This document shows positions 1 to 64,000 of a DNA stretch of 64,000 nt, piece after piece. Position 1 is the stretch's first letter. Every line of letters starts with the position of its first letter. The translations under genes were made by a program, and so were the position numbers. Under the pieces are notes generated by a model. The model was given only the letters and a program-made list of their open reading frames with translations. It searched no databases and was not told where the DNA came from. The DNA is from Hyphomonadaceae bacterium (GTDB taxonomy: Bacteria; Pseudomonadota; Alphaproteobacteria; Caulobacterales; Hyphomonadaceae), in NCBI GenBank assembly GCA_022844475.1, contig JALHLR010000022.1, positions 1 to 64,000 of the forward strand, read 5' to 3'.

Positions 1-45
1 CAGATGGCCTCGCGGATGATTGAGATGGAACGCTCGCAAGCGTAG
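1..45 (+). CDS. 3' end of an upstream gene (partial, unknown product)
   Basis: A frame is open from the first base and ends at TAG 43-45; it encodes 14 residues finishing MIEMERSQA, with a helix-like composition. The next gene starts 42 bp further on in the same direction, so this could be the tail of the preceding gene of the same operon. Too little is present to name it, and a chance open frame of this length cannot be excluded. Confidence 0.35.
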   Translation, partial: QMASRMIEMERSQA

Positions 46-87
46 GCTACCACCAGCGACTAGATATAAGTCGATGGAGGACCACCC

Positions 88-1932
88 ATGGCTGCTGACA
101 CGGCGGAACTGCCGCCATTCCGCCCCTTGCCCTACAAGGGGCCGAATATCGAGGCGATCCGCGGCGAAGGCGGGGTGGTGTACCTGCGCTCGCGCGAGCC
201 GATGGGGCTGGTCGGGCGGACGATCCCGCATATCCTGGATGAGCGTGCAGGTGTCCATCCCGATCGGGCGTGGCTCAAGCAGCGGCTGCCCAATCATGGT
301 CCATGGCGGCAGGTGACTTACGGCGAAGCGGCCAGGATCACGCGGTCGCTGGCGCAGGCGCTTCTGGATCGTGGGCTGGGCCCCGATGCACCGCTGCTGA
401 TCCTGTCAGCGAACTCGATCGAGCATGCGCTGATGTCGCTGGCGGCCCAGCGCATCGGCGCGCCGGCGACGCCGATCTCGCCGGCCTATTCTATCATGTC
501 GACCGACTTCGCCAAGCTGAAGCACTGCTTCGCCGCAGTGAAGCCGAAAGCGATTTTCGTGCAGACGATGGACCCGTTCCGGAAGGCCCTTGCGGCGCTT
601 GATCTCGCCGGTGTGTCGGTGATCTCGGCGGATGGTTCGGAAGGGTCAGAGGCGTTCGCGACGCTTGCCGAAACGGCAGCGTCGTCCGTGGTCGACACGG
701 CGATGGACTGGCTGGGGCCGGATTCAGTCGGCAAATACCTGTTTACGTCCGGCTCGACCGGCATGCCGAAGCCGGCGCCGCAAAGCCAGGGCCAGATGAC
801 CGCGCAGATCGCGGCGCGTGGCGGGATTGAACTGCCTCCGGAAGATCCCGACGAGATCGCCATGGCGCTCGACTGGATGCCGTGGAGCCACATCTCCGGC
901 GGCAATGTGAACTTCAACAATGTCCTTTCGCTCGGAGGCACCTTTCACATCGACGAAGGCCGGCCGATGCCCGGCCTGTTCCAGACCACGATCGCCAACC
1001 TCAAGGATGTGCGGCCACAATCCTTTGGCTCGGCGCCGATCGCGTTCGGCATGCTCGCCGAAGCGATGGAGGCGGACAGCGAGTTGCGCGACGCGGTGTT
1101 CTCGCGCATGCGGGCGTTCATCTATGGCGGTGCGACGCTGTCGGACGATGTCTATGAGCGCATCCAGAAGTTGTCGATCCAGGCGACGGGCATGCGGATC
1201 CCGCTGTTGACCATGTACGGCGCAACCGAGACGCAGGGCGTGACGATGACGCACTGGATCCTGGAGCGCGTCGGCATGGTGGGCGTGCCGATGCCAGGGA
1301 CGACGTTGAAGCTGGCGCCGGTCGGAAACAAGCTCGAGGTCCGGGTCAAGGGCCCGACCGTCATGCGCGGCTATCTCAACATGCCGGAGAAGAATGCGCA
1401 GGTGTTCGACGAGGAAGGCTTCTACTGCCTTGGGGACGCGGCGCGATTCGAGGACCCGGAGCATCCCGAGAAGGGCCTGATCTTCGACGGGCGCGTGACC
1501 GAGGATTTCAAGCTGGATTCGGGCACGTGGGTGTCGGTCGGCACGCTGCGGCCGGATATCGTGGCGGCGTGTGCGCCGCTTGTGTTCGACGCGGTGATCT
1601 GCGGGCAGGACAAGAAATTCATCGGGGCGCTGCTGTGGCCCTCGCAGGCGGCTATGGCGGCCGCCGTGCTGGCTGCAGGCGGCGATGCAGCCAAGGCGTT
1701 TGGCGCGCTGACGATGCAGGTTGCCGAGAAGCTGAAGGCGTTCAACGCGGTGGCCGGCGGATCATCGCGGCGCGTCGGCCGGTTCAGAATGCTGACAACG
1801 CCGCCGTCGCTGGATGCGGGAGAGATCACCGACAAGGGCTATGTGAACCAGCGCGCGACGCAGGATTCGCGGGCCGGGGAAGTGGCATCGCTGTTCACGG
1901 CGGAGGCAGGGCCGGGGGTGATGCAGCTGTAG
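88..1932 (+). CDS. AMP-dependent acyl-CoA synthetase, feruloyl-CoA synthase family
   Basis: This 614-residue adenylate-forming ligase would activate a carboxylic acid to its CoA thioester using ATP. The adenylation P-loop FTSGSTGMPK begins near residue 219. The hinge-like EDFKLDSG segment and the C-terminal GEITDKGYVNQRA, with the probable catalytic lysine at K583, match feruloyl-CoA synthases as I remember them. The ATG is preceded by GGAGG about 8 bp upstream. Downstream genes (acyl-CoA dehydrogenase, crotonase) fit a CoA-linked degradation route. No feruloyl-CoA hydratase/aldolase or vanillin dehydrogenase is nearby, so ferulate is not established as the substrate; another aryl, cinnamate-type or medium-chain acid is possible. 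Confidence 0.85.
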   Translation: MAADTAELPPFRPLPYKGPNIEAIRGEGGVVYLRSREPMGLVGRTIPHILDERAGVHPDRAWLKQRLPNHGPWRQVTYGEAARITRSLAQALLDRGLGPDAPLLILSANSIEHALMSLAAQRIGAPATPISPAYSIMSTDFAKLKHCFAAVKPKAIFVQTMDPFRKALAALDLAGVSVISADGSEGSEAFATLAETAASSVVDTAMDWLGPDSVGKYLFTSGSTGMPKPAPQSQGQMTAQIAARGGIELPPEDPDEIAMALDWMPWSHISGGNVNFNNVLSLGGTFHIDEGRPMPGLFQTTIANLKDVRPQSFGSAPIAFGMLAEAMEADSELRDAVFSRMRAFIYGGATLSDDVYERIQKLSIQATGMRIPLLTMYGATETQGVTMTHWILERVGMVGVPMPGTTLKLAPVGNKLEVRVKGPTVMRGYLNMPEKNAQVFDEEGFYCLGDAARFEDPEHPEKGLIFDGRVTEDFKLDSGTWVSVGTLRPDIVAACAPLVFDAVICGQDKKFIGALLWPSQAAMAAAVLAAGGDAAKAFGALTMQVAEKLKAFNAVAGGSSRRVGRFRMLTTPPSLDAGEITDKGYVNQRATQDSRAGEVASLFTAEAGPGVMQL

Positions 1933-2070
1933 GTCTGCTGCACGGCCGTCGTCGTCAAGTGTGCCCTGGTGGTTCGAGACGTCCTTCGCCGGGCGTGGTC
2001 GCCACGTCATCTCTCGACAGCGGCGCGCGCGTGTGCAGGATGACGCGCGCGTCAATTGCCGGAGCTGCAT

Positions 2071-3234
2071 ATGTCTGTCCTCGATGTCGAACGTCCTGAT
2101 TTCATGGCGGAGGAGGACATCCGCATGTTCGAGGATTCGGTGACGAAATTCTTCGAACAGCACGCCCCCGTCGAGCGTGTGGACAAGTGGCGCAAGGAGA
2201 AGGTCGTCGAGCGGGCGATGTGGACCGAGGCGGCCGAGGCCGGGCTGTTGGGCCTGTCGACGCCGGAGGAATATGGCGGCATGGGTGGCGACTATCGCCA
2301 TGAGGTGATCCTCATGGAGCAGATGGGCCTGCAGGGCGTCGATGGCTTCGGCGCCTCGCTGCACAATGCGATCGTGATGCCTTACATCGTGCACTACGGC
2401 ACGGAAGAGCAGAAGAAGCGCTGGCTGCCGCGCATGGCGTCGGGCGAGCTGATCTCGGCAATCGCGATGACGGAGCCTGGCGCGGGCTCCGACCTGCAGG
2501 GCATCAAGACGACGGCGAAGAAGTCCGGCAACGGATACGTCATCAACGGCTCGAAGACGTTCATCACCAACGGCCAGATGGCGAACCTGATCTGCGTGGT
2601 GGCGAAGACCGACCCGTCGAAGGGCGCGAAGGGGACGTCGCTGCTGTTCGTGGAGACGGATGAAGTCGAGGGCTTTGAGCGCGGGCGCAATCTCAACAAG
2701 CTGGGCCAGCCAGCGCAGGACACGTCCGAGCTGTTCTTCAACGAGGTGAAGATTCCGGCGGAGAACCTGCTCGGCACGGAAGAAGGGCAGGGCTTCATCC
2801 AGCTGATGAGCCAGCTGCCGCAGGAACGGCTAAACATCGCGGTGCAGGCGATTGCGACGATCGAGCGCGCACTGGAGCTGACGATTGCCTACGTCAAGGA
2901 TCGCGGCGCTTTCGGCAAGAAGATCATGGACTTCCAGAACACGCAGTTCACGCTGGCCGAGTGCAAGACCGAGGCGACGGTGGCGCGCGTGTTCGTCAAC
3001 CACTGCATCGCGCAGCACCTGCAGGGCAAGCTTGATGCGGCCACGGCGTCGATGGCGAAATACTGGACGACGGATCTTGAGGGCAAGATCGTGGACCGCT
3101 GCCTGCAGCTGTTCGGCGGCTATGGCTTCATGGATGAGTATCCGATCAGCCGCATGTATCGCGACAGCCGCATCCAGCGCATTTATGGCGGCACGAACGA
3201 GATCATGAAGATCCTGATCGCGCGGACGTTGTAG
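2071..3234 (+). CDS. acyl-CoA dehydrogenase
   Basis: FAD-dependent alpha,beta-desaturation of an acyl-CoA, 387 residues from the chosen ATG. GGAG lies six bases before that ATG; an in-frame TTG at 2056 would add five residues but has no better ribosome site. The family signature AMTEPGAGSDLQGI, the flavin-binding ITNG region and the C-terminal YGGTNEIMK are all visible. The last motif has Gly where medium- and short-chain enzymes carry the catalytic Glu. The QERL segment in the middle helix is therefore the probable source of the base, as in the long-chain/isovaleryl subfamily (inference). It follows the CoA ligase and probably oxidises its product. Confidence 0.93.
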   Translation: MSVLDVERPDFMAEEDIRMFEDSVTKFFEQHAPVERVDKWRKEKVVERAMWTEAAEAGLLGLSTPEEYGGMGGDYRHEVILMEQMGLQGVDGFGASLHNAIVMPYIVHYGTEEQKKRWLPRMASGELISAIAMTEPGAGSDLQGIKTTAKKSGNGYVINGSKTFITNGQMANLICVVAKTDPSKGAKGTSLLFVETDEVEGFERGRNLNKLGQPAQDTSELFFNEVKIPAENLLGTEEGQGFIQLMSQLPQERLNIAVQAIATIERALELTIAYVKDRGAFGKKIMDFQNTQFTLAECKTEATVARVFVNHCIAQHLQGKLDAATASMAKYWTTDLEGKIVDRCLQLFGGYGFMDEYPISRMYRDSRIQRIYGGTNEIMKILIARTL

Positions 3235-3239
3235 GCCAG

Positions 3240-4031
3240 ATGGATCAGGCTGCAGACTTTCTCGCCGAGACGGAGGCGCTGGCGGGTCTGCTTGTACCGT
3301 TGCCGGATGCGGCCTTCGCAGAGGCGACGCAGTTCAAGGGCTGGACCGTCAATGACGTGATCCGCCATCTGCATTTCTGGAATCGCGCGGCGGGGCTGCA
3401 GCTGACGGACGAGGCGGAGTTGGTGCGGCTGCTCAGCGCAATTGCGGGCGCGGGCGGCATGCGCGCGGTGGAGCTGTCGACGGTTCCGGAGTCGGGGCAG
3501 GCGCTGCGTGCGGCGTGGCTGAAGACTGCGGGCGAGATCGCGGACATCTATGCGACAGCCGATCCCAGGGCGCGGCTGAAATGGGCGGGGCCGGACATGA
3601 GCGCGCGCTCGTCGATCACCGCGCGCCTGATGGAGACATGGGCGCACGGCCAGGAGGTGTATGATCATCTCGGCGTCGAGAGGATCGATCACGACCGGAT
3701 CAGGAACATCGCGCATCTCGGCGTTTCGACATTCGGCTGGACCTATCAGGTGCGCCGGATGGAGTTGCCGCCCGTTGTGCCCTTCGTGCGGCTGACGGCG
3801 CCGTCGGGCGCGATCTGGACATGGGGCGAAGCGAGCGCGGCCAATTCGGTCACCGGCTCCGCCACGGAATTCTGCCAGGTAGTGACGCAGGTGCGCAACG
3901 TGGCGGACACCAAGCTTGTCGTGCGCGGGCATGTCGCGACGCAGTGGATGGGCATGGCGCAGTGCTTTGCCGGCGCGGCCGAGCCGCCGCCGGCGCCGGG
4001 CTCGCGGTTCCGGAAGGCGAGAGCGGCCTGA
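3240..4031 (+). CDS. TIGR03084-type metal-binding protein (DinB/maleylpyruvate isomerase-like fold)
   Basis: A 263-residue protein whose N-terminus (GWTVNDVIRHLHFW) and mid-region (METWAHGQEVYDHLG) carry the spaced histidines of the DinB/mycothiol-dependent isomerase fold, recognised as the TIGR03084 family. These proteins repeatedly sit beside acyl-CoA dehydrogenases and enoyl-CoA hydratases in alphaproteobacteria and actinobacteria, but their reaction is not known to me. It starts 5 bp after the dehydrogenase stop, so the two are almost certainly co-transcribed. The C-terminal AEPPPAPGSRFRKARAA tail is low complexity. Confidence 0.8.
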   Translation: MDQAADFLAETEALAGLLVPLPDAAFAEATQFKGWTVNDVIRHLHFWNRAAGLQLTDEAELVRLLSAIAGAGGMRAVELSTVPESGQALRAAWLKTAGEIADIYATADPRARLKWAGPDMSARSSITARLMETWAHGQEVYDHLGVERIDHDRIRNIAHLGVSTFGWTYQVRRMELPPVVPFVRLTAPSGAIWTWGEASAANSVTGSATEFCQVVTQVRNVADTKLVVRGHVATQWMGMAQCFAGAAEPPPAPGSRFRKARAA

Positions 4032-4087
4032 CGACGGCCTTTTTTATGTGTGAGCGTCGCTACCGTCATGCTTGCAGGGAGTTGCGC

Positions 4088-4879
4088 ATGAGCGATCTGA
4101 TCATCACCGAGCGCAAAGGCCATGTGACGCGGCTGACCTTGAACCGTCCGGCCAGCCTGAATGCGTTGTCCGACGCGATGCTGGTGGCGCTTACATCGGC
4201 GCTCGGCGGACTTGCGGGTGATCGTGCGACGCGGGTCATCATTCTTCGCGGCACAGGCAATGCGTTCTGTGCCGGGCATGATCTCAAGGAGATGCAGGCC
4301 GCGCGTCAGACACCGGACAAGGGCGCGGCGTATTTCCTGGATCTGTTCACCCGCTGTGGCGCGGTGATGCAGATGATTCCGGCCTTGCCCCAGCCGGTGA
4401 TTGCGGAGGTGCATGGTATTGCGACTGCGGCTGGCTGCCAGCTGGTTGCAAGCTGCGACCTGGCGGTGGCGGCGGACGGCACGCGGTTCGGCGTCAACGG
4501 GGTCAATATCGGCCTGTTCTGCTCGACGCCGATGGTGGCCTTGTCGCGCAACGTACCGCGCAAGGCCGCGTTCGAAATGCTCACCACAGGTGAGTTCATC
4601 GACGCAGCGCGAGCGCGGGAGCTGGGGCTTGTGAACCGCGTCGTTCCGGCGGCGGAGCTTTCCGGGGCGACGCTGGCGCTTGCGCAGGTGGTAGCGGCCA
4701 AGCTCACAGCGGCAGTGAAGATCGGCAAGCGCGCGTTCTACGAGCAGGCGTCCATGAGTCTGGCGGACGCCTATGCTCACACGGCGCGGGTGATGGCGGA
4801 GAACATGATGCTCGCCGAAACTGCGGAAGGCATCCAGGCCTTCATCGACAAGCGTCACCCAGAGTGGCGAGATCAATAG
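4088..4879 (+). CDS. enoyl-CoA hydratase/isomerase family protein (ECHDC3-like)
   Basis: A 263-residue crotonase-fold protein. The start follows GGGAG by 6-7 bp and a short GGCC-loop-GGCC hairpin with a T6 tract (near 4027-4046). The oxyanion-hole segments AGHDLKEM and HGIATAAGCQL are clear, and HDLKEM is typical of the ECHDC3 subgroup. The two glutamates that add water in classical hydratases are replaced: Q118 in AGCQL and G138 in FGVNGVNIG. The protein may therefore not be a standard hydratase. It ends the CoA operon and could act on an unusual acyl-CoA or in another crotonase reaction. Confidence 0.88.
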   Translation: MSDLIITERKGHVTRLTLNRPASLNALSDAMLVALTSALGGLAGDRATRVIILRGTGNAFCAGHDLKEMQAARQTPDKGAAYFLDLFTRCGAVMQMIPALPQPVIAEVHGIATAAGCQLVASCDLAVAADGTRFGVNGVNIGLFCSTPMVALSRNVPRKAAFEMLTTGEFIDAARARELGLVNRVVPAAELSGATLALAQVVAAKLTAAVKIGKRAFYEQASMSLADAYAHTARVMAENMMLAETAEGIQAFIDKRHPEWRDQ

Positions 4880-4883
4880 CGCG

Positions 4884-5666
4884 ATGGCTGCTCCGTTGTT
4901 CGACCGCCGCGACCTTTCTGGACCATTCGACATCGTCGGCGATGTGCACGGTTGCTGCGACGAACTTGAAGAGCTGCTCACCTTGCTTGGCTACCGCGTC
5001 GGCTGGCAGTGCAAGGATGTCAGCGTGACGCCGCCTGCGGGACGCACGCTGGTGTTTGTGGGCGACCTGGTCGATCGAGGCCCGCGGACGCCGGATGTGT
5101 TGCGGATTGCGATGAGCATGGTGGCGCAGGGGGCGGCGCTGTGCGTGGAGGGCAATCACGACAACAAGTTCATGCGGTGGCTGTCGGGCGCGAATGTGAA
5201 GCCGGCGCATGGACTACAGGCGTCGATCGACCAGATGGCGGAGCAAGGCCCGGCGTTTCGCGCCCCTGCGCGGAACTTCCTGGGGTCGCTACCACCCTAT
5301 CTCTGGCTCGATAGCGGGGCGCTGGTTGTGGCGCACGCAGGGCTGAAAAGCGAGATGATCGGCAAGGCAGGCGGCAAGGTGCGGTCGTTCGCGCTGTATG
5401 GCGAGACAACGGGCGAGACGGATGGCTTTGGCAATCCGGTGCGGCTCAACTGGGCGCTGGATTATCGCGGCGATGCGGCTGTGGTGTATGGTCATGTCGC
5501 GGGGCCGAAGGTTCAGGCGGTGAACAACACCTGGTGCATCGATACGGGCTGCTGCTTCGGCGGCGCACTGACGGCGCTGCGCTGGCCGGAGCGAGACCTG
5601 GTCAGCGTGTCGGCGCGGAAGGTGTGGTTCGAGCCGACGCGGCCGCTGGCTGATCGAATTCGATAG
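4884..5666 (+). CDS. metallophosphoesterase (PrpE / Ap4A-hydrolase-like)
   Basis: A 260-residue calcineurin-like phosphoesterase. All metal-binding blocks are present in order: GDVHGCCDEL near residue 19, VGDLVDRGPRTPDVL, EGNHDNKFMRW, VVAHAGL and VYGHVA. The GDVHG/GNHDNK pattern and length resemble PrpE-type asymmetrical diadenosine tetraphosphatases and the phosphatase domain of bacterial Pnkp. No kinase or ligase domain is attached. It begins 4 bp after the crotonase stop and is probably translated from the same message. Role: likely hydrolysis of dinucleoside polyphosphates or protein phosphates; the substrate is unproven. Confidence 0.82.
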   Translation: MAAPLFDRRDLSGPFDIVGDVHGCCDELEELLTLLGYRVGWQCKDVSVTPPAGRTLVFVGDLVDRGPRTPDVLRIAMSMVAQGAALCVEGNHDNKFMRWLSGANVKPAHGLQASIDQMAEQGPAFRAPARNFLGSLPPYLWLDSGALVVAHAGLKSEMIGKAGGKVRSFALYGETTGETDGFGNPVRLNWALDYRGDAAVVYGHVAGPKVQAVNNTWCIDTGCCFGGALTALRWPERDLVSVSARKVWFEPTRPLADRIR

Positions 5667-5732
5667 CTGATCTGGCTTGACGGCGTCTGGTTCGCGGTTT
5701 CCTGATGGGCAAGACATCAAGGGAAACGCGCC

Positions 5733-6710
5733 ATGAAGACTCGCATCACGGAACTGTTCGGCATCGAGCACCCGATCATCCAGGGCGGCATGCACTATGT
5801 GGGCTTTGCCGAGATGGCGGCCGCCGTTTCCGAGGCTGGCGGGCTCGGGATCATCACGGGCCTGACGCAGAAGACGCCGGAAGGGCTACGCGCGGAAATC
5901 CGGCGCTGCCGCGAGATGACGAAGAAGCCGTTCGGCGTGAACCTCACCTTCCTGCCGTCTGTGACGCCGCCTGATTATCCGGGCTTCGTGCGCACCATCA
6001 TCGAGGAAGGCATCAAGATCGTGGAGACCGCTGGCAACAACCCGGCGCAGGTGATGCCCTTCTTCAAGGAGGCGGGCGTCAAGGTGATCCACAAGTGCAC
6101 GTCGGTGCGGCACTCGCTGAAAGCCGAGAAGATCGGCTGCGATGCGGTCAGCGTCGATGGCTTCGAGTGCGGCGGCCATCCGGGCGAGGACGACGTGCCG
6201 AATTTCATCCTGCTGCCGCGCGCGGCGGAGGAGCTCAAGATTCCCTTCGTTGCTTCGGGAGGCATGGCGGACGGCAGGTCGCTCGTCGCCGCGATGGCGC
6301 TGGGCGCGGAAGGCATGAACATGGGCACGCGCTTCATGGCGACCAAGGACGCGCCCATCCACCAGAATGTGAAGGATGCGCTGGTGAAGGCGAGCGAGCT
6401 GGACACGCGCCTGGTCATGCGCCCGCTGCGCAACACGGAGCGGGTGCTTAACAATGCCGGCGTGACGAAGATTCTCGAGAAAGAGAAGCAGCTCGGCGCC
6501 GGCATCAAGTTCGAGGACATCATCGAGGAAGTGGCCGGCGTCTATCCGCGCATCATGAAGGAAGGCGACATGGATGCCGGCGCCTGGAGCTGCGGCATGG
6601 TCGCGGGGCTCATCCACGACATCCCGACCGTGAAGGAACTGATCGACCGCATCATGCGCGAGGCGGAAGAGATCATCACCAAGCGTTTGACGGGTGCGGT
6701 TCGCGGTTGA
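5733..6710 (+). CDS. nitronate monooxygenase / 2-nitropropane dioxygenase family
   Basis: A 325-residue FMN-dependent TIM-barrel enzyme. Hallmarks are the N-terminal IEHPIIQGGMHYVG, the VDGFECGGHPGEDD loop with the conserved histidine, and the FMN-phosphate segment VASGGMADGRSLVAA followed by GMNMGTRFMAT. AAGGGAA lies 8 bp before the ATG. The family oxidises nitronates, but many members work with other substrates. Here the gene follows a CoA catabolic operon, and such homologues are common beside fatty-acid genes, so the physiological substrate is open. Confidence 0.9.
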   Translation: MKTRITELFGIEHPIIQGGMHYVGFAEMAAAVSEAGGLGIITGLTQKTPEGLRAEIRRCREMTKKPFGVNLTFLPSVTPPDYPGFVRTIIEEGIKIVETAGNNPAQVMPFFKEAGVKVIHKCTSVRHSLKAEKIGCDAVSVDGFECGGHPGEDDVPNFILLPRAAEELKIPFVASGGMADGRSLVAAMALGAEGMNMGTRFMATKDAPIHQNVKDALVKASELDTRLVMRPLRNTERVLNNAGVTKILEKEKQLGAGIKFEDIIEEVAGVYPRIMKEGDMDAGAWSCGMVAGLIHDIPTVKELIDRIMREAEEIITKRLTGAVRG

Positions 6711-6731
6711 TCGACACCTAACGCAGTGCGC

Positions 6732-7469
6732 TTACAGCACGCTTGCGGCGGCGCCTTGCAGCGTCGCCGCAATGCTTTCGGGAAGGCGCGCCTGTGTGCC
6801 GTCGCTGAAGGTCAGCATGGCGGGCAGGCCTTCGGGCGACTTGCCTGAGAGCACGCCGTACATCACCAAAGCTGCGAGATACGAGCCGTAGGCGTTGGGG
6901 TGGATGCCGTCGCCGGAGTAGAGCGGGATCTCGGCGGGGGTTGCGCGCCAGGCTGCCCCGACGGGGAAGAACAGCGCGCCGATGTCGTCTGCTGCGAGGC
7001 GGTAGGAGTCGATCACGGCGTCAAAATCTTCCGGTCGCGACTGTTGCGGCCAGACGCAGAAGAGCGCGGGACGCGCGCCAGCGGCGGCGATGAATTTGGC
7101 GAAACGCTTGACGCTGCTACGGAGATCGCGGCGGCTTTCCGGTTGCGCGGAGGGGCCCTGCTGCATCACCACGGTCGACCAGCCGCCGCGGGCTATGGCT
7201 TTCTCCGCTTCGCGCCGCGGTGAGTACCAGTGATCGAAAAGGCTGATGCCAGGCATCGCCATCATCTCAGTACTGGCCGCTGCGCCAGCGCCCGCGAAAA
7301 CGGCTTCGACAATCCGGGGTAGATTGTTGGTGTAGGTGAGGCTGTTGCCGATGAAGAGGACGCGCTGCGGCGGCGCGTCCTGTGCGAACGCCGGTGCGGT
7401 GGCGGCGACGAGCGCGCCGACCACGATGGCCCGGCGCGTTGCTGGGCGTGGATGCGAACTGTTGCTCAT
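6732..7469 (-). CDS. secreted SGNH/GDSL-family hydrolase
   Basis: A 245-residue exported esterase/lipase-fold protein. The chosen ATG follows a strong GAGGAAGG and opens a signal peptide with a twin-arginine-like RR start, a hydrophobic VVGALVAATAPAFA core and an AFA-Q cleavage site. Block I reads VLFIGNSLTYTN, with Ser as nucleophile (GNS in place of GDS); block V is DGIHPNAYGSY with the catalytic Asp and His. It converges on the nitronate monooxygenase gene, 21 bp apart. The substrate is unknown. Confidence 0.83.
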   Translation of the reverse strand: MSNSSHPRPATRRAIVVGALVAATAPAFAQDAPPQRVLFIGNSLTYTNNLPRIVEAVFAGAGAAASTEMMAMPGISLFDHWYSPRREAEKAIARGGWSTVVMQQGPSAQPESRRDLRSSVKRFAKFIAAAGARPALFCVWPQQSRPEDFDAVIDSYRLAADDIGALFFPVGAAWRATPAEIPLYSGDGIHPNAYGSYLAALVMYGVLSGKSPEGLPAMLTFSDGTQARLPESIAATLQGAAASVL

Positions 7470-7584
7470 ACATGGCCTTCCTCTCGCGAGCATGGAGAGC
7501 CGGGGAAATTTGGGCAACGCACAAAGAAGAAGGGCGGCGCACCGAAGCACGCCGCCCCTGGTTTTTGTCAGCCCGGAGAAAAGC

Positions 7585-7908
7585 CTACTCGGCTTTCACT
7601 TCCGGCAGGCCGCCTGCGGCCGGCATCGATTTCTTCGTGAGGAACACCGCGACGTTGCGCTTGTCTTCCTCCGACAGGCCAGTGACCGCGCCGGCCATCA
7701 TCGGGACGGGGGTGGTAAGCGCCTGAATGATCTTGTCGTTGTCGAAGGTCGCGAGCTTGTCCATCTTCGGAGCGTTCATCATGCCGGGCTCGTGGCACAT
7801 CTTGCACTTGGCCTCATAGAGGGCGGCGCCTTCCGCCGGGCCGGGCTCGGCAAAGGCTGGCGCGGCAAGGACCGCAAGACCGAGAACAGCAGCAGCAGCG
7901 AATTTCAT
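7585..7908 (-). CDS. small periplasmic c-type cytochrome
   Basis: A 107-residue class I cytochrome c. GGAGGG precedes the ATG; a signal peptide (MKFAAAAVLGLAVLAAPAFA) is followed by one haem-binding CKMCH and a distal methionine candidate in TTPVPMMAG. The size fits a soluble one-haem electron carrier of about 9 kDa after processing. It is transcribed away from rnpB, and its partners are not encoded nearby. Confidence 0.9.
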   Translation of the reverse strand: MKFAAAAVLGLAVLAAPAFAEPGPAEGAALYEAKCKMCHEPGMMNAPKMDKLATFDNDKIIQALTTPVPMMAGAVTGLSEEDKRNVAVFLTKKSMPAAGGLPEVKAE

Positions 7909-8044
7909 AGAAGCCCTCCAGATGACGTAGCGCCCGCTTTTAGTCGGCCCGATCTGAACAGGCCATGACCAAGCGCAGTATTTGCTGACATGCGGCCTTT
8001 TGGTCTCACGAAGGGGTGGAATCGCCCTTTTGGTGGCCGGATGA

Positions 8045-8050
8045 TATAAG
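8045..8050 (+). promoter_or_regulatory. probable -10 element of the rnpB promoter
   Basis: TATAAG lies 6 bp before the inferred 5' end of RNase P RNA (8056), the expected distance for a -10 box. No convincing -35 hexamer is seen at 16-18 bp spacing. Upstream is a pair of imperfect CCTTTTGG copies (about 7995 and 8026) of unknown meaning. Confidence 0.4.
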
Positions 8051-8055
8051 ATCTG

Positions 8056-8455
8056 CTCGATCGGGCGGCCGGGCGATCGCTGGCATGCAAGTGCTGGAGG
8101 AAAGTCCGGGCTCCACGAAGGCAAGGCGGCGGATAACGTCCGCCCGGAGCGGTGCCTAACTGGCGCCGGGCCGAGGGATAGCGCCACAGAAAGCAAACCG
8201 CCCGGGGCTGGTCCCAGGGTAAGGGTGAAAGGGTGGGGTAAGAGCCCACCGCGTTCCTGGCGACAGGGATGGCAAGGCAAGCCCCGCCTGGAGCAAGACC
8301 GAATAGGGACGGACGCTAGGAAACTGGCAGGCGCGCTTTCGCGCTCCGTCCGGGTTGGTCGCGCGAGGCGGTCCGCAAGGGCCGTCCCAGAGGAATGGTC
8401 GCCCAGGGGCCGCAAGGCCCTGGACAGAACCCGGCTTACAGGCCGTCCGATCGAG
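8056..8455 (+). ncRNA. rnpB: RNase P RNA (class A)
   Basis: This is the catalytic RNA that matures tRNA 5' ends. The two ends form helix P1: CTCGATCGGGCGGCC at 8056-8070 pairs with GGCCGTCCGATCGAG at 8441-8455 with a single G-U pair. The universally conserved GAGGAAAGTCCGGGC lies near 8096, GGTAAGGGTGAAAGGGTGGG near 8218, and the 3' conserved ACAGAACCCGGCTTACA near 8424. A T5 run (8457-8461) directly after P1 probably terminates transcription. The length of about 400 nt fits alphaproteobacterial type A RNAs. Ends are inferred from pairing. Confidence 0.96.
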
Positions 8456-8512
8456 ATTTTTCCCATTTGCTGTGGACAGCTTTGTAGCGGCCAAGGTGTC
8501 CGCCAAGCGCCT

Positions 8513-8567
8513 GACTCCACGGGAGTTAGGAGGGCGGAATTCACAGGTCGTAAACCACTTATCCACA
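8513..8567. promoter_or_regulatory. DnaA box and GANTC methylation site upstream of the dcw cluster
   Basis: TTATCCACA at 8559-8567 is a perfect consensus DnaA box. GACTC at 8513-8517 is a GANTC site, the target of CcrM in Caulobacter-type bacteria, and lies within a small inverted repeat ACTCC-ACG-GGAGT. Both lie between rnpB and mraZ. DnaA, CcrM and CtrA/GcrA control of division genes is known from Caulobacter; its operation here is an inference. Confidence 0.5.
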
Positions 8568-8627
8568 ACCCGGACGATATAGCTCACCGATCTACCGGAT
8601 TTGTTCCGTTCGCTGACGTCCCAAAGG

Positions 8628-8642
8628 TTAACGGCGGGCTAA
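8628..8642 (+). promoter_or_regulatory. CtrA-like binding site upstream of mraZ
   Basis: TTAA-N7-CTAA, one mismatch from the Caulobacter CtrA consensus TTAA-N7-TTAA. It sits just upstream of the MraZ repeats and the putative promoter, a position suited to controlling transcription of the division cluster. A single near-match could occur by chance. Confidence 0.4.
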
Positions 8643-8644
8643 GG

Positions 8645-8679
8645 TCCCGTTGTTTCCCATATAGCCCCATGGTATCCCG
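8645..8679 (-). promoter_or_regulatory. MraZ box: four direct repeats with 10-bp period
   Basis: Read on the minus strand, the four units are CGGGA (8679-8675), TGGGG (8669-8665), TGGGA (8659-8655) and CGGGA (8649-8645). Each is separated from the next by exactly five bases. This is the TGGGN-N5 direct-repeat pattern bound by MraZ in E. coli, here with four units and 86 bp upstream of mraZ. A candidate promoter, TTGTTT (8650-8655), N17, TATCCC (8673-8678), lies inside the array, which would make MraZ an autorepressor. Confidence 0.7.
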
Positions 8680-8764
8680 TAAACCTCCACGGATGGGGCT
8701 CCGTGGCGGGACAGTTTGGGGCGCGATCCCATCCGGGAACGGCGCATAGCGGGCATTTGGGAGC

Positions 8765-9226
8765 ATGTTTCTCTCCTCTTTCGAGAGCAGCGTAGACGCA
8801 AAGAAGCGGGTCTCGATCCCGGCCGCCTTTCGCAAGGCGATCGGGCGCGCAGACAGCGTGTTCCTGTGGCCCTCGCTGGACAAGCCGTGCATCGAGGGAG
8901 CGGGTCAGCGCCTGATGGAAGAGTTCGACGCCTCGATGAGCGAGCTGGACCTGATGGATCCGCGTCGCATCGCGCTCGCGAACTACATCATGGGGGAGGC
9001 CCGGCAGGCGAAGCTGGACGAGGGCGGACGGGTGGTTCTCGACGCCGAGCTGCTGGCGGTCGCAGGCGTTTCGGAGAAGGCGAAGTTCGTAGGGCTGGGC
9101 GATCGTTTTCAGATCTGGGAGCCCGCCGCCTACGAAGGCGAAAAGGCCAAGATGCGCGCGCTCGCCAGGGAAAACCTCGGTCTGCTCAAGGCCAAGCCGC
9201 GCCGTCCCGAGGATGCGGCCGAATGA
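8765..9226 (+). CDS. mraZ: MraZ, DNA-binding regulator of the dcw cluster
   Basis: A 153-residue AbrB-like protein with two MraZ/SpoVT swapped-hairpin domains: N-terminal FESSVDAKKRVSIPAAFR and C-terminal QAKLDEGGRVVLDAELL. GGGAG sits 3-6 bp before the ATG. MraZ forms ring-shaped oligomers that bind TGGGN repeats and represses its own operon in E. coli. A matching repeat array lies directly upstream. Its stop overlaps the rsmH start (ATGA), which is the normal head of the division and cell-wall cluster. Confidence 0.97.
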   Translation: MFLSSFESSVDAKKRVSIPAAFRKAIGRADSVFLWPSLDKPCIEGAGQRLMEEFDASMSELDLMDPRRIALANYIMGEARQAKLDEGGRVVLDAELLAVAGVSEKAKFVGLGDRFQIWEPAAYEGEKAKMRALARENLGLLKAKPRRPEDAAE

Positions 9227-10245
9227 GCGATGGTCCCGTATCACCCCATGCAGGCACGCATGTTCCGGTTCTGGCCGAGGAAGTGATCCATGCGCTGGCG
9301 CCGGTTGCAGGCGCTGTGATGGTGGACGGCACCTATGGCGGTGGCGGTTATGCGCGGGCAGCGCTCGCGGTGGCAAACTTCACGCTGATCGCGATCGACC
9401 GCGACCCCGAGGCGATGGAGCGGGCATGGGCGCATGCGGGCAAGGATCCCCGCGTCATTCCTGCGGCGGGGCGGTTCGGCGAGATCGAGCAGATCCTGCA
9501 CGCCATGAGTCGCGACCAGGTCGACGGCATCATGCTGGACCTCGGCGTGTCATCCTTCCAGATCGACGAGGCGGAGCGCGGCTTCTCCTTCATGCGCGAC
9601 GGTCCGCTTGACATGCGGATGGAAAAGCGCGGCCCAAGCGCCGCCGACGCCGTCAATCACCTGACCGAGGGCGAGCTCGCCGACATCATCCACATTCTCG
9701 GCGAGGAGCATGCCGCGCGGCGGATTGCGCGCGAACTTGTGCATCGCCGTCGCTCACAGCCGTTCACGACGACGCTGGACCTTGCAGATGTCGTCGAGAA
9801 GGCGCTGGGCGGGAGGCGCGGCAAGCCCACGCATCCTGCGACTCGCACCTTCCAGGCGCTGCGAATGTGGGTGAACGACGAGTCCGGCGAGCTGGTGCGG
9901 GCGCTGGCCGCGGCCGAGCGTGTGCTGAAACCGGGCGGAAGGCTGGTGATCGTAACCTTCCATTCAATCGAGGACCGCATCGTCAAACTCTTCCTGCGGT
10001 CGCGTTCCGGCAACGATCCTGGCGTCTCGCGCCACTTGCCGAAGATGGCCAAGGGAAAGGCGCCAACGTTCGAGGTGCTCCAGCGCAAGGCGATCGAGCC
10101 GAGCGAGGCGGAGACAGCGAGCAATCCGCGCGCACGTTCGGCGCGACTGCGCTGGGCACTGCGCACCGAGGCTCCGGCCTGGAATGTCGACGCCGACGAC
10201 GGGTTCCGCCTGCCGGGACTCAAACAGCTTGAAGGAGTTGCCTGA
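9223..10245 (+). CDS. rsmH: 16S rRNA (cytosine(1402)-N(4))-methyltransferase
   Basis: A 340-residue enzyme (old name MraW) that methylates N4 of C1402 in the 30S P-site using SAM. Visible features are HVPVLAEEVI at the N-terminus, the SAM-binding VDGTYGGGGYARA, LDLGVSSFQID, and the C-terminal TFHSIEDRIVK signature. It overlaps mraZ by 4 bp and ends one base into ftsL, so expression is tightly coupled. Confidence 0.97.
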   Translation: MSDGPVSPHAGTHVPVLAEEVIHALAPVAGAVMVDGTYGGGGYARAALAVANFTLIAIDRDPEAMERAWAHAGKDPRVIPAAGRFGEIEQILHAMSRDQVDGIMLDLGVSSFQIDEAERGFSFMRDGPLDMRMEKRGPSAADAVNHLTEGELADIIHILGEEHAARRIARELVHRRRSQPFTTTLDLADVVEKALGGRRGKPTHPATRTFQALRMWVNDESGELVRALAAAERVLKPGGRLVIVTFHSIEDRIVKLFLRSRSGNDPGVSRHLPKMAKGKAPTFEVLQRKAIEPSEAETASNPRARSARLRWALRTEAPAWNVDADDGFRLPGLKQLEGVA

Positions 10246-10589
10246 TGAAACGCCTGGCCATCATCGGCGGACTGGTCGTCGCGGTGCTCGCGGTCGCTGT
10301 CTATCGTGCCAAGCTGAGCGCGGAAGAAACGCAGGTCCGTATCGACGAACTTAAGATCGAGGCGCAGGCCGAAGAGGCCGCCATCGCCACCCTGCGCGCC
10401 GATGAGGCGGTGCTGACCCGCCCGGAGCGCATCGGCGGGATTGCGCAGCAGCAGCTCGGGCTCGAGCCCGCCAACCCCAGCCAGTATGTTGCGCCTGAAG
10501 CACTGAAGCAGCGGCTTGGCGAGGAGAAGCTGCGCCTGCCCCAACGGACAGATGTCCCCGCCGAGGGGGCCAAGCCGCAGCAGCAATGA
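10245..10589 (+). CDS. ftsL: cell division protein FtsL
   Basis: A 114-residue bitopic membrane protein with a short cytoplasmic start (MKR), one TM segment at about residues 4-20 (LAIIGGLVVAVLAVAVY), and a periplasmic coiled coil rich in E/A/L (about 24-60). The C-terminus is Pro/Gln-rich. Position between rsmH and ftsI and this topology identify FtsL, which joins FtsB and FtsQ to activate FtsWI. GAAGGAG precedes the ATG, the ATG overlaps the rsmH stop by one base, and the gene's end overlaps ftsI (ATGA). Confidence 0.88.
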   Translation: MKRLAIIGGLVVAVLAVAVYRAKLSAEETQVRIDELKIEAQAEEAAIATLRADEAVLTRPERIGGIAQQQLGLEPANPSQYVAPEALKQRLGEEKLRLPQRTDVPAEGAKPQQQ

Positions 10590-12250
10590 GAGCTTACGCA
10601 GCGCCATATCCGAAGGACGTCTGGGGTCCGCGCCGCGCCCGCATCATCGCGGTCGGCCTCGCGCTGATCTTCACAGTCATCGTGGGCCGCTCGGCCTATG
10701 TTGCGTTCAACGGACCTGACCGCAGCGCCGTGCCAGTCGCTGCGGTGGAAGCCGTGCGCCGCGCCGACATCGTGGATCGTCGCGGCGAATTGCTGGCGAC
10801 CACGGTGGAGGGGACATCGCTTGCGGTCGACCCAAGCGCGATCTGGGATTCGCGCGACGTCGTGGCTGGCATCCGCACCGTCTTCCCCGACCTGCGCGAG
10901 GACGCACTGACGGCGATGATGGCGGACAAGAAGCGTCAGTTCGCCTGGGTCAGGCGCGGGCTCGACGAGGAGCAGATCAAGGCGCTGAAGGAGCTGGGCG
11001 TGGAGGGCCTGATGTTCGTCAGCGAGCCTCAGCGGCGCTATCCGGGCGGGAGCCTCGCCGGGCACGTTCTCGGCTACACCAGCATCGATGGCGACGGGCT
11101 CGAAGGCATCGAGCGGGTCTATGATGACCGGCTGAAGCAGGGCGGCGAGGCGCTGCAGCTGACGCTCGACGCCAGCGTGCAGTTCGTCGTGGAAGAGGAG
11201 CTCACGCGCGCCTTCGCCGACTTCGACATGAAGGGCGGGGCGGGCATCGTGATCGATGCGCACACCGGTGCGGTTCGCGCGATCGCGTCGTGGCCGCAGA
11301 TCGACCCGCGCCTGCGCGGCGAGGAAGGCGACGACGCCAGGACCAACCGCGCGCTCAACGCGCGGATGGAGCTGGGATCGATCTACAAGCCGCTGACGGT
11401 CGCCGCCGCGCTTGAGGCTGGCGCCCTGCACACCGCCGATACGTTCGACGTGTCAAAGCCGGTGAAGATCGGCGCGGTGACGGTTCGTGACCAGCATCCG
11501 CTGGCGCGTGTGTCGGGCAAGGCGGCGACGGCGGAAGACATTCTCGCCGAGAGCTCCAATATCGGCACGGCGCTGATCGCGCAGCGGATGGGCGTGGACC
11601 AGCAGAAGGCGTTTCTCGGCAAGGTCGGGCTTCTGGCCGGTCATGGCGGCGAGGGACCGCAATGGGCCTCGCCGCTGATCCCGCAGCGTTGGGATGAGAC
11701 CGCGATGGCGACCGTGGCCTATGGCCACGGCATTTCAGTTAGCCCCCTCGCGTTCGCGATGACCTACGCGCCCTTCGCCAATGGCGGCGAGTATGTCGCT
11801 CCGGCTTTCCTCGAACCTGTCGATCCAGACAAGGTGAAGCGTTCGCGGGTGATGTCACAGCGGACCGCTGATGCGGTGCTGGGCATGATGCGCACAACGG
11901 TCACGCAAGGTTCCGGCAAGCTGGCGAACGCAAACGGCTATGAAGTCGCGGGCAAGACGGGCACGGCGGAGAAGCCGACGCCCGACGGTTACGATCCGGA
12001 CAGGAACATAACTTCGTTCGCCGCAGTCTTCCCGGCATCCCGCCCACAATTTGTCGTGCTAGTCGTGCTCGATGAAGCGCAGCCCAGAACGGGCGAGCAG
12101 CGCACAGCTGCCTATACGGCAGCATCGATCGCCGGAAAAGTGATCGCGCGCGCGGCCCCGCTGCTGGATGTGCAGCCCGTGCTGGAGGCCACCGCGACGC
12201 GCGGCATCGCTCCCGTCGCACGGATCAGTGGGGAGGCGGACGCGCAATGA
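10586..12250 (+). CDS. ftsI: septal peptidoglycan transpeptidase FtsI (PBP3)
   Basis: A 554-residue class B penicillin-binding protein anchored by one N-terminal TM (about residues 19-38) with its domains in the periplasm. The pedestal domain contains RRADIVDRRGELLAT. Transpeptidase motifs are complete: SIYK (nucleophile S265), SSN (323-325) and KTGT (457-460). It cross-links septal peptidoglycan with FtsW. It is flanked by ftsL (4-bp overlap) and murE (4-bp overlap). Confidence 0.96.
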   Translation: MRAYAAPYPKDVWGPRRARIIAVGLALIFTVIVGRSAYVAFNGPDRSAVPVAAVEAVRRADIVDRRGELLATTVEGTSLAVDPSAIWDSRDVVAGIRTVFPDLREDALTAMMADKKRQFAWVRRGLDEEQIKALKELGVEGLMFVSEPQRRYPGGSLAGHVLGYTSIDGDGLEGIERVYDDRLKQGGEALQLTLDASVQFVVEEELTRAFADFDMKGGAGIVIDAHTGAVRAIASWPQIDPRLRGEEGDDARTNRALNARMELGSIYKPLTVAAALEAGALHTADTFDVSKPVKIGAVTVRDQHPLARVSGKAATAEDILAESSNIGTALIAQRMGVDQQKAFLGKVGLLAGHGGEGPQWASPLIPQRWDETAMATVAYGHGISVSPLAFAMTYAPFANGGEYVAPAFLEPVDPDKVKRSRVMSQRTADAVLGMMRTTVTQGSGKLANANGYEVAGKTGTAEKPTPDGYDPDRNITSFAAVFPASRPQFVVLVVLDEAQPRTGEQRTAAYTAASIAGKVIARAAPLLDVQPVLEATATRGIAPVARISGEADAQ

Positions 12251-13698
12251 GACTCGATACCCTTATCCCGGGCGCAACTGCGCTGGAGATCACCGGCATC
12301 ACGGCCGACAGCCGCAAGGTGCGGCCGGGCTATCTGTTTGCGGCGCTGCGTGGCGTAGCGAAGGATGGCCGCGAGTATATCGAATCGGCGATCAAGGCCG
12401 GTGCGGTGGCGATCCTCACCGATGATCGTCCGGGCGAATGGGCCGTGCCTGCTGTGAAGACGGTTGAGCCGCGCCTGACGCTGGCCAATGCGGCGGCGGC
12501 TTTCCATCCACTGCAGCCGGGAATCGTCGCAGCGGTGACCGGTACGAACGGCAAAAGCTCGACGGTCGATTTCCTCCGCCAGATCTGGGCGAGCATGGGC
12601 CGCAAGGCGGCGTCAATGGGCACGCTGGGCGCCATCGGTCCTTCGGGCGTGGTCGATCTCGGTCACACGACGCCGGACCCAGTCGCCATTCACGACACGC
12701 TTGAGAAACTGGCGAAGGAAGGCGTGACGCACGCGGCGATGGAGGCGTCCAGCCACGGCCTTTCGCAGTACCGCCTGCATGGCGTGAAGCTGGCGGCCGG
12801 AGCGTTCACCAACCTCACGCAGGACCATCTCGACTACCATGCCGACTTCGACGATTACCGCCGCGCAAAGATGAAGCTGTTCTCGGAACTGCTTCCGGCG
12901 GGCGCGCCTGCCGTGATCAATGCGGACAGCCCGGAGCTCGAAAGGTTCGAGGCGGTCGCCCAGAAGGCGGGACTCAGGACATTCACCGTCGGCTGGCGCG
13001 GTCGTGATCTGCGTATCTCTGAGGCACTGCCGCGCGGCACAGGGCAGGACCTCGTCATCCAGTGGGGCGGCGGGCCGAGCGCTGGCAATGAACGCAAGGT
13101 TCACCTGCCGCTGATCGGCGAGTTCCAGGCGCTGAACGCCCTGTGCGCGGCCGGCATCGCGATGGCGCTGGGCGATGATGTGCACGCGGTCCTTGACGGG
13201 TTGACCCAGCTAAAGGGTGTGCATGGCCGACTCGAGCTTGTTGGCCAGACGGCGGGCAAGGCGCCGGTGTTTGTCGACTACGCCCATACGCCTGACGGGC
13301 TCAACGTGTTGCTGCGCGCGGCGCGACCGCATGTGAGGGGCAAGCTGATTGTTGTGTTCGGCTGTGGCGGCGATCGCGACGCGACCAAGAGGCCGGTCAT
13401 GGGCGATGTTGCGCGGCGTCTTGCGGACGAGGTGATCGTCACGGACGACAATCCGCGTTCTGAAGAGCCTGCGGCGATCCGCGCTGCGATCTGCAAGGGT
13501 GCTCCGGACGCCAGCGAAATCGGCGACAGGGCGTCTGCGATCCAGGAAGGCGTGCGCCGTCTCAAGCCAGGCGATGCGCTGGTGATTGCGGGCAAGGGCC
13601 ACGAGACCGGGCAGATCGTGAAGGACGTTACGATCCCGTTCTCCGATTTCGACGTTGCCCGCGACGCGCTGAAGGATGTGGGGGGGACGCATGGTTGA
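12247..13698 (+). CDS. murE: UDP-MurNAc-tripeptide synthetase MurE (meso-DAP adding)
   Basis: A 483-residue Mur ligase that adds the third residue to UDP-MurNAc-L-Ala-D-Glu in the cytoplasm. Features are the N-terminal TADSRKVRPGYLFAAL, the ATP loop GTNGKSS, central EASSHGLSQYRL, and DNPRSE in the C-terminal domain. DNPR is the signature of meso-diaminopimelate-specific MurE, so the wall is expected to be DAP-type. It overlaps ftsI and murF. Confidence 0.97.
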   Translation: MRLDTLIPGATALEITGITADSRKVRPGYLFAALRGVAKDGREYIESAIKAGAVAILTDDRPGEWAVPAVKTVEPRLTLANAAAAFHPLQPGIVAAVTGTNGKSSTVDFLRQIWASMGRKAASMGTLGAIGPSGVVDLGHTTPDPVAIHDTLEKLAKEGVTHAAMEASSHGLSQYRLHGVKLAAGAFTNLTQDHLDYHADFDDYRRAKMKLFSELLPAGAPAVINADSPELERFEAVAQKAGLRTFTVGWRGRDLRISEALPRGTGQDLVIQWGGGPSAGNERKVHLPLIGEFQALNALCAAGIAMALGDDVHAVLDGLTQLKGVHGRLELVGQTAGKAPVFVDYAHTPDGLNVLLRAARPHVRGKLIVVFGCGGDRDATKRPVMGDVARRLADEVIVTDDNPRSEEPAAIRAAICKGAPDASEIGDRASAIQEGVRRLKPGDALVIAGKGHETGQIVKDVTIPFSDFDVARDALKDVGGTHG

Positions 13699-15127
13699 CG
13701 CCCCGTCTCCCCTCTGGACCTCCAATGAGGCCGCCGCCTCGACGGGCGGCAAGGCGTTCGGGACGTGGGCTGTGAACGGCGTGTCGATCGACACACGCTC
13801 GCTGCAGCCGGGCAATCTCTTCGTGGCGCTGACCGATGTGCGCGACGGGCATGACTTTGTTGCCAACGCGTTCGCGGCAGGCGCTGAGGCGGCGTTCGTG
13901 TCGCGCGACGTGCTGGGAGGCCATCCGGGCCTGCTGGTGGATGATGTGCTGCCGGCGCTGGAGCGTATGGGGCTCGCCGCGCGCGCAAGAACGGACGCGG
14001 TCTGCGCGGCGGTGACGGGCTCGGTGGGCAAGACAAGCGTCAAGGAGATGCTGGCGCGCATCTATCGCGCGGCGGGCAGGGCGCATTGGTCGGACAAGTC
14101 ATTCAACAATCACTGGGGCGTACCGTTGACGCTCGCCCGCATGCCGCGCGAGACCGAGCGGGCGATCTTCGAGATCGGCATGAACACGCCAGGCGAGATC
14201 GCGCCGCGTTCAGCCATGGTGCGCCCACATGTGGCCATGATCACACGGATTGCTCCCGCGCATCTGCAGGGCATGGGCTCGATCGAGGGCGTGGCGGACG
14301 AGAAGTCGCAGATCTTTGCCGGCCTGCAGGATGGCGGCGCGGCGATCCTGCCGGCCGAAGACAAGTTCCATGGCCGCCTGCGTGCGGCGGCATTGCAGCT
14401 GCAGCCGACGGCAAGGCTTTACACCTATGGCGGAGCCGCGGGCCCGCGTGCCGCGACGCCGCTGCGTTATGAGACCGACGGCTTTGCCTCGCGCGTCGAT
14501 ATCGACGTGATGGGCGAGATTGTGAGCGTCAGCCTCAACGCAGTGGGCGAACACTGGGCCGGCAATGCCTCGCTGGCGCTTCTCGCCGCTGTTCTGTCCG
14601 GCGTGCCGGCGAGCGATGCAGCCGAGGCGCTTTCAGGCTATGCGCCGCCTGCGGGGCGAGGTGTGGCGGAGATACTTGAGCTGCCGCAGGGTGGCGAAGT
14701 GACGCTGGTGGATGACGCCTACAATGCAAACCCTGAATCCATGCGCGCGGCCATCGAAGGCTTCGGGCGCAGGCCGGGCCGCCGCATCGTTGCACTTGGC
14801 GAAATGCGCGAACTCGGCGAGGGCTCTGCCGCGCTTCATGCAGCATTGGCTGATGCGATCATCGCCGCGAACGTTTCGCATGCGGTGCTGTCTGGAGGCG
14901 AGATGAAGCATCTGGCGGACGCGCTGAAATCGCGTGCGCCGTCAATCCGGGTCGAACATGTCACAGGTCCGGCAGAAGCTGCCGCGCAGGTCAAAAGCTG
15001 GTTAGAAGCGGGGGACGCCGTCTTGATCAAAGGCTCGAATGCGTCCGGCATGGCGCGTGTAGGAACGGCGCTCAGGCAGATGAGCGAAAGCGCCGCCGCC
15101 AAACCGCAGAACGCGTCAGGGGCGTAG
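13691..15127 (+). CDS. murF: UDP-MurNAc-pentapeptide synthetase MurF
   Basis: A 478-residue ligase adding D-Ala-D-Ala to complete the UDP-MurNAc-pentapeptide. The N-terminal substrate domain has [18 protein letters not shown], the P-loop is [13 protein letters not shown], and [15 protein letters not shown] is the MurF-specific block. The ATG at 13691 follows a G-rich stretch and overlaps murE by 8 bp; an in-frame ATG at 13676 would add five residues with a poorly spaced ribosome site. No ddl gene, which supplies the D-Ala-D-Ala dipeptide, is found in this window. Confidence 0.95.
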
Positions 15128-15128
15128 C

Positions 15129-16259
15129 ATGCTTTACCATCTCCTTTCGCCCTATACGGGCGAGCTGAACCTGTTCAGCTTCGTGACGTTCCGCGTCGCG
15201 CTCGGCCTGACGACCGGGCTGATCCTCACCATGCTGTTCGGCTATCCGATGATCCTCTGGCTGCGGAAGAAGCAGGGCAAGGGCCAGCCCATCCGCACCG
15301 ACGGCCCCGAAAGCCACCAGGCCAAGAAAGGCACGCCCACCATGGGCGGCTTCCTCATCCTGTTCGGGATCCTGTCGGGCACGCTGCTGTGGGCCGACCT
15401 CACCAACCAGTACATCTGGATCGTGCTGTTCGTGACCGTGGGGTTCTGTTTCGTCGGCTTCATTGATGACTACCAGAAGGTCACGAAGAAAGGCACGGCC
15501 GGGCTCTCGGGGAAAGTCAGGCTGCTGATGGAGTTCGTCATCGCCGGCATCGCGGTGTGGTGGATCTCCGTCTATGCGCAGGCGACGACCGATGCAGCGC
15601 TTGCCGCCGGCACGCTGGCGGTCGCGCCGCAGGATGGTTTCGCGACAGGTCTCGCGCTGCCGTTCCTGAAAGACTTCATGTTCGACCTTACGATCTATGG
15701 CTTCATCGCCTTCGGCGCGTTCGTGATCGTGGGTGCGGGGAACGCCGTGAACTTCACCGACGGTCTTGACGGTCTCGCTATTGGGCCGGTGATGATCGCT
15801 GGCGCAACATTTGGCTTTATCGCCTACGCGACCGGAACGCCGCGCTTTGCTGACTACTTGCTGTTGTCACCCACGCCCGGCACGGCGGAACTCTCTGTGG
15901 TGATGGGCTCGCTACTTGGCGGCGGGCTCGGCTTTCTCTGGTACAATGCTCCGCCGGCAAAGATCTTCATGGGCGACACCGGATCGCTGGCGCTGGGCGG
16001 ATGCCTCGGCGCGATGGCGGTGTGCGTGAAGCACGAGATCGTTCTGGCGATCGTCGGCGGCTTGTTCCTGTTCGAGGCGTTGTCGGTCATCATCCAGGTC
16101 GTCTACTTCAAGGCGACCGGAAAGCGCTTCTTCAAGATGGCGCCGGTGCACCACCATTTCGAGAAGCTGGGCTGGTCGGAGCCGACCGTCGTCATCCGCT
16201 TCTGGATCATTGCCTTCCTGCTGGCTCTGGCCGGCCTCGCAACCCTGCGTCTGAGGTGA
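15129..16259 (+). CDS. mraY: phospho-N-acetylmuramoyl-pentapeptide-transferase MraY
   Basis: A 376-residue polytopic inner-membrane enzyme making lipid I from UDP-MurNAc-pentapeptide and undecaprenyl phosphate. It has the conserved cytoplasmic loops [26 protein letters not shown] (Asp pair), [13 protein letters not shown] and [11 protein letters not shown], with the [11 protein letters not shown] loop near the C-terminus. About ten TM segments are expected, and the length is slightly above the family norm because of an extracytoplasmic loop near residues 150-175. It starts one base after the murF stop. Confidence 0.97.
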
Positions 16260-16266
16260 GACACAG

Positions 16267-17685
16267 GTGATTCCGGTCCGCACATTCGAGGGAAAGGACG
16301 TGGCAGTGTTCGGCCTTGGCAGGTCGGGCATCGCGACGTGCAAGGCCCTCATGGCCGGCGGCGCCCGCGTGTACGCATGGGACGACAACGAGAATTCGCG
16401 CAAGGCGGCTGAGGCCGCGGGCGTACCGCTGGTCGATCTCAACCGCCGCGACTGGCAGACATTCGCAGCGCTGGTGCTGTCGCCGGGCATTCCGTTCCGC
16501 TTCCCCGAGCCGCACCGCTTCGTACGTATGGCGCAGATGGTGGGCGTTCCTGTGATCGGCGACATGGAGCTGTTCGCCCGCGCCGTGAACGAGTTCCGCT
16601 CGGTCGAGCGTCCGCGCATCGTCGGCATCACCGGCACCAACGGAAAGTCGACCACTACGGCGCTGATCGGCCACATCCTGAAGACGTGCGGCAAGGATGT
16701 GCGCGTCGGCGGCAACATCGGCGTGGGCGTGCTCGACCTCGAGAAGCTTCACGCCGAGGCGATCTATGTGCTGGAGCTGTCGAGTTACCAGCTCGACCTC
16801 GCAGAGAGCCTGCGCTGCGACGTCGCCGTGATGCTGAACATCTCGCCGGACCATCTCTCACGTCATGGCGGCATGGACGGCTATGTCGGTGCCAAGCGTC
16901 GCATTTTCCGCAACCAGGGTCCGGACGATGTCGCCATCATCGGCGTTGACGACATGCGTTCAGGGGTCATGTCGACGCAGCTGACCAGCGAGGGTCTGCG
17001 CCGCGTGATCCCGATCTCGGCTGAGTACGGCCTTGGTCGCGGCGTCGCCGTGCTCGACGGCATGCTGCAGGACTCCATCGCGGGACGTGCGGAACAGCCC
17101 GTCAGCGTCGCCGGCGCCAAGGCGCTGCCCGGCCGCCACAACCACCAGAACATCGCGGCCGCCTATGCCGCCTGCCACGCGCTGGGCCTTGAGCCGGCGG
17201 ATATTCTTGCTGCGATCAATAGCTTCCCGGGTCTGCCGCACAGGCTCGAGAATATCGGCGCCATCGACGGCGTGCGGTTTGTCAACGATTCGAAAGCCAC
17301 CAACGCCCAGGCAGCCGAGCAGGCGATCCGCGCTTTCCCGAATGCGTGGTGGATTGTCGGCGGCCGGCCGAAGGAAGAGGGCATCGACGACCTCGCTCCG
17401 CTGTTCGGCATGGTCCGCAAGGCTTACCTGATCGGTGAATCCACCGACGCCTTCGCGCGCGCGCTCGAGGGCAAGCTCGACCATGTGAAGTGCCGCACCA
17501 TCGACGTCGCTGTGCAACAGGCATTCGAGGAGGCGCGCGTCTCTGGCGTCGAGGGCGCTGTCGTCCTGTTCTCGCCCGCCTGCGCGAGCTTCGACCAGTT
17601 CCGCGACTTCGAGCAGCGCGGTCTCGCCTTCCGGCAGGAAGCGGTGAAGCTCGTGAAGCGCCGCTCGCCAACCGAGCCGGCGTGA
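16267..17685 (+). CDS. murD: UDP-N-acetylmuramoylalanine-D-glutamate ligase MurD
   Basis: A 472-residue Mur ligase adding D-Glu to UDP-MurNAc-L-Ala. It begins with GTG, the likely start because it opens the Rossmann-type VAVFGLGRSGIATCKAL. The ATP loop is GITGTNGKSTTTALIGH; SSYQLDL and VNDSKATNAQA are family blocks; LFSPACASFDQF is the C-terminal MurD signature. AGGTGAG just before the start may serve as ribosome site. It follows mraY by 7 bp. Confidence 0.96.
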   Translation: MIPVRTFEGKDVAVFGLGRSGIATCKALMAGGARVYAWDDNENSRKAAEAAGVPLVDLNRRDWQTFAALVLSPGIPFRFPEPHRFVRMAQMVGVPVIGDMELFARAVNEFRSVERPRIVGITGTNGKSTTTALIGHILKTCGKDVRVGGNIGVGVLDLEKLHAEAIYVLELSSYQLDLAESLRCDVAVMLNISPDHLSRHGGMDGYVGAKRRIFRNQGPDDVAIIGVDDMRSGVMSTQLTSEGLRRVIPISAEYGLGRGVAVLDGMLQDSIAGRAEQPVSVAGAKALPGRHNHQNIAAAYAACHALGLEPADILAAINSFPGLPHRLENIGAIDGVRFVNDSKATNAQAAEQAIRAFPNAWWIVGGRPKEEGIDDLAPLFGMVRKAYLIGESTDAFARALEGKLDHVKCRTIDVAVQQAFEEARVSGVEGAVVLFSPACASFDQFRDFEQRGLAFRQEAVKLVKRRSPTEPA

Positions 17686-17692
17686 GCCCGCG

Positions 17693-18832
17693 ATGCAGAT
17701 CTTCAAGCGGTCCGATACATCGCCCCTCGCCGAATGGTGGCGCACGGTCGACAAGGGTCTGATCGCCGCGGCGCTTATCCTGCTGGGCGCAGGCATCGTG
17801 CTGTCGCTGGCGGCGGGGCCGGCGGCGGCGGCCAAGCTGGACATCGAGGACCCCTTCCACTTCGTCTACCGGCAGGCGGGGTTTGTCCTTGCCGCCATCG
17901 GCATCCTGCTCGGCTCGTCCCTGCTCGATCCGGTGTGGGCGCGGCGTGTCTGTCTTGCCCTGTTCGTGCTGTGCTTCCTGCTGATGGCGGGGCTGCTGCT
18001 TTTCGGGCATGAGGCAAAGGGCGCGACGCGCTGGATCAGATTGTGGGGAACCACTTTCCAGCCATCCGAGATCATCAAGCCGGCACTGGTTGTGTTGACG
18101 GCATGGCTGCTGGCGCAGCGTGACAAGTTTCCGGCAGGGCCATGGGCGCCGATCGCCTTTGCCTTCTACGCCGTGACGGTGGGGCTGTTGCTGCTGCAGC
18201 CTGATGTCGGCCAGTCTGCGCTGGTGACGGCGGCGTTTGTCATCGTGTTCTTCGTGGCTGGCCTGCCCTGGATATGGGTGGGCGTCTTCGCGGTTCTTGG
18301 CACGATCCTGCCCGTGCTGCTCTATTCGATCATCCCGCACGTGCGCTTCCGCGTCGACTCCTTCCTCAACCCCACCGACTACGACACCTACCAGATTGAC
18401 AAGGCGCGGCAGGCGATCGAGCGCGGCGGGCTGTTCGGCGTTGGGCCGGGCGAGGGCACGGTGAAGCGCGTGCTGCCGGATGCGCACACCGACTTCGTCT
18501 ATGCCGTGGCGGGCGAGGAATTCGGGCTGATCCTGCTCGTCCTGCTCACCGTGATCTTCGCGGTTATCGCAATCAAGGGCATCATGGAAGCCTCGAAGCA
18601 GGCCGACATCTATCAGCGCGCCGCTGGCGTTGGCCTTTATGCGATCTTTGGCCTGCAGGCCGCGGTCAACATGTCGGTGAACCTGTCGCTGATCCCGCCA
18701 AAGGGGATGACGCTGCCGCTTGTTTCCTCAGGTGGATCGTCGCTGCTCGGTTCGGCGCTAACACTCGGACTTGCGCTGGCGCTCACGCGCAGGCAGCCGG
18801 AATCCACACTTTCGCATCTGAGGCACGTATGA
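17693..18832 (+). CDS. ftsW: septal peptidoglycan glycosyltransferase FtsW
   Basis: A 379-residue SEDS-family membrane protein that polymerises lipid II at the septum with FtsI. About ten TM segments are seen. Conserved parts are GATRWIRLWGTTFQPSEIIK, LLLQPDVGQS, the large periplasmic loop with HTDFVYAVAGEEFG, and the C-terminal NLSLIPPKGMTLPLVSSGGS. Its stop overlaps the murG ATG, giving the usual murD-ftsW-murG order. Confidence 0.96.
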   Translation: MQIFKRSDTSPLAEWWRTVDKGLIAAALILLGAGIVLSLAAGPAAAAKLDIEDPFHFVYRQAGFVLAAIGILLGSSLLDPVWARRVCLALFVLCFLLMAGLLLFGHEAKGATRWIRLWGTTFQPSEIIKPALVVLTAWLLAQRDKFPAGPWAPIAFAFYAVTVGLLLLQPDVGQSALVTAAFVIVFFVAGLPWIWVGVFAVLGTILPVLLYSIIPHVRFRVDSFLNPTDYDTYQIDKARQAIERGGLFGVGPGEGTVKRVLPDAHTDFVYAVAGEEFGLILLVLLTVIFAVIAIKGIMEASKQADIYQRAAGVGLYAIFGLQAAVNMSVNLSLIPPKGMTLPLVSSGGSSLLGSALTLGLALALTRRQPESTLSHLRHV

Positions 18833-19965
18833 CGTCTTCCCTGTCAACCGGGACCAAACCCCTCGTCGTGGTCGCCGCAGGTGGCACGGGCGGGCACATG
18901 TTTCCGGCCCAGGCCTTCGCCGACGAGATGCACGCGCGTGGCTGGACGGTGGCGCTGGTGACGGACGAGCGCGGCGCAAAGTATGCCACCAACTTTCCGG
19001 CCGACTGGCGCCTGCAGGTCGAGGCGGCGACGTTCGGATCCAAGCTGCCGCATAAGCTGCTGGCAAGCGCCCTGAAACTGCGCAAGGGCACGGCCGAGGC
19101 GCGCCGCAATTTCGAGAAGACCAAGCCGAAGATCGTTGCGGGGTTCGGCGGCTACCCTTCCTATCCCTCGCTCTCGGCCGCGCGCGCCATGCGCGTGCCA
19201 ATCGTCATCCACGAGCAGAACTCGGTGCTTGGTCGTGTCAACCGGCTGTTCGCGAAAAGCGCAAAGTTCGTTGCATGTGGATTCGACCGGCTCGACCGCC
19301 TGCCGCCCGGGGCGGAGGGGACCAAGCGCGTGGTCGGCAACCCGGTGCGCAATCCGATCAAGGCGGTGCGCGAAAGGCCTTATCCGGACCTCGACGATGC
19401 GGGTCCGCTCAATCTCCTGATCACCGGCGGCAGCCAGGGCGCGCGGCTGTTCGGCGATGTGATCCCCAAGGCGATTGTTGGACTCCCGGCGGCGCAGAAG
19501 GCGCGGCTGCACGTGGTTCAGCAGGCGCGGGAAGAACAGCTGGAGGCTGTCCGCGCAGTCTACAAGGACGCTGGCGTGAAGGCGACCGTCGAAGCCTTCT
19601 TTTCCGACATGCAGGACCGTCTGGCGGCAGCCCACCTCGTGATCGCGCGCGCGGGCGCATCGACCGTTACGGAACTCGCTGTGGCGGGGCGGCCGTCGAT
19701 CCTCATCCCGCTTGGTATCGCGATGGACGATCACCAGACCGCCAACGCCGAAGGCATGGTGACAGGCGCTGCGGCCGACGTTGTTCCCGAGCCGAAGTTC
19801 AATGTCGAGGCGTTCACGCCCTTGCTGCTTGAACGCCTAACCAACTCCGGCGTGCTGAAGGCGCGTGCCCGCGCCGCCTGGCAGCTGGGCAAGCCAAACG
19901 CCGCGAAGGAGCTGGCCGATCTTGCGGAGCAGGCGGCGGGTGTGTCAGCAAGGGCGAATGCGTAG
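18829..19965 (+). CDS. murG: lipid II synthase MurG (GlcNAc transferase)
   Basis: A 378-residue GT28 glycosyltransferase that converts lipid I to lipid II on the inner face of the membrane. The glycine-rich loop [17 protein letters not shown], the second loop [11 protein letters not shown] and the donor-binding [21 protein letters not shown] are all present. It overlaps ftsW by 4 bp and murC by 8 bp. Confidence 0.97.
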
Positions 19966-21373
19966 ATCCATCCCCTTCGACGTCGGCGCGGTACATTTTG
20001 TCGGCATAGGCGGCATCGGCATGTCCGGTATTGCCGAGGTCATGCTGAACCTTGGCTATCAGGTATCCGGCTCCGACATGAAGGCGAGCGCGAATACTGA
20101 TCGTCTCGCCAAGCGCGGCGCCAAGATCATGATCGGCCACAAGGCCGAGAATATCGAGGGCGTCGGCGCGCTGGTGATCTCGACCGCCATCAAGGGCGGC
20201 AACCCAGAAGTCGATGCGGCGCGGGCACGGGCCATTCCGGTGGTGCGGCGGGCGGACATGCTGGCCGAGCTGATCCGGCTGAAGTGGACTGTTGCGATCG
20301 CCGGCACGCACGGCAAGACGACGACGACATCGATGGTGGCGGCGCTGCTCGATGGCGTGGGCCTTGATCCGACCGTGATCAATGGCGGCGTGATCAATGC
20401 CTATGCCTCGAATGCCAAGCTCGGGCAGGGCGAGTGGATGGTGGTGGAGGCTGACGAAAGCGACGGCACCTTCACCAAGCTGCGCCCGACGGTCTGCATC
20501 GTGACCAACATCGATCCCGAGCACATGGATCACTACGGCTCGATGGAAGCGCTGCGGAAGGGTTTCGATACCTTCGTCGAGAATCTGCCGTTCTACGGCT
20601 TCGCGGTACTTTGCGCAGATCACCCCGAAGTGCAGGCGCTGGCCTCGCGCATCCCGGATCGGCGCCGCATCACCTATGGCTTCAATCCACAGTCGGACCT
20701 GTGGGCCGTGAACGTGCAGCCGGAAGCCGGCGGATCGGTGTTCGATCTCGTCCTGCGTTCGCGCGGCGAGACCGACCAGACGCGCTGGGTTGGCCTGCAG
20801 CTGCCGATGGCGGGCCGCCACAATGTGCAGAACTCGCTGGCGGCCATTGCGGTGGCGCGCGAGCTTGGCGGCACGGAAGAACAGATCCGCGCAGCTCTGC
20901 TGAGGTTCGGCGGGGTCAAGCGCCGCTTCACGCCGGTGGGCGACTGGAATGGCGTGAAGATCATCGACGACTACGGCCACCATCCCGTGGAGATCGCCGC
21001 CGTCATGCGCGCCGCGCGCGATGTCCAGGGCCGCGACAAGCGCGTGATCGCCGTGGTGCAGCCGCACCGCTACACGCGCCTGCGCGATCTGTTCGAGCAG
21101 TTCTCGACCTGCTTCAATGATGCGGACGAAGTCTATGTCGCGCCGGTCTATGCGGCGGGCGAGCTGCCGATCGACGGCATCAGCCACGAGAGTCTGGTCA
21201 AGGGGCTCATCAACCATGGCCATCGCTCGGCGAAGGCGATCGGATCGCTTACGGAACTACCTTCCGTGGTGCGTAACGCTGTGAAGACGAATGACGAGAT
21301 GGTGGTCTGTCTCGGCGCGGGCGACATCACAACGTATGCAAATGCGCTGGCGGATGACCTGAAGCGCGGCTGA
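19958..21373 (+). CDS. murC: UDP-N-acetylmuramate-L-alanine ligase MurC
   Basis: A 471-residue ligase for the first peptide step (L-Ala onto UDP-MurNAc). The start chosen, [10 protein letters not shown], has AAGGG 3-4 bp upstream and overlaps murG by 8 bp. Motifs: [17 protein letters not shown] (UDP-binding), [11 protein letters not shown] (ATP loop), [23 protein letters not shown] and [10 protein letters not shown]. The downstream 140 bp before the next gene contains an inverted repeat GGGTT-AAC-AACCC (about 21403-21415). Confidence 0.97.
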
Positions 21374-21514
21374 GTGCGGCGGGTTCACAGCGCCGTCCAG
21401 CAGGGTTAACAACCCCTGAAATCCGCACCGGCTCGTGGTTAGGCTTACGGTAACCTCGTGCATGCTTCTGGACGGATAACCGGCGCCGGGCGCCGTCATT
21501 GCAGATACGGACCA

Positions 21515-22267
21515 ATGAAGAAGACGCATTCCATCATCGCCGCATGCGCCGGCCTCGTCATCGCCCTGACGGGTGGGCTCGTGGTCGGCAACTGGCGCAC
21601 GGCCGAGGCGACGTCCAAGCAGCCGCAATTCGCGCGGCCCAATTCGCTCAGCTATGCGCGCCCCGCCGCCGACGATCTCACGCGCTATGGCGTGCTCGGC
21701 GACGACCAGACGCGCGCGAAGTTGTCGACCGATCTTGCGGCCTGCCGCGCCGCGCTGAAGGCTGCGGGCGTGTCGTTCAACCTCGTTCCAGCGAAGAGCC
21801 AGGGCGCCTGCGGCTATGGCGAAGCGCTTGAAGTGAAGGCTTCGCTCGCGTCCTTCACGCCGAATCCGGGCGCCCCGGAAGACCTGCCGATGACCTGCGA
21901 TCTCGCAGCCCGACTGCACATGTGGGAGCGCCACATCGTCATCCCCGCGGCGGAGAAATACCTCGGCTCGCCTGTCGTCGACATCAAGGCGTTCGGCACA
22001 TTCCAGTGCCGCACCGTCGCCGGACACGACAAGCTGTCGGAGCATTCATTTGCGAAGGCCGCCGACATTGCCGGATTCGTACTGGCGGACGGGCGGGAGA
22101 TCAGCGTGCTGGAGGATTATTACGGCAAGGGCGCCAAGGGCGATTTCCTCCGCGAGATCCGCCAGCGTGCATGCGACCTGTTCGATGTGACGCTTGGGCC
22201 CGACTACAACGAAGACCACGCCAACCATTTCCACCTTGATGTGGGCGGTCAGCGCGCCTGCCGTTGA
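21515..22267 (+). CDS. extensin-like C-terminal family protein, putative periplasmic peptidase
   Basis: A 250-residue protein with an N-terminal membrane anchor or signal (about residues 7-24). It belongs to the extensin_2-type family of alphaproteobacteria. The zinc-ligand pattern of LAS/M15 peptidoglycan peptidases is visible: H177-x6-D184 in HSFAKAAD, and H238-F-H240 in NHFHLD. Cysteines at about 71, 108, 129, 166, 222 and 250 may form periplasmic disulphides. It is inserted between murC and murB, which in most relatives are adjacent. A wall-hydrolase role is an inference from motif and context. Confidence 0.75.
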   Translation: MKKTHSIIAACAGLVIALTGGLVVGNWRTAEATSKQPQFARPNSLSYARPAADDLTRYGVLGDDQTRAKLSTDLAACRAALKAAGVSFNLVPAKSQGACGYGEALEVKASLASFTPNPGAPEDLPMTCDLAARLHMWERHIVIPAAEKYLGSPVVDIKAFGTFQCRTVAGHDKLSEHSFAKAADIAGFVLADGREISVLEDYYGKGAKGDFLREIRQRACDLFDVTLGPDYNEDHANHFHLDVGGQRACR

Positions 22268-22309
22268 GGCGCACTGGTCTCAGACGCGGGCTCGCGCTAG
22301 ATCGCTTGC

Positions 22310-23266
22310 ATGAGTGCATTTCTTGATCGTCTTCCTCCTGTCCGCGGCAAGATCCTCGCGGATGAGCTACTTGCGCCCTTCACCTGGTTTCGTGTTGGCG
22401 GCGCGGCGGACGCGCTGTTCCTGCCGAGGGACGAGGACGATCTCGCCGGCTTTCTGTCGAGGCTCGATCCAATCATTCCGGTGACCGTGCTCGGTGCCGC
22501 GTCCAACGTCATCGTGCGCGATGGTGGGGTTGCTGGCGTTGTCGTTCGTCTCGGGCCTGCCTTCGGGAAGGTTGCGACCGGTGGGCTGCGCGTGACGGCG
22601 GGGGCAGCGGCGCTGGACGCGCGCGTGTCGGTTGCGGCGGCGAATGCCGGCATTGCGGGGATGGAGTTCTTCTCGGGCGTGCCGGGCACGATCGGCGGCG
22701 CGCTGCGGATGAATGCCGGCTGCTACGGCCGCGAGACAAAGGACGTGCTGGTCGAAGCGCGCGCGCTTACACGGGCTGGCAAGAGTGTGCGTCTTTCGAA
22801 TGCTGATTTCCATTTCAGCTATCGGCATACGGAAGCGCCCGAGGACCTGATTTTTGTCGAGGCGGTGTTCGAAGGAACGCCTGATGAGCCAGCGGCGATC
22901 CTCGAACGTATCGAAGCCTTGAAGGCGCGTAGGGAAACCACGCAGCCCATCCGCGAGAAGACGGGCGGATCGACGTTTGCGAATCCCGATCCGCCGGGCA
23001 CGCCGAACCAGCGCTCATCCTGGAAGCTGGTGGACGAGGCGGGTATGCGTGGCGCGCGGCGAGGCGGGGCGCAGGTGAGCGAACTCCATTGCAACTTCCT
23101 GCTCAACACCGGCGAAGCGACGGCGGCCGATATCGAAGGCCTCGGCGAGGATGTGCGCGCGGCGGTGAAGGCGAGGTCGGGCGTCGAGCTGCGCTGGGAG
23201 ATCAAGCGCATCGGACGGCCTGCTGTGGATGCGACGGTCGAAGGCTGTCTGGCGAAGGATGCGTGA
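22310..23266 (+). CDS. murB: UDP-N-acetylenolpyruvoylglucosamine reductase MurB
   Basis: A 318-residue FAD enzyme reducing enolpyruvyl-UDP-GlcNAc to UDP-MurNAc with NADPH. It has [30 protein letters not shown] (FAD site), GIPG-like [25 protein letters not shown], and [12 protein letters not shown] plus [18 protein letters not shown] toward the C-terminus. It is the last mur gene present; ddl, ftsQ, ftsA and ftsZ, which normally follow, are missing from the window. Confidence 0.96.
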
Positions 23267-23753
23267 GAGGCGGACCGCGATCGGGTTGCTGGTGCTGTCG
23301 CTCGCTGCTTGCCAGCCGGCGGTTGAGCCCCGCGCGCTCGACTCCCAAACTGCCACTGGCGAAGCACCCGAAGCCAAACCTGCGCTGCCCGCTGGTCACG
23401 CTCTCGTCGGCGGTCTTGAGGTCGGCATCGAAATCTCCCAGCCCCTCCGCGCACTGGGTACGGAGCCGTTCTGGGGCGTCGAGATCGAGTTCGACGAACT
23501 TGTCTTCAGCGGTGTCGATCGGCCTGAGGCGCGGATGGCCAACCCTGGGCCGAGCTTGCAGGAAGGGAATTTCGTCATCGCAGCAAGGGACACGGACGGC
23601 CAAACCTTCACGCTCACCATGCGCGAGGTCCAATGCTCGGATGGCATGAGCGACCGCGTCTACCCGCTCGAAGCCGAGGTGCAGTACAAGGGCGAAACCC
23701 TGAAAGGCTGCGCCAGCAGCCAGGCGGCCCTGGACGCCCTCCCTCCGCCTTGA
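23259..23753 (+). CDS. putative lipoprotein, COG3650-like
   Basis: A 164-residue exported protein with a lipobox LSLAAC near residue 16. The mature part contains [22 protein letters not shown], the motif that marks COG3650-type envelope proteins, and two later cysteines. The function is unknown. The ATG used overlaps the murB end by 8 bp, so it is probably the terminal gene of the dcw transcript, taking the place where ddl is usually found. Confidence 0.7.
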
Positions 23754-23784
23754 CCCCGAACGACACGAACCCGTGCCAAATCGC

Positions 23785-23813
23785 TTGCGCGCCAGCTCCC
23801 TATGCGCTACATA
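23785..23813 (+). promoter_or_regulatory. probable promoter of the PadR/HAAS-like operon
   Basis: TTGCGC at 23785-23790, a 17-bp spacer and TACATA at 23808-23813 make a reasonable sigma-70-type promoter 31 bp before the padR-like ATG. The -10 box overlaps the left arm of the operator palindrome. Confidence 0.5.
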
Positions 23814-23833
23814 CTGTGTGACACACACTGTAT
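23811..23833. promoter_or_regulatory. palindromic operator before the PadR-family gene
   Basis: Left arm ATACTGTGTG (23811-23820) and right arm CACACTGTAT (23824-23833) are inverted repeats with one mismatch in ten, separated by ACA. The site covers the probable -10 and transcription start and ends 10 bp before the ATG at 23844. PadR regulators commonly bind such dyads in their own promoters and repress, so autoregulation is likely. Confidence 0.7.
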
Positions 23834-23843
23834 GGGACATGGG

Positions 23844-24188
23844 ATGTCGGTTTCGGCGGATATCTTAGAGGCGCTCCGGCTGGAGCTGCGGCGTGGGACC
23901 CTGATCCTCGCCGTGCTGGGCACGCTGCGCTCGGAAAAATATGGCTACACACTGAAGGCCGAGCTGGGCGGACTGGGCATCGAGATCGAGGAAGGGGCGC
24001 TCTACCCGATGCTCCGCCGGCTCGAGACGCAGGGGCTGCTGACGTCCGAATGGCGCGAGGATGCGAAGCGCCAGAAGCGCTTCTACCGGCTCTCGGATGA
24101 TGGCGCAGCGGCGCTGACGCAGCTGGCCGGCGAATGGCGCGCGATGAACGCGTCGCTCTCAAGCATATTGAAGGGAGTTGGGTCATGA
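23844..24188 (+). CDS. PadR-family transcriptional regulator
   Basis: A 114-residue winged-helix protein. The PadR signature runs LRRGTLILAVLGTLRSEKYGYTL, then EEGALYPMLRRLETQGLL (wing/recognition region) and RFYRLSDDGAAALTQLAGEW. The ATG at 23844 is preferred over an upstream in-frame ATG at 23802, which lies before the operator and promoter. Its last codons overlap the next gene (ATGA). PadR proteins usually repress the adjacent membrane-protein gene and respond to an unknown ligand. Confidence 0.9.
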   Translation: MSVSADILEALRLELRRGTLILAVLGTLRSEKYGYTLKAELGGLGIEIEEGALYPMLRRLETQGLLTSEWREDAKRQKRFYRLSDDGAAALTQLAGEWRAMNASLSSILKGVGS

Positions 24189-25402
24189 ACCCGATCTGGG
24201 ACTATGTGAAAAAGGTCGAGCGCCATCTGCCGGCCGCGCGCCGCACGGAGGTTGCGGGCGCGCTCTATGCGACCCTCAAGGCGCGCAAGGAGACGATAGA
24301 GAAGGCGAAGGGCGCGAAGGCGACCGACGCCGAGATTGCCGACATGCTTGCCGCCGAGGGGGATCCGCTCCGGGTGGCCGAGCGAATCGCGGGTCCGTCA
24401 GGAGAGCATGATCTCGTGTCGCGCTATCTTGCATCGGTCGAGCGGCATCTACCGCGCGAGGGGGTGCTGGATGTGATGGCTGAGCTGCGCGAGGCGTTGC
24501 GTGCGAAGACCGAGGAGGCCGAGGAGCGGCTTGGTCGCGCGGCGAGCGCGGACGAGATCGCCGCGGTGCTGAAGGCGTTTGGCGCGCCGCCTGTGGTTGC
24601 GGCGCGCTATGAGGGGCGGATGCAGTTGATCGGGCCGGTGCTCTATCCCTGGTTCTGGCCGACGCAGCGCACCGCACTCGGCCTCGTGGCTGCCGTCTTT
24701 CTGGTGCTTACGGCGTTGCGCGCGTTGGGCACGGATCGTCCGATCCAGGCGGTGCTGGCGCGGATAGACAATCTGCTAGGGCTCGGCCTGATGGCGTTCG
24801 CCGCCGTGACACTGGTGTTCATCGCGGTGGAGCGCTGGGGCGATCCGGTGAAGCTGCTGGAGAACCGCTGGGATCCGACGTCGCTGCCGCGCGACAACAT
24901 CCGCAAGCCGCGCTCGCTGTTTGAATCGGGCGTGTCTGTGTTCTTCGACGTGCTGTTCATTCTGGTCTGGCTGAAGTTCGTGCCGTTCCCGAATGAGCTG
25001 CCGCTGCGCGACGGAGCGTCGGTGTCGATCGTGCTGTCACCGGCGTGGAGCGTGGTCTATTGGCCGATCCTTGCGTTGGCCCTCCTGTCTGCAGCGGGGC
25101 ATCTGCACGACATGGTGCGGCCGGCATGGAACCGGCTACGCTCGGGGATCAGCATCGTGAGTTATGTGGGCGGGCTGGCGGTGCTGGGCGTGTTGTTCCA
25201 GGGGCGGCCGTTCGTGGACGTGCAGCCGCGGCCGGGGACGAGCCCGGAAGAGCTGACGCGCGCCGTGGGTCTGGTGGACGGCTTGCTGCTGGTGTCGCTG
25301 GGCATCACGGCAGCGATCTGGGCGATTGCGCTGGGCGTCGAGGTGTGGCGGCAGGTGAGGGCGTCGCGCCTTTCGGGCGGTGCGGCGCTGATGGCGGCGT
25401 GA
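24185..25402 (+). CDS. multi-TM membrane protein with HAAS-like N-terminal domain, PadR partner
   Basis: A 405-residue protein. The first about 150 residues are soluble and contain two related helical units, each starting with a VERHLP segment (KKVERHLPAARRTEVAGAL; ASVERHLPREGVLDVMAEL). This resembles the HAAS/DUF1700 domains encoded next to PadR genes. The rest has about six hydrophobic segments. It overlaps the regulator by 4 bp, so the pair is a regulatory unit. Such proteins are thought to modulate their PadR or to sense membrane state; the actual role is unknown. Confidence 0.72.
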   Translation: MNPIWDYVKKVERHLPAARRTEVAGALYATLKARKETIEKAKGAKATDAEIADMLAAEGDPLRVAERIAGPSGEHDLVSRYLASVERHLPREGVLDVMAELREALRAKTEEAEERLGRAASADEIAAVLKAFGAPPVVAARYEGRMQLIGPVLYPWFWPTQRTALGLVAAVFLVLTALRALGTDRPIQAVLARIDNLLGLGLMAFAAVTLVFIAVERWGDPVKLLENRWDPTSLPRDNIRKPRSLFESGVSVFFDVLFILVWLKFVPFPNELPLRDGASVSIVLSPAWSVVYWPILALALLSAAGHLHDMVRPAWNRLRSGISIVSYVGGLAVLGVLFQGRPFVDVQPRPGTSPEELTRAVGLVDGLLLVSLGITAAIWAIALGVEVWRQVRASRLSGGAALMAA

Positions 25403-25471
25403 GTCCGGCTTGATAAGCGGGGCCAGAGATGAAAGCTGGTTCCGTCGGTCTCGGGTCGCGTTGGAGCTTGC

Positions 25472-27193
25472 ATGTCTTGTCGGATGAATCTGATCGCTGC
25501 CGGTCTTGCTGCACTTGCACTTGCGCTGGCTGCTGGCTGCACGAATGCAGCGCCACAGGCTGAACCGCTGCGCGGCGAGGCCATGGTGGCCGCGGCCGAT
25601 CCGCTGGCGGTCGAGGCGGGCCTCGAGATGCTTCGCCGGGGCGGCAGCGCCATCGACGCGGCGATTGCGGTTGAGATGACGCTCGGGCTGGTGGAACCGG
25701 AATCGTCCGGCGTCGGCGGTGGTGGGTTTCTCATCCACTACCGCGCGAGCGACGAAGCCATTGATGCATTTGACGGCCGCGAATGGGCACCGGCGGGGGC
25801 AACGCCGGATATGTTCCTCGTCGACGGCAAGCCGCTGTCGTTCGAGCTGGCGCAGGCGAGCGGCAAGTCAATCGGCACCCCGGCGCTGATCCCGATGCTG
25901 AAGATGGCCCACGAGCAGCACGGCAAGCTGCCGTGGGCGACCTTGTTCGAGCCGGCGATAAGGCTGGCGGAGGAAGGCTTTGTCGTCGGGCCGCGCCTGA
26001 GCCGCAGCCTGCTCAACAACAGGGCGATCTTCGAGGCCGATGCGCAGGCGCGGGCGATCTATCTCGATGCGGCGGGCAAGCCCTGGCCGCAGGGCCATGT
26101 TCTGAAGAACCCGCTCTATGCGCAGTCTCTGCGCTCCATTGCATCGGAGGGACCGAAGGCCCTGACGCATGGGCCGATCGCGGACGCAATCGTGGCGGCA
26201 GCGCAGCGGCAACCGCGTGCCGGCACGCTAACCCTGGCGGACCTCCAGGCTTATGCGCCGCGGCGGCTCGATCCGCTGTGCGGGTCCTTCCGCGTCTATC
26301 GTGTCTGCACGATGCCTAGCCCGAGTTCGGCGAATGCGATGCTGTCGATCCTCGGCCTCTATGAACGCGCGCGCCCGCAGCCGGACGGCCCTGAGAATGT
26401 GCAGGATTGGGCGGCTTATGTCTGGGCCAGCCGGCTCTCCTATGTCGACCGCGACCACTATATGGCGGATGACCGCTTTGTTCAGGCGCCGACCAGGGAG
26501 ATTGTGGCGCCGACCTATCTGGACGCGCGCGCGAAGCTGATCGACCTGTCGAAGGCGCCGCCTGCGATGCCGGTTGGCGCGCCAGCGGGAGAGGCGCTGA
26601 AGAACAAGTGGGGCAGCGAGGCGATGCAGGAGCATGGTACGACCCACCTTTCCATCGTCGACCATGACGGCAATGCCGTATCGCTGACGGCGACAATCGA
26701 GTCCGAGTATGGTGCACACCGCATGGCGGGCGGGTTCTGGCTCAACAATGAGCTGACGGATTTCTCGCTGCAGCCGGTGATCGACGGCAAGCCGGTTGCC
26801 AATGCAGTGGCGCCGCGCAAGGCGCCGCGCTCGTCCATGTCGCCTTCGATCATCACGGATAAAGACGGCGAGCTGGTGATGGTGGCGGGGTCAATGGGCG
26901 GCAGCACGATCATCGCGTCGGTGTCGCGCACGATCATCGGCGTGCTCGACTGGAAACAGACGCCGCAGGAAGCGGTTGGCACGGCAATGGTGTTCGCGCG
27001 CACACCGGAGATTTCGGTTGAGGCGGATCGCATGCCGAAAGCGATGTCGGATGCGCTGTCGGGGCTCGGATGGCGGGTGTCACGCGATGCGCATTACAGC
27101 GGCACGCACGCGATACTGGTGACGCCGCAGGGGCTCGTTGGCGGAGCTGACCCGCGCGAAGAGGGTAAGGCGATCGCTCTGCCGCCGCACTGA
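25472..27193 (+). CDS. ggt: gamma-glutamyltransferase, lipoprotein form
   Basis: A 573-residue Ntn-hydrolase precursor that cleaves or transfers the gamma-glutamyl group of glutathione in the periplasm. An N-terminal lipobox (ALAAGC, about residue 19) suggests anchoring to a membrane rather than a free signal peptide. GGSAIDAAIAVEMTLG and ESSGVGGGGFLI are in the large-subunit part. Autoprocessing should occur before T390 in HGTTHLSIVDHDGNAVSLT, and SSMSPSII and GSMGGSTI lie in the small subunit. It is likely monocistronic; a hairpin CCCGCA-N7-TGCGGG (27223-27241) without a T-run follows. Confidence 0.92.
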   Translation: MSCRMNLIAAGLAALALALAAGCTNAAPQAEPLRGEAMVAAADPLAVEAGLEMLRRGGSAIDAAIAVEMTLGLVEPESSGVGGGGFLIHYRASDEAIDAFDGREWAPAGATPDMFLVDGKPLSFELAQASGKSIGTPALIPMLKMAHEQHGKLPWATLFEPAIRLAEEGFVVGPRLSRSLLNNRAIFEADAQARAIYLDAAGKPWPQGHVLKNPLYAQSLRSIASEGPKALTHGPIADAIVAAAQRQPRAGTLTLADLQAYAPRRLDPLCGSFRVYRVCTMPSPSSANAMLSILGLYERARPQPDGPENVQDWAAYVWASRLSYVDRDHYMADDRFVQAPTREIVAPTYLDARAKLIDLSKAPPAMPVGAPAGEALKNKWGSEAMQEHGTTHLSIVDHDGNAVSLTATIESEYGAHRMAGGFWLNNELTDFSLQPVIDGKPVANAVAPRKAPRSSMSPSIITDKDGELVMVAGSMGGSTIIASVSRTIIGVLDWKQTPQEAVGTAMVFARTPEISVEADRMPKAMSDALSGLGWRVSRDAHYSGTHAILVTPQGLVGGADPREEGKAIALPPH

Positions 27194-27262
27194 CTTGATG
27201 CATTTACAACATTTTCTGGCTACCCGCAATTTAACTGCGGGCGCCGCTAGGTCAGCTGATTG

Positions 27263-27275
27263 TTGACACTGTCAA
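27263..27275. promoter_or_regulatory. perfect 13-bp palindrome upstream of the copper/haem lipoprotein gene
   Basis: TTGACA-C-TGTCAA is exactly self-complementary around one central base. Its left half is also a consensus -35 hexamer, but no -10 box stands at the right distance. It lies 49 bp before the ATG at 27324. It resembles an FNR dyad, but the spacing is one base short, so the binding protein is not identified. Confidence 0.4.
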
Positions 27276-27323
27276 TGCGGAGTAAGTTCCGCCGGAATCG
27301 GGTTCCAGGGAGACGACGCCGTC

Positions 27324-29339
27324 ATGCAGAAAAACAAGATCGGAGCTGTCGCGCTACTCGCGAGCGTATCCGCCATCATCCTCGCCGCCTGCTCAGCGAG
27401 CGAGACATCAGCCAAGCTCGTCGGCGCGAAGGTCGACGACTACATGCTGGTCGACCAGACCGGCATGGGCCACATCCTGAAGTACGACACGATCACCCCG
27501 GCGGTGGTTCTGGTGTCGCATGTCAATGGCGACAAGGGCGCGCTGGCGGCGGCCAAGACGGTGCAGGACCTTGCGGCTAAGCACCCGAACGTCGTCTTCC
27601 ACATGATCAACTCGGCCGATTCCGATACGCGCGACACCATCGCAGCGGAAGCCAAGGCGAACGGTCTCACGATTCCGATCCTCGATGACGAGTACCAGCT
27701 GATCGGCAACTCGCTGGGCTTCACCTATGCGGGCGAGGCGGTGATCGTCGACCCGAAGAAGAATTTCGAGATCGTCTATCACGGCCCGGCCGACACGATC
27801 GAAGCGGCTCTCACAGAGGTTGTTGCGGGCAAGGCCCCGGCCACGGCTGAAGTGATGGACATCAAGGGCACGAAGCTTGTCTTCGCCGATCGCGGCAAGG
27901 AAGCTGAGTTCGCCAAGATCTCGTACTCCAACGACGTCGTGCCGATCCTGATGGCGAAGTGCGTCGACTGCCACCAGCCGAACGGCATCGCTCCGTGGCA
28001 TATGACAAACTACCAGCAGGTGAAGACCTTCGCGCCGATGATCCGCGAGTCGATCCGCCGTGACCGCATGCCTCCCTTCGACGCCGACAGCCACTATCGC
28101 GCGTTCGCGAAGAACGAGAACCTCTCTGCCGAAGAAACGAAAACGCTGGTTCACTGGATCGAAGCTGGTGCGCCGAGCGATATCGCCGAAGGCGGCGAAG
28201 ACCCGCTGGTGAAGGGCGTGCTGGGGCGACCCGACTGGCCGCTGGGCGAGCCTGACCTGGTCGTCGACATCCCGGCTTACGATGTGCCGGCGGCAGGCGT
28301 CGTCGATTACCAGATTCCGGCCGTGAAGAGCCCGCTGACCAAGGGCAAGTGGCTGAAGGCGACGACGTTCAAGCCGGGCAACCGTCAGGGCGTCCACCAT
28401 ATCCTCGCCGGCTGGCTGCCGAAGATGCCAGCGAACGGACGTGGCTTCGACTGGGAAATCTCGATGGGCGGCTATGCCGTTGGTAACGAATCGAACCTTG
28501 CGCCGTCCAACTGGGCGACATGGGTGCCGCCGGGCGGCGCCATCTCGTTCCAGATGCACTACACGCCGATCGGCAAGGCCTTCACCGACAACTCGAAGAT
28601 CGCCTTCTACTTCCAGGACGAAGCGCCTGAGATGATGAAGCGTCAGGTCGTGATCGCCGATCCCTCGATCGAGATCGCTGCTAACACGGCGCGTCATCAC
28701 GAGACGGCCTATGTGCTGTTCCCGGCCGACGTGCAGATCTATGCAGCGCAGGTCCACGCGCACTATCGCGGCTATGCCTCGAAGCTCACGGCCATCTATC
28801 CCGACGGCAAGGAGGAGATCCTCCTCAACATGCCGCACTATGACTTCAACTGGCAGCGTGACTACATCTTCAAGGACTTGATCGACCTGCCGGCCGGCAC
28901 CAAGCTTGTCGCCGACTACTGGTATGACAACTCGGCGAACAACAAGGCGCTGCAAGGCGACACTACGAAGGCGCTGACCAACCCGGCGAAAAAGATCTTC
29001 TGGGGCGACCAGTCCTTCCAGGAGATGCTGTTCACGGCCGTGCAGTTCCGGTGGAAGGACGAGACCCCCGCCAACCCGCGTGACGACCTGCAGGCGGCGC
29101 TGCGCCAGACGCAGCTGCTGACGATGGCGGACGACAATCGCGACGGCAAGCTGCAGGAATCCGAGTTGCGGACCGACTCAGAGGAAGGCGCTTCCAACGT
29201 CACGAGCGATGGCGTTGCGCCCGTGCACCAGCAGTTCAAGGCCAACTTCGCGGCGATTGACGCCGACAAGGATGGCGGCCTGTCAATGCAGGAACTCGGC
29301 GCCGCGATGGAGCAGATGCAGCGCGGACGCAGCCGCTAG
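27324..29339 (+). CDS. multidomain lipoprotein: thioredoxin-like, cytochrome c, copper monooxygenase and EF-hands
   Basis: A 671-residue exported protein with lipobox LAAC (about residue 23). Residues about 35-175 resemble a thioredoxin/AhpC fold but have no CxxC. A haem-binding CVDCH lies at 213-217. The next part matches the peptidylglycine-hydroxylating/dopamine-hydroxylase copper fold, with all ligand types visible: H358-H359 and H412 for CuH, and H478-x-H480 with M568 for CuM. Two EF-hand loops follow, DDNRDGKLQESEL (603) and DADKDGGLSMQEL (646). The haem could feed electrons to the copper site instead of ascorbate (inference). GGGAG lies about 11 bp before the start. The substrate is unknown. 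Confidence 0.85.
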   Translation: MQKNKIGAVALLASVSAIILAACSASETSAKLVGAKVDDYMLVDQTGMGHILKYDTITPAVVLVSHVNGDKGALAAAKTVQDLAAKHPNVVFHMINSADSDTRDTIAAEAKANGLTIPILDDEYQLIGNSLGFTYAGEAVIVDPKKNFEIVYHGPADTIEAALTEVVAGKAPATAEVMDIKGTKLVFADRGKEAEFAKISYSNDVVPILMAKCVDCHQPNGIAPWHMTNYQQVKTFAPMIRESIRRDRMPPFDADSHYRAFAKNENLSAEETKTLVHWIEAGAPSDIAEGGEDPLVKGVLGRPDWPLGEPDLVVDIPAYDVPAAGVVDYQIPAVKSPLTKGKWLKATTFKPGNRQGVHHILAGWLPKMPANGRGFDWEISMGGYAVGNESNLAPSNWATWVPPGGAISFQMHYTPIGKAFTDNSKIAFYFQDEAPEMMKRQVVIADPSIEIAANTARHHETAYVLFPADVQIYAAQVHAHYRGYASKLTAIYPDGKEEILLNMPHYDFNWQRDYIFKDLIDLPAGTKLVADYWYDNSANNKALQGDTTKALTNPAKKIFWGDQSFQEMLFTAVQFRWKDETPANPRDDLQAALRQTQLLTMADDNRDGKLQESELRTDSEEGASNVTSDGVAPVHQQFKANFAAIDADKDGGLSMQELGAAMEQMQRGRSR

Positions 29340-29371
29340 CGCGGCTGGGTCTCAATACGCTTCTACGGACT

Positions 29372-29404
29372 AACCCGGCCGGGCTCACCTGAGTCCGGCC
29401 GGTT
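29372..29404. terminator. hairpin between convergent genes
   Basis: Arms AACCCGGCCGG (29372-29382) and CCGGCCGGTT (29395-29404) pair with one bulged base around a 12-base loop. It lies between the end of the copper/haem lipoprotein gene and the convergent unknown gene. It lacks a good T-run on either side, so it is a weak bidirectional terminator candidate. Confidence 0.4.
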
Positions 29405-29405
29405 G

Positions 29406-30032
29406 CTATTCAGGCTTGGGATATCCCGGGTTTGGATTGCGCACCGCAAGATTGACGGACCAGCTGACCGATGCCGTTCGCGCGCTTGGCGACGAGTTGT
29501 CCTCCACCAGCGACACGACGACGGAGTTGAGGCTGTCGGGGCGCGAGAATATGAGCGCTGTCTCGTAATCCTCGTAGTTGCGAACGCGTTCGCCGCCGGC
29601 GGCCGCCCAGCCTTGTGGCTCGAGGCACGTCTTCGCGCGGACGGCCAGCTTGTCGTAAGCAGCCGCAGCGGCCACCTTCGCAGCGGCGGCCTTGTCCCAC
29701 ATGTTCTGCGCGCTGGTCTCCTGGAGCATGTTGCAGCGGACATAGTTGAACGGTCCGCCGCCATTGACGCCTTCCTTGGCATTGCCGGCGCGATAGAGCT
29801 CGCACGCCGTGAAATCGGCGAACCCGGACGGCGATTTGTTGAGCCTCGGCAGCATGCCGAGCGACTGGCCGGCGGGAACGAGCGAGATGAAGGGCCGCTC
29901 CTCGTTGGCCGTCTTCACGACGTGGGCGATGCCCGCGCAGAGCGCGTCAGGCGCCTCCGGCGTCTGGCCATGCGCCATCGGTAGCGCGAGCGACGATGCG
30001 GTGATCAGCACAACAAGTCGGCTGGATTTCAT
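29406..30032 (-). CDS. secreted protein of unknown function
   Basis: A 208-residue protein with a signal peptide (about residues 1-22, ending AHGQ) and a strong GGGAGGA before the ATG. Mature cysteines at about 32, 77, 100 and 136 suggest disulphides. The centre is an Ala/Lys helix (DKAAAAKVAAAAAYDKLA). I do not recognise the family. It lies downstream of, and in the same direction as, the old-yellow-enzyme gene but 68 bp away with its own ribosome site. Confidence 0.65.
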   Translation of the reverse strand: MKSSRLVVLITASSLALPMAHGQTPEAPDALCAGIAHVVKTANEERPFISLVPAGQSLGMLPRLNKSPSGFADFTACELYRAGNAKEGVNGGGPFNYVRCNMLQETSAQNMWDKAAAAKVAAAAAYDKLAVRAKTCLEPQGWAAAGGERVRNYEDYETALIFSRPDSLNSVVVSLVEDNSSPSARTASVSWSVNLAVRNPNPGYPKPE

Positions 30033-30100
30033 GCATGTCCTCCCGATTCCGAGGCAGGGTCGGCGCGCGCTCTGGGAGCGTCAACCTCCGATCGCAGTGC

Positions 30101-31189
30101 TCAGGCGGCCGTCGCTTCCGCCTCAACGAAGTTCGGCCACTGCCGCATGTACTGGACGAAGCCGGGGGACAGGCCCTCGTCGAGAAGATGCTGGATGGTT
30201 ACAGGTGTCTGCGGCGAGACGTAGGTGGCGTCCGCCTGCACGCGCTTCGGGAAATCGTGGTGCAGGATGGCGCCGCGTCCGACCACCACGTAGTCGCAGC
30301 CAGCGTCGAGGACGCCTGCAGCATCCTTGCCGCTCATCACCTTGCCAGCCGCGCCGAGGCGCACCTGGCCACGAGGCAGCTCAGTGAAGACGCTCATCAG
30401 GGTCCGGCCCTTGTGCTCGTCCTCGTTGGGCTCCTTCGCCACATCCCAGAGCGACATGTCGAGGAAGTCGATCTTGCCGTTGCGCAGGACTTCGGCGGCG
30501 ACGTCACGGATCTCGGCGAGCTTGAGACCAAAACGTTCGGGAGACAGGCGCAGGCCTAGCTGGAAGTCGGGCTTCGCTGCTGCGCGGATGCCGTCGATGA
30601 TTTCCATGATGATACGTGCGCGGTTCTCCAGGTTGCCGCCATAGCGGTCCTCGCGATGGTTGATCTCCGCCGACAGGAACTGTGCCAGGATATAGCCGTG
30701 CGCTCCATGGATCTCGACGCCGTCGAAGCCCGCCTTCTCGGCGCGGACGGCGGCGGCGATGTAGGCGTCGCGCAGGGCTTCGACCTCGGCGAGGGTCAGC
30801 GCCCGCGCGCCGGTCTTGGTGTCGTTGGACGGGCAGACGGGCGTTCCGACAAGTTCCTTGGGTGAGCGATTGCCGGCGTGATGGATCTGCAGGGATGAGA
30901 CCGAGCCATGCGCCTTGATGCCCGCGGCGAGGCGCGCGAGCCCTTCGAGGTGCTTGTCGTCGAACGCGCCGAGCTGACCCGGGAAACCCTGGCCGACCGC
31001 CTGCACATGGGCGGCGCAGGTCATCGTGAGGCCAAAGCCGCCTTTCGACCGCAGCGTCAACCAGTTGTATTCGATGTCCGACAGCACCCCGTCAGGATGG
31101 CTCTGCGTATTGGTCAGCGGCGCCAGCATGAACCTGTTCTTCCACGCCGGTCCGCGGGCGAGGGTGAGGGGAGAGAAGAGAGACGTCAT
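30101..31189 (-). CDS. NADH:flavin oxidoreductase, old yellow enzyme family
   Basis: A 362-residue FMN TIM-barrel oxidoreductase. Motifs: KNRFMLAPLTNTQSHPDG at the N-terminus, LQIHHAGNRS (substrate-binding histidines), FDGVEIHGAHGYILAQFLS and HREDRYGGNLENRARI, and the FMN-phosphate block DYVVVGRGAI. The family reduces activated C=C bonds of enones, nitroesters or quinones using NAD(P)H. The gene is transcribed away from the atp operon, and no substrate is suggested by the neighbours. Confidence 0.9.
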   Translation of the reverse strand: MTSLFSPLTLARGPAWKNRFMLAPLTNTQSHPDGVLSDIEYNWLTLRSKGGFGLTMTCAAHVQAVGQGFPGQLGAFDDKHLEGLARLAAGIKAHGSVSSLQIHHAGNRSPKELVGTPVCPSNDTKTGARALTLAEVEALRDAYIAAAVRAEKAGFDGVEIHGAHGYILAQFLSAEINHREDRYGGNLENRARIIMEIIDGIRAAAKPDFQLGLRLSPERFGLKLAEIRDVAAEVLRNGKIDFLDMSLWDVAKEPNEDEHKGRTLMSVFTELPRGQVRLGAAGKVMSGKDAAGVLDAGCDYVVVGRGAILHHDFPKRVQADATYVSPQTPVTIQHLLDEGLSPGFVQYMRQWPNFVEAEATAA

Positions 31190-31630
31190 TGAGCTGGCCC
31201 GCGCTTGTGTGAGTGTCCACTGAGGTACGGATTGAAGCGCTGTCCCGCAAGTTAGCCGGGCTAAGCAGTCATCTCATTCCGAGCCAGTCGGTGCTGGAAA
31301 TCCCGATGTTGCGCCTGAGAAAACTTTGCGTTTCCCCGCGCCAGCGGAGCCGGGGTTCCCGGGATGCGCCTCAAGCTTGCCCGAGAATGACTAGGGCGCG
31401 CGGAGCGCCCGGGTTTTGGCCCCTCCCGCGCCGCGACGAAACGCCCGTGTTTGCAGCGGAAAAAGCCAATTTCCTTGAGTTGTCACAACGGCTCGGCGCG
31501 TGCTAGTCAGCCCGCGCGGCATACGACCCAGTCGCCACCCGTATTCACGCGGTTGATTTCACATCAATTTTTGCCTCGGACCGGTGTGGGGGATTCGGGG
31601 CTCACGAACTTGATTATTGGGGCTAGAGAT
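31190..31630. promoter_or_regulatory. divergent intergenic region with the atp operon promoter
   Basis: These 441 bases hold no recognisable gene. A plausible promoter is TTGTCA (31480-31485), an 18-bp spacer and TAGTCA (31504-31509), which would give a leader of over 100 nt before atpH. Further upstream, CTCAAGC-TT-GCCCGAG followed by AATGAC (31370-31391) resembles the short palindromic repeats dispersed in alphaproteobacterial intergenic DNA. Both assignments are tentative. Confidence 0.4.
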
Positions 31631-33749
<2,119 letters not shown>

Positions 33750-33779
33750 CCCGGAAAGCTTGAGGACAAGGCATAGCCC

Positions 33780-34658
33780 ATGCCCAGCTTGAAGGAATTC
33801 CGCCTAAGGATCGTCAGCGTGAAGTCCACGCAGAAGATCACAAAGGCGCTGCAGATGGTCGCCACGGCCAAACTGAAGCGCGCTCAGGAGGCAGCTCAGT
33901 CGGCGCGCCCGTATGCGACGCGCATGGCCTCCGTCATCGCCAACCTCGCCTCCGGCGCAGCGGCCGGCGGCGGACCCAAGTTGATCGCTGGCACAGGTAG
34001 CGATGACGTGCACCTGCTCGTCGTGATGACGTCCGAGCGTGGCCTTGCCGGCGGCTTCAACACCAACATCGTCAAGCTGGCGCGGACCGAAATCCGCCGC
34101 CTGCAGGCAGCCGGCAAGACGGTAAAGATCCTCACCATCGGCAAGAAGGGCTCTGACGCCCTGAAGCGTCTCTACGGCGCGCTGATCATCGGCCATATCG
34201 ACCGCCGAAGCGAACGCACGGTGACGGCCGAGAGCGCAGCCAGCATTGCCCGCGAAATCACCGACCGGTTCGATGCCGCCGAGTTCGACGTTGCGACGCT
34301 TATCTTTGCCCGCTTCAAGAACCTGCTGACCCAGATCCCGACCGCGATGCAGCTTATCCCTGCACGCCCGCCGGCCGATGCGCCAAGCGTCGACCTGCAG
34401 GGCGCGCGCTACATCTATGAGCCGGACGAGCAGGCGATCCTTGAAGCTCTTCTGCCCCGCTACCTGTCCACGCAGATCCTGTCTGCGCTGCTGGAGACCG
34501 AAGCTGGCTTCCAGGGCGCGCAGATGACCGCCATGGACAACGCCACGCGCAACGCCGGAGACATGATCAGATCCCTGCAGCTGCGCTACAACCGCGCGCG
34601 GCAGGCCCAGATCACCAAGGAACTGATCGAAATCATCTCGGGCGCTGAAGCGCTCTAA
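33780..34658 (+). CDS. atpG: ATP synthase F1 subunit gamma
   Basis: A 292-residue central rotor shaft. Typical N-terminal coiled coil ([33 protein letters not shown]), [14 protein letters not shown] in the middle, and the C-terminal helix [51 protein letters not shown] precedes the ATG. Confidence 0.98.
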
Positions 34659-36146
<1,488 letters not shown>

Positions 36147-36170
36147 TCTTTCGGCCAGTCGAACAAGACG

Positions 36171-36200
36171 AACAGGCGCGGAGCGATCCGCGCCTGTTTT
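36171..36200 (+). terminator. intrinsic terminator of atpHAGD
   Basis: A perfect 11-bp stem: AACAGGCGCGG (36171-36181), loop AGCGAT, CCGCGCCTGTT (36188-36198), continuing into TT and the T-rich TTTTCGTTT. It separates atpD from the downstream genes and atpC. Confidence 0.85.
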
Positions 36201-36605
36201 CGTTTGCTGCGCTGCAGATTGCTCCGACGGCGAACTCGCCTGGCTTTCAGCCTGAACCGGTTGTCGGCGCTCGCATGAAGCGGCGACTGACTTCACGTCT
36301 GGTGCTCTGCGCCTTCAGCACCACGCCGCCGTTCCCACCGCCGAAAGATATCGAACTCATCAATGCAGGGCTGATGCTCGGCATCTGATCGCGTGCCGGA
36401 TCGCAAGTCCGCCAGCGTAGTGATGACCATGCACCTCGACAGCTATGTCACCGGCCGGCGCAGATTCGTGGCCACCGTGATGCTGGCCGACGCGGGAGGT
36501 TGCACGTCGCGACAGATCCCCTGGCGAAGCGCAGCCGGCGAGATGCTCGCCGCGGCTGGCACGCACGTGGCGATGTGGCTAGTGTCGCTGCATCGGGAGC
36601 AATTC
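36201..36605. other. non-coding stretch between atpD and the next gene
   Basis: About 400 bases with no gene I can support. Small frames exist (for example 36276-36388, and an in-frame extension from 36393 of the next gene), but none has a recognisable product and the extension lacks a signal peptide at its new end. The promoter for the following gene must lie here; I see no clear hexamers. Confidence 0.5.
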
Positions 36606-37154
36606 ATGAAGACGACGGCCAGCCTGCTGTTTGCAGCTACCCTCACCATCCTGCCCGCTCACGCCCAGCGTTCAGCGGTTTCCCCCGACCTGTCGCCTGC
36701 GGCAGCCGGAGAAACGTTCAAGCAGACGATTGTGAGCGTGTGCCTGCCGGCTGTCAGTGGCGCTGGCGTCAGTGCGCTTGTGTTGGCGCGCGATGGCAAG
36801 GTTCAACCGACGCAGGACGTCGAAACCCGGCGTCAGGCTGGCGCCGCGTCTGACGAAACCGTCTGGGATGTCGCCGATGCGCGTGGTGTGGTCACGGTGC
36901 GCGAGAAGGCAGGGCAGTGCGTTGTGACAGTCTACGGCCCGGCAAGCGGGCCGACAGTCGCGGACGCAACGCTTGCGCTCGTGCTGCGGGGCTTCGAGGC
37001 GCTGGCGGGTCCGGCCGACGGGTTCACGCAGACCCTCACCGGCCGCAGCAATGGCCGGCGGATGCTGGTGCAATTGTCCGGAGCCAACCCTGGCGCCCCG
37101 GGGCACCAGTCGAAGTTCAGCGTCGTGAGCGCAACCGTGTCGCTGTCAGAGTAG
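36606..37154 (+). CDS. secreted protein of unknown function
   Basis: A 182-residue protein with a signal peptide ending AHAQ (about residue 20) and GGGAG six bases before the ATG. Two mature cysteines, in IVSVCLPAVSG and AGQCVVTVYGP, lie about 60 residues apart with TVWDVADARGVVTV between them. A similar layout is seen in the secreted protein at 38723-39436, so the two may be distant paralogues. Function unknown. It is one of two genes separating atpD from atpC. Confidence 0.65.
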   Translation: MKTTASLLFAATLTILPAHAQRSAVSPDLSPAAAGETFKQTIVSVCLPAVSGAGVSALVLARDGKVQPTQDVETRRQAGAASDETVWDVADARGVVTVREKAGQCVVTVYGPASGPTVADATLALVLRGFEALAGPADGFTQTLTGRSNGRRMLVQLSGANPGAPGHQSKFSVVSATVSLSE

Positions 37155-37169
37155 AGTTCGCCGCGCCTC

Positions 37170-38120
37170 ATGACCGACATTGCCGTCTGGCTCGCCTGGT
37201 TTGGCGCAATCGCTTGGCCCGCTCTGTTGGGCATCGGCCTCTGGCGTGGGCTGAAGGCTGGGCGCGGCCCCAGCTGGATGCTGTGGAGCGCGATCGCCTT
37301 CATCACGCTCGTCTGGGCGCTCGGCATCCGGGCCTTCCTGTGGGAGCCCGCGACGCTGGAGGTCCGTCGTGTCGAGGTGACAAGCCGTGGGTGGAGTGGG
37401 CCACCCGTGCGCATCGGTGTGATTTCCGACACGCACACGGACGGCCCGCATATCGGCGTCGCGCGCCTCGAGTCGATCATTGCGCGCATGAACGCGGAAC
37501 GCCCGGACATCGTTGTGCTGCTGGGCGACTTCGTCGCCGGGCATGAAGGCGCTTCCGATCGCAGCGCGGATGAGCGCCGCGAGATCGGCGAGGGCCTCGC
37601 AGCGTTCGGCAAGCTCCAGGCGCCGCTCGGCGTCTGGTCCGTGCTTGGCAATCACGACTGGTGGTATGACGGTGCGGCGGTGGAATCAGGCCTCGTTGCC
37701 TCGGGCGTTCAGGTATTGGAGAACAGCCGCGCCCGCATTCCGCGCGATGGCGGAGCATTCTGGATCGGCGGCCTCGCCGACTATGAATCCCGCCGGGCGC
37801 AGCCGTCCTACACCAGCACGCTTTCCGGGGTTCCCGACAACGAGCCTGTCATCGTCCTTTCCCACTGGCCCGACCCGTTCGCGGCCGCGCCCGCCCGGGT
37901 CGCGCTGACGCTGGCGGGCCATTCCCATTGCGGGCAGGTGAACCTGCCAATCGTGGGGCGTCTTGTGCATGTCTCCCCGGGCTCGGAACGCTGGCCCTGC
38001 GGCCTCTACGAGGACCGCGGCGGCTGGCTCTACGTGTCGGGCGGGCTGGGCACGTCGATCCTGCCGGTACGCTTCGGCCAACCCCCTGAAATCGCTGTCC
38101 TAACGCTTAGGGGGTTCTAG
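37170..38120 (+). CDS. membrane-anchored metallophosphoesterase (YkuE-like)
   Basis: A 316-residue calcineurin-like phosphoesterase with two N-terminal TM segments (about 5-25 and 36-55). Metal ligands are in RIGVISDTHTDGPH, VVLLGDFVAGH, SVLGNHDWWYD, VIVLSHWPDP and LTLAGHSHCGQVNLP. This order and the GHSHCGQ ending are typical of YkuE/YaeI-type phosphodiesterases acting at the membrane surface. It starts 15 bp after the secreted-protein gene, with which it likely forms a pair. The substrate is unknown. Confidence 0.85.
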   Translation: MTDIAVWLAWFGAIAWPALLGIGLWRGLKAGRGPSWMLWSAIAFITLVWALGIRAFLWEPATLEVRRVEVTSRGWSGPPVRIGVISDTHTDGPHIGVARLESIIARMNAERPDIVVLLGDFVAGHEGASDRSADERREIGEGLAAFGKLQAPLGVWSVLGNHDWWYDGAAVESGLVASGVQVLENSRARIPRDGGAFWIGGLADYESRRAQPSYTSTLSGVPDNEPVIVLSHWPDPFAAAPARVALTLAGHSHCGQVNLPIVGRLVHVSPGSERWPCGLYEDRGGWLYVSGGLGTSILPVRFGQPPEIAVLTLRGF

Positions 38121-38133
38121 CCAGATTGCCGCC

Positions 38134-38161
38134 TTTACAGGGGTTTCAGGCCTGCTAGACC
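38134..38161 (+). promoter_or_regulatory. putative atpC promoter
   Basis: TTTACA (38134-38139), 16-bp spacer, TAGACC (38156-38161), 23 bp before the atpC ATG. A separate promoter is expected because a terminator follows atpD. The -10 match is poor. Confidence 0.35.
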
Positions 38162-38184
38162 GGCGCGCGAAACAGGAACCCGTC

Positions 38185-38583
38185 ATGGCTGACTTGCTGC
38201 ATTTCTCGCTGGTTTCGCCCGTGCGCGAGCTGTTCTCCGGCGACGTCAAACAGGTCGATGCTCCCGGCGTCGAAGGCGAATTCGGCGTCCTGCCGAAGCA
38301 TGCACCGTTCATGACGGTGCTGAAGCCCGGCGTCGTACGCATTCATGAGGAGAGCGGTGTGACGCCGGTTTTTGTCCGCGGCGGCTTTGCCGACGTGACG
38401 CCCGCGGGCCTTACGATCCTGGCCGAGGAAGCCATCCGCCTTTCTGATGTCGATGCAGGTGCGCTCGACACCGAGATCGCCAAGCTGCGTTCCGACGCGG
38501 CGGACCCCGGCGATGAAACACGTCGCAAGCGCGCTTCCGAGCGCCTTGTGTACCTGGAAGCCTTGCGCGCCGCGGTTGCGTGA
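38185..38583 (+). CDS. atpC: ATP synthase F1 subunit epsilon
   Basis: A 132-residue rotor subunit: N-terminal beta-sandwich (LLHFSLVSPVRELFSGDVKQVDAPGVEGEFGVLPKHAP, a family hallmark) and a C-terminal helical pair (ALDTEIAKLRSDA and RRKRASERLVYLEALRAA). AGGA lies 9 bp upstream of the ATG. It is separated from atpD by two unrelated genes and a terminator, so F1 epsilon may be made from its own message. Confidence 0.96.
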   Translation: MADLLHFSLVSPVRELFSGDVKQVDAPGVEGEFGVLPKHAPFMTVLKPGVVRIHEESGVTPVFVRGGFADVTPAGLTILAEEAIRLSDVDAGALDTEIAKLRSDAADPGDETRRKRASERLVYLEALRAAVA

Positions 38584-38722
38584 ACGCTGGGTCAAGTCTG
38601 GCCGGCCGGCGCTCGCTGCGCGGGCCGGGCGGCAATTCTCACGACAATTGAACGCCAGCGTCTTCTTGCTGTGAATTTCCACGCGTACCCTCAACCCACG
38701 ACAGGGGCTTTTGGGGTGTCGC

Positions 38723-39436
38723 ATGAAACTGATTCTGGCTTTGGCCGTTGCCGCGGCCTTTGGCATACAGGCCGCGCGCGCGCAGGATGGGCAGCAACCC
38801 GCGACGGGCAGCCTGAGACTGCTGACGAGTGGAACACCTGCAACGCCGCCCCCCACACCAGTTGAAGCGCCGACCGCTACCCCTGCCGCTGCTGCCGTCG
38901 CCACGCCCGCGCCGATGCCTCCACCTCCCCCGCCTGCAGCTGCCGAGGCTGCCGCGGCGCCCGCCTGGAGCGGCCCGGTCAGCTTCTCGCCTGTGGCTGT
39001 CGCGGACCTGATCGTCAAAGTCTGCCGCGCCGCTATCCACGGCGATGGCGGCGACCTGTCTGTGCGCGCCATTCAGCTCGGCCTCGGTCCCGCCGGCACC
39101 CCACCAGAAGAGCTGTCGCACGCGCTTCCGCCCGGCGCCGTCACCTGGCGCGTGCCATCCGTCGATGGCGTCGTCTACCTGTTTGGCTATGGCGAGGAGC
39201 CGCTGAATTGCGGCGCAGCGATCCTTCGCCCCCTGGCGGAGGACGGTTTCGAGAAGGTCACGGCTCTGCTGCAGGATACGCAGATCGGCTTCGCGTCCGA
39301 TTCGACGCAGATGCTGCAGGGGGAGGTTCGCTGGGAACGCCTCAAGTCAGTCAGGGGCGAGTATATCGACCTGATGGAGTACCCGCCGGGCGTCGATCGC
39401 CCGGGCGTCCTTCGCGCCGACTTTCTTCCGGGCTGA
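38723..39436 (+). CDS. secreted protein with Pro/Ala-rich linker, unknown function
   Basis: A 237-residue protein with a signal peptide ending ARAQ (about residue 21). A low-complexity linker follows (about 37-85, Pro/Ala/Thr with a run of prolines), then a globular domain of about 150 residues. The domain has cysteines in IVKVCRAAIHG and PLNCGAAILRP separated by VTWRVPSVDGVVYL. This resembles the protein at 36606-37154. GGGG lies 6 bp before the ATG. It ends where the convergent rppH gene ends, with no spacer. Function unknown. Confidence 0.65.
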   Translation: MKLILALAVAAAFGIQAARAQDGQQPATGSLRLLTSGTPATPPPTPVEAPTATPAAAAVATPAPMPPPPPPAAAEAAAAPAWSGPVSFSPVAVADLIVKVCRAAIHGDGGDLSVRAIQLGLGPAGTPPEELSHALPPGAVTWRVPSVDGVVYLFGYGEEPLNCGAAILRPLAEDGFEKVTALLQDTQIGFASDSTQMLQGEVRWERLKSVRGEYIDLMEYPPGVDRPGVLRADFLPG

Positions 39437-39931
39437 TCAGACGGCAGTCGTCCAGCGCGCAAAGCCTTTTGCGACCTCCAGATAGACCGCAGCCTTGAAC
39501 GGGATGACCAGCCCCGGCGCGTCCTCGAGCTTTGCCCACTTCCAAGCATCGAACTCGACCGTGTGCCTGTCCAGCCGGAAGTCAGTGTCAGAGCCCGTGA
39601 AGCGATAGGCAAACCACTTCTGGCGCTGACCAAAATAGGGACCCGTCAGCTTCGCCTTCAGCGCAGGCGGGAAGTCGTAGAACAGCCAGGGCTCGAACTC
39701 CTCCAGCAGCTCGACCTGGTCTGGCTCCAGCCCGGTCTCTTCTCCGAGTTCACGCAAAGCAGCCTGTGAAGGCGTCTCGCCGCGATCGATTCCGCCCTGC
39801 GGCATCTGCCAGGCGTAGCGCACATCGTCCTTGCGTACGCCCGCGCGCCTGCCGAGCCAGACATGGCCCTGTTTCGAGAACAGGGCGAGGCCGACATTGG
39901 GACGGTAAAGCGATGGATCGCGCCCGCCCAT
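39437..39931 (-). CDS. rppH: RNA pyrophosphohydrolase RppH (Nudix)
   Basis: A 164-residue Nudix hydrolase that removes pyrophosphate from mRNA 5' ends and triggers decay. It has LYRPNVGLALFSKQGHVWLGRR and the Nudix box GGIDRGETPSQAALRELGEETGL, and the C-terminal region QKWFAYRF is RppH-like. ATG 39931 places eight residues before YRPNVG as in typical RppH. An in-frame GTG at 39955 overlapping the previous stop (GTGA) is the alternative. It ends the nadD-to-rppH block on the minus strand. Confidence 0.92.
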   Translation of the reverse strand: MGGRDPSLYRPNVGLALFSKQGHVWLGRRAGVRKDDVRYAWQMPQGGIDRGETPSQAALRELGEETGLEPDQVELLEEFEPWLFYDFPPALKAKLTGPYFGQRQKWFAYRFTGSDTDFRLDRHTVEFDAWKWAKLEDAPGLVIPFKAAVYLEVAKGFARWTTAV

Positions 39932-39951
39932 CAGCGGCTGGGCCTCGAAAC

Positions 39952-41109
39952 TCACGATCGCGCAACCACGCCAGCGGCAGCCGAGGCCGGCGCAAGCTGA
40001 TAGCCCTTGGCCTTCAGGCTCTCCGCCCACAGTCGAAGCTGTTCGATGGTGACGGGATAGGCGAAGCCCACGCCGATCGCGCTGCCGTTCTGGATCGCCA
40101 GCGCTTCAAGCGCCAGCAGTTCGCGGTCGATCGCGTCCGCCGTCAGTTCGCTGTCCACGATGCGATCGGCAACCGTGAAGTCGAGCCCGGTCTGTGTCGC
40201 CGCCTGGGGCAGGGCCGAGCGCGCCGCGCCGCCATCATGTAGGAAGACGAGGCCGCGATCCTTGAGCACCTTCATCACCGGCGTCGCTGCTGCAGCATCC
40301 GTCGCAAAGCGCGCGCCCTGATAGTTGGTGACGCCGAAATAGCCCGTTGCCTTGCCGAGCATCACGTTGAGGCGGCGCACATTCTCGTCTGGCTTGGCGC
40401 TGGTCAGCAGCGTCAGCGGCCCTGTGTCGACGTTCGGATAGTCATAGGCTTCCATCGGCATTTCGAGCAGGACCTCGTGGCCCGCGGCGCGCGCCTTGTT
40501 GATCCAGTCCTGCAGGTTGGGCGCGTACGCCAGGAAGGACAAGGTGACTTCCGGCGGCAGTTCCCTGATGGCTGTTTCGGTATGCCTTGCGGTCATCCCG
40601 AGGCCGCCTACGATCAGTCCGATGCGCGGCTTGTCGGATGCGCCGGTGAAGGGGCGAGCATAGACCTGCGCGGGCGTGCGCCCGTCGGAGGCGATCTTCG
40701 GCAGCTCGCCAGCAGGCGTTCGCTCGACAAAGCCCGCGATCGGCGCGCGCGCCAGGGCCTTGGGGGCCGTGCCCGCGTTGGAGGCGATCTCCGTCACCGT
40801 CATGCTGGCCTCATCGCCACCCTCAAGCAGGGCGGCGTCTTCGTATTCTACCCCGAGGCTGGGCGCATGGTCCTCGGTATGGGCGTCGAGCGCCTCGAGG
40901 GGGGAGCGGTTCTTGAGCAGGGGTGGCGGGCCGTCCTGCTCGGAATAGAGCGCCAGCTCGACGCGCGGTGCACCGGCCGCCTCATCACCGAACAGGAAAG
41001 CAGCGCCGACGGCCCCTGCGCCCAGCATGCCGAAAACCGAAAGGCTGAGCGCAACATGGCTCAGTCCTGCACGCACGACTGAACCGTCGGAATTCCGCGA
41101 TGCGGCCAT
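39952..41109 (-). CDS. divergent polysaccharide deacetylase family protein (YibQ-like)
   Basis: A 385-residue protein with one N-terminal TM (about 16-40), a long variable linker and a C-terminal domain beginning KPRIGLIVGGLGMT. That domain belongs to the divergent polysaccharide deacetylase (DUF610) family: LPPEVTLSFLAYAP, EVLLEMPMEAYDYP, VFLHDGG and IGVGFAYPVTIEQLRLW. A periplasmic wall-related role is usual to infer, since it sits with envC- and ctpA-like genes in many alphaproteobacteria. GAGGA precedes the ATG. Confidence 0.88.
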   Translation of the reverse strand: MAASRNSDGSVVRAGLSHVALSLSVFGMLGAGAVGAAFLFGDEAAGAPRVELALYSEQDGPPPLLKNRSPLEALDAHTEDHAPSLGVEYEDAALLEGGDEASMTVTEIASNAGTAPKALARAPIAGFVERTPAGELPKIASDGRTPAQVYARPFTGASDKPRIGLIVGGLGMTARHTETAIRELPPEVTLSFLAYAPNLQDWINKARAAGHEVLLEMPMEAYDYPNVDTGPLTLLTSAKPDENVRRLNVMLGKATGYFGVTNYQGARFATDAAAATPVMKVLKDRGLVFLHDGGAARSALPQAATQTGLDFTVADRIVDSELTADAIDRELLALEALAIQNGSAIGVGFAYPVTIEQLRLWAESLKAKGYQLAPASAAAGVVARS

Positions 41110-41262
41110 GATGTCCTCACAACAAAACGAAGGACGATTTTGGCGCTCGCATCGTTAACATCGCGGAAATGTGGGTGTGGGGATTTGGTCGCAGACCCTC
41201 TTGTAAAGGTTTGGAATTTTTTTGCGATCTGACGAAATGATCGCTTCGTCCGCGGGCAAAGC

Positions 41263-41289
41263 AAAAGGCCCGGCGTTTCCACCGGGCCT
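41263..41289 (-). terminator. intrinsic terminator after ctpA
   Basis: On the minus strand, AGGCCCGG (41289-41282) pairs with CCGGGCCT (41273-41266) around an 8-base loop, followed by TTTTGCTTTG. It lies 25 bp past the ctpA stop, so ctpA ends a transcript and the yibQ-like gene needs its own promoter in the 150 bp before it. Confidence 0.8.
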
Positions 41290-41313
41290 CTGCCGTCTCT
41301 TTCGCAGGTCAAC

Positions 41314-42672
41314 CTAAGGCGTGGCCTTGGCCGGCGCCGGTGCAGCCGCAACGGCGGGCGCCGCGGCGGGATTGGCCTTGCCCGCGCGCAGAAGGGCCAC
41401 GGCCTGGTCGAGCTGGTAGTCTTCGCCCGCATAGCCTTCCGGCGGCATGTCGGCCGGAACGTGCGGCGGCGTGCGCTCGGCACCCTGGTCGTTTTCCAGT
41501 GCGTTGGGCAGAGCCGACTCGCTGAAGCGGGCTGCGCGCGTCTTGAGTTCGGCGATGTCCTTGTCCGACAGGCGGACTGCAGCGACTTCGATGTCAGGTT
41601 CGATACCTGCCCCCTGGATCGAGCGGCCTGCCGGCGTGTAGTAGCGCGACGTTGTCAGCCGCATGGCGCCCTTGCCAGGTCCGAGCGGCAGGACGGTCTG
41701 CACCGAGCCCTTGCCGAACGAGGTCGTCCCCATGATCACCGCGCGCTTGCGGTCCTGCAGCGCACCGGCGACGATCTCAGCGGCGGAGGCCGAACCGCCA
41801 TTTACAAGCACCACAACCGGTACATCCGGGAAGCGGGCGGCGCGGACGGCGTTGTAGCGGCGCTGGTCGCTCTCGCGACGGCCGCGGGTCGAGACCACTT
41901 CGCCGCCATTGACGAAGCGCGATGTGACCTCGATCGAGGCTTCGAGAAGTCCGCCCGGATTATCACGCAGGTCAAGCACGAGGCCCTTGAGGCCGCCGCG
42001 CACATCCTTGCGCACCTGCTCAAGGCCGCGGTCGAGAGCCTTCACGGTCTGCTCGTTGAAGGTGGTGATGCGCAGATAGCCGACATCGCCGATTGCTTTC
42101 GTCTTGACGACTTCCGGCCGGATGACCTCGCGGGTCAGCGACACATCGAACGGTTCGACATTCTCGCGCACGACTGTGACGTTGATGGCCGAGCCGATCG
42201 CGCCGCGCATCTGCTTCACGGCGTCGTTCAGCGGCAGGCCGACGATTGACTTGCCATCGATCGCGGTCAGGAAGTCGCCCGACTTGATCCCTGCGCGCGA
42301 AGCCGGCGTGCCGTCCATCGGGGACACGACCTTCACGAAGCCGTCCTGCGCTGTGACCTCGATGCCGAGTCCGCCATACTCGCCGGACGTTTGCGTCTGC
42401 ATGTCCTTGAAGTCATCGGGGTCGAGATAGGAGGAGTGCGGGTCAAGCGAGGCCAGCATGCCGTTGATCGCAGCCTCGATCGCTTCGGTCGATTCAAACT
42501 CTGTCACGTAGTTGGCCTGGGCCTTGGCCAGGATGTCGGCGAACAGGTCGAGTTGCTGGAACACCTCAGCCTTCTTCGCGGACTGGTTCGTCGTCACGGC
42601 GAAGGCCGAAACACCGACCGTCGCGGCGAGCAGACCTGCACCGATTACCGGGGCCAACCACCACTTGCGCAT
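41314..42672 (-). CDS. ctpA: carboxyl-terminal processing peptidase CtpA (S41)
   Basis: A 452-residue periplasmic serine protease anchored by an N-terminal TM (about 5-25). A PDZ domain (YGGLGIEVTAQDGFVKVVSPMDGTPASRAGIKSGD) precedes the protease core. The catalytic Ser is in VNGGSASAAEIVAGAL and the Lys in TTSFGKGSVQ. AGAGGAG upstream supports ATG 42672 over an ATG seven codons earlier. The C-terminal tail is Ala/Pro-rich. It may process envelope and wall-remodelling proteins, consistent with its envC-like neighbour. Confidence 0.95.
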   Translation of the reverse strand: MRKWWLAPVIGAGLLAATVGVSAFAVTTNQSAKKAEVFQQLDLFADILAKAQANYVTEFESTEAIEAAINGMLASLDPHSSYLDPDDFKDMQTQTSGEYGGLGIEVTAQDGFVKVVSPMDGTPASRAGIKSGDFLTAIDGKSIVGLPLNDAVKQMRGAIGSAINVTVVRENVEPFDVSLTREVIRPEVVKTKAIGDVGYLRITTFNEQTVKALDRGLEQVRKDVRGGLKGLVLDLRDNPGGLLEASIEVTSRFVNGGEVVSTRGRRESDQRRYNAVRAARFPDVPVVVLVNGGSASAAEIVAGALQDRKRAVIMGTTSFGKGSVQTVLPLGPGKGAMRLTTSRYYTPAGRSIQGAGIEPDIEVAAVRLSDKDIAELKTRAARFSESALPNALENDQGAERTPPHVPADMPPEGYAGEDYQLDQAVALLRAGKANPAAAPAVAAAPAPAKATP

Positions 42673-42803
42673 GCTGCGCTGCTCCTCTGTCATCGACCCG
42701 AAGTCCCACCGTTACTTTGACGCCATATTCCTGAAGTTCAACATGCCTCGATGCCGCGAAGGGCAATTTAAGCATCAACTTCAGCTTTTGAGCAGGCGCG
42801 CGT

Positions 42804-44003
42804 TCAGCCGCGCTTGCCCAGCCAGGTTTCAGGGTTCACAGGCTGACCACTTCTCCTTACCTCGAGATAAAGTTCAGGAGAGGGCGACTTCTGGTCGGCC
42901 ATGCGGCCGATCGGCTCCCCGGCCAGAACCCACTGTCCCGCCTCGGGATAAAGTGTCTCCATGCCCGAAACGACCAGCAGGACGCCATTCCCGACATCGA
43001 GGATGGCCATCTGGCCATAGGTACGGAACAGGCCGGAATACTGCACGCGCGCATCCATCGGCGCGATCACCGTCGCTCCCGCCCTTGCGGAAAGCGTCAG
43101 GCCCTCCTGCTTCTGTCCCTCGATCACCCGCCCGAAGCGGCGCAGCGGCGAGCCGACAACAGGGTAGAGTGGCGAGCCTGCCTTCGCCGTCGCTGCGGGC
43201 CTGGAGGCTGTCGCAGCTGGAGGTTTCGCGGTCGGCTTCGCAGGCCCGCCGCCTGCCTTGGTCGCCGGCTTCTGTCCCGGCTTCACCGATGGCGCCGGCG
43301 GCGCTGACTTCGCCAGCCCGTCCAGCAGCTCGCGCAGGTTCGCTGCCTCGTCAGCCAGCTTGCGCGCATTCGCCCGCGCAGCCTGCGTCTCCGCATCGAG
43401 CGAGGCCGAGGCCCTACGCTTCTCCTCGGCAAGCGCTGCAATTTCTTCCCGCCGCGCACCAGCTGAGCTTGTGGCTGCGAGCAAGTTGGCCTGCTGGGCG
43501 CGGGTCGCCGCGGCGAGAGCATCGATGTTGGCGATCTTCGTGCGCAGGTCGTCAGCATGCACGGCCAGCGCGGGTGCGGCGTCGGACATGAGGATGGCCG
43601 CCCGAATGGCGCTCGAAACGTCGTCAGGACTGGTCGCCAGAGCAGGCGGAGTTCGCATCGTCATCAGCGCGGCGAACACGTCTTCCATCACGGCCTCATC
43701 CGCAACCAGGGCCTGCTGGGCTGCGCGGGATTCATCTGCGAGGATCATCAGCTGTTCTTCGGCGGCGTAGGCTGCCTCTTCGCCGCCGACGGCTTCGGTG
43801 GCAGCCGCCAGAAGATCGGCGTCGATCTCCGACACTGCCCGCGCCGCTGCGCTGGAGGCCTGCTCTAGCGCCTTCACCCGCGCCAGAGCCGCGTCGCGCG
43901 CGGTTTCCGCTCTTCTCAGGTCTTCCTGGGTGAAGGTGCGGCGCGACTGGCCCAGGGCGGGCGTCGCCAAAAGCACAAGAAGGATTGCAAGCCATCGCAT
44001 CAT
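42804..44003 (-). CDS. EnvC-like murein hydrolase activator (degenerate LytM)
   Basis: A 399-residue exported protein: signal peptide (MMRWLAILLVLLATPALGQ), a long coiled coil (about 25-255), a Pro/Ala/Lys linker, and a C-terminal M23/LytM fold. The zinc ligands of active LytM are missing: the first His site reads EGQKQEGLTL and the HxH position reads ELYLEVR. This is the EnvC pattern, so it probably activates an amidase at division sites rather than cutting peptidoglycan. Its ATG overlaps the rlmH stop (ATGA). Confidence 0.87.
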   Translation of the reverse strand: MMRWLAILLVLLATPALGQSRRTFTQEDLRRAETARDAALARVKALEQASSAAARAVSEIDADLLAAATEAVGGEEAAYAAEEQLMILADESRAAQQALVADEAVMEDVFAALMTMRTPPALATSPDDVSSAIRAAILMSDAAPALAVHADDLRTKIANIDALAAATRAQQANLLAATSSAGARREEIAALAEEKRRASASLDAETQAARANARKLADEAANLRELLDGLAKSAPPAPSVKPGQKPATKAGGGPAKPTAKPPAATASRPAATAKAGSPLYPVVGSPLRRFGRVIEGQKQEGLTLSARAGATVIAPMDARVQYSGLFRTYGQMAILDVGNGVLLVVSGMETLYPEAGQWVLAGEPIGRMADQKSPSPELYLEVRRSGQPVNPETWLGKRG

Positions 44004-44458
44004 TCGCGGTGGTAAGGTGATCCGGCCTCGATCGAAAGGGCCCGGTAGACCTGCTCGGTGATCATCACGCGCACCAACCTGTGCGGCCATGTCTGCACAC
44101 CAAACGACACATTGTGTCGCGCAGCCTTCGCGACGTCCGCCGACGTTCCATCTGCTCCGCCGATGACAAAGCTGACCGCGTCCTCGCCGCCATCCCGCCA
44201 CTTCGCCAGGCGTTTCGAAAGCTCCTGCGATGTCCACGCTTCGCCGCGTTCGTCGAGCCGGATCAGGACGCCCTGGCCATGCCGGGCAAGCAGGCGCTGG
44301 CCTTCGTCATCCTTGGAACTTGAATTGAGTTCGACTTCCTCGACCGCGCGATAGCCCAGCGATTTTCCGGTCTTGCCCGCTCGCGCGAGATAGTCGTCCA
44401 CCATCGTGCGCTCAGGCCCGTCCTTCATGCGCCCGATGCAGAGGATGCGGATGCGCAA
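44000..44458 (-). CDS. rlmH: 23S rRNA (pseudouridine(1915)-N(3))-methyltransferase
   Basis: A 152-residue SPOUT-class methyltransferase acting on helix 69 of the assembled ribosome. It has LLARHGQGVLIRLDERGEAWTSQELSK, the SAM-knot FVIGGADGTS and the C-terminal HRLVRVMITEQVYRALSIEAGSPYHRE. It sits in the conserved rsfS-rlmH pair, 12 bp after rsfS. Confidence 0.97.
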   Translation of the reverse strand: MRIRILCIGRMKDGPERTMVDDYLARAGKTGKSLGYRAVEEVELNSSSKDDEGQRLLARHGQGVLIRLDERGEAWTSQELSKRLAKWRDGGEDAVSFVIGGADGTSADVAKAARHNVSFGVQTWPHRLVRVMITEQVYRALSIEAGSPYHRE

Positions 44459-44470
44459 GCAGGATCAGCG

Positions 44471-44965
44471 TCAGGTCGCGGCGCGCGCCGTCGTTGGCGT
44501 GTCGCCGGCCCAGATGCGTTCGAGGTTGTAGAACTCGCGCACTTCCGGCCGGAAGATATGGACGATCAGGTCGCCCGCATCGATCAGCACCCAGTCCGCG
44601 TTGGGTAGTCCCTCGACGCGCACTTTCGGCGCGCCGGCCTCCTTCAATTTCTGCGAGACGTGGTCCGCCAGCGCAGAGACGTGGCGCGCCGAGCGGCCAG
44701 ACGCGACGATCATCGCATCCGCCATTGGCGATTTTCCGGCCAGCGGAATGTTGAGGATGTTCTCGGCCTTGTCGTCATCGAGTTGCTGCACGACCATGGT
44801 CGCAAGCTCGAACGCGTCGGGAGATTTTGGCTGCACTGCCGCCTTGGTTTGCTTGGCCGGGGCTGGCTTTGCCGGGCTCGCCTTCGCGGCGGCCGGTCCG
44901 GTCTCGGTTGCTTTACCGGTCCGGGTGGGGCGACTGGCTGACAGGGCTTTGTCCTTTGCACTCAT
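44471..44965 (-). CDS. rsfS: ribosomal silencing factor RsfS
   Basis: A 164-residue protein with the RsfS core from about residue 50 (ELATMVVQQLDDDKAENILNIPLAGKSPMADAMIVASGRSARHV, then DWVLIDAGDLIVHIFRPEVREFYNLERIW). The family binds uL14 and blocks subunit joining in starvation. The first 48 residues are an Ala/Pro/Lys/Thr-rich extension beyond the usual 105-120-residue protein. In most relatives nadD lies immediately upstream; here 9.4 kb separates them. Confidence 0.95.
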   Translation of the reverse strand: MSAKDKALSASRPTRTGKATETGPAAAKASPAKPAPAKQTKAAVQPKSPDAFELATMVVQQLDDDKAENILNIPLAGKSPMADAMIVASGRSARHVSALADHVSQKLKEAGAPKVRVEGLPNADWVLIDAGDLIVHIFRPEVREFYNLERIWAGDTPTTARAAT

Positions 44966-45069
44966 TGATTGGTGCCGAACCTACCACGTGGGGCCACCCC
45001 CTGCGAGAGGGAAGGGCTGTCTCGTTTGAGCCGGAGCGCTGCGCCATAGGGCGGGCCTGAACGGATCAA

Positions 45070-45087
45070 GTTCAGAAAAACTATACT
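45070..45087 (+). promoter_or_regulatory. promoter region of TonB-dependent receptor 1 with shared GTTCAGAAAA element
   Basis: TATACT at 45082-45087 is a good -10 box; no clear -35 is seen. Immediately upstream, GTTCAGAAAA (45070-45079) is identical to the left half of the dyad between the HxlR regulator and the second receptor (48691-48700), suggesting a common regulator. Confidence 0.35.
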
Positions 45088-45172
45088 CGACTGATACCAC
45101 CAAGTTAGTCGTCTTTAAGGTTCGATCTTGTCGCTGACGGGGGAAAGTCTCCGTTTTTGATGAGGACGTGAC

Positions 45173-47620
45173 ATGCAGGCGCAGCGAGAGTCTCATAATT
45201 TCAAGTCGGGTAACCATATTCGATACGGCATTTCGATCGCGGCGCTCGCCGTTTTCTGGTCGGCGCCGGCCTTCGCCCAGGGCGAGACCGCTGCCGAAGT
45301 CGTCGCCGACCAGGCTGGCCCCAACGTCGCCGAAGACCAGCCGCCGGCCCCCGGACAGGCCGCCCCGCAACCGATCCAGTCCAGCGACCGCGTCGTCGTC
45401 ACCGCGCGCCGCGTCGAGGAAGACGTGCAGGACGTGCCAATCCCCGTTGCCGTGCTCAGCGAGGATTTCCTTGCCGACACAGGCGCATTCAACGCCGGCA
45501 AGATCGGCTCGCTGGTGCCGTCCGTGCAATTCTACTCCACCAACCCGCGCAACTCCGCGATCAACATTCGCGGCATCGGCTCGCCCTTCGGCCTCACCAA
45601 CGACGGTATCGAGCAGGGCGTTGGCCTTTATGTCGACGGCGTCTACTACGCCCGCCCCGCCGCCGCCGTGATGGACTTCATGGACGTGGAACGCGTCGAG
45701 GTCCTGCGGGGGCCTCAGGGCACGCTCTACGGCAAGAACACAACAGCCGGCGCGATCAACGTCACGACGCGCGCGCCGGAGTTCATCGCCTCCACTGACG
45801 TCGAGCTTACCTTCGGCAATCTCGGCTACCTGCAGGCCAAGGGCACCACGACTGGCCCGCTCGCCGACACACTGGCCTACCGCCTTTCCTTCTCAGGCAC
45901 CCAGCGCGACGGCACGCTCTACAGCGCGGCCTTCCAGGACGACCTCAACGACATCAACAATATCGGCGCACGTCTGCAGCTGTTGTGGGAGCCGGCGTCC
46001 GATCTCAGCATCCGCCTCACCGCTGACAATACGGTCCAGCGGCCGGAAGGGTACGCGTCAGTCTTCGCTGGCGTCGTGCCAACCCTGCGCCCACTCAACC
46101 GCCAGTACGCCGCTCAAGCGGCGTTCTTCAACTACGTACCGCCATCGACTGACGCATTCGAGCGCGTCACCGATCTCAATTCGCCCCACCGCTCATATTC
46201 GGACTTCGGCGGCGTCGCGCTGACCGCGGACTGGGATGTCGGGCCCGGCACGCTGACCTCGATCTCGGCCTGGCGCTATTGGTTGTGGGATCCGTCCAAC
46301 GACCGCGACTTCCTCGGTCTGCCGATCACCACAATCTCGGCCAACCCGTCGAAGCAATACCAGTGGCAGCAGGAATTCCGCTACGCTGGCGAGATCAACG
46401 ACGATCTGAGCTTTGTCGCCGGCGCCTTCTGGTTCAGCCAGGTCACCAAGACGCTTGGCCGCCAGGAACAGGGCTCTGCTGCCTGGCGCTTCCTGCTCAA
46501 CCCCACCGCCACGGCTGCAACGCCCGGCCTGCTCGACGGCTATGGCCAGACGACCAGCATCCTCTCTGACCACACCAGTGCGGCGCTGTTCGGCCAGCTT
46601 GAATGGAATGTCACGGACCAGCTCCGCATCATTCCGGGCCTTCGCTTCAACAATGACGAGAAGAGCGGCTTCTACAACGCGGTCGTCTATGGCGGCCTGC
46701 AGACGACCAATCCGGCGCTGATCGCACTCCAGCGCAGCGTGCTCTCACCGCAGAGCTACGAGTCGGAGGGCGAGGAGGACAATGTCTCCTGGAACCTCAC
46801 CGCCGCCTACGACTTCGCCGACAGCATCCACGGCTATGCGACTTATTCCACCGCGTTCAAGACCTTCGGCCTCAACAACAACGGCGTGCCGCTTGATGCG
46901 GCCGGCACTGTCGCCGTCCAGCTCGCCACGGTGAAACCCGAAGACGTCAAGCACATCGAGATCGGCCTGAAGACCAACCCCGCGCCTGGCCTGACCGCCA
47001 ACGTCACCGCCTTCCACACCACGATCGACGACTATCAGGTAAACGTCGTGAACGGGCAGGTGGGCGTGCTGCGCGGCTATCTCGCCAACGCCGAGCAGGT
47101 GATCGTGCAGGGCGTCGAGTTCGATGGCGCGGCGCAATTCGGCGACAATTTCTCGGCCTACGGAAACGTCGCCTGGACCGACGGCAAGTTCGAGACCTTC
47201 ACCGGCGCGCCGCCCGCGCTGGAAGACAGCGGCGGCGCCATCCAGGTGGTCGACGCATCCGGCACGCGCCTGCCGGGGCTTTCGGAATGGGCGGCCTCGA
47301 TCGGCGGCGAATACACGCAGCCCGGCGGTTTCGGCGGTCGCACCGGCAAGTACTTTGCCGCGGCCGACGTCAGCTATCGGTCCGCGTTTTCCTCGAGCCC
47401 GACCGAGTCCGACTTCCTCAACATCGACGGATACTCGCTTCTCAATCTGCGCGCTGGATTCCGGGGCGACAATGGCTGGGATCTCTTTGCCTGGGGTCGC
47501 AACGTCCTCGACGAAGCGTATTTCGAGATCCTGTCGCAGGGCGGCTCCAGCTCGGGCTACTACGCCGGTTTGCCCGGCGAGCCGCGCACCTATGGCGTCA
47601 CGCTGAGAGGGAGTTTCTGA
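45173..47620 (+). CDS. TonB-dependent outer-membrane receptor
   Basis: An 815-residue receptor with a signal peptide (cleavage near FAQG, about residue 35). The plug domain begins DRVVVTARRVEEDVQDVPIPV and contains NIRGIG and VEVLRGPQGTLYGKNTTAGAINV. A 22-strand barrel ends in aromatic GVTLRGSF. GAGGAC precedes the ATG. The sequence looks like the large family used by oligotrophic alphaproteobacteria for siderophores, vitamin B12 or carbohydrates; the ligand cannot be told. It is the first gene of the island that separates nadD from rsfS and is divergent from rsfS. Confidence 0.93.
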   Translation: MQAQRESHNFKSGNHIRYGISIAALAVFWSAPAFAQGETAAEVVADQAGPNVAEDQPPAPGQAAPQPIQSSDRVVVTARRVEEDVQDVPIPVAVLSEDFLADTGAFNAGKIGSLVPSVQFYSTNPRNSAINIRGIGSPFGLTNDGIEQGVGLYVDGVYYARPAAAVMDFMDVERVEVLRGPQGTLYGKNTTAGAINVTTRAPEFIASTDVELTFGNLGYLQAKGTTTGPLADTLAYRLSFSGTQRDGTLYSAAFQDDLNDINNIGARLQLLWEPASDLSIRLTADNTVQRPEGYASVFAGVVPTLRPLNRQYAAQAAFFNYVPPSTDAFERVTDLNSPHRSYSDFGGVALTADWDVGPGTLTSISAWRYWLWDPSNDRDFLGLPITTISANPSKQYQWQQEFRYAGEINDDLSFVAGAFWFSQVTKTLGRQEQGSAAWRFLLNPTATAATPGLLDGYGQTTSILSDHTSAALFGQLEWNVTDQLRIIPGLRFNNDEKSGFYNAVVYGGLQTTNPALIALQRSVLSPQSYESEGEEDNVSWNLTAAYDFADSIHGYATYSTAFKTFGLNNNGVPLDAAGTVAVQLATVKPEDVKHIEIGLKTNPAPGLTANVTAFHTTIDDYQVNVVNGQVGVLRGYLANAEQVIVQGVEFDGAAQFGDNFSAYGNVAWTDGKFETFTGAPPALEDSGGAIQVVDASGTRLPGLSEWAASIGGEYTQPGGFGGRTGKYFAAADVSYRSAFSSSPTESDFLNIDGYSLLNLRAGFRGDNGWDLFAWGRNVLDEAYFEILSQGGSSSGYYAGLPGEPRTYGVTLRGSF

Positions 47621-48159
47621 ACCAACAGAATTCTGTGCCACGCCAACCTTTCCAGGATGGCGGTGTCGCAGATAGAGGGGCGGGCCGCGACCGCGCGGCC
47701 TGCCGGTCCCGGCCCCCGTCCGGAATGGGATCACTTCCAGCGGCCGCGCCATCGTCCTCAGCGACCCGCCCCTCGACCAGTTCCCGGCCGGCGCGTCCAA
47801 GGAAACGAACGAATTCCCCATCGGACAGATGGGGTCCTGTCGCAAAGCGTCACGTTCGCTGCAGAACCGGCCGGTTCTGCACGCACGTTTTTGGGTACGC
47901 CCCGAACAATCTCGATCACTTGTACGAACCTATTCGGCCGATTCCCGACACGTGCGTCCCCCACGTCCTGGCCTGTGAGATAATCCTCTTATCCATTCCG
48001 CATGGGGGGCGGCTGTACACCGTTCAACGACGCGGGATGGATACAGGCGAGCATGAAGATCCTCTCGACCCAACGAGACGAGGTGCTTTACGGGAAATGG
48101 TCCTGAACAGGCCGGCCGGCACGCTGGCAGCTTCAACTGCGCCTGCGAAGGTCGTCCTG
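47621..48159. other. 540-bp gap between convergent genes
   Basis: No gene that I can support. Short open frames run on both strands but lack ribosome sites or recognisable products. One + frame near 47748-47840 (reading IVLSDPPLDQFPAGASKE) looks protein-like and could be a decayed gene fragment. The region also holds the palindrome at 47861-47880. Confidence 0.5.
47861..47880. repeat. perfect 20-bp palindrome
   Basis: GCAGAACCGGCCGGTTCTGC is fully self-complementary. A T5 run begins 7 bp after it (47888), so it may act as an imperfect terminator for receptor 1, or be a protein-binding site. Confidence 0.55.
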
Positions 48160-48615
48160 CTATCGCACCGCCTCGACCCGCGAGCGATCATAGGTGATGC
48201 TCCCCGCGTCCACGCTCTCGCCACACTCAGAGCACGTCATCACCGGCGTGAAGTTATGGCCGCAAGCCGTGTGACGCCTGCCGCTCTTGCGCAGCGGCGT
48301 GTCGACATGCGTTTCGGCCCAGTGCGCCATCATGGTCAGCACCGGCTGCAGCGCACGGCCGCGATCGGTGAGGCGATACGCATAGCGCGGCGGATGCGCC
48401 TGGTACTGCACGCGCTCCATCACCTCGTGCTGGACAAGATGCGCGAGCCGTTCGGAGATGATCGCACGCGAAGCGCCCGTGGCGCGCTGGAACTCGTCGA
48501 ACTTCGTTGCGCCGCGCAGCGCATCGCGCAGCAGCAGCACAGTCCAGCTGTCGCCGATCACCACCATCGCCTGCGCTACGGGGCAGGGAACCCGTCCGAT
48601 CTCGCTCCAGCGCAT
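48160..48615 (-). CDS. HxlR-family transcriptional regulator with C-terminal Cys cluster
   Basis: A 151-residue winged-helix repressor-type protein: IGRVPCPVAQAMVVIGDSWTVLLLRDALRGATKFDEFQ, then GASRAIISERLAHLVQHEVMERV and YRLTDRGRALQPVL. The C-terminus adds CGHNFTPVMTCSECGE, three cysteines and two histidines resembling a zinc ribbon. GGGAGG precedes the chosen ATG. The conserved early Cys in PCPVAQ is where many HxlR proteins sense electrophiles or redox. It is divergent from receptor 2, which it probably controls. Confidence 0.9.
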   Translation of the reverse strand: MRWSEIGRVPCPVAQAMVVIGDSWTVLLLRDALRGATKFDEFQRATGASRAIISERLAHLVQHEVMERVQYQAHPPRYAYRLTDRGRALQPVLTMMAHWAETHVDTPLRKSGRRHTACGHNFTPVMTCSECGESVDAGSITYDRSRVEAVR

Positions 48616-48690
48616 TGGCGCCTCCCAAAATCGTGCGCGACCTGTGTTCCGCCTGCAATTGACGCTCGGACGGAGGGCGGGCATGGGTTG

Positions 48691-48705
48691 GTTCAGAAAA
48701 TGAAC
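48691..48705. promoter_or_regulatory. inverted repeat between the HxlR gene and TonB receptor 2
   Basis: GTTCA-GAAAA-TGAAC, a perfect 5-bp dyad with 5-bp spacer, in the 116-bp divergent region, 27 bp before the receptor ATG. It is a candidate HxlR operator. Half of it (GTTCAGAAAA) recurs upstream of receptor 1. Confidence 0.5.
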
Positions 48706-48731
48706 TTACACCGGTCGGGGAGGGCCGCACA

Positions 48732-50996
48732 ATGGACAACGTCAAGTCCAGGGCTGGCGCGAAACCGGCCCGTCCCGCACGCGGCGCGATAGGCCTGGCC
48801 GCGCTCGCCGCGAGCCTTGCGCCTGCAGCGCTCGCCCAGCAGCCGACAGGCACGACACCCGCGCCCGATGCGCTCGTCGCACAGGATGCGAAACCTGCTT
48901 CGGCCGAGGGCGTGCAGACCTTCGACGCCGCCTTTTTCCGTCAGTACAACCCGGTCACCGCGGTGGACATCGTCAACCGCGTCCCGGGCTTCGAGATCGA
49001 TGATGGCGAAGTGCTGCGCGGCTTCGGCGCCACCGCCGGAAACGTACTGGTCAATGGCGAGCGTCCGTCCTCGAAAGTGCTCATCTCGGAACAGCTCAAG
49101 CGCATCCCCGCCGAGTCGGTGATCCGCGTCGAGCTGATCTCGGGATCCGCCTCCAATGTCGATGTCCGGGGGCAGACGCAGCTGGTCAACGTGGTGGTTC
49201 GCCAGGCCAAGCAGGGCGGCTCGCCCCTCAACTGGGTGCTCGACGCGCGCGACATCCAGTATTCCGAGCGTGTCGGCTGGAACGTACAGCTGACCAAGAG
49301 TTTTGCCTTGGGCCCTGACGCGGATCTCACGCTCGACTTCCAGCTGCCGAACCTGCGCGGCCGTACAGAGAGCTTCGAGAGCGTCCGCAATCCCGCAGGC
49401 ACGCTGCTGCTTTACCGCGAGCAGTTCGGTCAACCGAACCAGATCGGCGTGCAAGGATCCGGCGTCCTCAAATGGCGGATGAGCCCGCAGGACACGCTGA
49501 GCTTCAACGCGCAGGCTGCGCCGACCTGGAACACGCTGAATATCGGCTCCATCGACTTCACGCCTGCAGGCAATTTCTCGCGCGGCACGTTCGGCCTCAG
49601 CGAATTCTCGAACAACTACACCGCCGAGGTAGGCGGCGACTGGGAGCACCGCTTCTCCCCCGAACTGTCGGTCAAGGGCATCGGGCTCGCCACCTTCACG
49701 AATGTTGATCAGGATGACGTCTTCCGCATTTTCACGCCGACCGGCCCAGGCCTGGGTGGCCTCGCCAACACGCAGACGATCACCCGCACGACGGAGGCGG
49801 GCGAGCGCGTTGGCCGCGGCTTCGTGACGTGGCGCCCGACCGGCGACCATACTATCGATTTCGGCGTCGAAGGCGCGTTCAACTTCCGTGAGACGACGCT
49901 CGACATCTTCAACAACACGGGCGCGGGGCCTGTCTCCCAATTCCTGCCGGTTTCCGATACGCGCGTGGAAGAAACGCGTGTCGAGCCCTTCATCACCGAC
50001 GTCTGGAAGATATCGCCGCAGCTGACGCTTGAATCGGGCTTCATCTACGAAGTCTCGCAGATCAAGCAGTCCGGCGACGAGGTGAAGGAACGCGAATTCT
50101 CCTATCCCAAGCCACGCGCCACGCTGACATGGCAGGCAGCTGATTCCGACCAGGTCCGCGCGTCCATCGTGCGCGAAGTCGCACAGCTCGATTTCGTGGA
50201 GTTCGCCTCCGCCATCAACGTCGTCGACGCCTTCAGCGTGATCGGTAACCCGGACCTCGAACCCGAGAAGACGTGGAAGGCGCGCGCCGAATGGGAACAC
50301 AAGTTCGGCCCGCGCGGCGCCCTGACGCTGGTCGTCTTCCACGACCAGGTCGAGGACGTACAGGACTTCATTCCCCGTACGATCTGCGTGCCCGCAACTC
50401 CCGGCGCGTCGATTCCCGCGCCTTGCCCCACGACATCGCTCCGCACTTTTGACGCCCCCGGAAACATCGGCGACGGCACGCGTACAGGCATCGAGGTTCG
50501 CGGCGCCATGCCCCTTGCGCCGCTGCTCCCCAATGCCGAAATTCGCTTCTCGGGCCTCTGGCAGGAAACAGACGTCACCGATCCCGTGACCGGCGAGAAC
50601 CGCCGGTTCTCTGCCGAGAAGGATTGGAACTACAACGTCTCATTCCGCCACGACCTGCCTGAGCACAAATTCGCCTGGGGCGCCTCCACGCTGGGCCAGT
50701 CGGACCGGCGGGAGTTCAGGGTTGTGGAGGATATCCTCTTCGATCGTCCGGGCGCGCGCTTTGATCTCTTCGTCGAAAGCCCCGCCTGGATTCCCGGCGT
50801 GACGGTCCGCCTGTCCGCCTCGAACATCTTCCACCCGGAGGAAACCCGCACGCGGACATTCTACCAAGTCGATCCGCTCGACGCCGTCGCGCCGCCGCGT
50901 TCCACAGGCAATGTTCGCCAGATCGAGGAACGCAAGCAGAAGGGCGGTCCTGAAGGAACGCAGGTCTTCTCGGTCCGGATGTCGGGAACTTTCTAA
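48732..50996 (+). CDS. TonB-dependent receptor, short-plug type
   Basis: A 754-residue outer-membrane protein with a signal peptide (cleavage ALAQ, about residue 36). The plug contains FFRQYNPVTAVDIVNRVPGFEIDDGEVLRGFGATAGNVLVNGERPSSK and IRVELISGSASNVDVRGQTQLVNVV. The barrel ends VFSVRMSGTF with a C-terminal Phe. The sequence differs from receptor 1 and resembles the TonB-dependent proteins with short plugs common in sphingomonads and Caulobacterales. GGGGAGGG lies 7 bp before the ATG. Ligand unknown; likely controlled by the divergent HxlR regulator. Confidence 0.88.
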   Translation: MDNVKSRAGAKPARPARGAIGLAALAASLAPAALAQQPTGTTPAPDALVAQDAKPASAEGVQTFDAAFFRQYNPVTAVDIVNRVPGFEIDDGEVLRGFGATAGNVLVNGERPSSKVLISEQLKRIPAESVIRVELISGSASNVDVRGQTQLVNVVVRQAKQGGSPLNWVLDARDIQYSERVGWNVQLTKSFALGPDADLTLDFQLPNLRGRTESFESVRNPAGTLLLYREQFGQPNQIGVQGSGVLKWRMSPQDTLSFNAQAAPTWNTLNIGSIDFTPAGNFSRGTFGLSEFSNNYTAEVGGDWEHRFSPELSVKGIGLATFTNVDQDDVFRIFTPTGPGLGGLANTQTITRTTEAGERVGRGFVTWRPTGDHTIDFGVEGAFNFRETTLDIFNNTGAGPVSQFLPVSDTRVEETRVEPFITDVWKISPQLTLESGFIYEVSQIKQSGDEVKEREFSYPKPRATLTWQAADSDQVRASIVREVAQLDFVEFASAINVVDAFSVIGNPDLEPEKTWKARAEWEHKFGPRGALTLVVFHDQVEDVQDFIPRTICVPATPGASIPAPCPTTSLRTFDAPGNIGDGTRTGIEVRGAMPLAPLLPNAEIRFSGLWQETDVTDPVTGENRRFSAEKDWNYNVSFRHDLPEHKFAWGASTLGQSDRREFRVVEDILFDRPGARFDLFVESPAWIPGVTVRLSASNIFHPEETRTRTFYQVDPLDAVAPPRSTGNVRQIEERKQKGGPEGTQVFSVRMSGTF

Positions 50997-51037
50997 ACCG
51001 CCAACGCATCGTGCGGCCTGAAAACTTTGCAGGCGGC

Positions 51038-51064
51038 TGTCGGAGCCGGTAGTCATGGGCCGTC
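51038..51064 (+). promoter_or_regulatory. ECF42-type sigma promoter 1
   Basis: TGTCGG (51038-51043), 17-bp spacer, CGTC (51061-51064), followed by CTAGG, 23 bp before the YCII gene start. The ECF42 target reported in Streptomyces is, as I recall, TGTCGA plus CGA/TC. A second copy with the same spacing is at 52810-52836. Confidence 0.75.
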
Positions 51065-51087
51065 CTAGGCTCATGAGAGACGCCCCG

Positions 51088-51504
51088 ATGATGTACGCCG
51101 TGCTTTGCTACAACAATGAAGAGATGGTCTGCGGCTGGACCAAGGAGCAGGACGACGCCGTCATGGCGCAGCTCTCCCACGTCCATGACAAGTGGGAGAA
51201 GGCCGGCAAGCTGAAGCCGTCCATCCGCCTGCTGCCGACCTCTGCCGCGACGACGCTGCACAAGCAGAAGGACATGATCTTCGACGGTCCCTATGCCGAA
51301 ACGAAAGAGGCGCTTCTCGGCTTCTACATCATCGATGTCGCCGGGCTCGAGGAAGGCCTGGACTTCGCCCGCGAACTCGCCGTGGCCAATCCCGGCGGCG
51401 CCTACGAGCTTCGCCCGATCCAGCTTTACCTGCCGGGAGCGCCCATCGACGGCGCCTACGCCACGACACGCGAGTATGCCGGCGACAAGGCCGCCGCAAA
51501 ATGA
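51088..51504 (+). CDS. YCII-related (DGPF) protein
   Basis: A 138-residue protein of the YCII/DGPF family: MMYAVLCYNNEE at the start and the motif FDGPYAETKEALLGFYIIDV, the hallmark pattern paired with ECF42 sigma factors. Two consecutive ATGs (51088, 51091) and an upstream ATG at 51073 are possible starts. Its stop overlaps the sigma-factor start (ATGA). Function is unknown; DGPF proteins are the conserved neighbours and presumed targets or modulators of these sigma factors. Confidence 0.87.
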   Translation: MMYAVLCYNNEEMVCGWTKEQDDAVMAQLSHVHDKWEKAGKLKPSIRLLPTSAATTLHKQKDMIFDGPYAETKEALLGFYIIDVAGLEEGLDFARELAVANPGGAYELRPIQLYLPGAPIDGAYATTREYAGDKAAAK

Positions 51505-52760
51505 CTGATCAGGCCTGGATCGAGGCGACGCTGACGTCGTCCCGGCCCCAGGCCGTGGCGGCGCTCCTGCGCTACTTCCGCAATCTCGATGACGCAGAAG
51601 AGGCCTATCAGGAATCCTGCCTGCGAGCCCTGCGCAACTGGACCGCAAAAGGCCCGCCGCGCGATCCCGTCGCCTGGCTGATCATGGTCGGCCGCAACGC
51701 AACACTCGACCAGAAGCGCAAGACACAACGTCTGGTCGCCATGCCTGACGAGACGCAGGTCTCCGATCTCGAGGATGTCGAAACGCCGATGGTGGAACGC
51801 CTCGACGACAGCCAGTATCGCGACGACGTGCTGCGTCTGTTGTTCGTCTGCTGTCATCCGGACCTGCCTGCCACGCAGCAGATCCCGCTCGCTCTACGCA
51901 TCGTCTCAGGCCTCAGCGTAAAGCAGATCGCGCGCGCCTTTCTCGTCGGCGAAGCGGCGATGGAACAGCGCATCACCCGTGCCAAGGCGAAGGTCGCCGA
52001 AGCCGGCGTGCCGTTCGAGACCCCGGGGCCGGTTGAGCGCAGCGAACGTCTCGCCGTCGTGATGCAGATGATCTACCTCGTCTTCAACGAGGGCTACTCC
52101 GCGGGTCCGAAGGACGACGCCCGCGCAGACCTTGCAGAAGAAGCCGTCCGCCTCGGGCGCCTGCTGCTCCGCATGTTCCAGGCCGAGCCAGAGGCGATGG
52201 GCCTTCTCGCATTGATGCTGTTGCAGCACGCTCGCCAGCCTGCGCGCTTCGACGCAAATGGCGACGCTGTGCTGATGGAGGATCAGGATCGCACGCTATG
52301 GCGGCCCAAACTGATTCAGGAAGGCCTCGCCCTGATCGACAAGGCAATGCGCCACCAGCGCACCGGCGTTTATCGCGTGCAGGCCGCCATCGCCGCCCTG
52401 CACGCCCGCGCGCAGCGCTTTGCGGAGACGGACTGGAGCGGCATAGACGCACTCTATGCCACGCTCGAACGGATGCAGCCATCGCCCGTCGTCACGCTCA
52501 ACCGCGCGGTTGCGGTGTCCAAGACGAAGGGCCCGCAGGCAGCCCTCGACATGATCGAACCTCTGGCTGAGCGCCTCGCCAGCTACTTCCACTATCACGG
52601 CGCGAAGGGCGGCCTGCTGCTGATGCTCGACCGCAAGCGCGAAGCGCGCGAGTGCTTCGACCGCGCCATCGCGCTCGCCAACACGGCCGCGGAAGCTGCC
52701 CACATCCGCATGCATCTCGACCGCCTGATCGCCGAGAGCGAGAAGTCTGCCCGCGCCTGA
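51501..52760 (+). CDS. ECF42-group RNA polymerase sigma factor with C-terminal helical extension
   Basis: A 419-residue sigma-70 family protein. Region 2 spans LRYFRNLDDAEEAYQESCLRAL to NATLDQKRK. Region 4 has ALRIVSGLSVKQIARAFLVGEAAMEQRITRAKAKV. The remaining 230 residues (from about QMIYLVFNEGYSAG) form a helical/TPR-like extension, the feature that sets ECF42 apart from short ECFs. No anti-sigma factor is adjacent; the extension probably controls activity. It overlaps the YCII gene and is likely autoregulated from promoter 1. Confidence 0.9.
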   Translation: MTDQAWIEATLTSSRPQAVAALLRYFRNLDDAEEAYQESCLRALRNWTAKGPPRDPVAWLIMVGRNATLDQKRKTQRLVAMPDETQVSDLEDVETPMVERLDDSQYRDDVLRLLFVCCHPDLPATQQIPLALRIVSGLSVKQIARAFLVGEAAMEQRITRAKAKVAEAGVPFETPGPVERSERLAVVMQMIYLVFNEGYSAGPKDDARADLAEEAVRLGRLLLRMFQAEPEAMGLLALMLLQHARQPARFDANGDAVLMEDQDRTLWRPKLIQEGLALIDKAMRHQRTGVYRVQAAIAALHARAQRFAETDWSGIDALYATLERMQPSPVVTLNRAVAVSKTKGPQAALDMIEPLAERLASYFHYHGAKGGLLLMLDRKREARECFDRAIALANTAAEAAHIRMHLDRLIAESEKSARA

Positions 52761-52809
52761 CCAACTGCTTCATCACCCGAGCAAAAACTGCCGCGAAAAT
52801 TCCGCGCCA

Positions 52810-52836
52810 TGTCGGGACCCGCTCGCGTCGGACGTC
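52810..52836 (+). promoter_or_regulatory. ECF42-type sigma promoter 2
   Basis: TGTCGG (52810-52815), 17-bp spacer, CGTC (52833-52836), followed by CTCGG, 45 bp before the SRPBCC gene. It is the same motif and spacing as promoter 1, including the CGTCCT context. Confidence 0.75.
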
Positions 52837-52880
52837 CTCGGGATATGAAGATTGACACAGAAACAGAGAAGAGAAGTCCC

Positions 52881-53348
52881 ATGACCGCTCCGCAACACGA
52901 ACTCGTCCTCGAACTCATCCTCGATGCGCCGAAGGAGAAACTCTATCGCGGCTGGACTGAGCCCGAGCTGATGAAGCAGTGGTTCGCGCCCGCGCCGTGG
53001 ACGACGCCGCACGCCGAGAACGATCTCCGCCCGGGCGGGGCCAGCCTCATCGTCATGCGCTCGCCGCAGGGCCAGGAGTTTCCCAACCGGGGTCAGTATC
53101 TCGAAGTCGTCCCCAACAGGAAGCTCGTCTTCACCGACGCCTTCGTCGGCAACTGGGTCCCGAAAGAGGGCGCGCCGTTCTTCGCCTGCGAACTCACCTT
53201 CGAGGACGCCGGCCCGGGCAAGACGAAATACACCGCGCGCGCCCGTCACTGGACGGCGGAAGCCATGGCCCAGCACGAGCAGATGGGCTTCATCCCGGGC
53301 TGGACGATCTGCGCCAAACAGCTCGAGGTAGTCGCGCAGCAGCTCTGA
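52881..53348 (+). CDS. SRPBCC/AHSA1-domain protein
   Basis: A 155-residue START-like protein: LVLELILDAPKEKLYRGWTEPELMKQWFAP, then GGASLIVMRSPQGQEFPNRGQYLEV and the C-terminal helix HWTAEAMAQHEQMGFIPGWTICAKQLE. Such proteins bind small hydrophobic ligands and are frequent members of ECF42/DGPF regulons. The ATG at 52881 follows AGAGAAGAGAAG. It is driven by the second sigma-dependent promoter. Confidence 0.9.
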   Translation: MTAPQHELVLELILDAPKEKLYRGWTEPELMKQWFAPAPWTTPHAENDLRPGGASLIVMRSPQGQEFPNRGQYLEVVPNRKLVFTDAFVGNWVPKEGAPFFACELTFEDAGPGKTKYTARARHWTAEAMAQHEQMGFIPGWTICAKQLEVVAQQL

Positions 53349-53386
53349 CGCGATCGACCCGACACCCTGACATCCGGAGAATGCCC

Positions 53387-54175
53387 ATGCGCTTCATCAC
53401 GATCTTCAAGAGCGATCCCAACAGTAACGCGCCACGGCCCAGCGATCAGGAAATGGCGCTGCACCGCGAGGAAATGGGCCGCGAGATCGAGAAGGCGATC
53501 GCCGCAGGAACAATGGTATCCAACGGCGGCATCGGCCTGCGCGAGACGACCGGCGGCCGCATCCACAACAAGGGCGGCAAGATCACGGTCGAGGCGCCGC
53601 CCAGGGGAGATGGCGGCTGGATGGCGGCGGCCGGCTTCGGCATCGTCAACGCGGACTCGCGTGAGGCTGTGATCGAAACGCTGTCGCAACAGATCCTAAA
53701 GATGGGCGAGGGCGCCGTCGAGTTCATCCACTACAACCAGTTCTATCCCGCGCCAGAAGCAAGCTTCGCCCCGCCCACTTCAGCCAGCTATCCGGCGGGC
53801 GTCATCCCGTATCTCTCGTTCGACAACGCGACAGACGTCATCGCCTTCTACATCAAGGCGTTCGGCGCGAAGGAGATCGCGCGCATGTACGGCGAGGATG
53901 GCAAGCGGATCATGCATTGCCAGCTCGAGATCAATGGCGGTGGCCTGATGCTGTCCGACAATTTCGTCGAGTATGGCCTGCCGCCGACACAGCGATCGCG
54001 CAGCTATGTGATGCAGCTGGTCGTTCCAGATGGCGACATCTGGTGGGATCGCGCCGTCAAGGCGGGCTGCCGCGAGACCATGCCCTTTGCGGTTGCGCCG
54101 TGGGGCGATAGATATGGGCAAATGCTCGATCCGTTCGGCGTGACCTGGTCGGTCAGCTGCCCGGCGAAACGATAG
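53387..54175 (+). CDS. YCII-like and glyoxalase (VOC/PhnB-like) fusion protein
   Basis: A 262-residue two-domain protein. Residues 1-120 are YCII/DGPF-like (MRFITIFKSDPNSNAPRPSDQEMALHREEMG; AAGFGIVNADSREAVIETL). Residues 135-258 are a vicinal-oxygen-chelate fold of the PhnB/3-demethylubiquinone type (VIPYLSFDNATDVIAFYIKAFGAKEIARM; HCQLEINGGGLMLSDNF; YGQMLDPFGVTWSV). GGAGA lies 6 bp before ATG 53387. It follows the SRPBCC gene by 38 bp, in the same sigma-controlled unit. Enzyme activity not established. Confidence 0.87.
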   Translation: MRFITIFKSDPNSNAPRPSDQEMALHREEMGREIEKAIAAGTMVSNGGIGLRETTGGRIHNKGGKITVEAPPRGDGGWMAAAGFGIVNADSREAVIETLSQQILKMGEGAVEFIHYNQFYPAPEASFAPPTSASYPAGVIPYLSFDNATDVIAFYIKAFGAKEIARMYGEDGKRIMHCQLEINGGGLMLSDNFVEYGLPPTQRSRSYVMQLVVPDGDIWWDRAVKAGCRETMPFAVAPWGDRYGQMLDPFGVTWSVSCPAKR

Positions 54176-54186
54176 GAGAGGGAGCG

Positions 54187-54366
54187 GTGGCGAGGCTTGG
54201 CGTCATCATCATGTCGGTGATCACGACGGCCGTCGCCGTCACGAGCTGCGGGCAGGGCGAGAGAAGCCTGTTCTCGGACACCACGGCGGCGCCCGCCCCC
54301 GCGGCTGACGATCCGCCGACATCGTCCGAGGATAAACCTGAGACTAGATCGGCGGCAGGGCGTTGA
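54187..54366 (+). CDS. small putative lipoprotein
   Basis: A 59-residue frame starting with GTG directly after a strong AGGAGAGGGAG, 11 bp past the previous stop. It encodes a short n-region (MARLG), a hydrophobic core (VIIMSVITTAVAV), a lipobox ending TSC at residue 21, and a Pro/Ala/Asp/Ser-rich tail. It overlaps the 3' end of the convergent nadD by 23 bp. Signal layout and ribosome site support a real gene ending the sigma-controlled operon. No homologue is recognised. Confidence 0.6.
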   Translation: MARLGVIIMSVITTAVAVTSCGQGERSLFSDTTAAPAPAADDPPTSSEDKPETRSAAGR

Positions 54367-54973
54367 TCGCCATCGTCGCCCGCAAGTCGGTCGATGACAC
54401 CGGATCGAACGGCGCTGAGATATAGACCCAGCAGGGCGGCGTCCGGCGCGCCAGCGTCCGCGCATCAGACTGGCTGACACGATGCGCCCCGAACTGTCGT
54501 GCAAATCGCGACAGCCCTGCTTTCGGGCTCGCGCCGGGCCGGGCGACGACCACGATCGGAACCAGCCGCGCGATCGCGCGCCATTCCTTCCAGCGATGGA
54601 AGCCCCGCAGATTGTCGCCGCCGATGACCCACACGAACCGCACGCGCGGCGCTTGCCATTTCAACGCGCGGATCAGGTCGATCGTGTAGCGCGTGCCGAG
54701 CCTCGCCTCGATGTCCGAGACCACAACACCCGGCCCGTCGAGCCTGCGTCGCGCCGCCGCCAGCCGGTCCTTCAGCGCCGTCTGTGTGCGTTTCAGCGGG
54801 TTGCCCGGCGAGACCAGCACCCAGACACGATCAAGAGCCGCGGCGCGCTTCGCCGTCGCGATCACATGCGCATGCCCCGAATGCGGTGGATCGAAAGACC
54901 CGCCCATCAGCCCGATGACAAGATCGCCGGGCGGCGAGGGCAGTCGCAGGCGTGAGCGGCGGGAAAAGGTCAT
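54344..54973 (-). CDS. nadD: nicotinate-nucleotide adenylyltransferase NadD
   Basis: A 209-residue enzyme making deamido-NAD from nicotinate mononucleotide and ATP. Nucleotidyltransferase motif IGLMGGSFDPPHSGHAHV with the HxGH loop, FVWVIGGDNLRGFHRWKEW, and the C-terminal SSTDLRATM (ISSTxIR type). It starts 3 bp after the small lipoprotein gene of the VWA module, so the two are likely co-transcribed. Its usual neighbour rsfS is 9.4 kb away. Confidence 0.96.
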   Translation of the reverse strand: MTFSRRSRLRLPSPPGDLVIGLMGGSFDPPHSGHAHVIATAKRAAALDRVWVLVSPGNPLKRTQTALKDRLAAARRRLDGPGVVVSDIEARLGTRYTIDLIRALKWQAPRVRFVWVIGGDNLRGFHRWKEWRAIARLVPIVVVARPGASPKAGLSRFARQFGAHRVSQSDARTLARRTPPCWVYISAPFDPVSSTDLRATMAINALPPI

Positions 54974-54976
54974 GAG

Positions 54977-55603
54977 CTAGAGCGGCAAACGCGCCTCGCG
55001 CGGCGCAGATGCGTAGACGAATCGTCCCGAGCCCGCAACGTCAACACGCCGGAAGTCGAAGCGTCGATAGCTCGTGCTGTCGCCGATGGCGGCCGCCACC
55101 GTCGTCCGCGTGGCTTCATCGGCGCCCTGCAGCGCGGCCGAAAGCCGGTCACCGGCTTCCGCCGCCACCAGCTCGGCATCCGACGGGCTGTATTCCTGGG
55201 CATCAGCGCCAAGTTGCTGCTGGCCCGCCTCGAACGCGCCCGGCGCCGCCGCAGCGCGCGCGCGCCAATCCGCGAACGCCGCCGCCAGCGCAGCTGCGTC
55301 GCCCACCGCCGGCAGTGCGCCGATCTGGCTCGCTACCGACGGGCGAAAGTCCGTAACCGTTGCTGGGCCCGACGGTGCGCTGTCCGGCGCTGCTTGGGTT
55401 GTCGTCTCAGTCGGTGCGCCTTCACCCTGCTCGGCGGCGATGGCGGCCAGCTCCTCCGCGGGAATCTCGGGCGGGGGCGTGTTCTTAGGCGCCGCCGCCA
55501 CCGTGATCGAACCCTTGCCGTTGGCGTTGGAGGAAAGCTCAGTCGGCTTGGAGCACGCCGCTGCAGCCGCCAGAACAAGACAGATCGCTGCTATCCGCTT
55601 CAT
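54977..55603 (-). CDS. putative lipoprotein, third gene of VWA module
   Basis: A 208-residue exported protein with lipobox AAAAAC (about residue 17) and a Pro/Thr/Ala-rich linker (about 40-75). Its helical Ala-rich domain ends SYRRFDFRRVDVAGSGRFVYASAPREARLPL. I do not recognise the family. It starts 11 bp after the VWA lipoprotein and ends 3 bp before nadD, so it shares their message. Confidence 0.65.
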   Translation of the reverse strand: MKRIAAICLVLAAAAACSKPTELSSNANGKGSITVAAAPKNTPPPEIPAEELAAIAAEQGEGAPTETTTQAAPDSAPSGPATVTDFRPSVASQIGALPAVGDAAALAAAFADWRARAAAAPGAFEAGQQQLGADAQEYSPSDAELVAAEAGDRLSAALQGADEATRTTVAAAIGDSTSYRRFDFRRVDVAGSGRFVYASAPREARLPL

Positions 55604-55614
55604 CGCGCGCCCTC

Positions 55615-56268
55615 TCAGACGCCGGTCACCAGCTTGGGAAGCAGGTCCGGCGAGGTCACCAGTGACCATGTTCCACCGGCGGCGACAACCGTTGCCTCCC
55701 ACTCCTTGAGCATGTCCAGATATTTCTGAGGGTCGGCTGGATCGGACTTGATGACGTTGGCGGCGACCACATGAATGCCCTTCAGGTCGAGCTCGATTTC
55801 GGACGTGTCGCAGGACTTCGAATAGTCATCGAGCATGTCCGAGAACAACACGATGAAGCGCTTCTCCTCCGGGCGCTGCTTCAGCTCGAACGAAGCCTGG
55901 GCGATGGCGCCCCGAATGTCGGTGTATTTCGCCGACTTCACCTGGGCGGCGTAGGCGGCGAACTCGTTGAAGAGTTCCCGCTTGCCCTCGGCGGCGAGGC
56001 TCGGCGTCGTTGGCAACTGGCGCTGCAGGATTATCTCCTTCTCGGAGAACGAGCAGGCGCTGATCTGGCTCGCGCCAACCCAGTCGCCCGGCAGCAACTT
56101 GGCTATCGTGATGTTGGCCATCTTGGTGGCGTCGGGTACTGACTTCACATACGTGCCCGAAACATCGAACACAAAGAACACTGAACGGTTCGTCGACGTA
56201 ACAAGCCCGCAACTGGCGAGCGCGAGAAGAGACAGGCCGCATGCGGCGCCTGCGAGGTAACGCATCAT
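55615..56268 (-). CDS. von Willebrand factor A-like lipoprotein
   Basis: A 217-residue lipoprotein (lipobox LALASC, about residue 20) with a VWA-type fold. The metal-ion-dependent adhesion site is visible as DVSGT in SVFFVFDVSGTYVKS, a Thr in YTDIRGAI, and an Asp in FIVLFSDMLDDYSK. Two further cysteines lie in QISACSF and SKSCDT. It overlaps the large membrane protein by 4 bp (ATGA) and follows GAGAAGG. A role in metal-dependent binding to a partner at the envelope is inferred from fold only. Confidence 0.72.
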   Translation of the reverse strand: MMRYLAGAACGLSLLALASCGLVTSTNRSVFFVFDVSGTYVKSVPDATKMANITIAKLLPGDWVGASQISACSFSEKEIILQRQLPTTPSLAAEGKRELFNEFAAYAAQVKSAKYTDIRGAIAQASFELKQRPEEKRFIVLFSDMLDDYSKSCDTSEIELDLKGIHVVAANVIKSDPADPQKYLDMLKEWEATVVAAGGTWSLVTSPDLLPKLVTGV

Positions 56269-57872
56269 GAGGCCTTCTCGAGTTCCGGCTCCGACTGACG
56301 TGATTTCTCGCGCTTCGGGGCCTTCGGGGGCGCCGGGTCGTTGAGAACAAAATCATCATCCTTCGCGCGCGGCCGAGGCGATCCGGCGTCTCCTGCGCGC
56401 CTTGCCTGCACGTATCTTTGGATGAACAGAGGCAGGAAAATGATGAAGTCATAGATCGCAAGCACGAAGACGCCGATATTCTTGAACAGCGCCGAAATCG
56501 TCCTGCAAATGAAACCCAGGAAGATCAGTGCGAAGCTCGCGAAGATCGAGACGATGAAAACAGAATTCCGGATGATCGTCTCCAGCGGCAACGCTGCAGC
56601 AGCCAGCAGCCAGGGAATGACGCCTGCCAGAATCAGCTGGGCGAAGGTCGACAGTTCGAGGCCGAAAACATTGGCCCGCTGTGGCGCCTGAGACGGAGCT
56701 GCAGCATCCGTCGCCGCAGGCGCGTCCACGCTCGAAGCCGGCGCGACCAGTACCGGCCCGATGATTTGCGCGGCGAGCCTGTCGGTTTCGCGGTCCTGCT
56801 CGATGATCTGCTCCCGCACGATCGAGAGCGTCATTTCCATCACCGAGAACAGCGCAAGAAAAGTGAACGACACGATCAGCATCACGCGCCGGCCATTGGC
56901 CGACATGGAATGGAAGGCCGGGATCAGGCGCGTGAAGCCGGCGGAGTCCATCAGGATCACCCCCGTCACGAATTCCAGGAAGATGACGATGATCGCAGCA
57001 AATGTCGGCAGGCCGATGCCGCCGATGCGCGCGCCTTCGCCGACGATTTCGGCCATCGGCCGCTCGATCAGGAAGAAGTTGAGGAACACGCCCGCCAGCG
57101 CAATCGTCGTGATCAGCACCGCGATCAGCCACGGCACGACGATGGATGCGCGGGCGGCGATCTTCTTGCGATCTTCGGAGCGCACAATCTCTTCGAACTC
57201 GGAGAAGGCCTGGTTCACGTCGCTCGCATTCTTGTTGAAGTCGTGCTCGATCTTGACGAGTTTTTCGGCAACTTCCTTCAGCCGGGGGCTCTCGTTGCGG
57301 ATGGTGATCAGCGCCGGGCGTAGCGGGGCCAGCCGCTCATTCATCGTGCGCGCCGTATTCTGCGCGATGTTCTTCTCGACCTTGCTCAGCCCGCGCGAGG
57401 ATTCCATCGAGGGCAGCGCCGCGCGGAAGGCGCGCTCCGCGGCGTCTTCCAGGTTGATATCCGAGATTGCATTCGCGCTGGTCGCCAGTTCGTGCGTCGC
57501 CTTGTCCAGTTTCTTGAGGATAGGCCCTGTCTCACGCGCCAGCTGTTCGGTGCGCTTGCCCATCTTCTCCTCGAGATGAAGCATCCTGTCCTGCAGCTCA
57601 TCTGCGCGCTGTGATGCGATCTTCTCGTTGGTGACCTCCCGGGCACGTCGCCCGTGGTCCAGCAGCGCTGAGCCCCACCGCGCGAACATGTAGCCAAGGA
57701 AAAAGAACGACTGGCGGACGATGCGGTGCATCGGCTGGCGAGCGATCCACATCACGATGACAAGGGCGACAATGGCAAGCGCCAGCGGCCATCCATACGG
57801 AATGCCGAAGAAATCGCCACCGCCGGCGGCCACGTCTGACGGGTTGGCCGTCGTCGAGTCGAGTTGCTGCAC
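56265..57872 (-). CDS. seven-TM membrane protein with long coiled coil, first gene of VWA module
   Basis: A 535-residue protein starting with GTG after GAAGGG. One TM lies near residues 26-45. A long charged coiled-coil domain follows (about 75-245: EVTNEKIASQRADELQDRMLHLEEKMGKRTEQL and onward). Six more hydrophobic segments occur around 250-275, 288-311, 330-352, 414-434, 440-462 and 465-485. A Lys/Pro-rich C-tail (APPKAPKREKSRQSEPELEKAS) ends the protein. No family is recognised; the layout recalls TM/coiled-coil scaffold proteins. It heads a three-gene set inserted between proA and nadD. Confidence 0.68.
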   Translation of the reverse strand: MQQLDSTTANPSDVAAGGGDFFGIPYGWPLALAIVALVIVMWIARQPMHRIVRQSFFFLGYMFARWGSALLDHGRRAREVTNEKIASQRADELQDRMLHLEEKMGKRTEQLARETGPILKKLDKATHELATSANAISDINLEDAAERAFRAALPSMESSRGLSKVEKNIAQNTARTMNERLAPLRPALITIRNESPRLKEVAEKLVKIEHDFNKNASDVNQAFSEFEEIVRSEDRKKIAARASIVVPWLIAVLITTIALAGVFLNFFLIERPMAEIVGEGARIGGIGLPTFAAIIVIFLEFVTGVILMDSAGFTRLIPAFHSMSANGRRVMLIVSFTFLALFSVMEMTLSIVREQIIEQDRETDRLAAQIIGPVLVAPASSVDAPAATDAAAPSQAPQRANVFGLELSTFAQLILAGVIPWLLAAAALPLETIIRNSVFIVSIFASFALIFLGFICRTISALFKNIGVFVLAIYDFIIFLPLFIQRYVQARRAGDAGSPRPRAKDDDFVLNDPAPPKAPKREKSRQSEPELEKAS

Positions 57873-58012
57873 AGCCCGCCCTTCTGCTGCGTAAGGCCAG
57901 ACCCCACCACCCGGCGTCTGCCTACCATATCGCGAGCGCGTTGGGGCGTTAGTGTGGCAGCGACGTTACTTTCGCGAAATGATCTGCGGCGAAACGATTG
58001 CGGACAGACCGC

Positions 58013-59302
58013 TTACGGCCGGATCTGACCCGTGCCACGAACGACATACTTGAACGTCGTCAGCTGCTCGGCACCCACCGGGCCGCGCGCATGCAGCCGG
58101 CCTGTAGCGATGCCGATCTCGCCTCCCATGCCGAACTCGCCGCCGTCCGCAAACTGTGTCGATGCGTTGTGCATCACGATCGCGCTGTCCACCTCGGCAA
58201 GGAAGCGCTCAGCCGCGGCAGCGTCCTCCGTGACGATGCTTTCGGTATGCTGCGAGCCATAGCGCGCGATGTGCCCCATCGCGCCCTCTATGCCGTCCAC
58301 CACCGCAACCGACAGGATCGGTGCGAGATATTCCGTGGTCCAGTCCTGTGTCGTGGCTTCCTTCATCGGATGGACTGCCCGCGCCCGCGTATCCCCGCGG
58401 AGCTCGCACCCCGCAGCCTCCAGCGCTTTCGCCAGGCGCGGCAGCAGGGCGGACGCAATGCTCGCATCGACCAGCATCGTCTCTGTCGATCCGCAAACGC
58501 CCACCCGGCGCAGCTTGGCGTTGACGATGATCGCCTCCGCTTTCGCCGGATCGGCACCTTCATGGATGTAGGTGTGGCAGAGACCTTCCAGGTGTCCGAT
58601 AACCGGCACGCGCGCTTCGTCCTGTACGCGGGCCACCAGGCTCTTGCCCCCGCGCGGCACCAGAACGTCGAGCCTGCCGTTCAGGCCGGCCAGCATGTGC
58701 CCCACCGCGGCCCGGTCCGCCGTCTGTACCAGCTGGATCGCATCCTCCGGCAGGCCCGCATCCTTCAGTCCCGCTCGCAGCGCATCCGCGATCACACGCG
58801 ACGAGTTGAGGCTTTCCGATCCGCCACGCAGAATCGCTGCGTTCGCCGCGCGCACGCACAATGCACCGGCATCCGCCGTCACATTCGGGCGGCTCTCATA
58901 GATGATCCCGATCACGCCGATCGGCCCACGCACCCGCTCGAATGACAGACCATTCGGCCTTGTCCAGCTCGCGATAACTGTGCCGACCGGGTCGGCGACA
59001 TCACCTACATCCTCGACACCCTGCGCCATCGCAGCGATGCGCGCGGGCGTCAGTTCGAGTCGGTCCAGCATCGCGCCGGACAGGCCCTTGTCGCGCCCGC
59101 CCGCCATGTCCTTTGCGTTGGCCGTCAGGATCGCCGGTTCAGCCGCACGAATGCGCGCCGCCATCGCCTTAAGCGCAGCGGTGCGCCTGTCCGGACCCGC
59201 CTTTGCAAGCCCGGCGGAAGCCGCGCGCGCAGCCTCTCCCATGGCCAGCATGGTCCCGGCAAGAACGGCGTCGTGAGCGGAAAGGGGCAACTGGATTGTC
59301 AT
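58013..59302 (-). CDS. proA: gamma-glutamyl phosphate reductase ProA
   Basis: A 429-residue aldehyde-dehydrogenase-fold enzyme that reduces gamma-glutamyl phosphate for proline synthesis. It has VRGPIGVIGIIYESRPNVTADA, the catalytic Cys in RRVGVCGSTETMLVD, and HARGPVGAEQLTTFKYVVRG at the end. It lies downstream of proB but is separated from it by an acetyltransferase gene and a divergent small gene. Confidence 0.97.
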   Translation of the reverse strand: MTIQLPLSAHDAVLAGTMLAMGEAARAASAGLAKAGPDRRTAALKAMAARIRAAEPAILTANAKDMAGGRDKGLSGAMLDRLELTPARIAAMAQGVEDVGDVADPVGTVIASWTRPNGLSFERVRGPIGVIGIIYESRPNVTADAGALCVRAANAAILRGGSESLNSSRVIADALRAGLKDAGLPEDAIQLVQTADRAAVGHMLAGLNGRLDVLVPRGGKSLVARVQDEARVPVIGHLEGLCHTYIHEGADPAKAEAIIVNAKLRRVGVCGSTETMLVDASIASALLPRLAKALEAAGCELRGDTRARAVHPMKEATTQDWTTEYLAPILSVAVVDGIEGAMGHIARYGSQHTESIVTEDAAAAERFLAEVDSAIVMHNASTQFADGGEFGMGGEIGIATGRLHARGPVGAEQLTTFKYVVRGTGQIRP

Positions 59303-59339
59303 GCGGGCTGCCTTATCAGGAGAGCCCGCGCATGACCAG

Positions 59340-59885
59340 TTATCCGCGCCAGTCCCGCCATGGCCGCGGGTCGTCGCGCAGCAGACCGTAGATCAGCGAG
59401 TCGCGTACGCCGATATGCATCTCCCACTCGCCTCGCAGTCGCGCTTCGAGGGTAAAGCCCAGCCGCTCGAACACGCGGATCGAGGCTTGATTGTCGGGGT
59501 CGATATCCGCCGTGATCCGCCGCGCGCCCAGCGTGTCGAACGCTTCCTCCAGCGCCATGGCAAGGGCGCGCACCGCCAGATTGCGCCCGCGCGCCGCAGG
59601 GGCGATCATGCACGCCGCATCCCAGACGTTGTTCTTGCCGCGTGGATAGATCGCCACGCGACCGAGGGCAGGGCCATCGGGTGTGTCTGCGATCACCCAG
59701 TTGATGTCGCCGCCATCGCCCATCCATTCGCGCATCATCGCGACGGTGTCGGCCACGCATTGTGTGGCGGGCCGCGTGAGATAGCGGCAGCTTGCCTCAT
59801 CGCCGAAAATGGCGTGCAGGGCGAGACCATCCGCGTCGGGATCGATCGGGCGGACGATGAAGTCGCGAGGTGGGTAAGCTGTCAT
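59340..59885 (-). CDS. GNAT-family N-acetyltransferase (RimJ/RimL-like)
   Basis: A 181-residue acetyltransferase: FIVRPIDPDADGLALHAIFGDE at the start, the acetyl-CoA-binding ARGRNLAVRALAMALEEAF region, and RITADIDPDNQASIRVFERLGFTLEARLRGEW (motif B). The RimJ/RimL subgroup acts on protein N-termini or small molecules. It lies 37 bp before proA on the same strand and may be co-transcribed. Confidence 0.88.
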   Translation of the reverse strand: MTAYPPRDFIVRPIDPDADGLALHAIFGDEASCRYLTRPATQCVADTVAMMREWMGDGGDINWVIADTPDGPALGRVAIYPRGKNNVWDAACMIAPAARGRNLAVRALAMALEEAFDTLGARRITADIDPDNQASIRVFERLGFTLEARLRGEWEMHIGVRDSLIYGLLRDDPRPWRDWRG

Positions 59886-60010
59886 GGCGCTGCACTACCA
59901 TTGCCTCAAGCTGGTCGGGTAGAGCCAGGCAATCTGGCCCGGAGGGGCCCGATGCCCTTCGACTCGACTTGATTCCGCCCTACTAATTTGTCCACGGCAG
60001 GAGAATCGGC

Positions 60011-60283
60011 ATGGACCAGCTTCGCGACAACACGGCCGCCAGCCGCTTCGAAATCGACACCGATGGCGAGACCGTCTTCGCGAACTATCGCAGGTCCGGC
60101 GATACGCTCACGATTCTCTGGGTCGAGGCGCCGCCAGCGCTTCGCGGCTCTGGCGCCGCTGGCAAGCTGATGAAGCTTCTGGCGCAGGAGGCGGTGGCTA
60201 GTGGCTGGCGAATCGTCCCCGTGTGCGGCTATGCGGCTGCCTGGCTACGCAGGAGTTCTGAATTCCGTGGCCTCGTCGACTGA
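60011..60283 (+). CDS. small GNAT-like acetyltransferase (YjdJ type)
   Basis: A 90-residue protein with the compact fold of GNATs that lack the N-terminal half: SRFEIDTDGETVFANYRRSGDTLTILWVEAPPALRGSGAAGKLMKLLAQEAVASGWRIVPVCGYAAAWLRR. The ALRGSGAAGKLM loop binds acetyl-CoA and PVCGYAAAWLR is the family ending. It is the only plus-strand gene in the proB-proA interval. Substrate unknown. Confidence 0.87.
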   Translation: MDQLRDNTAASRFEIDTDGETVFANYRRSGDTLTILWVEAPPALRGSGAAGKLMKLLAQEAVASGWRIVPVCGYAAAWLRRSSEFRGLVD

Positions 60284-60463
60284 CGAATTCCCTTCGCCTC
60301 TGGAGTGATAGACCCGGCCGCTCGCATGCAATCCGCTGCCCAAGCCTACGACCGCGATGGTGTCTTGCTCGCCGCCCTTACACCGGGCAAGCCGTTGGTC
60401 CCGCCCGAGGCGTTCGCGCCCATTGCTGCGCCTCCGCCCGCCGCGCCTCCAGTCACCCCTATT

Positions 60464-63221
<2,758 letters not shown>

Positions 63222-63259
63222 CCGGCCGTCCTCGTGGCCGGGAGATCAGGGGAGATGAA

Positions 63260-63289
63260 ACGAAGAAGGGGAGGCGATCCGCCTCCCCT
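63260..63289 (-). terminator. intrinsic terminator after rpmA
   Basis: On the minus strand, AGGGGAGGCG (63289-63280), 3-base loop, CGCCTCCCCT (63276-63267), then TTCTTCGTTTC. The 10-bp perfect stem lies about 65 bp past the rpmA stop. The following GNAT-obgE-proB message probably starts downstream of it. Confidence 0.8.
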
Positions 63290-63352
63290 GATCAAGTTTC
63301 AGGTTCGGACCGCTGCCTTGTGAGGAGCGATCCGGCTGCAAAACGGGATCGC

Positions 63353-63616
63353 TTATTCGGTGTCCGACGGGACGATCGAGATGAACATCCGGCCCTTGGC
63401 GCCTTCGCGGAATTCGACCTTGCCGGTTTCCGTTGCGAAGATTGTGTGATCGCGGCCGAGGCCGACATTCTTGCCCGGATGGAACTGCGTGCCGCGCTGA
63501 CGCACGATGATGTTTCCGGCAAGCACCTGCTCGCCGCCGAAACGTTTCACGCCAAGGCGCTTGGAGTTCGAATCGCGGCCGTTACGCGTAGAGCCGCCAG
63601 CTTTCTTGTGGGCCAA
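63353..63616 (-). CDS. rpmA: 50S ribosomal protein L27
   Basis: An 87-residue protein with the L27 hallmark [22 protein letters not shown] and [28 protein letters not shown]. Its N-terminus reaches the peptidyl-transferase centre. It follows rplU by 31 bp in the universal rplU-rpmA pair. Confidence 0.98.
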
Positions 63617-63647
63617 AGGAGGCTCCTTCTCGTCTCAGGTGGGCGAA

Positions 63648-63962
63648 TTACTTCGCAACGATATCGGTGATGCGCACAACCGTCTGGTGCTGGCGGTGAC
63701 CAAGCTTCCGGCGGTAGGTGTTGCGCGGCTTCTTCTTGTAGGCGGTAACCTTGGCGGCGCGGTTGTGCTCGACCACTTCGCACATCACCTTGGCACCCTT
63801 GATCATCGGCGCGCCGATGTTGATGTTATCGCCGTCGCCGATCATCAGCACGTCGCCGAATTCGAGCTTCGCGCCCACTTCGCCGGCGAGCTTCTCGACC
63901 GTGATTTCCTGGCCGCCAGCGACCCGGTATTGCTTTCCGCCGGTCTTGATGACTGCGAACAT
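63648..63962 (-). CDS. rplU: 50S ribosomal protein L21
   Basis: A 104-residue protein: MFAVIKTGGKQYRVAGGQEITVEKLAGEVG and KKKPRNTYRRKLGHRQHQTVVRITDI are the L21 signatures. It heads the minus-strand block that runs to rppH. Its promoter lies past the end of the window. Confidence 0.98.
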   Translation of the reverse strand: MFAVIKTGGKQYRVAGGQEITVEKLAGEVGAKLEFGDVLMIGDGDNINIGAPMIKGAKVMCEVVEHNRAAKVTAYKKKPRNTYRRKLGHRQHQTVVRITDIVAK

Positions 63963-64000
63963 CGGAATTCTCGTTTGTTTTCAGGGGGCCTTGCGGCCAA

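What the first reader, a model, noticed from the sequence alone, without database searches (positions are those of the whole stretch)
51038..52836. Two copies of TGTCGG-N17-CGTC define a sigma regulon in an ECF42 island
TGTCGG (51038) and TGTCGG (52810) are each followed after exactly 17 bp by CGTCCT. One stands before the YCII-sigma operon, the other before the SRPBCC-YCII/VOC operon. The sigma factor encoded between them has the long C-terminal extension of group ECF42, and its neighbours are DGPF-type proteins. I recall the published Streptomyces ECF42 motif as TGTCGA with CGA/TC, so the match extends the motif to alphaproteobacteria with a Gly-rich variant. The spacing identity is direct observation; use by this sigma factor is inference.
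Basis: partly seen in the sequence, partly recalled or inferred. Interest (0 to 1): 0.75.

Follow-up and report, generated by a model that had tools for sequence, protein, structure and literature searches.

The report
Promoter pair of an ECF42 sigma
A stress-type sigma factor and two small gene clusters beside it carry the same promoter signal, a kind of switch already described in the nitrogen-fixing bacterium Sinorhizobium meliloti; comparing relatives also points to one amino acid that probably sets the last letter of that signal.

Summary
TGTCGG-N17-CGTCCT occurs at 51038 and 52810, before the YCII-sigma operon and the SRPBCC-VOC operon. In the window alone it is barely beyond chance. Relatives make it firm: in 65 related loci the 17-bp spacer gives 63 sense hits against 1 antisense; other spacers give 0-5 sense. 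A matrix trained outside the genus picks 7 of 33 genome-wide TGTCGR-N17-CGTC sites; six precede YCII, SRPBCC, VOC, YceI or DUF1905/OmdA genes, one, doubtful, an ABC ATPase. The claimed novelty fails: S. meliloti RpoE10 (ECF42) is published with three promoter motifs, each TGTCGG-N17-CGTC, in the same gene order (PMC6180224). So this is a new member of a known kind. A side result may be newer: the last -35 base follows residue 155 of the sigma4 recognition helix (Glu 80 G of 81 called; Ala 22 A of 29; Arg 3 C of 3, one event; Gln one T, one G). By inference this is the helix slot that reads that base pair in the SigW-DNA crystal (PMC6713349). Independent contrasts are few, and phylogeny is not excluded.

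The parts
51038..51066 (+). P1: -35 TGTCGG (51038-51043), 17 bp, -10 CGTCCT (51061-51066); transcript start expected near 51073 by analogy with S. meliloti SMc01149
   Evidence: matrix score 21.4
51088..51504 (+). YCII/DGPF-type protein, 138 aa
   Evidence: Pfam PF03795 E 2.4e-14; PDB relative PA1349, 1s7i
51501..52760 (+). ECF42-type sigma factor, 419 aa, sigma2 + sigma4 + C-terminal extension (DUF6596, 183-283)
   Evidence: the only PF20239 match found in the assembly
51963..51965 (+). codon of Glu155 in the sigma4 recognition helix (AMEQRITRAK), proposed reader of the last -35 base
   Evidence: slot inferred from PMC6713349
52810..52838 (+). P2: -35 TGTCGG (52810-52815), 17 bp, -10 CGTCCT (52833-52838); transcript start expected near 52845 by the same analogy
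   Evidence: matrix score 29.9, highest of the 33 genome sites
52881..53348 (+). SRPBCC/AHSA1 protein, 155 aa
   Evidence: Pfam PF08327 E 8.6e-32
53387..54175 (+). 262 aa protein, C-terminal VOC/glyoxalase domain (149-255); N-terminal half without a Pfam match above cut-off

Best explanation
P1 and P2 are promoters of the ECF42 sigma factor encoded between them. The sigma binds RNA polymerase, reads TGTCGG at -35 through sigma4 and CGTC at -10 through sigma2 at a fixed 17-bp spacing, and switches on a small regulon of YCII, SRPBCC, VOC, YceI and DUF1905-type proteins. P2 is very probably a direct target. P1 would also give autoactivation, but that step is less certain. No anti-sigma gene was seen among the neighbours scanned; activity is probably set by the C-terminal extension, perhaps through the YCII protein. 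Shown here: sites, spacing, conservation, gene families. Inferred: transcription and sigma dependence. Input signal: unknown.
For: Spacer 17 gives 63 sense hits in 44 of 65 loci against 1 antisense; spacers 12-16 and 18-22 give 0-5 sense. Two of the genome's three YCII genes have the site 50 and 52 bp before their ATG; the third, beside a gene that looks gpsA-like by eye, has no spacer-17 site. A matrix from 35 sites outside the genus scores 7 of 33 genome sites at 19.5 or more, the next at 13.0. In 15 genomes of the genus the site with CGTCCTNNR occurs 55 times against 6 for the reversed control. Of 30 of these hits fetched as loci, 23 precede YCII, VOC-type, DoxX, RibD_C, AHSA1, DUF1428 or YceI genes. 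In S. meliloti, RpoE10 overexpression raised SMc01149-SMc01148 and SMb20475-SMb20474, both behind TGTCGG-N17-CGTC (PMC6180224); a S. meliloti record shows the order YciI-sigma-SRPBCC with both sites.
Against: No transcript data for this organism. In S. meliloti the YCII-rpoE10 operon did not respond to RpoE10, and its mapped start overlaps the motif. The link between number of sites and presence of the sigma is weak: 4.7 a genome in the 9 genomes with the orthologous sigma against 2.2 in the 6 without (18 of 5005 permutations), but once the sites at the sigma locus itself are left out it is 3.2 against 2.2 (495 of 5005). Four genomes without the orthologous sigma in their drafts (G318, G322, G338, G341) still carry the site before YCII, DoxX, AHSA1 or DUF1428 genes. 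Of 98 Glu155 sigmas 17 have no upstream call: 9 show a one-off variant in a relaxed search and 2 more by eye, 2 are truncated before the site, 1 was not inspected, and 3 (L171, L276, L287) show none.
Confidence: 0.86

Rival explanations
1. The two sites are a chance pair of GC-rich words in a GC-rich genome.
For: Shuffled windows reach two matches in 5 of 100; 26 of the 33 genome-wide TGTCGR-N17-CGTC sites score low, and the reversed control pattern occurs 16 times.
Against: Fixed 17-bp spacing upstream of the homologous operons in many genera, almost only on the sense strand, most often about 415-485 bp before the sigma start.
Confidence: 0.02
2. The sites are real promoters but are used mainly by another ECF sigma with a similar motif, such as ECF41.
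For: ECF41 and ECF42 promoters share CGTC at -10 (RpoE9 and RpoE10 rows of Table 1, PMC6180224); some genomes lacking the orthologous sigma in their drafts keep the site, and distal site numbers depend little on its presence.
Against: The RpoE9 -35 shown there reads TGTCAC, not TGTCGG; the sixth base follows the ECF42 clade.
Confidence: 0.07
3. Only P2 is sigma-dependent; P1 is a relic or weak site, the YCII-sigma operon is expressed by the housekeeping sigma, and there is no autoactivation.
For: S. meliloti SMc01151 was not induced by RpoE10; P1 scores lower than P2 (21.4 v 29.9).
Against: A site upstream of the sigma operon is called in 81 of 98 Glu155-type sigmas (80 TGTCGG, 1 TGTCGC), which argues for selection; no sigma70-like promoter was found in 50900-53000 (simple consensus scan).
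Confidence: 0.3

Closest known systems
Sinorhizobium meliloti RpoE10 (ECF42) regulon, PMC6180224 (passages and section 12 seen)
   Same: Gene order YCII-sigma-SRPBCC-second protein (S. meliloti record); sigma 67-68% identical; motifs TGTCGG-N17-CGTC before both operons and before a distal operon
   Different: The YceI and DUF1905 targets predicted here are not named in the passages seen; there the motif before the YCII gene overlaps its mapped start
Streptomyces venezuelae ECF42 sigmas (Liu 2018; not held; described through PMC8999054 section 15; motif recalled)
   Same: ECF sigma with a C-terminal extension of about 200 residues; YCII-type neighbour
   Different: Recalled motif TGTCGA with CGA/TC; the window belongs to the TGTCGG clade
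Pseudomonas putida ECF-10 (PMC8999054 section 15, PMC6180224 section 12)
   Same: Same group; PMC6180224 calls its genomic context similar to that of RpoE10
   Different: Linked to antibiotic and oxidative stress there; no phenotype known here

Membership tests
ECF42 sigma factors | sigma2 and sigma4 only, as in ECF sigmas | tested here: met
   Sigma70_r2 and Sigma70_r4_2 over cut-off
ECF42 sigma factors | C-terminal extension of about 200 residues with TPR-like repeats | tested here: met
   419 aa with DUF6596 at 183-283. The TPR part is weak: residues 371-400 resemble designed repeat proteins.
ECF42 sigma factors | YCII/DGPF gene next to the sigma gene | tested here: met
   PF03795 gene overlapping the sigma start
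ECF42 sigma factors | no anti-sigma gene nearby | tested here: met
   The five neighbours scanned are YCII, SRPBCC, VOC, TonB receptor and HxlR; other nearby ORFs were listed only, not scanned
ECF42 sigma factors | target promoters of the TGTCGN-N17-CGWC kind before the sigma operon and accessory operons | tested here: met
   sixth base G instead of the A recalled for Streptomyces
ECF42 sigma factors | group assignment by the published ECF group models | not testable with these tools
   I know of no such models in the libraries offered
ECF42 sigma factors | transcription from these promoters depends on the sigma | not testable with these tools
   Reported for two operons in S. meliloti

The most novel reading that the evidence does not exclude
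In ECF42 sigmas one residue of the sigma4 recognition helix (155 in the window protein) sets the last base of the -35 element by contact with the template strand: Glu reads C (TGTCGG), Arg reads G (TGTCGC, at both promoters of the locus in Roseibium/Labrenzia), Gln reads A in one Mesorhizobium (TGTCGT), Ala goes with TGTCGA or TGTCGT. Sigma and both local promoters were re-coded together in a lineage nested inside the Glu clade.
Probability: 0.6. Interest if true: 0.5.

Novelty: new member of a known kind. Interest (0 to 1): 0.35.

Why it matters
It settles a proposed new regulon as a known one and adds predicted distal members. The comparison also yields a cheap test of how ECF sigmas and their promoters change specificity together in nature: one residue and one base, with natural swaps already present in sequenced plasmids.

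Tried and rejected
Chance pairing was rejected. 'First alphaproteobacterial case' was rejected. The ABC ATPase site (C27:18506 minus) scores high, but its spacer TTTGATATTC is conserved also in G341 and, varied, in G318, where no orthologous sigma was found, so I count it as doubtful. Residue 155 is not singled out by statistics: column 126 ties with it (109 of 120 leave-one-out each). The case for 155 rests on the crystal-structure slot and on the swaps; 104 and 155 are the only sigma4-region columns at which L216 and L261 both depart from all Glu/TGTCGG rows. Exceptions: L296 has Glu155 with TGTCGC; L188 has Gln155 with TGTCGG; three Glu-type loci (L007, L232, L243) have a TGTCGA site downstream. 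Independent tree contrasts: 3 concordant, 0 discordant, which cannot reach 0.05. That tree left out columns 150-162, used the quick method with a simple model and warns of long branches. Structure prediction could not be run.

Full report
WHAT IS THERE. The two sites are exact. TGTCGG at 51038 and 52810 is followed after 17 bp by CGTCCT. P1 precedes a YCII protein (51088-51504) whose stop overlaps the start of a 419-aa sigma factor (51501-52760). P2 precedes an AHSA1/SRPBCC gene (52881-53348) and a 262-aa protein with a C-terminal VOC domain (53387-54175). The sigma carries Sigma70_r2, Sigma70_r4_2 and DUF6596 and is the only PF20239 protein found in the assembly.

CHANCE OR NOT. In the window alone two matches are not rare: mean 0.39 in shuffles, two reached in 5 of 100. 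I therefore turned to relatives. With spacer 17 there are 63 sense hits in 44 loci and 1 antisense hit; with spacers 12-16 and 18-22 there are 0-5 sense and 0-12 antisense hits each. The 21 loci without a hit are, but for L009, the more distant ones (28-41% identity). In a second set of 44 loci (30, 12 plasmid records, 2), which holds mostly distant sigmas, the contrast is weaker: 18 sense and 5 antisense hits at spacer 17, 0-7 sense at 14-16 and 18-20.

THE REGULON IN THIS GENOME. TGTCGR-N17-CGTC occurs 33 times in the 3.17-Mb assembly (78% complete); the reversed control pattern occurs 16 times. I fetched the surroundings of every hit not in the window and scored all 33 with a matrix from 35 TGTCGG sites outside the genus. 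Seven score 19.5-29.9; the next scores 13.0. They are: P2; C4:67011 before a VOC-type protein (PF06983, start codon TTG); C31:16608 (minus) before a YCII protein; P1; C27:18506 (minus) before an ABC ATPase; C2:29472 before a YceI protein; C41:11331 before a DUF1905/OmdA protein. The starts I chose lie 50-111 bp after TGTCGG. Of the genome's three YCII genes two have the site; the third, a YciI beside a gene that looks gpsA-like by eye, has no spacer-17 site.

THE GENUS. In 15 genomes TGTCGG-N17-CGTCCTNNR gives 55 hits against 6 for the reversed control. The 9 genomes with a sigma at least 77% identical have 4-6 each (mean 4.7); the 6 without have 0-5 (mean 2.2; 18 of 5005 permutations as extreme). 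This overstates the link, because the sigma's own promoters are among the hits: without the sites at the sigma locus the means are 3.2 and 2.2 (495 of 5005). I read the downstream gene for the 30 hits fetched as loci, of 55: 10 YCII, 4 VOC-type, 3 RibD_C, 3 DoxX, 1 AHSA1, 1 DUF1428, 1 YceI, 4 ABC ATPase, 1 POR, 1 without a family, 1 without a gene by my rule (window YCII, YceI and one ABC ATPase of the type; the other three YCII-sigma copies and the ABC copies were assigned by likeness, not scanned). Against a clean story: G318, G322, G341 and G338 lack the orthologous sigma in their drafts yet keep the site before such genes. Missing contigs are the simplest reason; this was not tested.

CONTEXT. 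In L004 (same contig as G314 of the genus) the upstream receptor gene (75% identity) and the downstream nadD-type gene (71%) flank YCII-sigma as in the window, and no SRPBCC or VOC-fusion homologue was found in that locus. So the YCII-sigma pair does not look like a recent island in this genus; the P2 operon is the variable part.

PRIOR ART. Lang et al. 2018 (PMC6180224; passages and section 12 seen) describe S. meliloti RpoE10 as ECF42. Table 1 lists SMc01151 (YCII), SMc01149 and SMb20475; in all three I read TGTCGG, 17 bp, CGTC. For the last two the motif stands upstream of mapped starts; for SMc01151 it overlaps the start found by 5'-RACE. Overexpression raised SMc01149-SMc01148 and SMb20475-SMb20474 but not SMc01151. 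A S. meliloti record shows YciI-sigma-SRPBCC-second protein, with both sites. The claim of a first alphaproteobacterial case is therefore wrong, and the window is another member. The Streptomyces motif TGTCGA is recalled; that paper (Liu 2018) is not held.

MECHANISM. A review (PMC8999054, section 15) says the ECF42 extension is essential for activity and proposes control by protein contact, with the YCII protein as a suspected partner. I adopt that as inference. The starts expected at 51073 and 52845 follow the lower-case base of the SMc01149 row, which I take to be the mapped start.

A CODE IN THE -35 ELEMENT. In a tree of 66 sigmas (the 65 plus the window) the 28 TGTCGG rows form one supported set together with L009, whose site reads CGTCGG; the 17 TGTCGA rows lie outside it. 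Residue 155 was Glu in 28 of 28 and Ala or Gly in 17 of 17. I widened the set to 188 loci plus the window, 185 distinct proteins. The base after TGTCG upstream of the sigma operon (TGTCA variants counted as no call) was: Glu 80 G, 1 C, 17 without a call; Ala 22 A, 6 T, 1 C, 26 without; Arg 3 C; Gln 1 G, 1 T; Gly 4 A, 1 T, 10 without; Ser 10 without; Phe 1 and Thr 1 without. Sites downstream of the sigma gene: Glu 53 G and 3 A, Arg 3 C, Ala 5 A. The three Arg rows are near-identical Roseibium/Labrenzia plasmids, so one event, but both promoters of the locus carry TGTCGC, and the rows sit inside the Glu clade. The Mesorhizobium Gln row (L261, TGTCGT, before VOC-YCII-sigma) sits in the Glu clade; the other Gln row, L188 (TGTCGG), sits among Ala/TGTCGA rows. 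An alignment to a solved ECF sigma (6in7) puts residue 155 at the first Arg of TVRSRIFR. In SigW the residue two after T168, K170, contacts the template G opposite position -31 of GAAAC (PMC6713349, section 11); by the spacing of the named residues 155 is the same slot, though SigW itself was not aligned there. The sixth base of TGTCGN corresponds to -31 if the G at -35 is matched. Glu-C, Arg-G and Gln-A are ordinary recognition pairs (general knowledge).

LIMITS OF THE CODE. Column 126 predicts the base as well as column 155 (109 of 120 each). Only three independent contrasts exist (3 concordant, 0 discordant, p at best 0.25). L296 (Glu, TGTCGC) and L188 (Gln, TGTCGG) do not fit a strict code, and Ala goes with A or T. 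Many rows are close kin, so the counts are not independent. A general residue-base code for ECF sigmas was published (Todor 2020; not held; known to me from recall and from a passage in PMC8103513), so the principle is known; whether this position in ECF42 is covered I could not check. I saw no mention of a TGTCGG/TGTCGA split in the passages I read; the searches were made, and most papers they list were not opened.

VERDICT. Observation confirmed; regulon reading supported by comparison; novelty claim not. New member of a known kind, interest 0.35, with one side result worth a bench test.

Noticed in passing
51963-51965; L216, L227, L259, L261, L188, L296: Sigma4 residue 155 and the last -35 base change together (Glu-G, Ala-A, Arg-C, Gln-T), with exceptions L296 and L188.
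   Followed up: partly
L104, L118, L131, L117, L130, L114, L127, L111, L124: Genus genomes without the orthologous sigma in their drafts still carry TGTCGG-N17-CGTCCT before YCII, DoxX, AHSA1, DUF1428 or ABC genes.
   Followed up: partly
L033, L104, L105, L110, L127: The site before an ABC ATPase has a conserved spacer TTTGATATTC across several genomes of the genus, also where the orthologous sigma was not found; it may be another element.
   Followed up: no
L086, L091-L093, L098, L099; L095-L097, L101; L278, L279: Distant ECF42 sigmas with Ser (Phe in L099) at 155 have TGTCAG and those with Gly have TGTCAA at about the same place and spacing; two AT-rich loci with Ala read TGTATA there (by eye).
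   Followed up: no
L192, L194, L204, L207, L213: An Ala155 subgroup has TGTCGT with CGAC at -10 upstream of the sigma operon.
   Followed up: no
hits H35-H60: Plasmids, mostly enterobacterial, share a partial match to the sigma (about a third of it, residues 229-373 or 239-373), which looks like a truncated gene.
   Followed up: no
L009: A contig labelled Myxococcales sits among alphaproteobacterial sigmas (67% identity to the window); mis-binning or transfer.
   Followed up: no
L004:6242-7090: In a close relative the sigma gene is followed directly by the nadD-type gene; no SRPBCC-VOC operon like the window's was found between them.
   Followed up: partly
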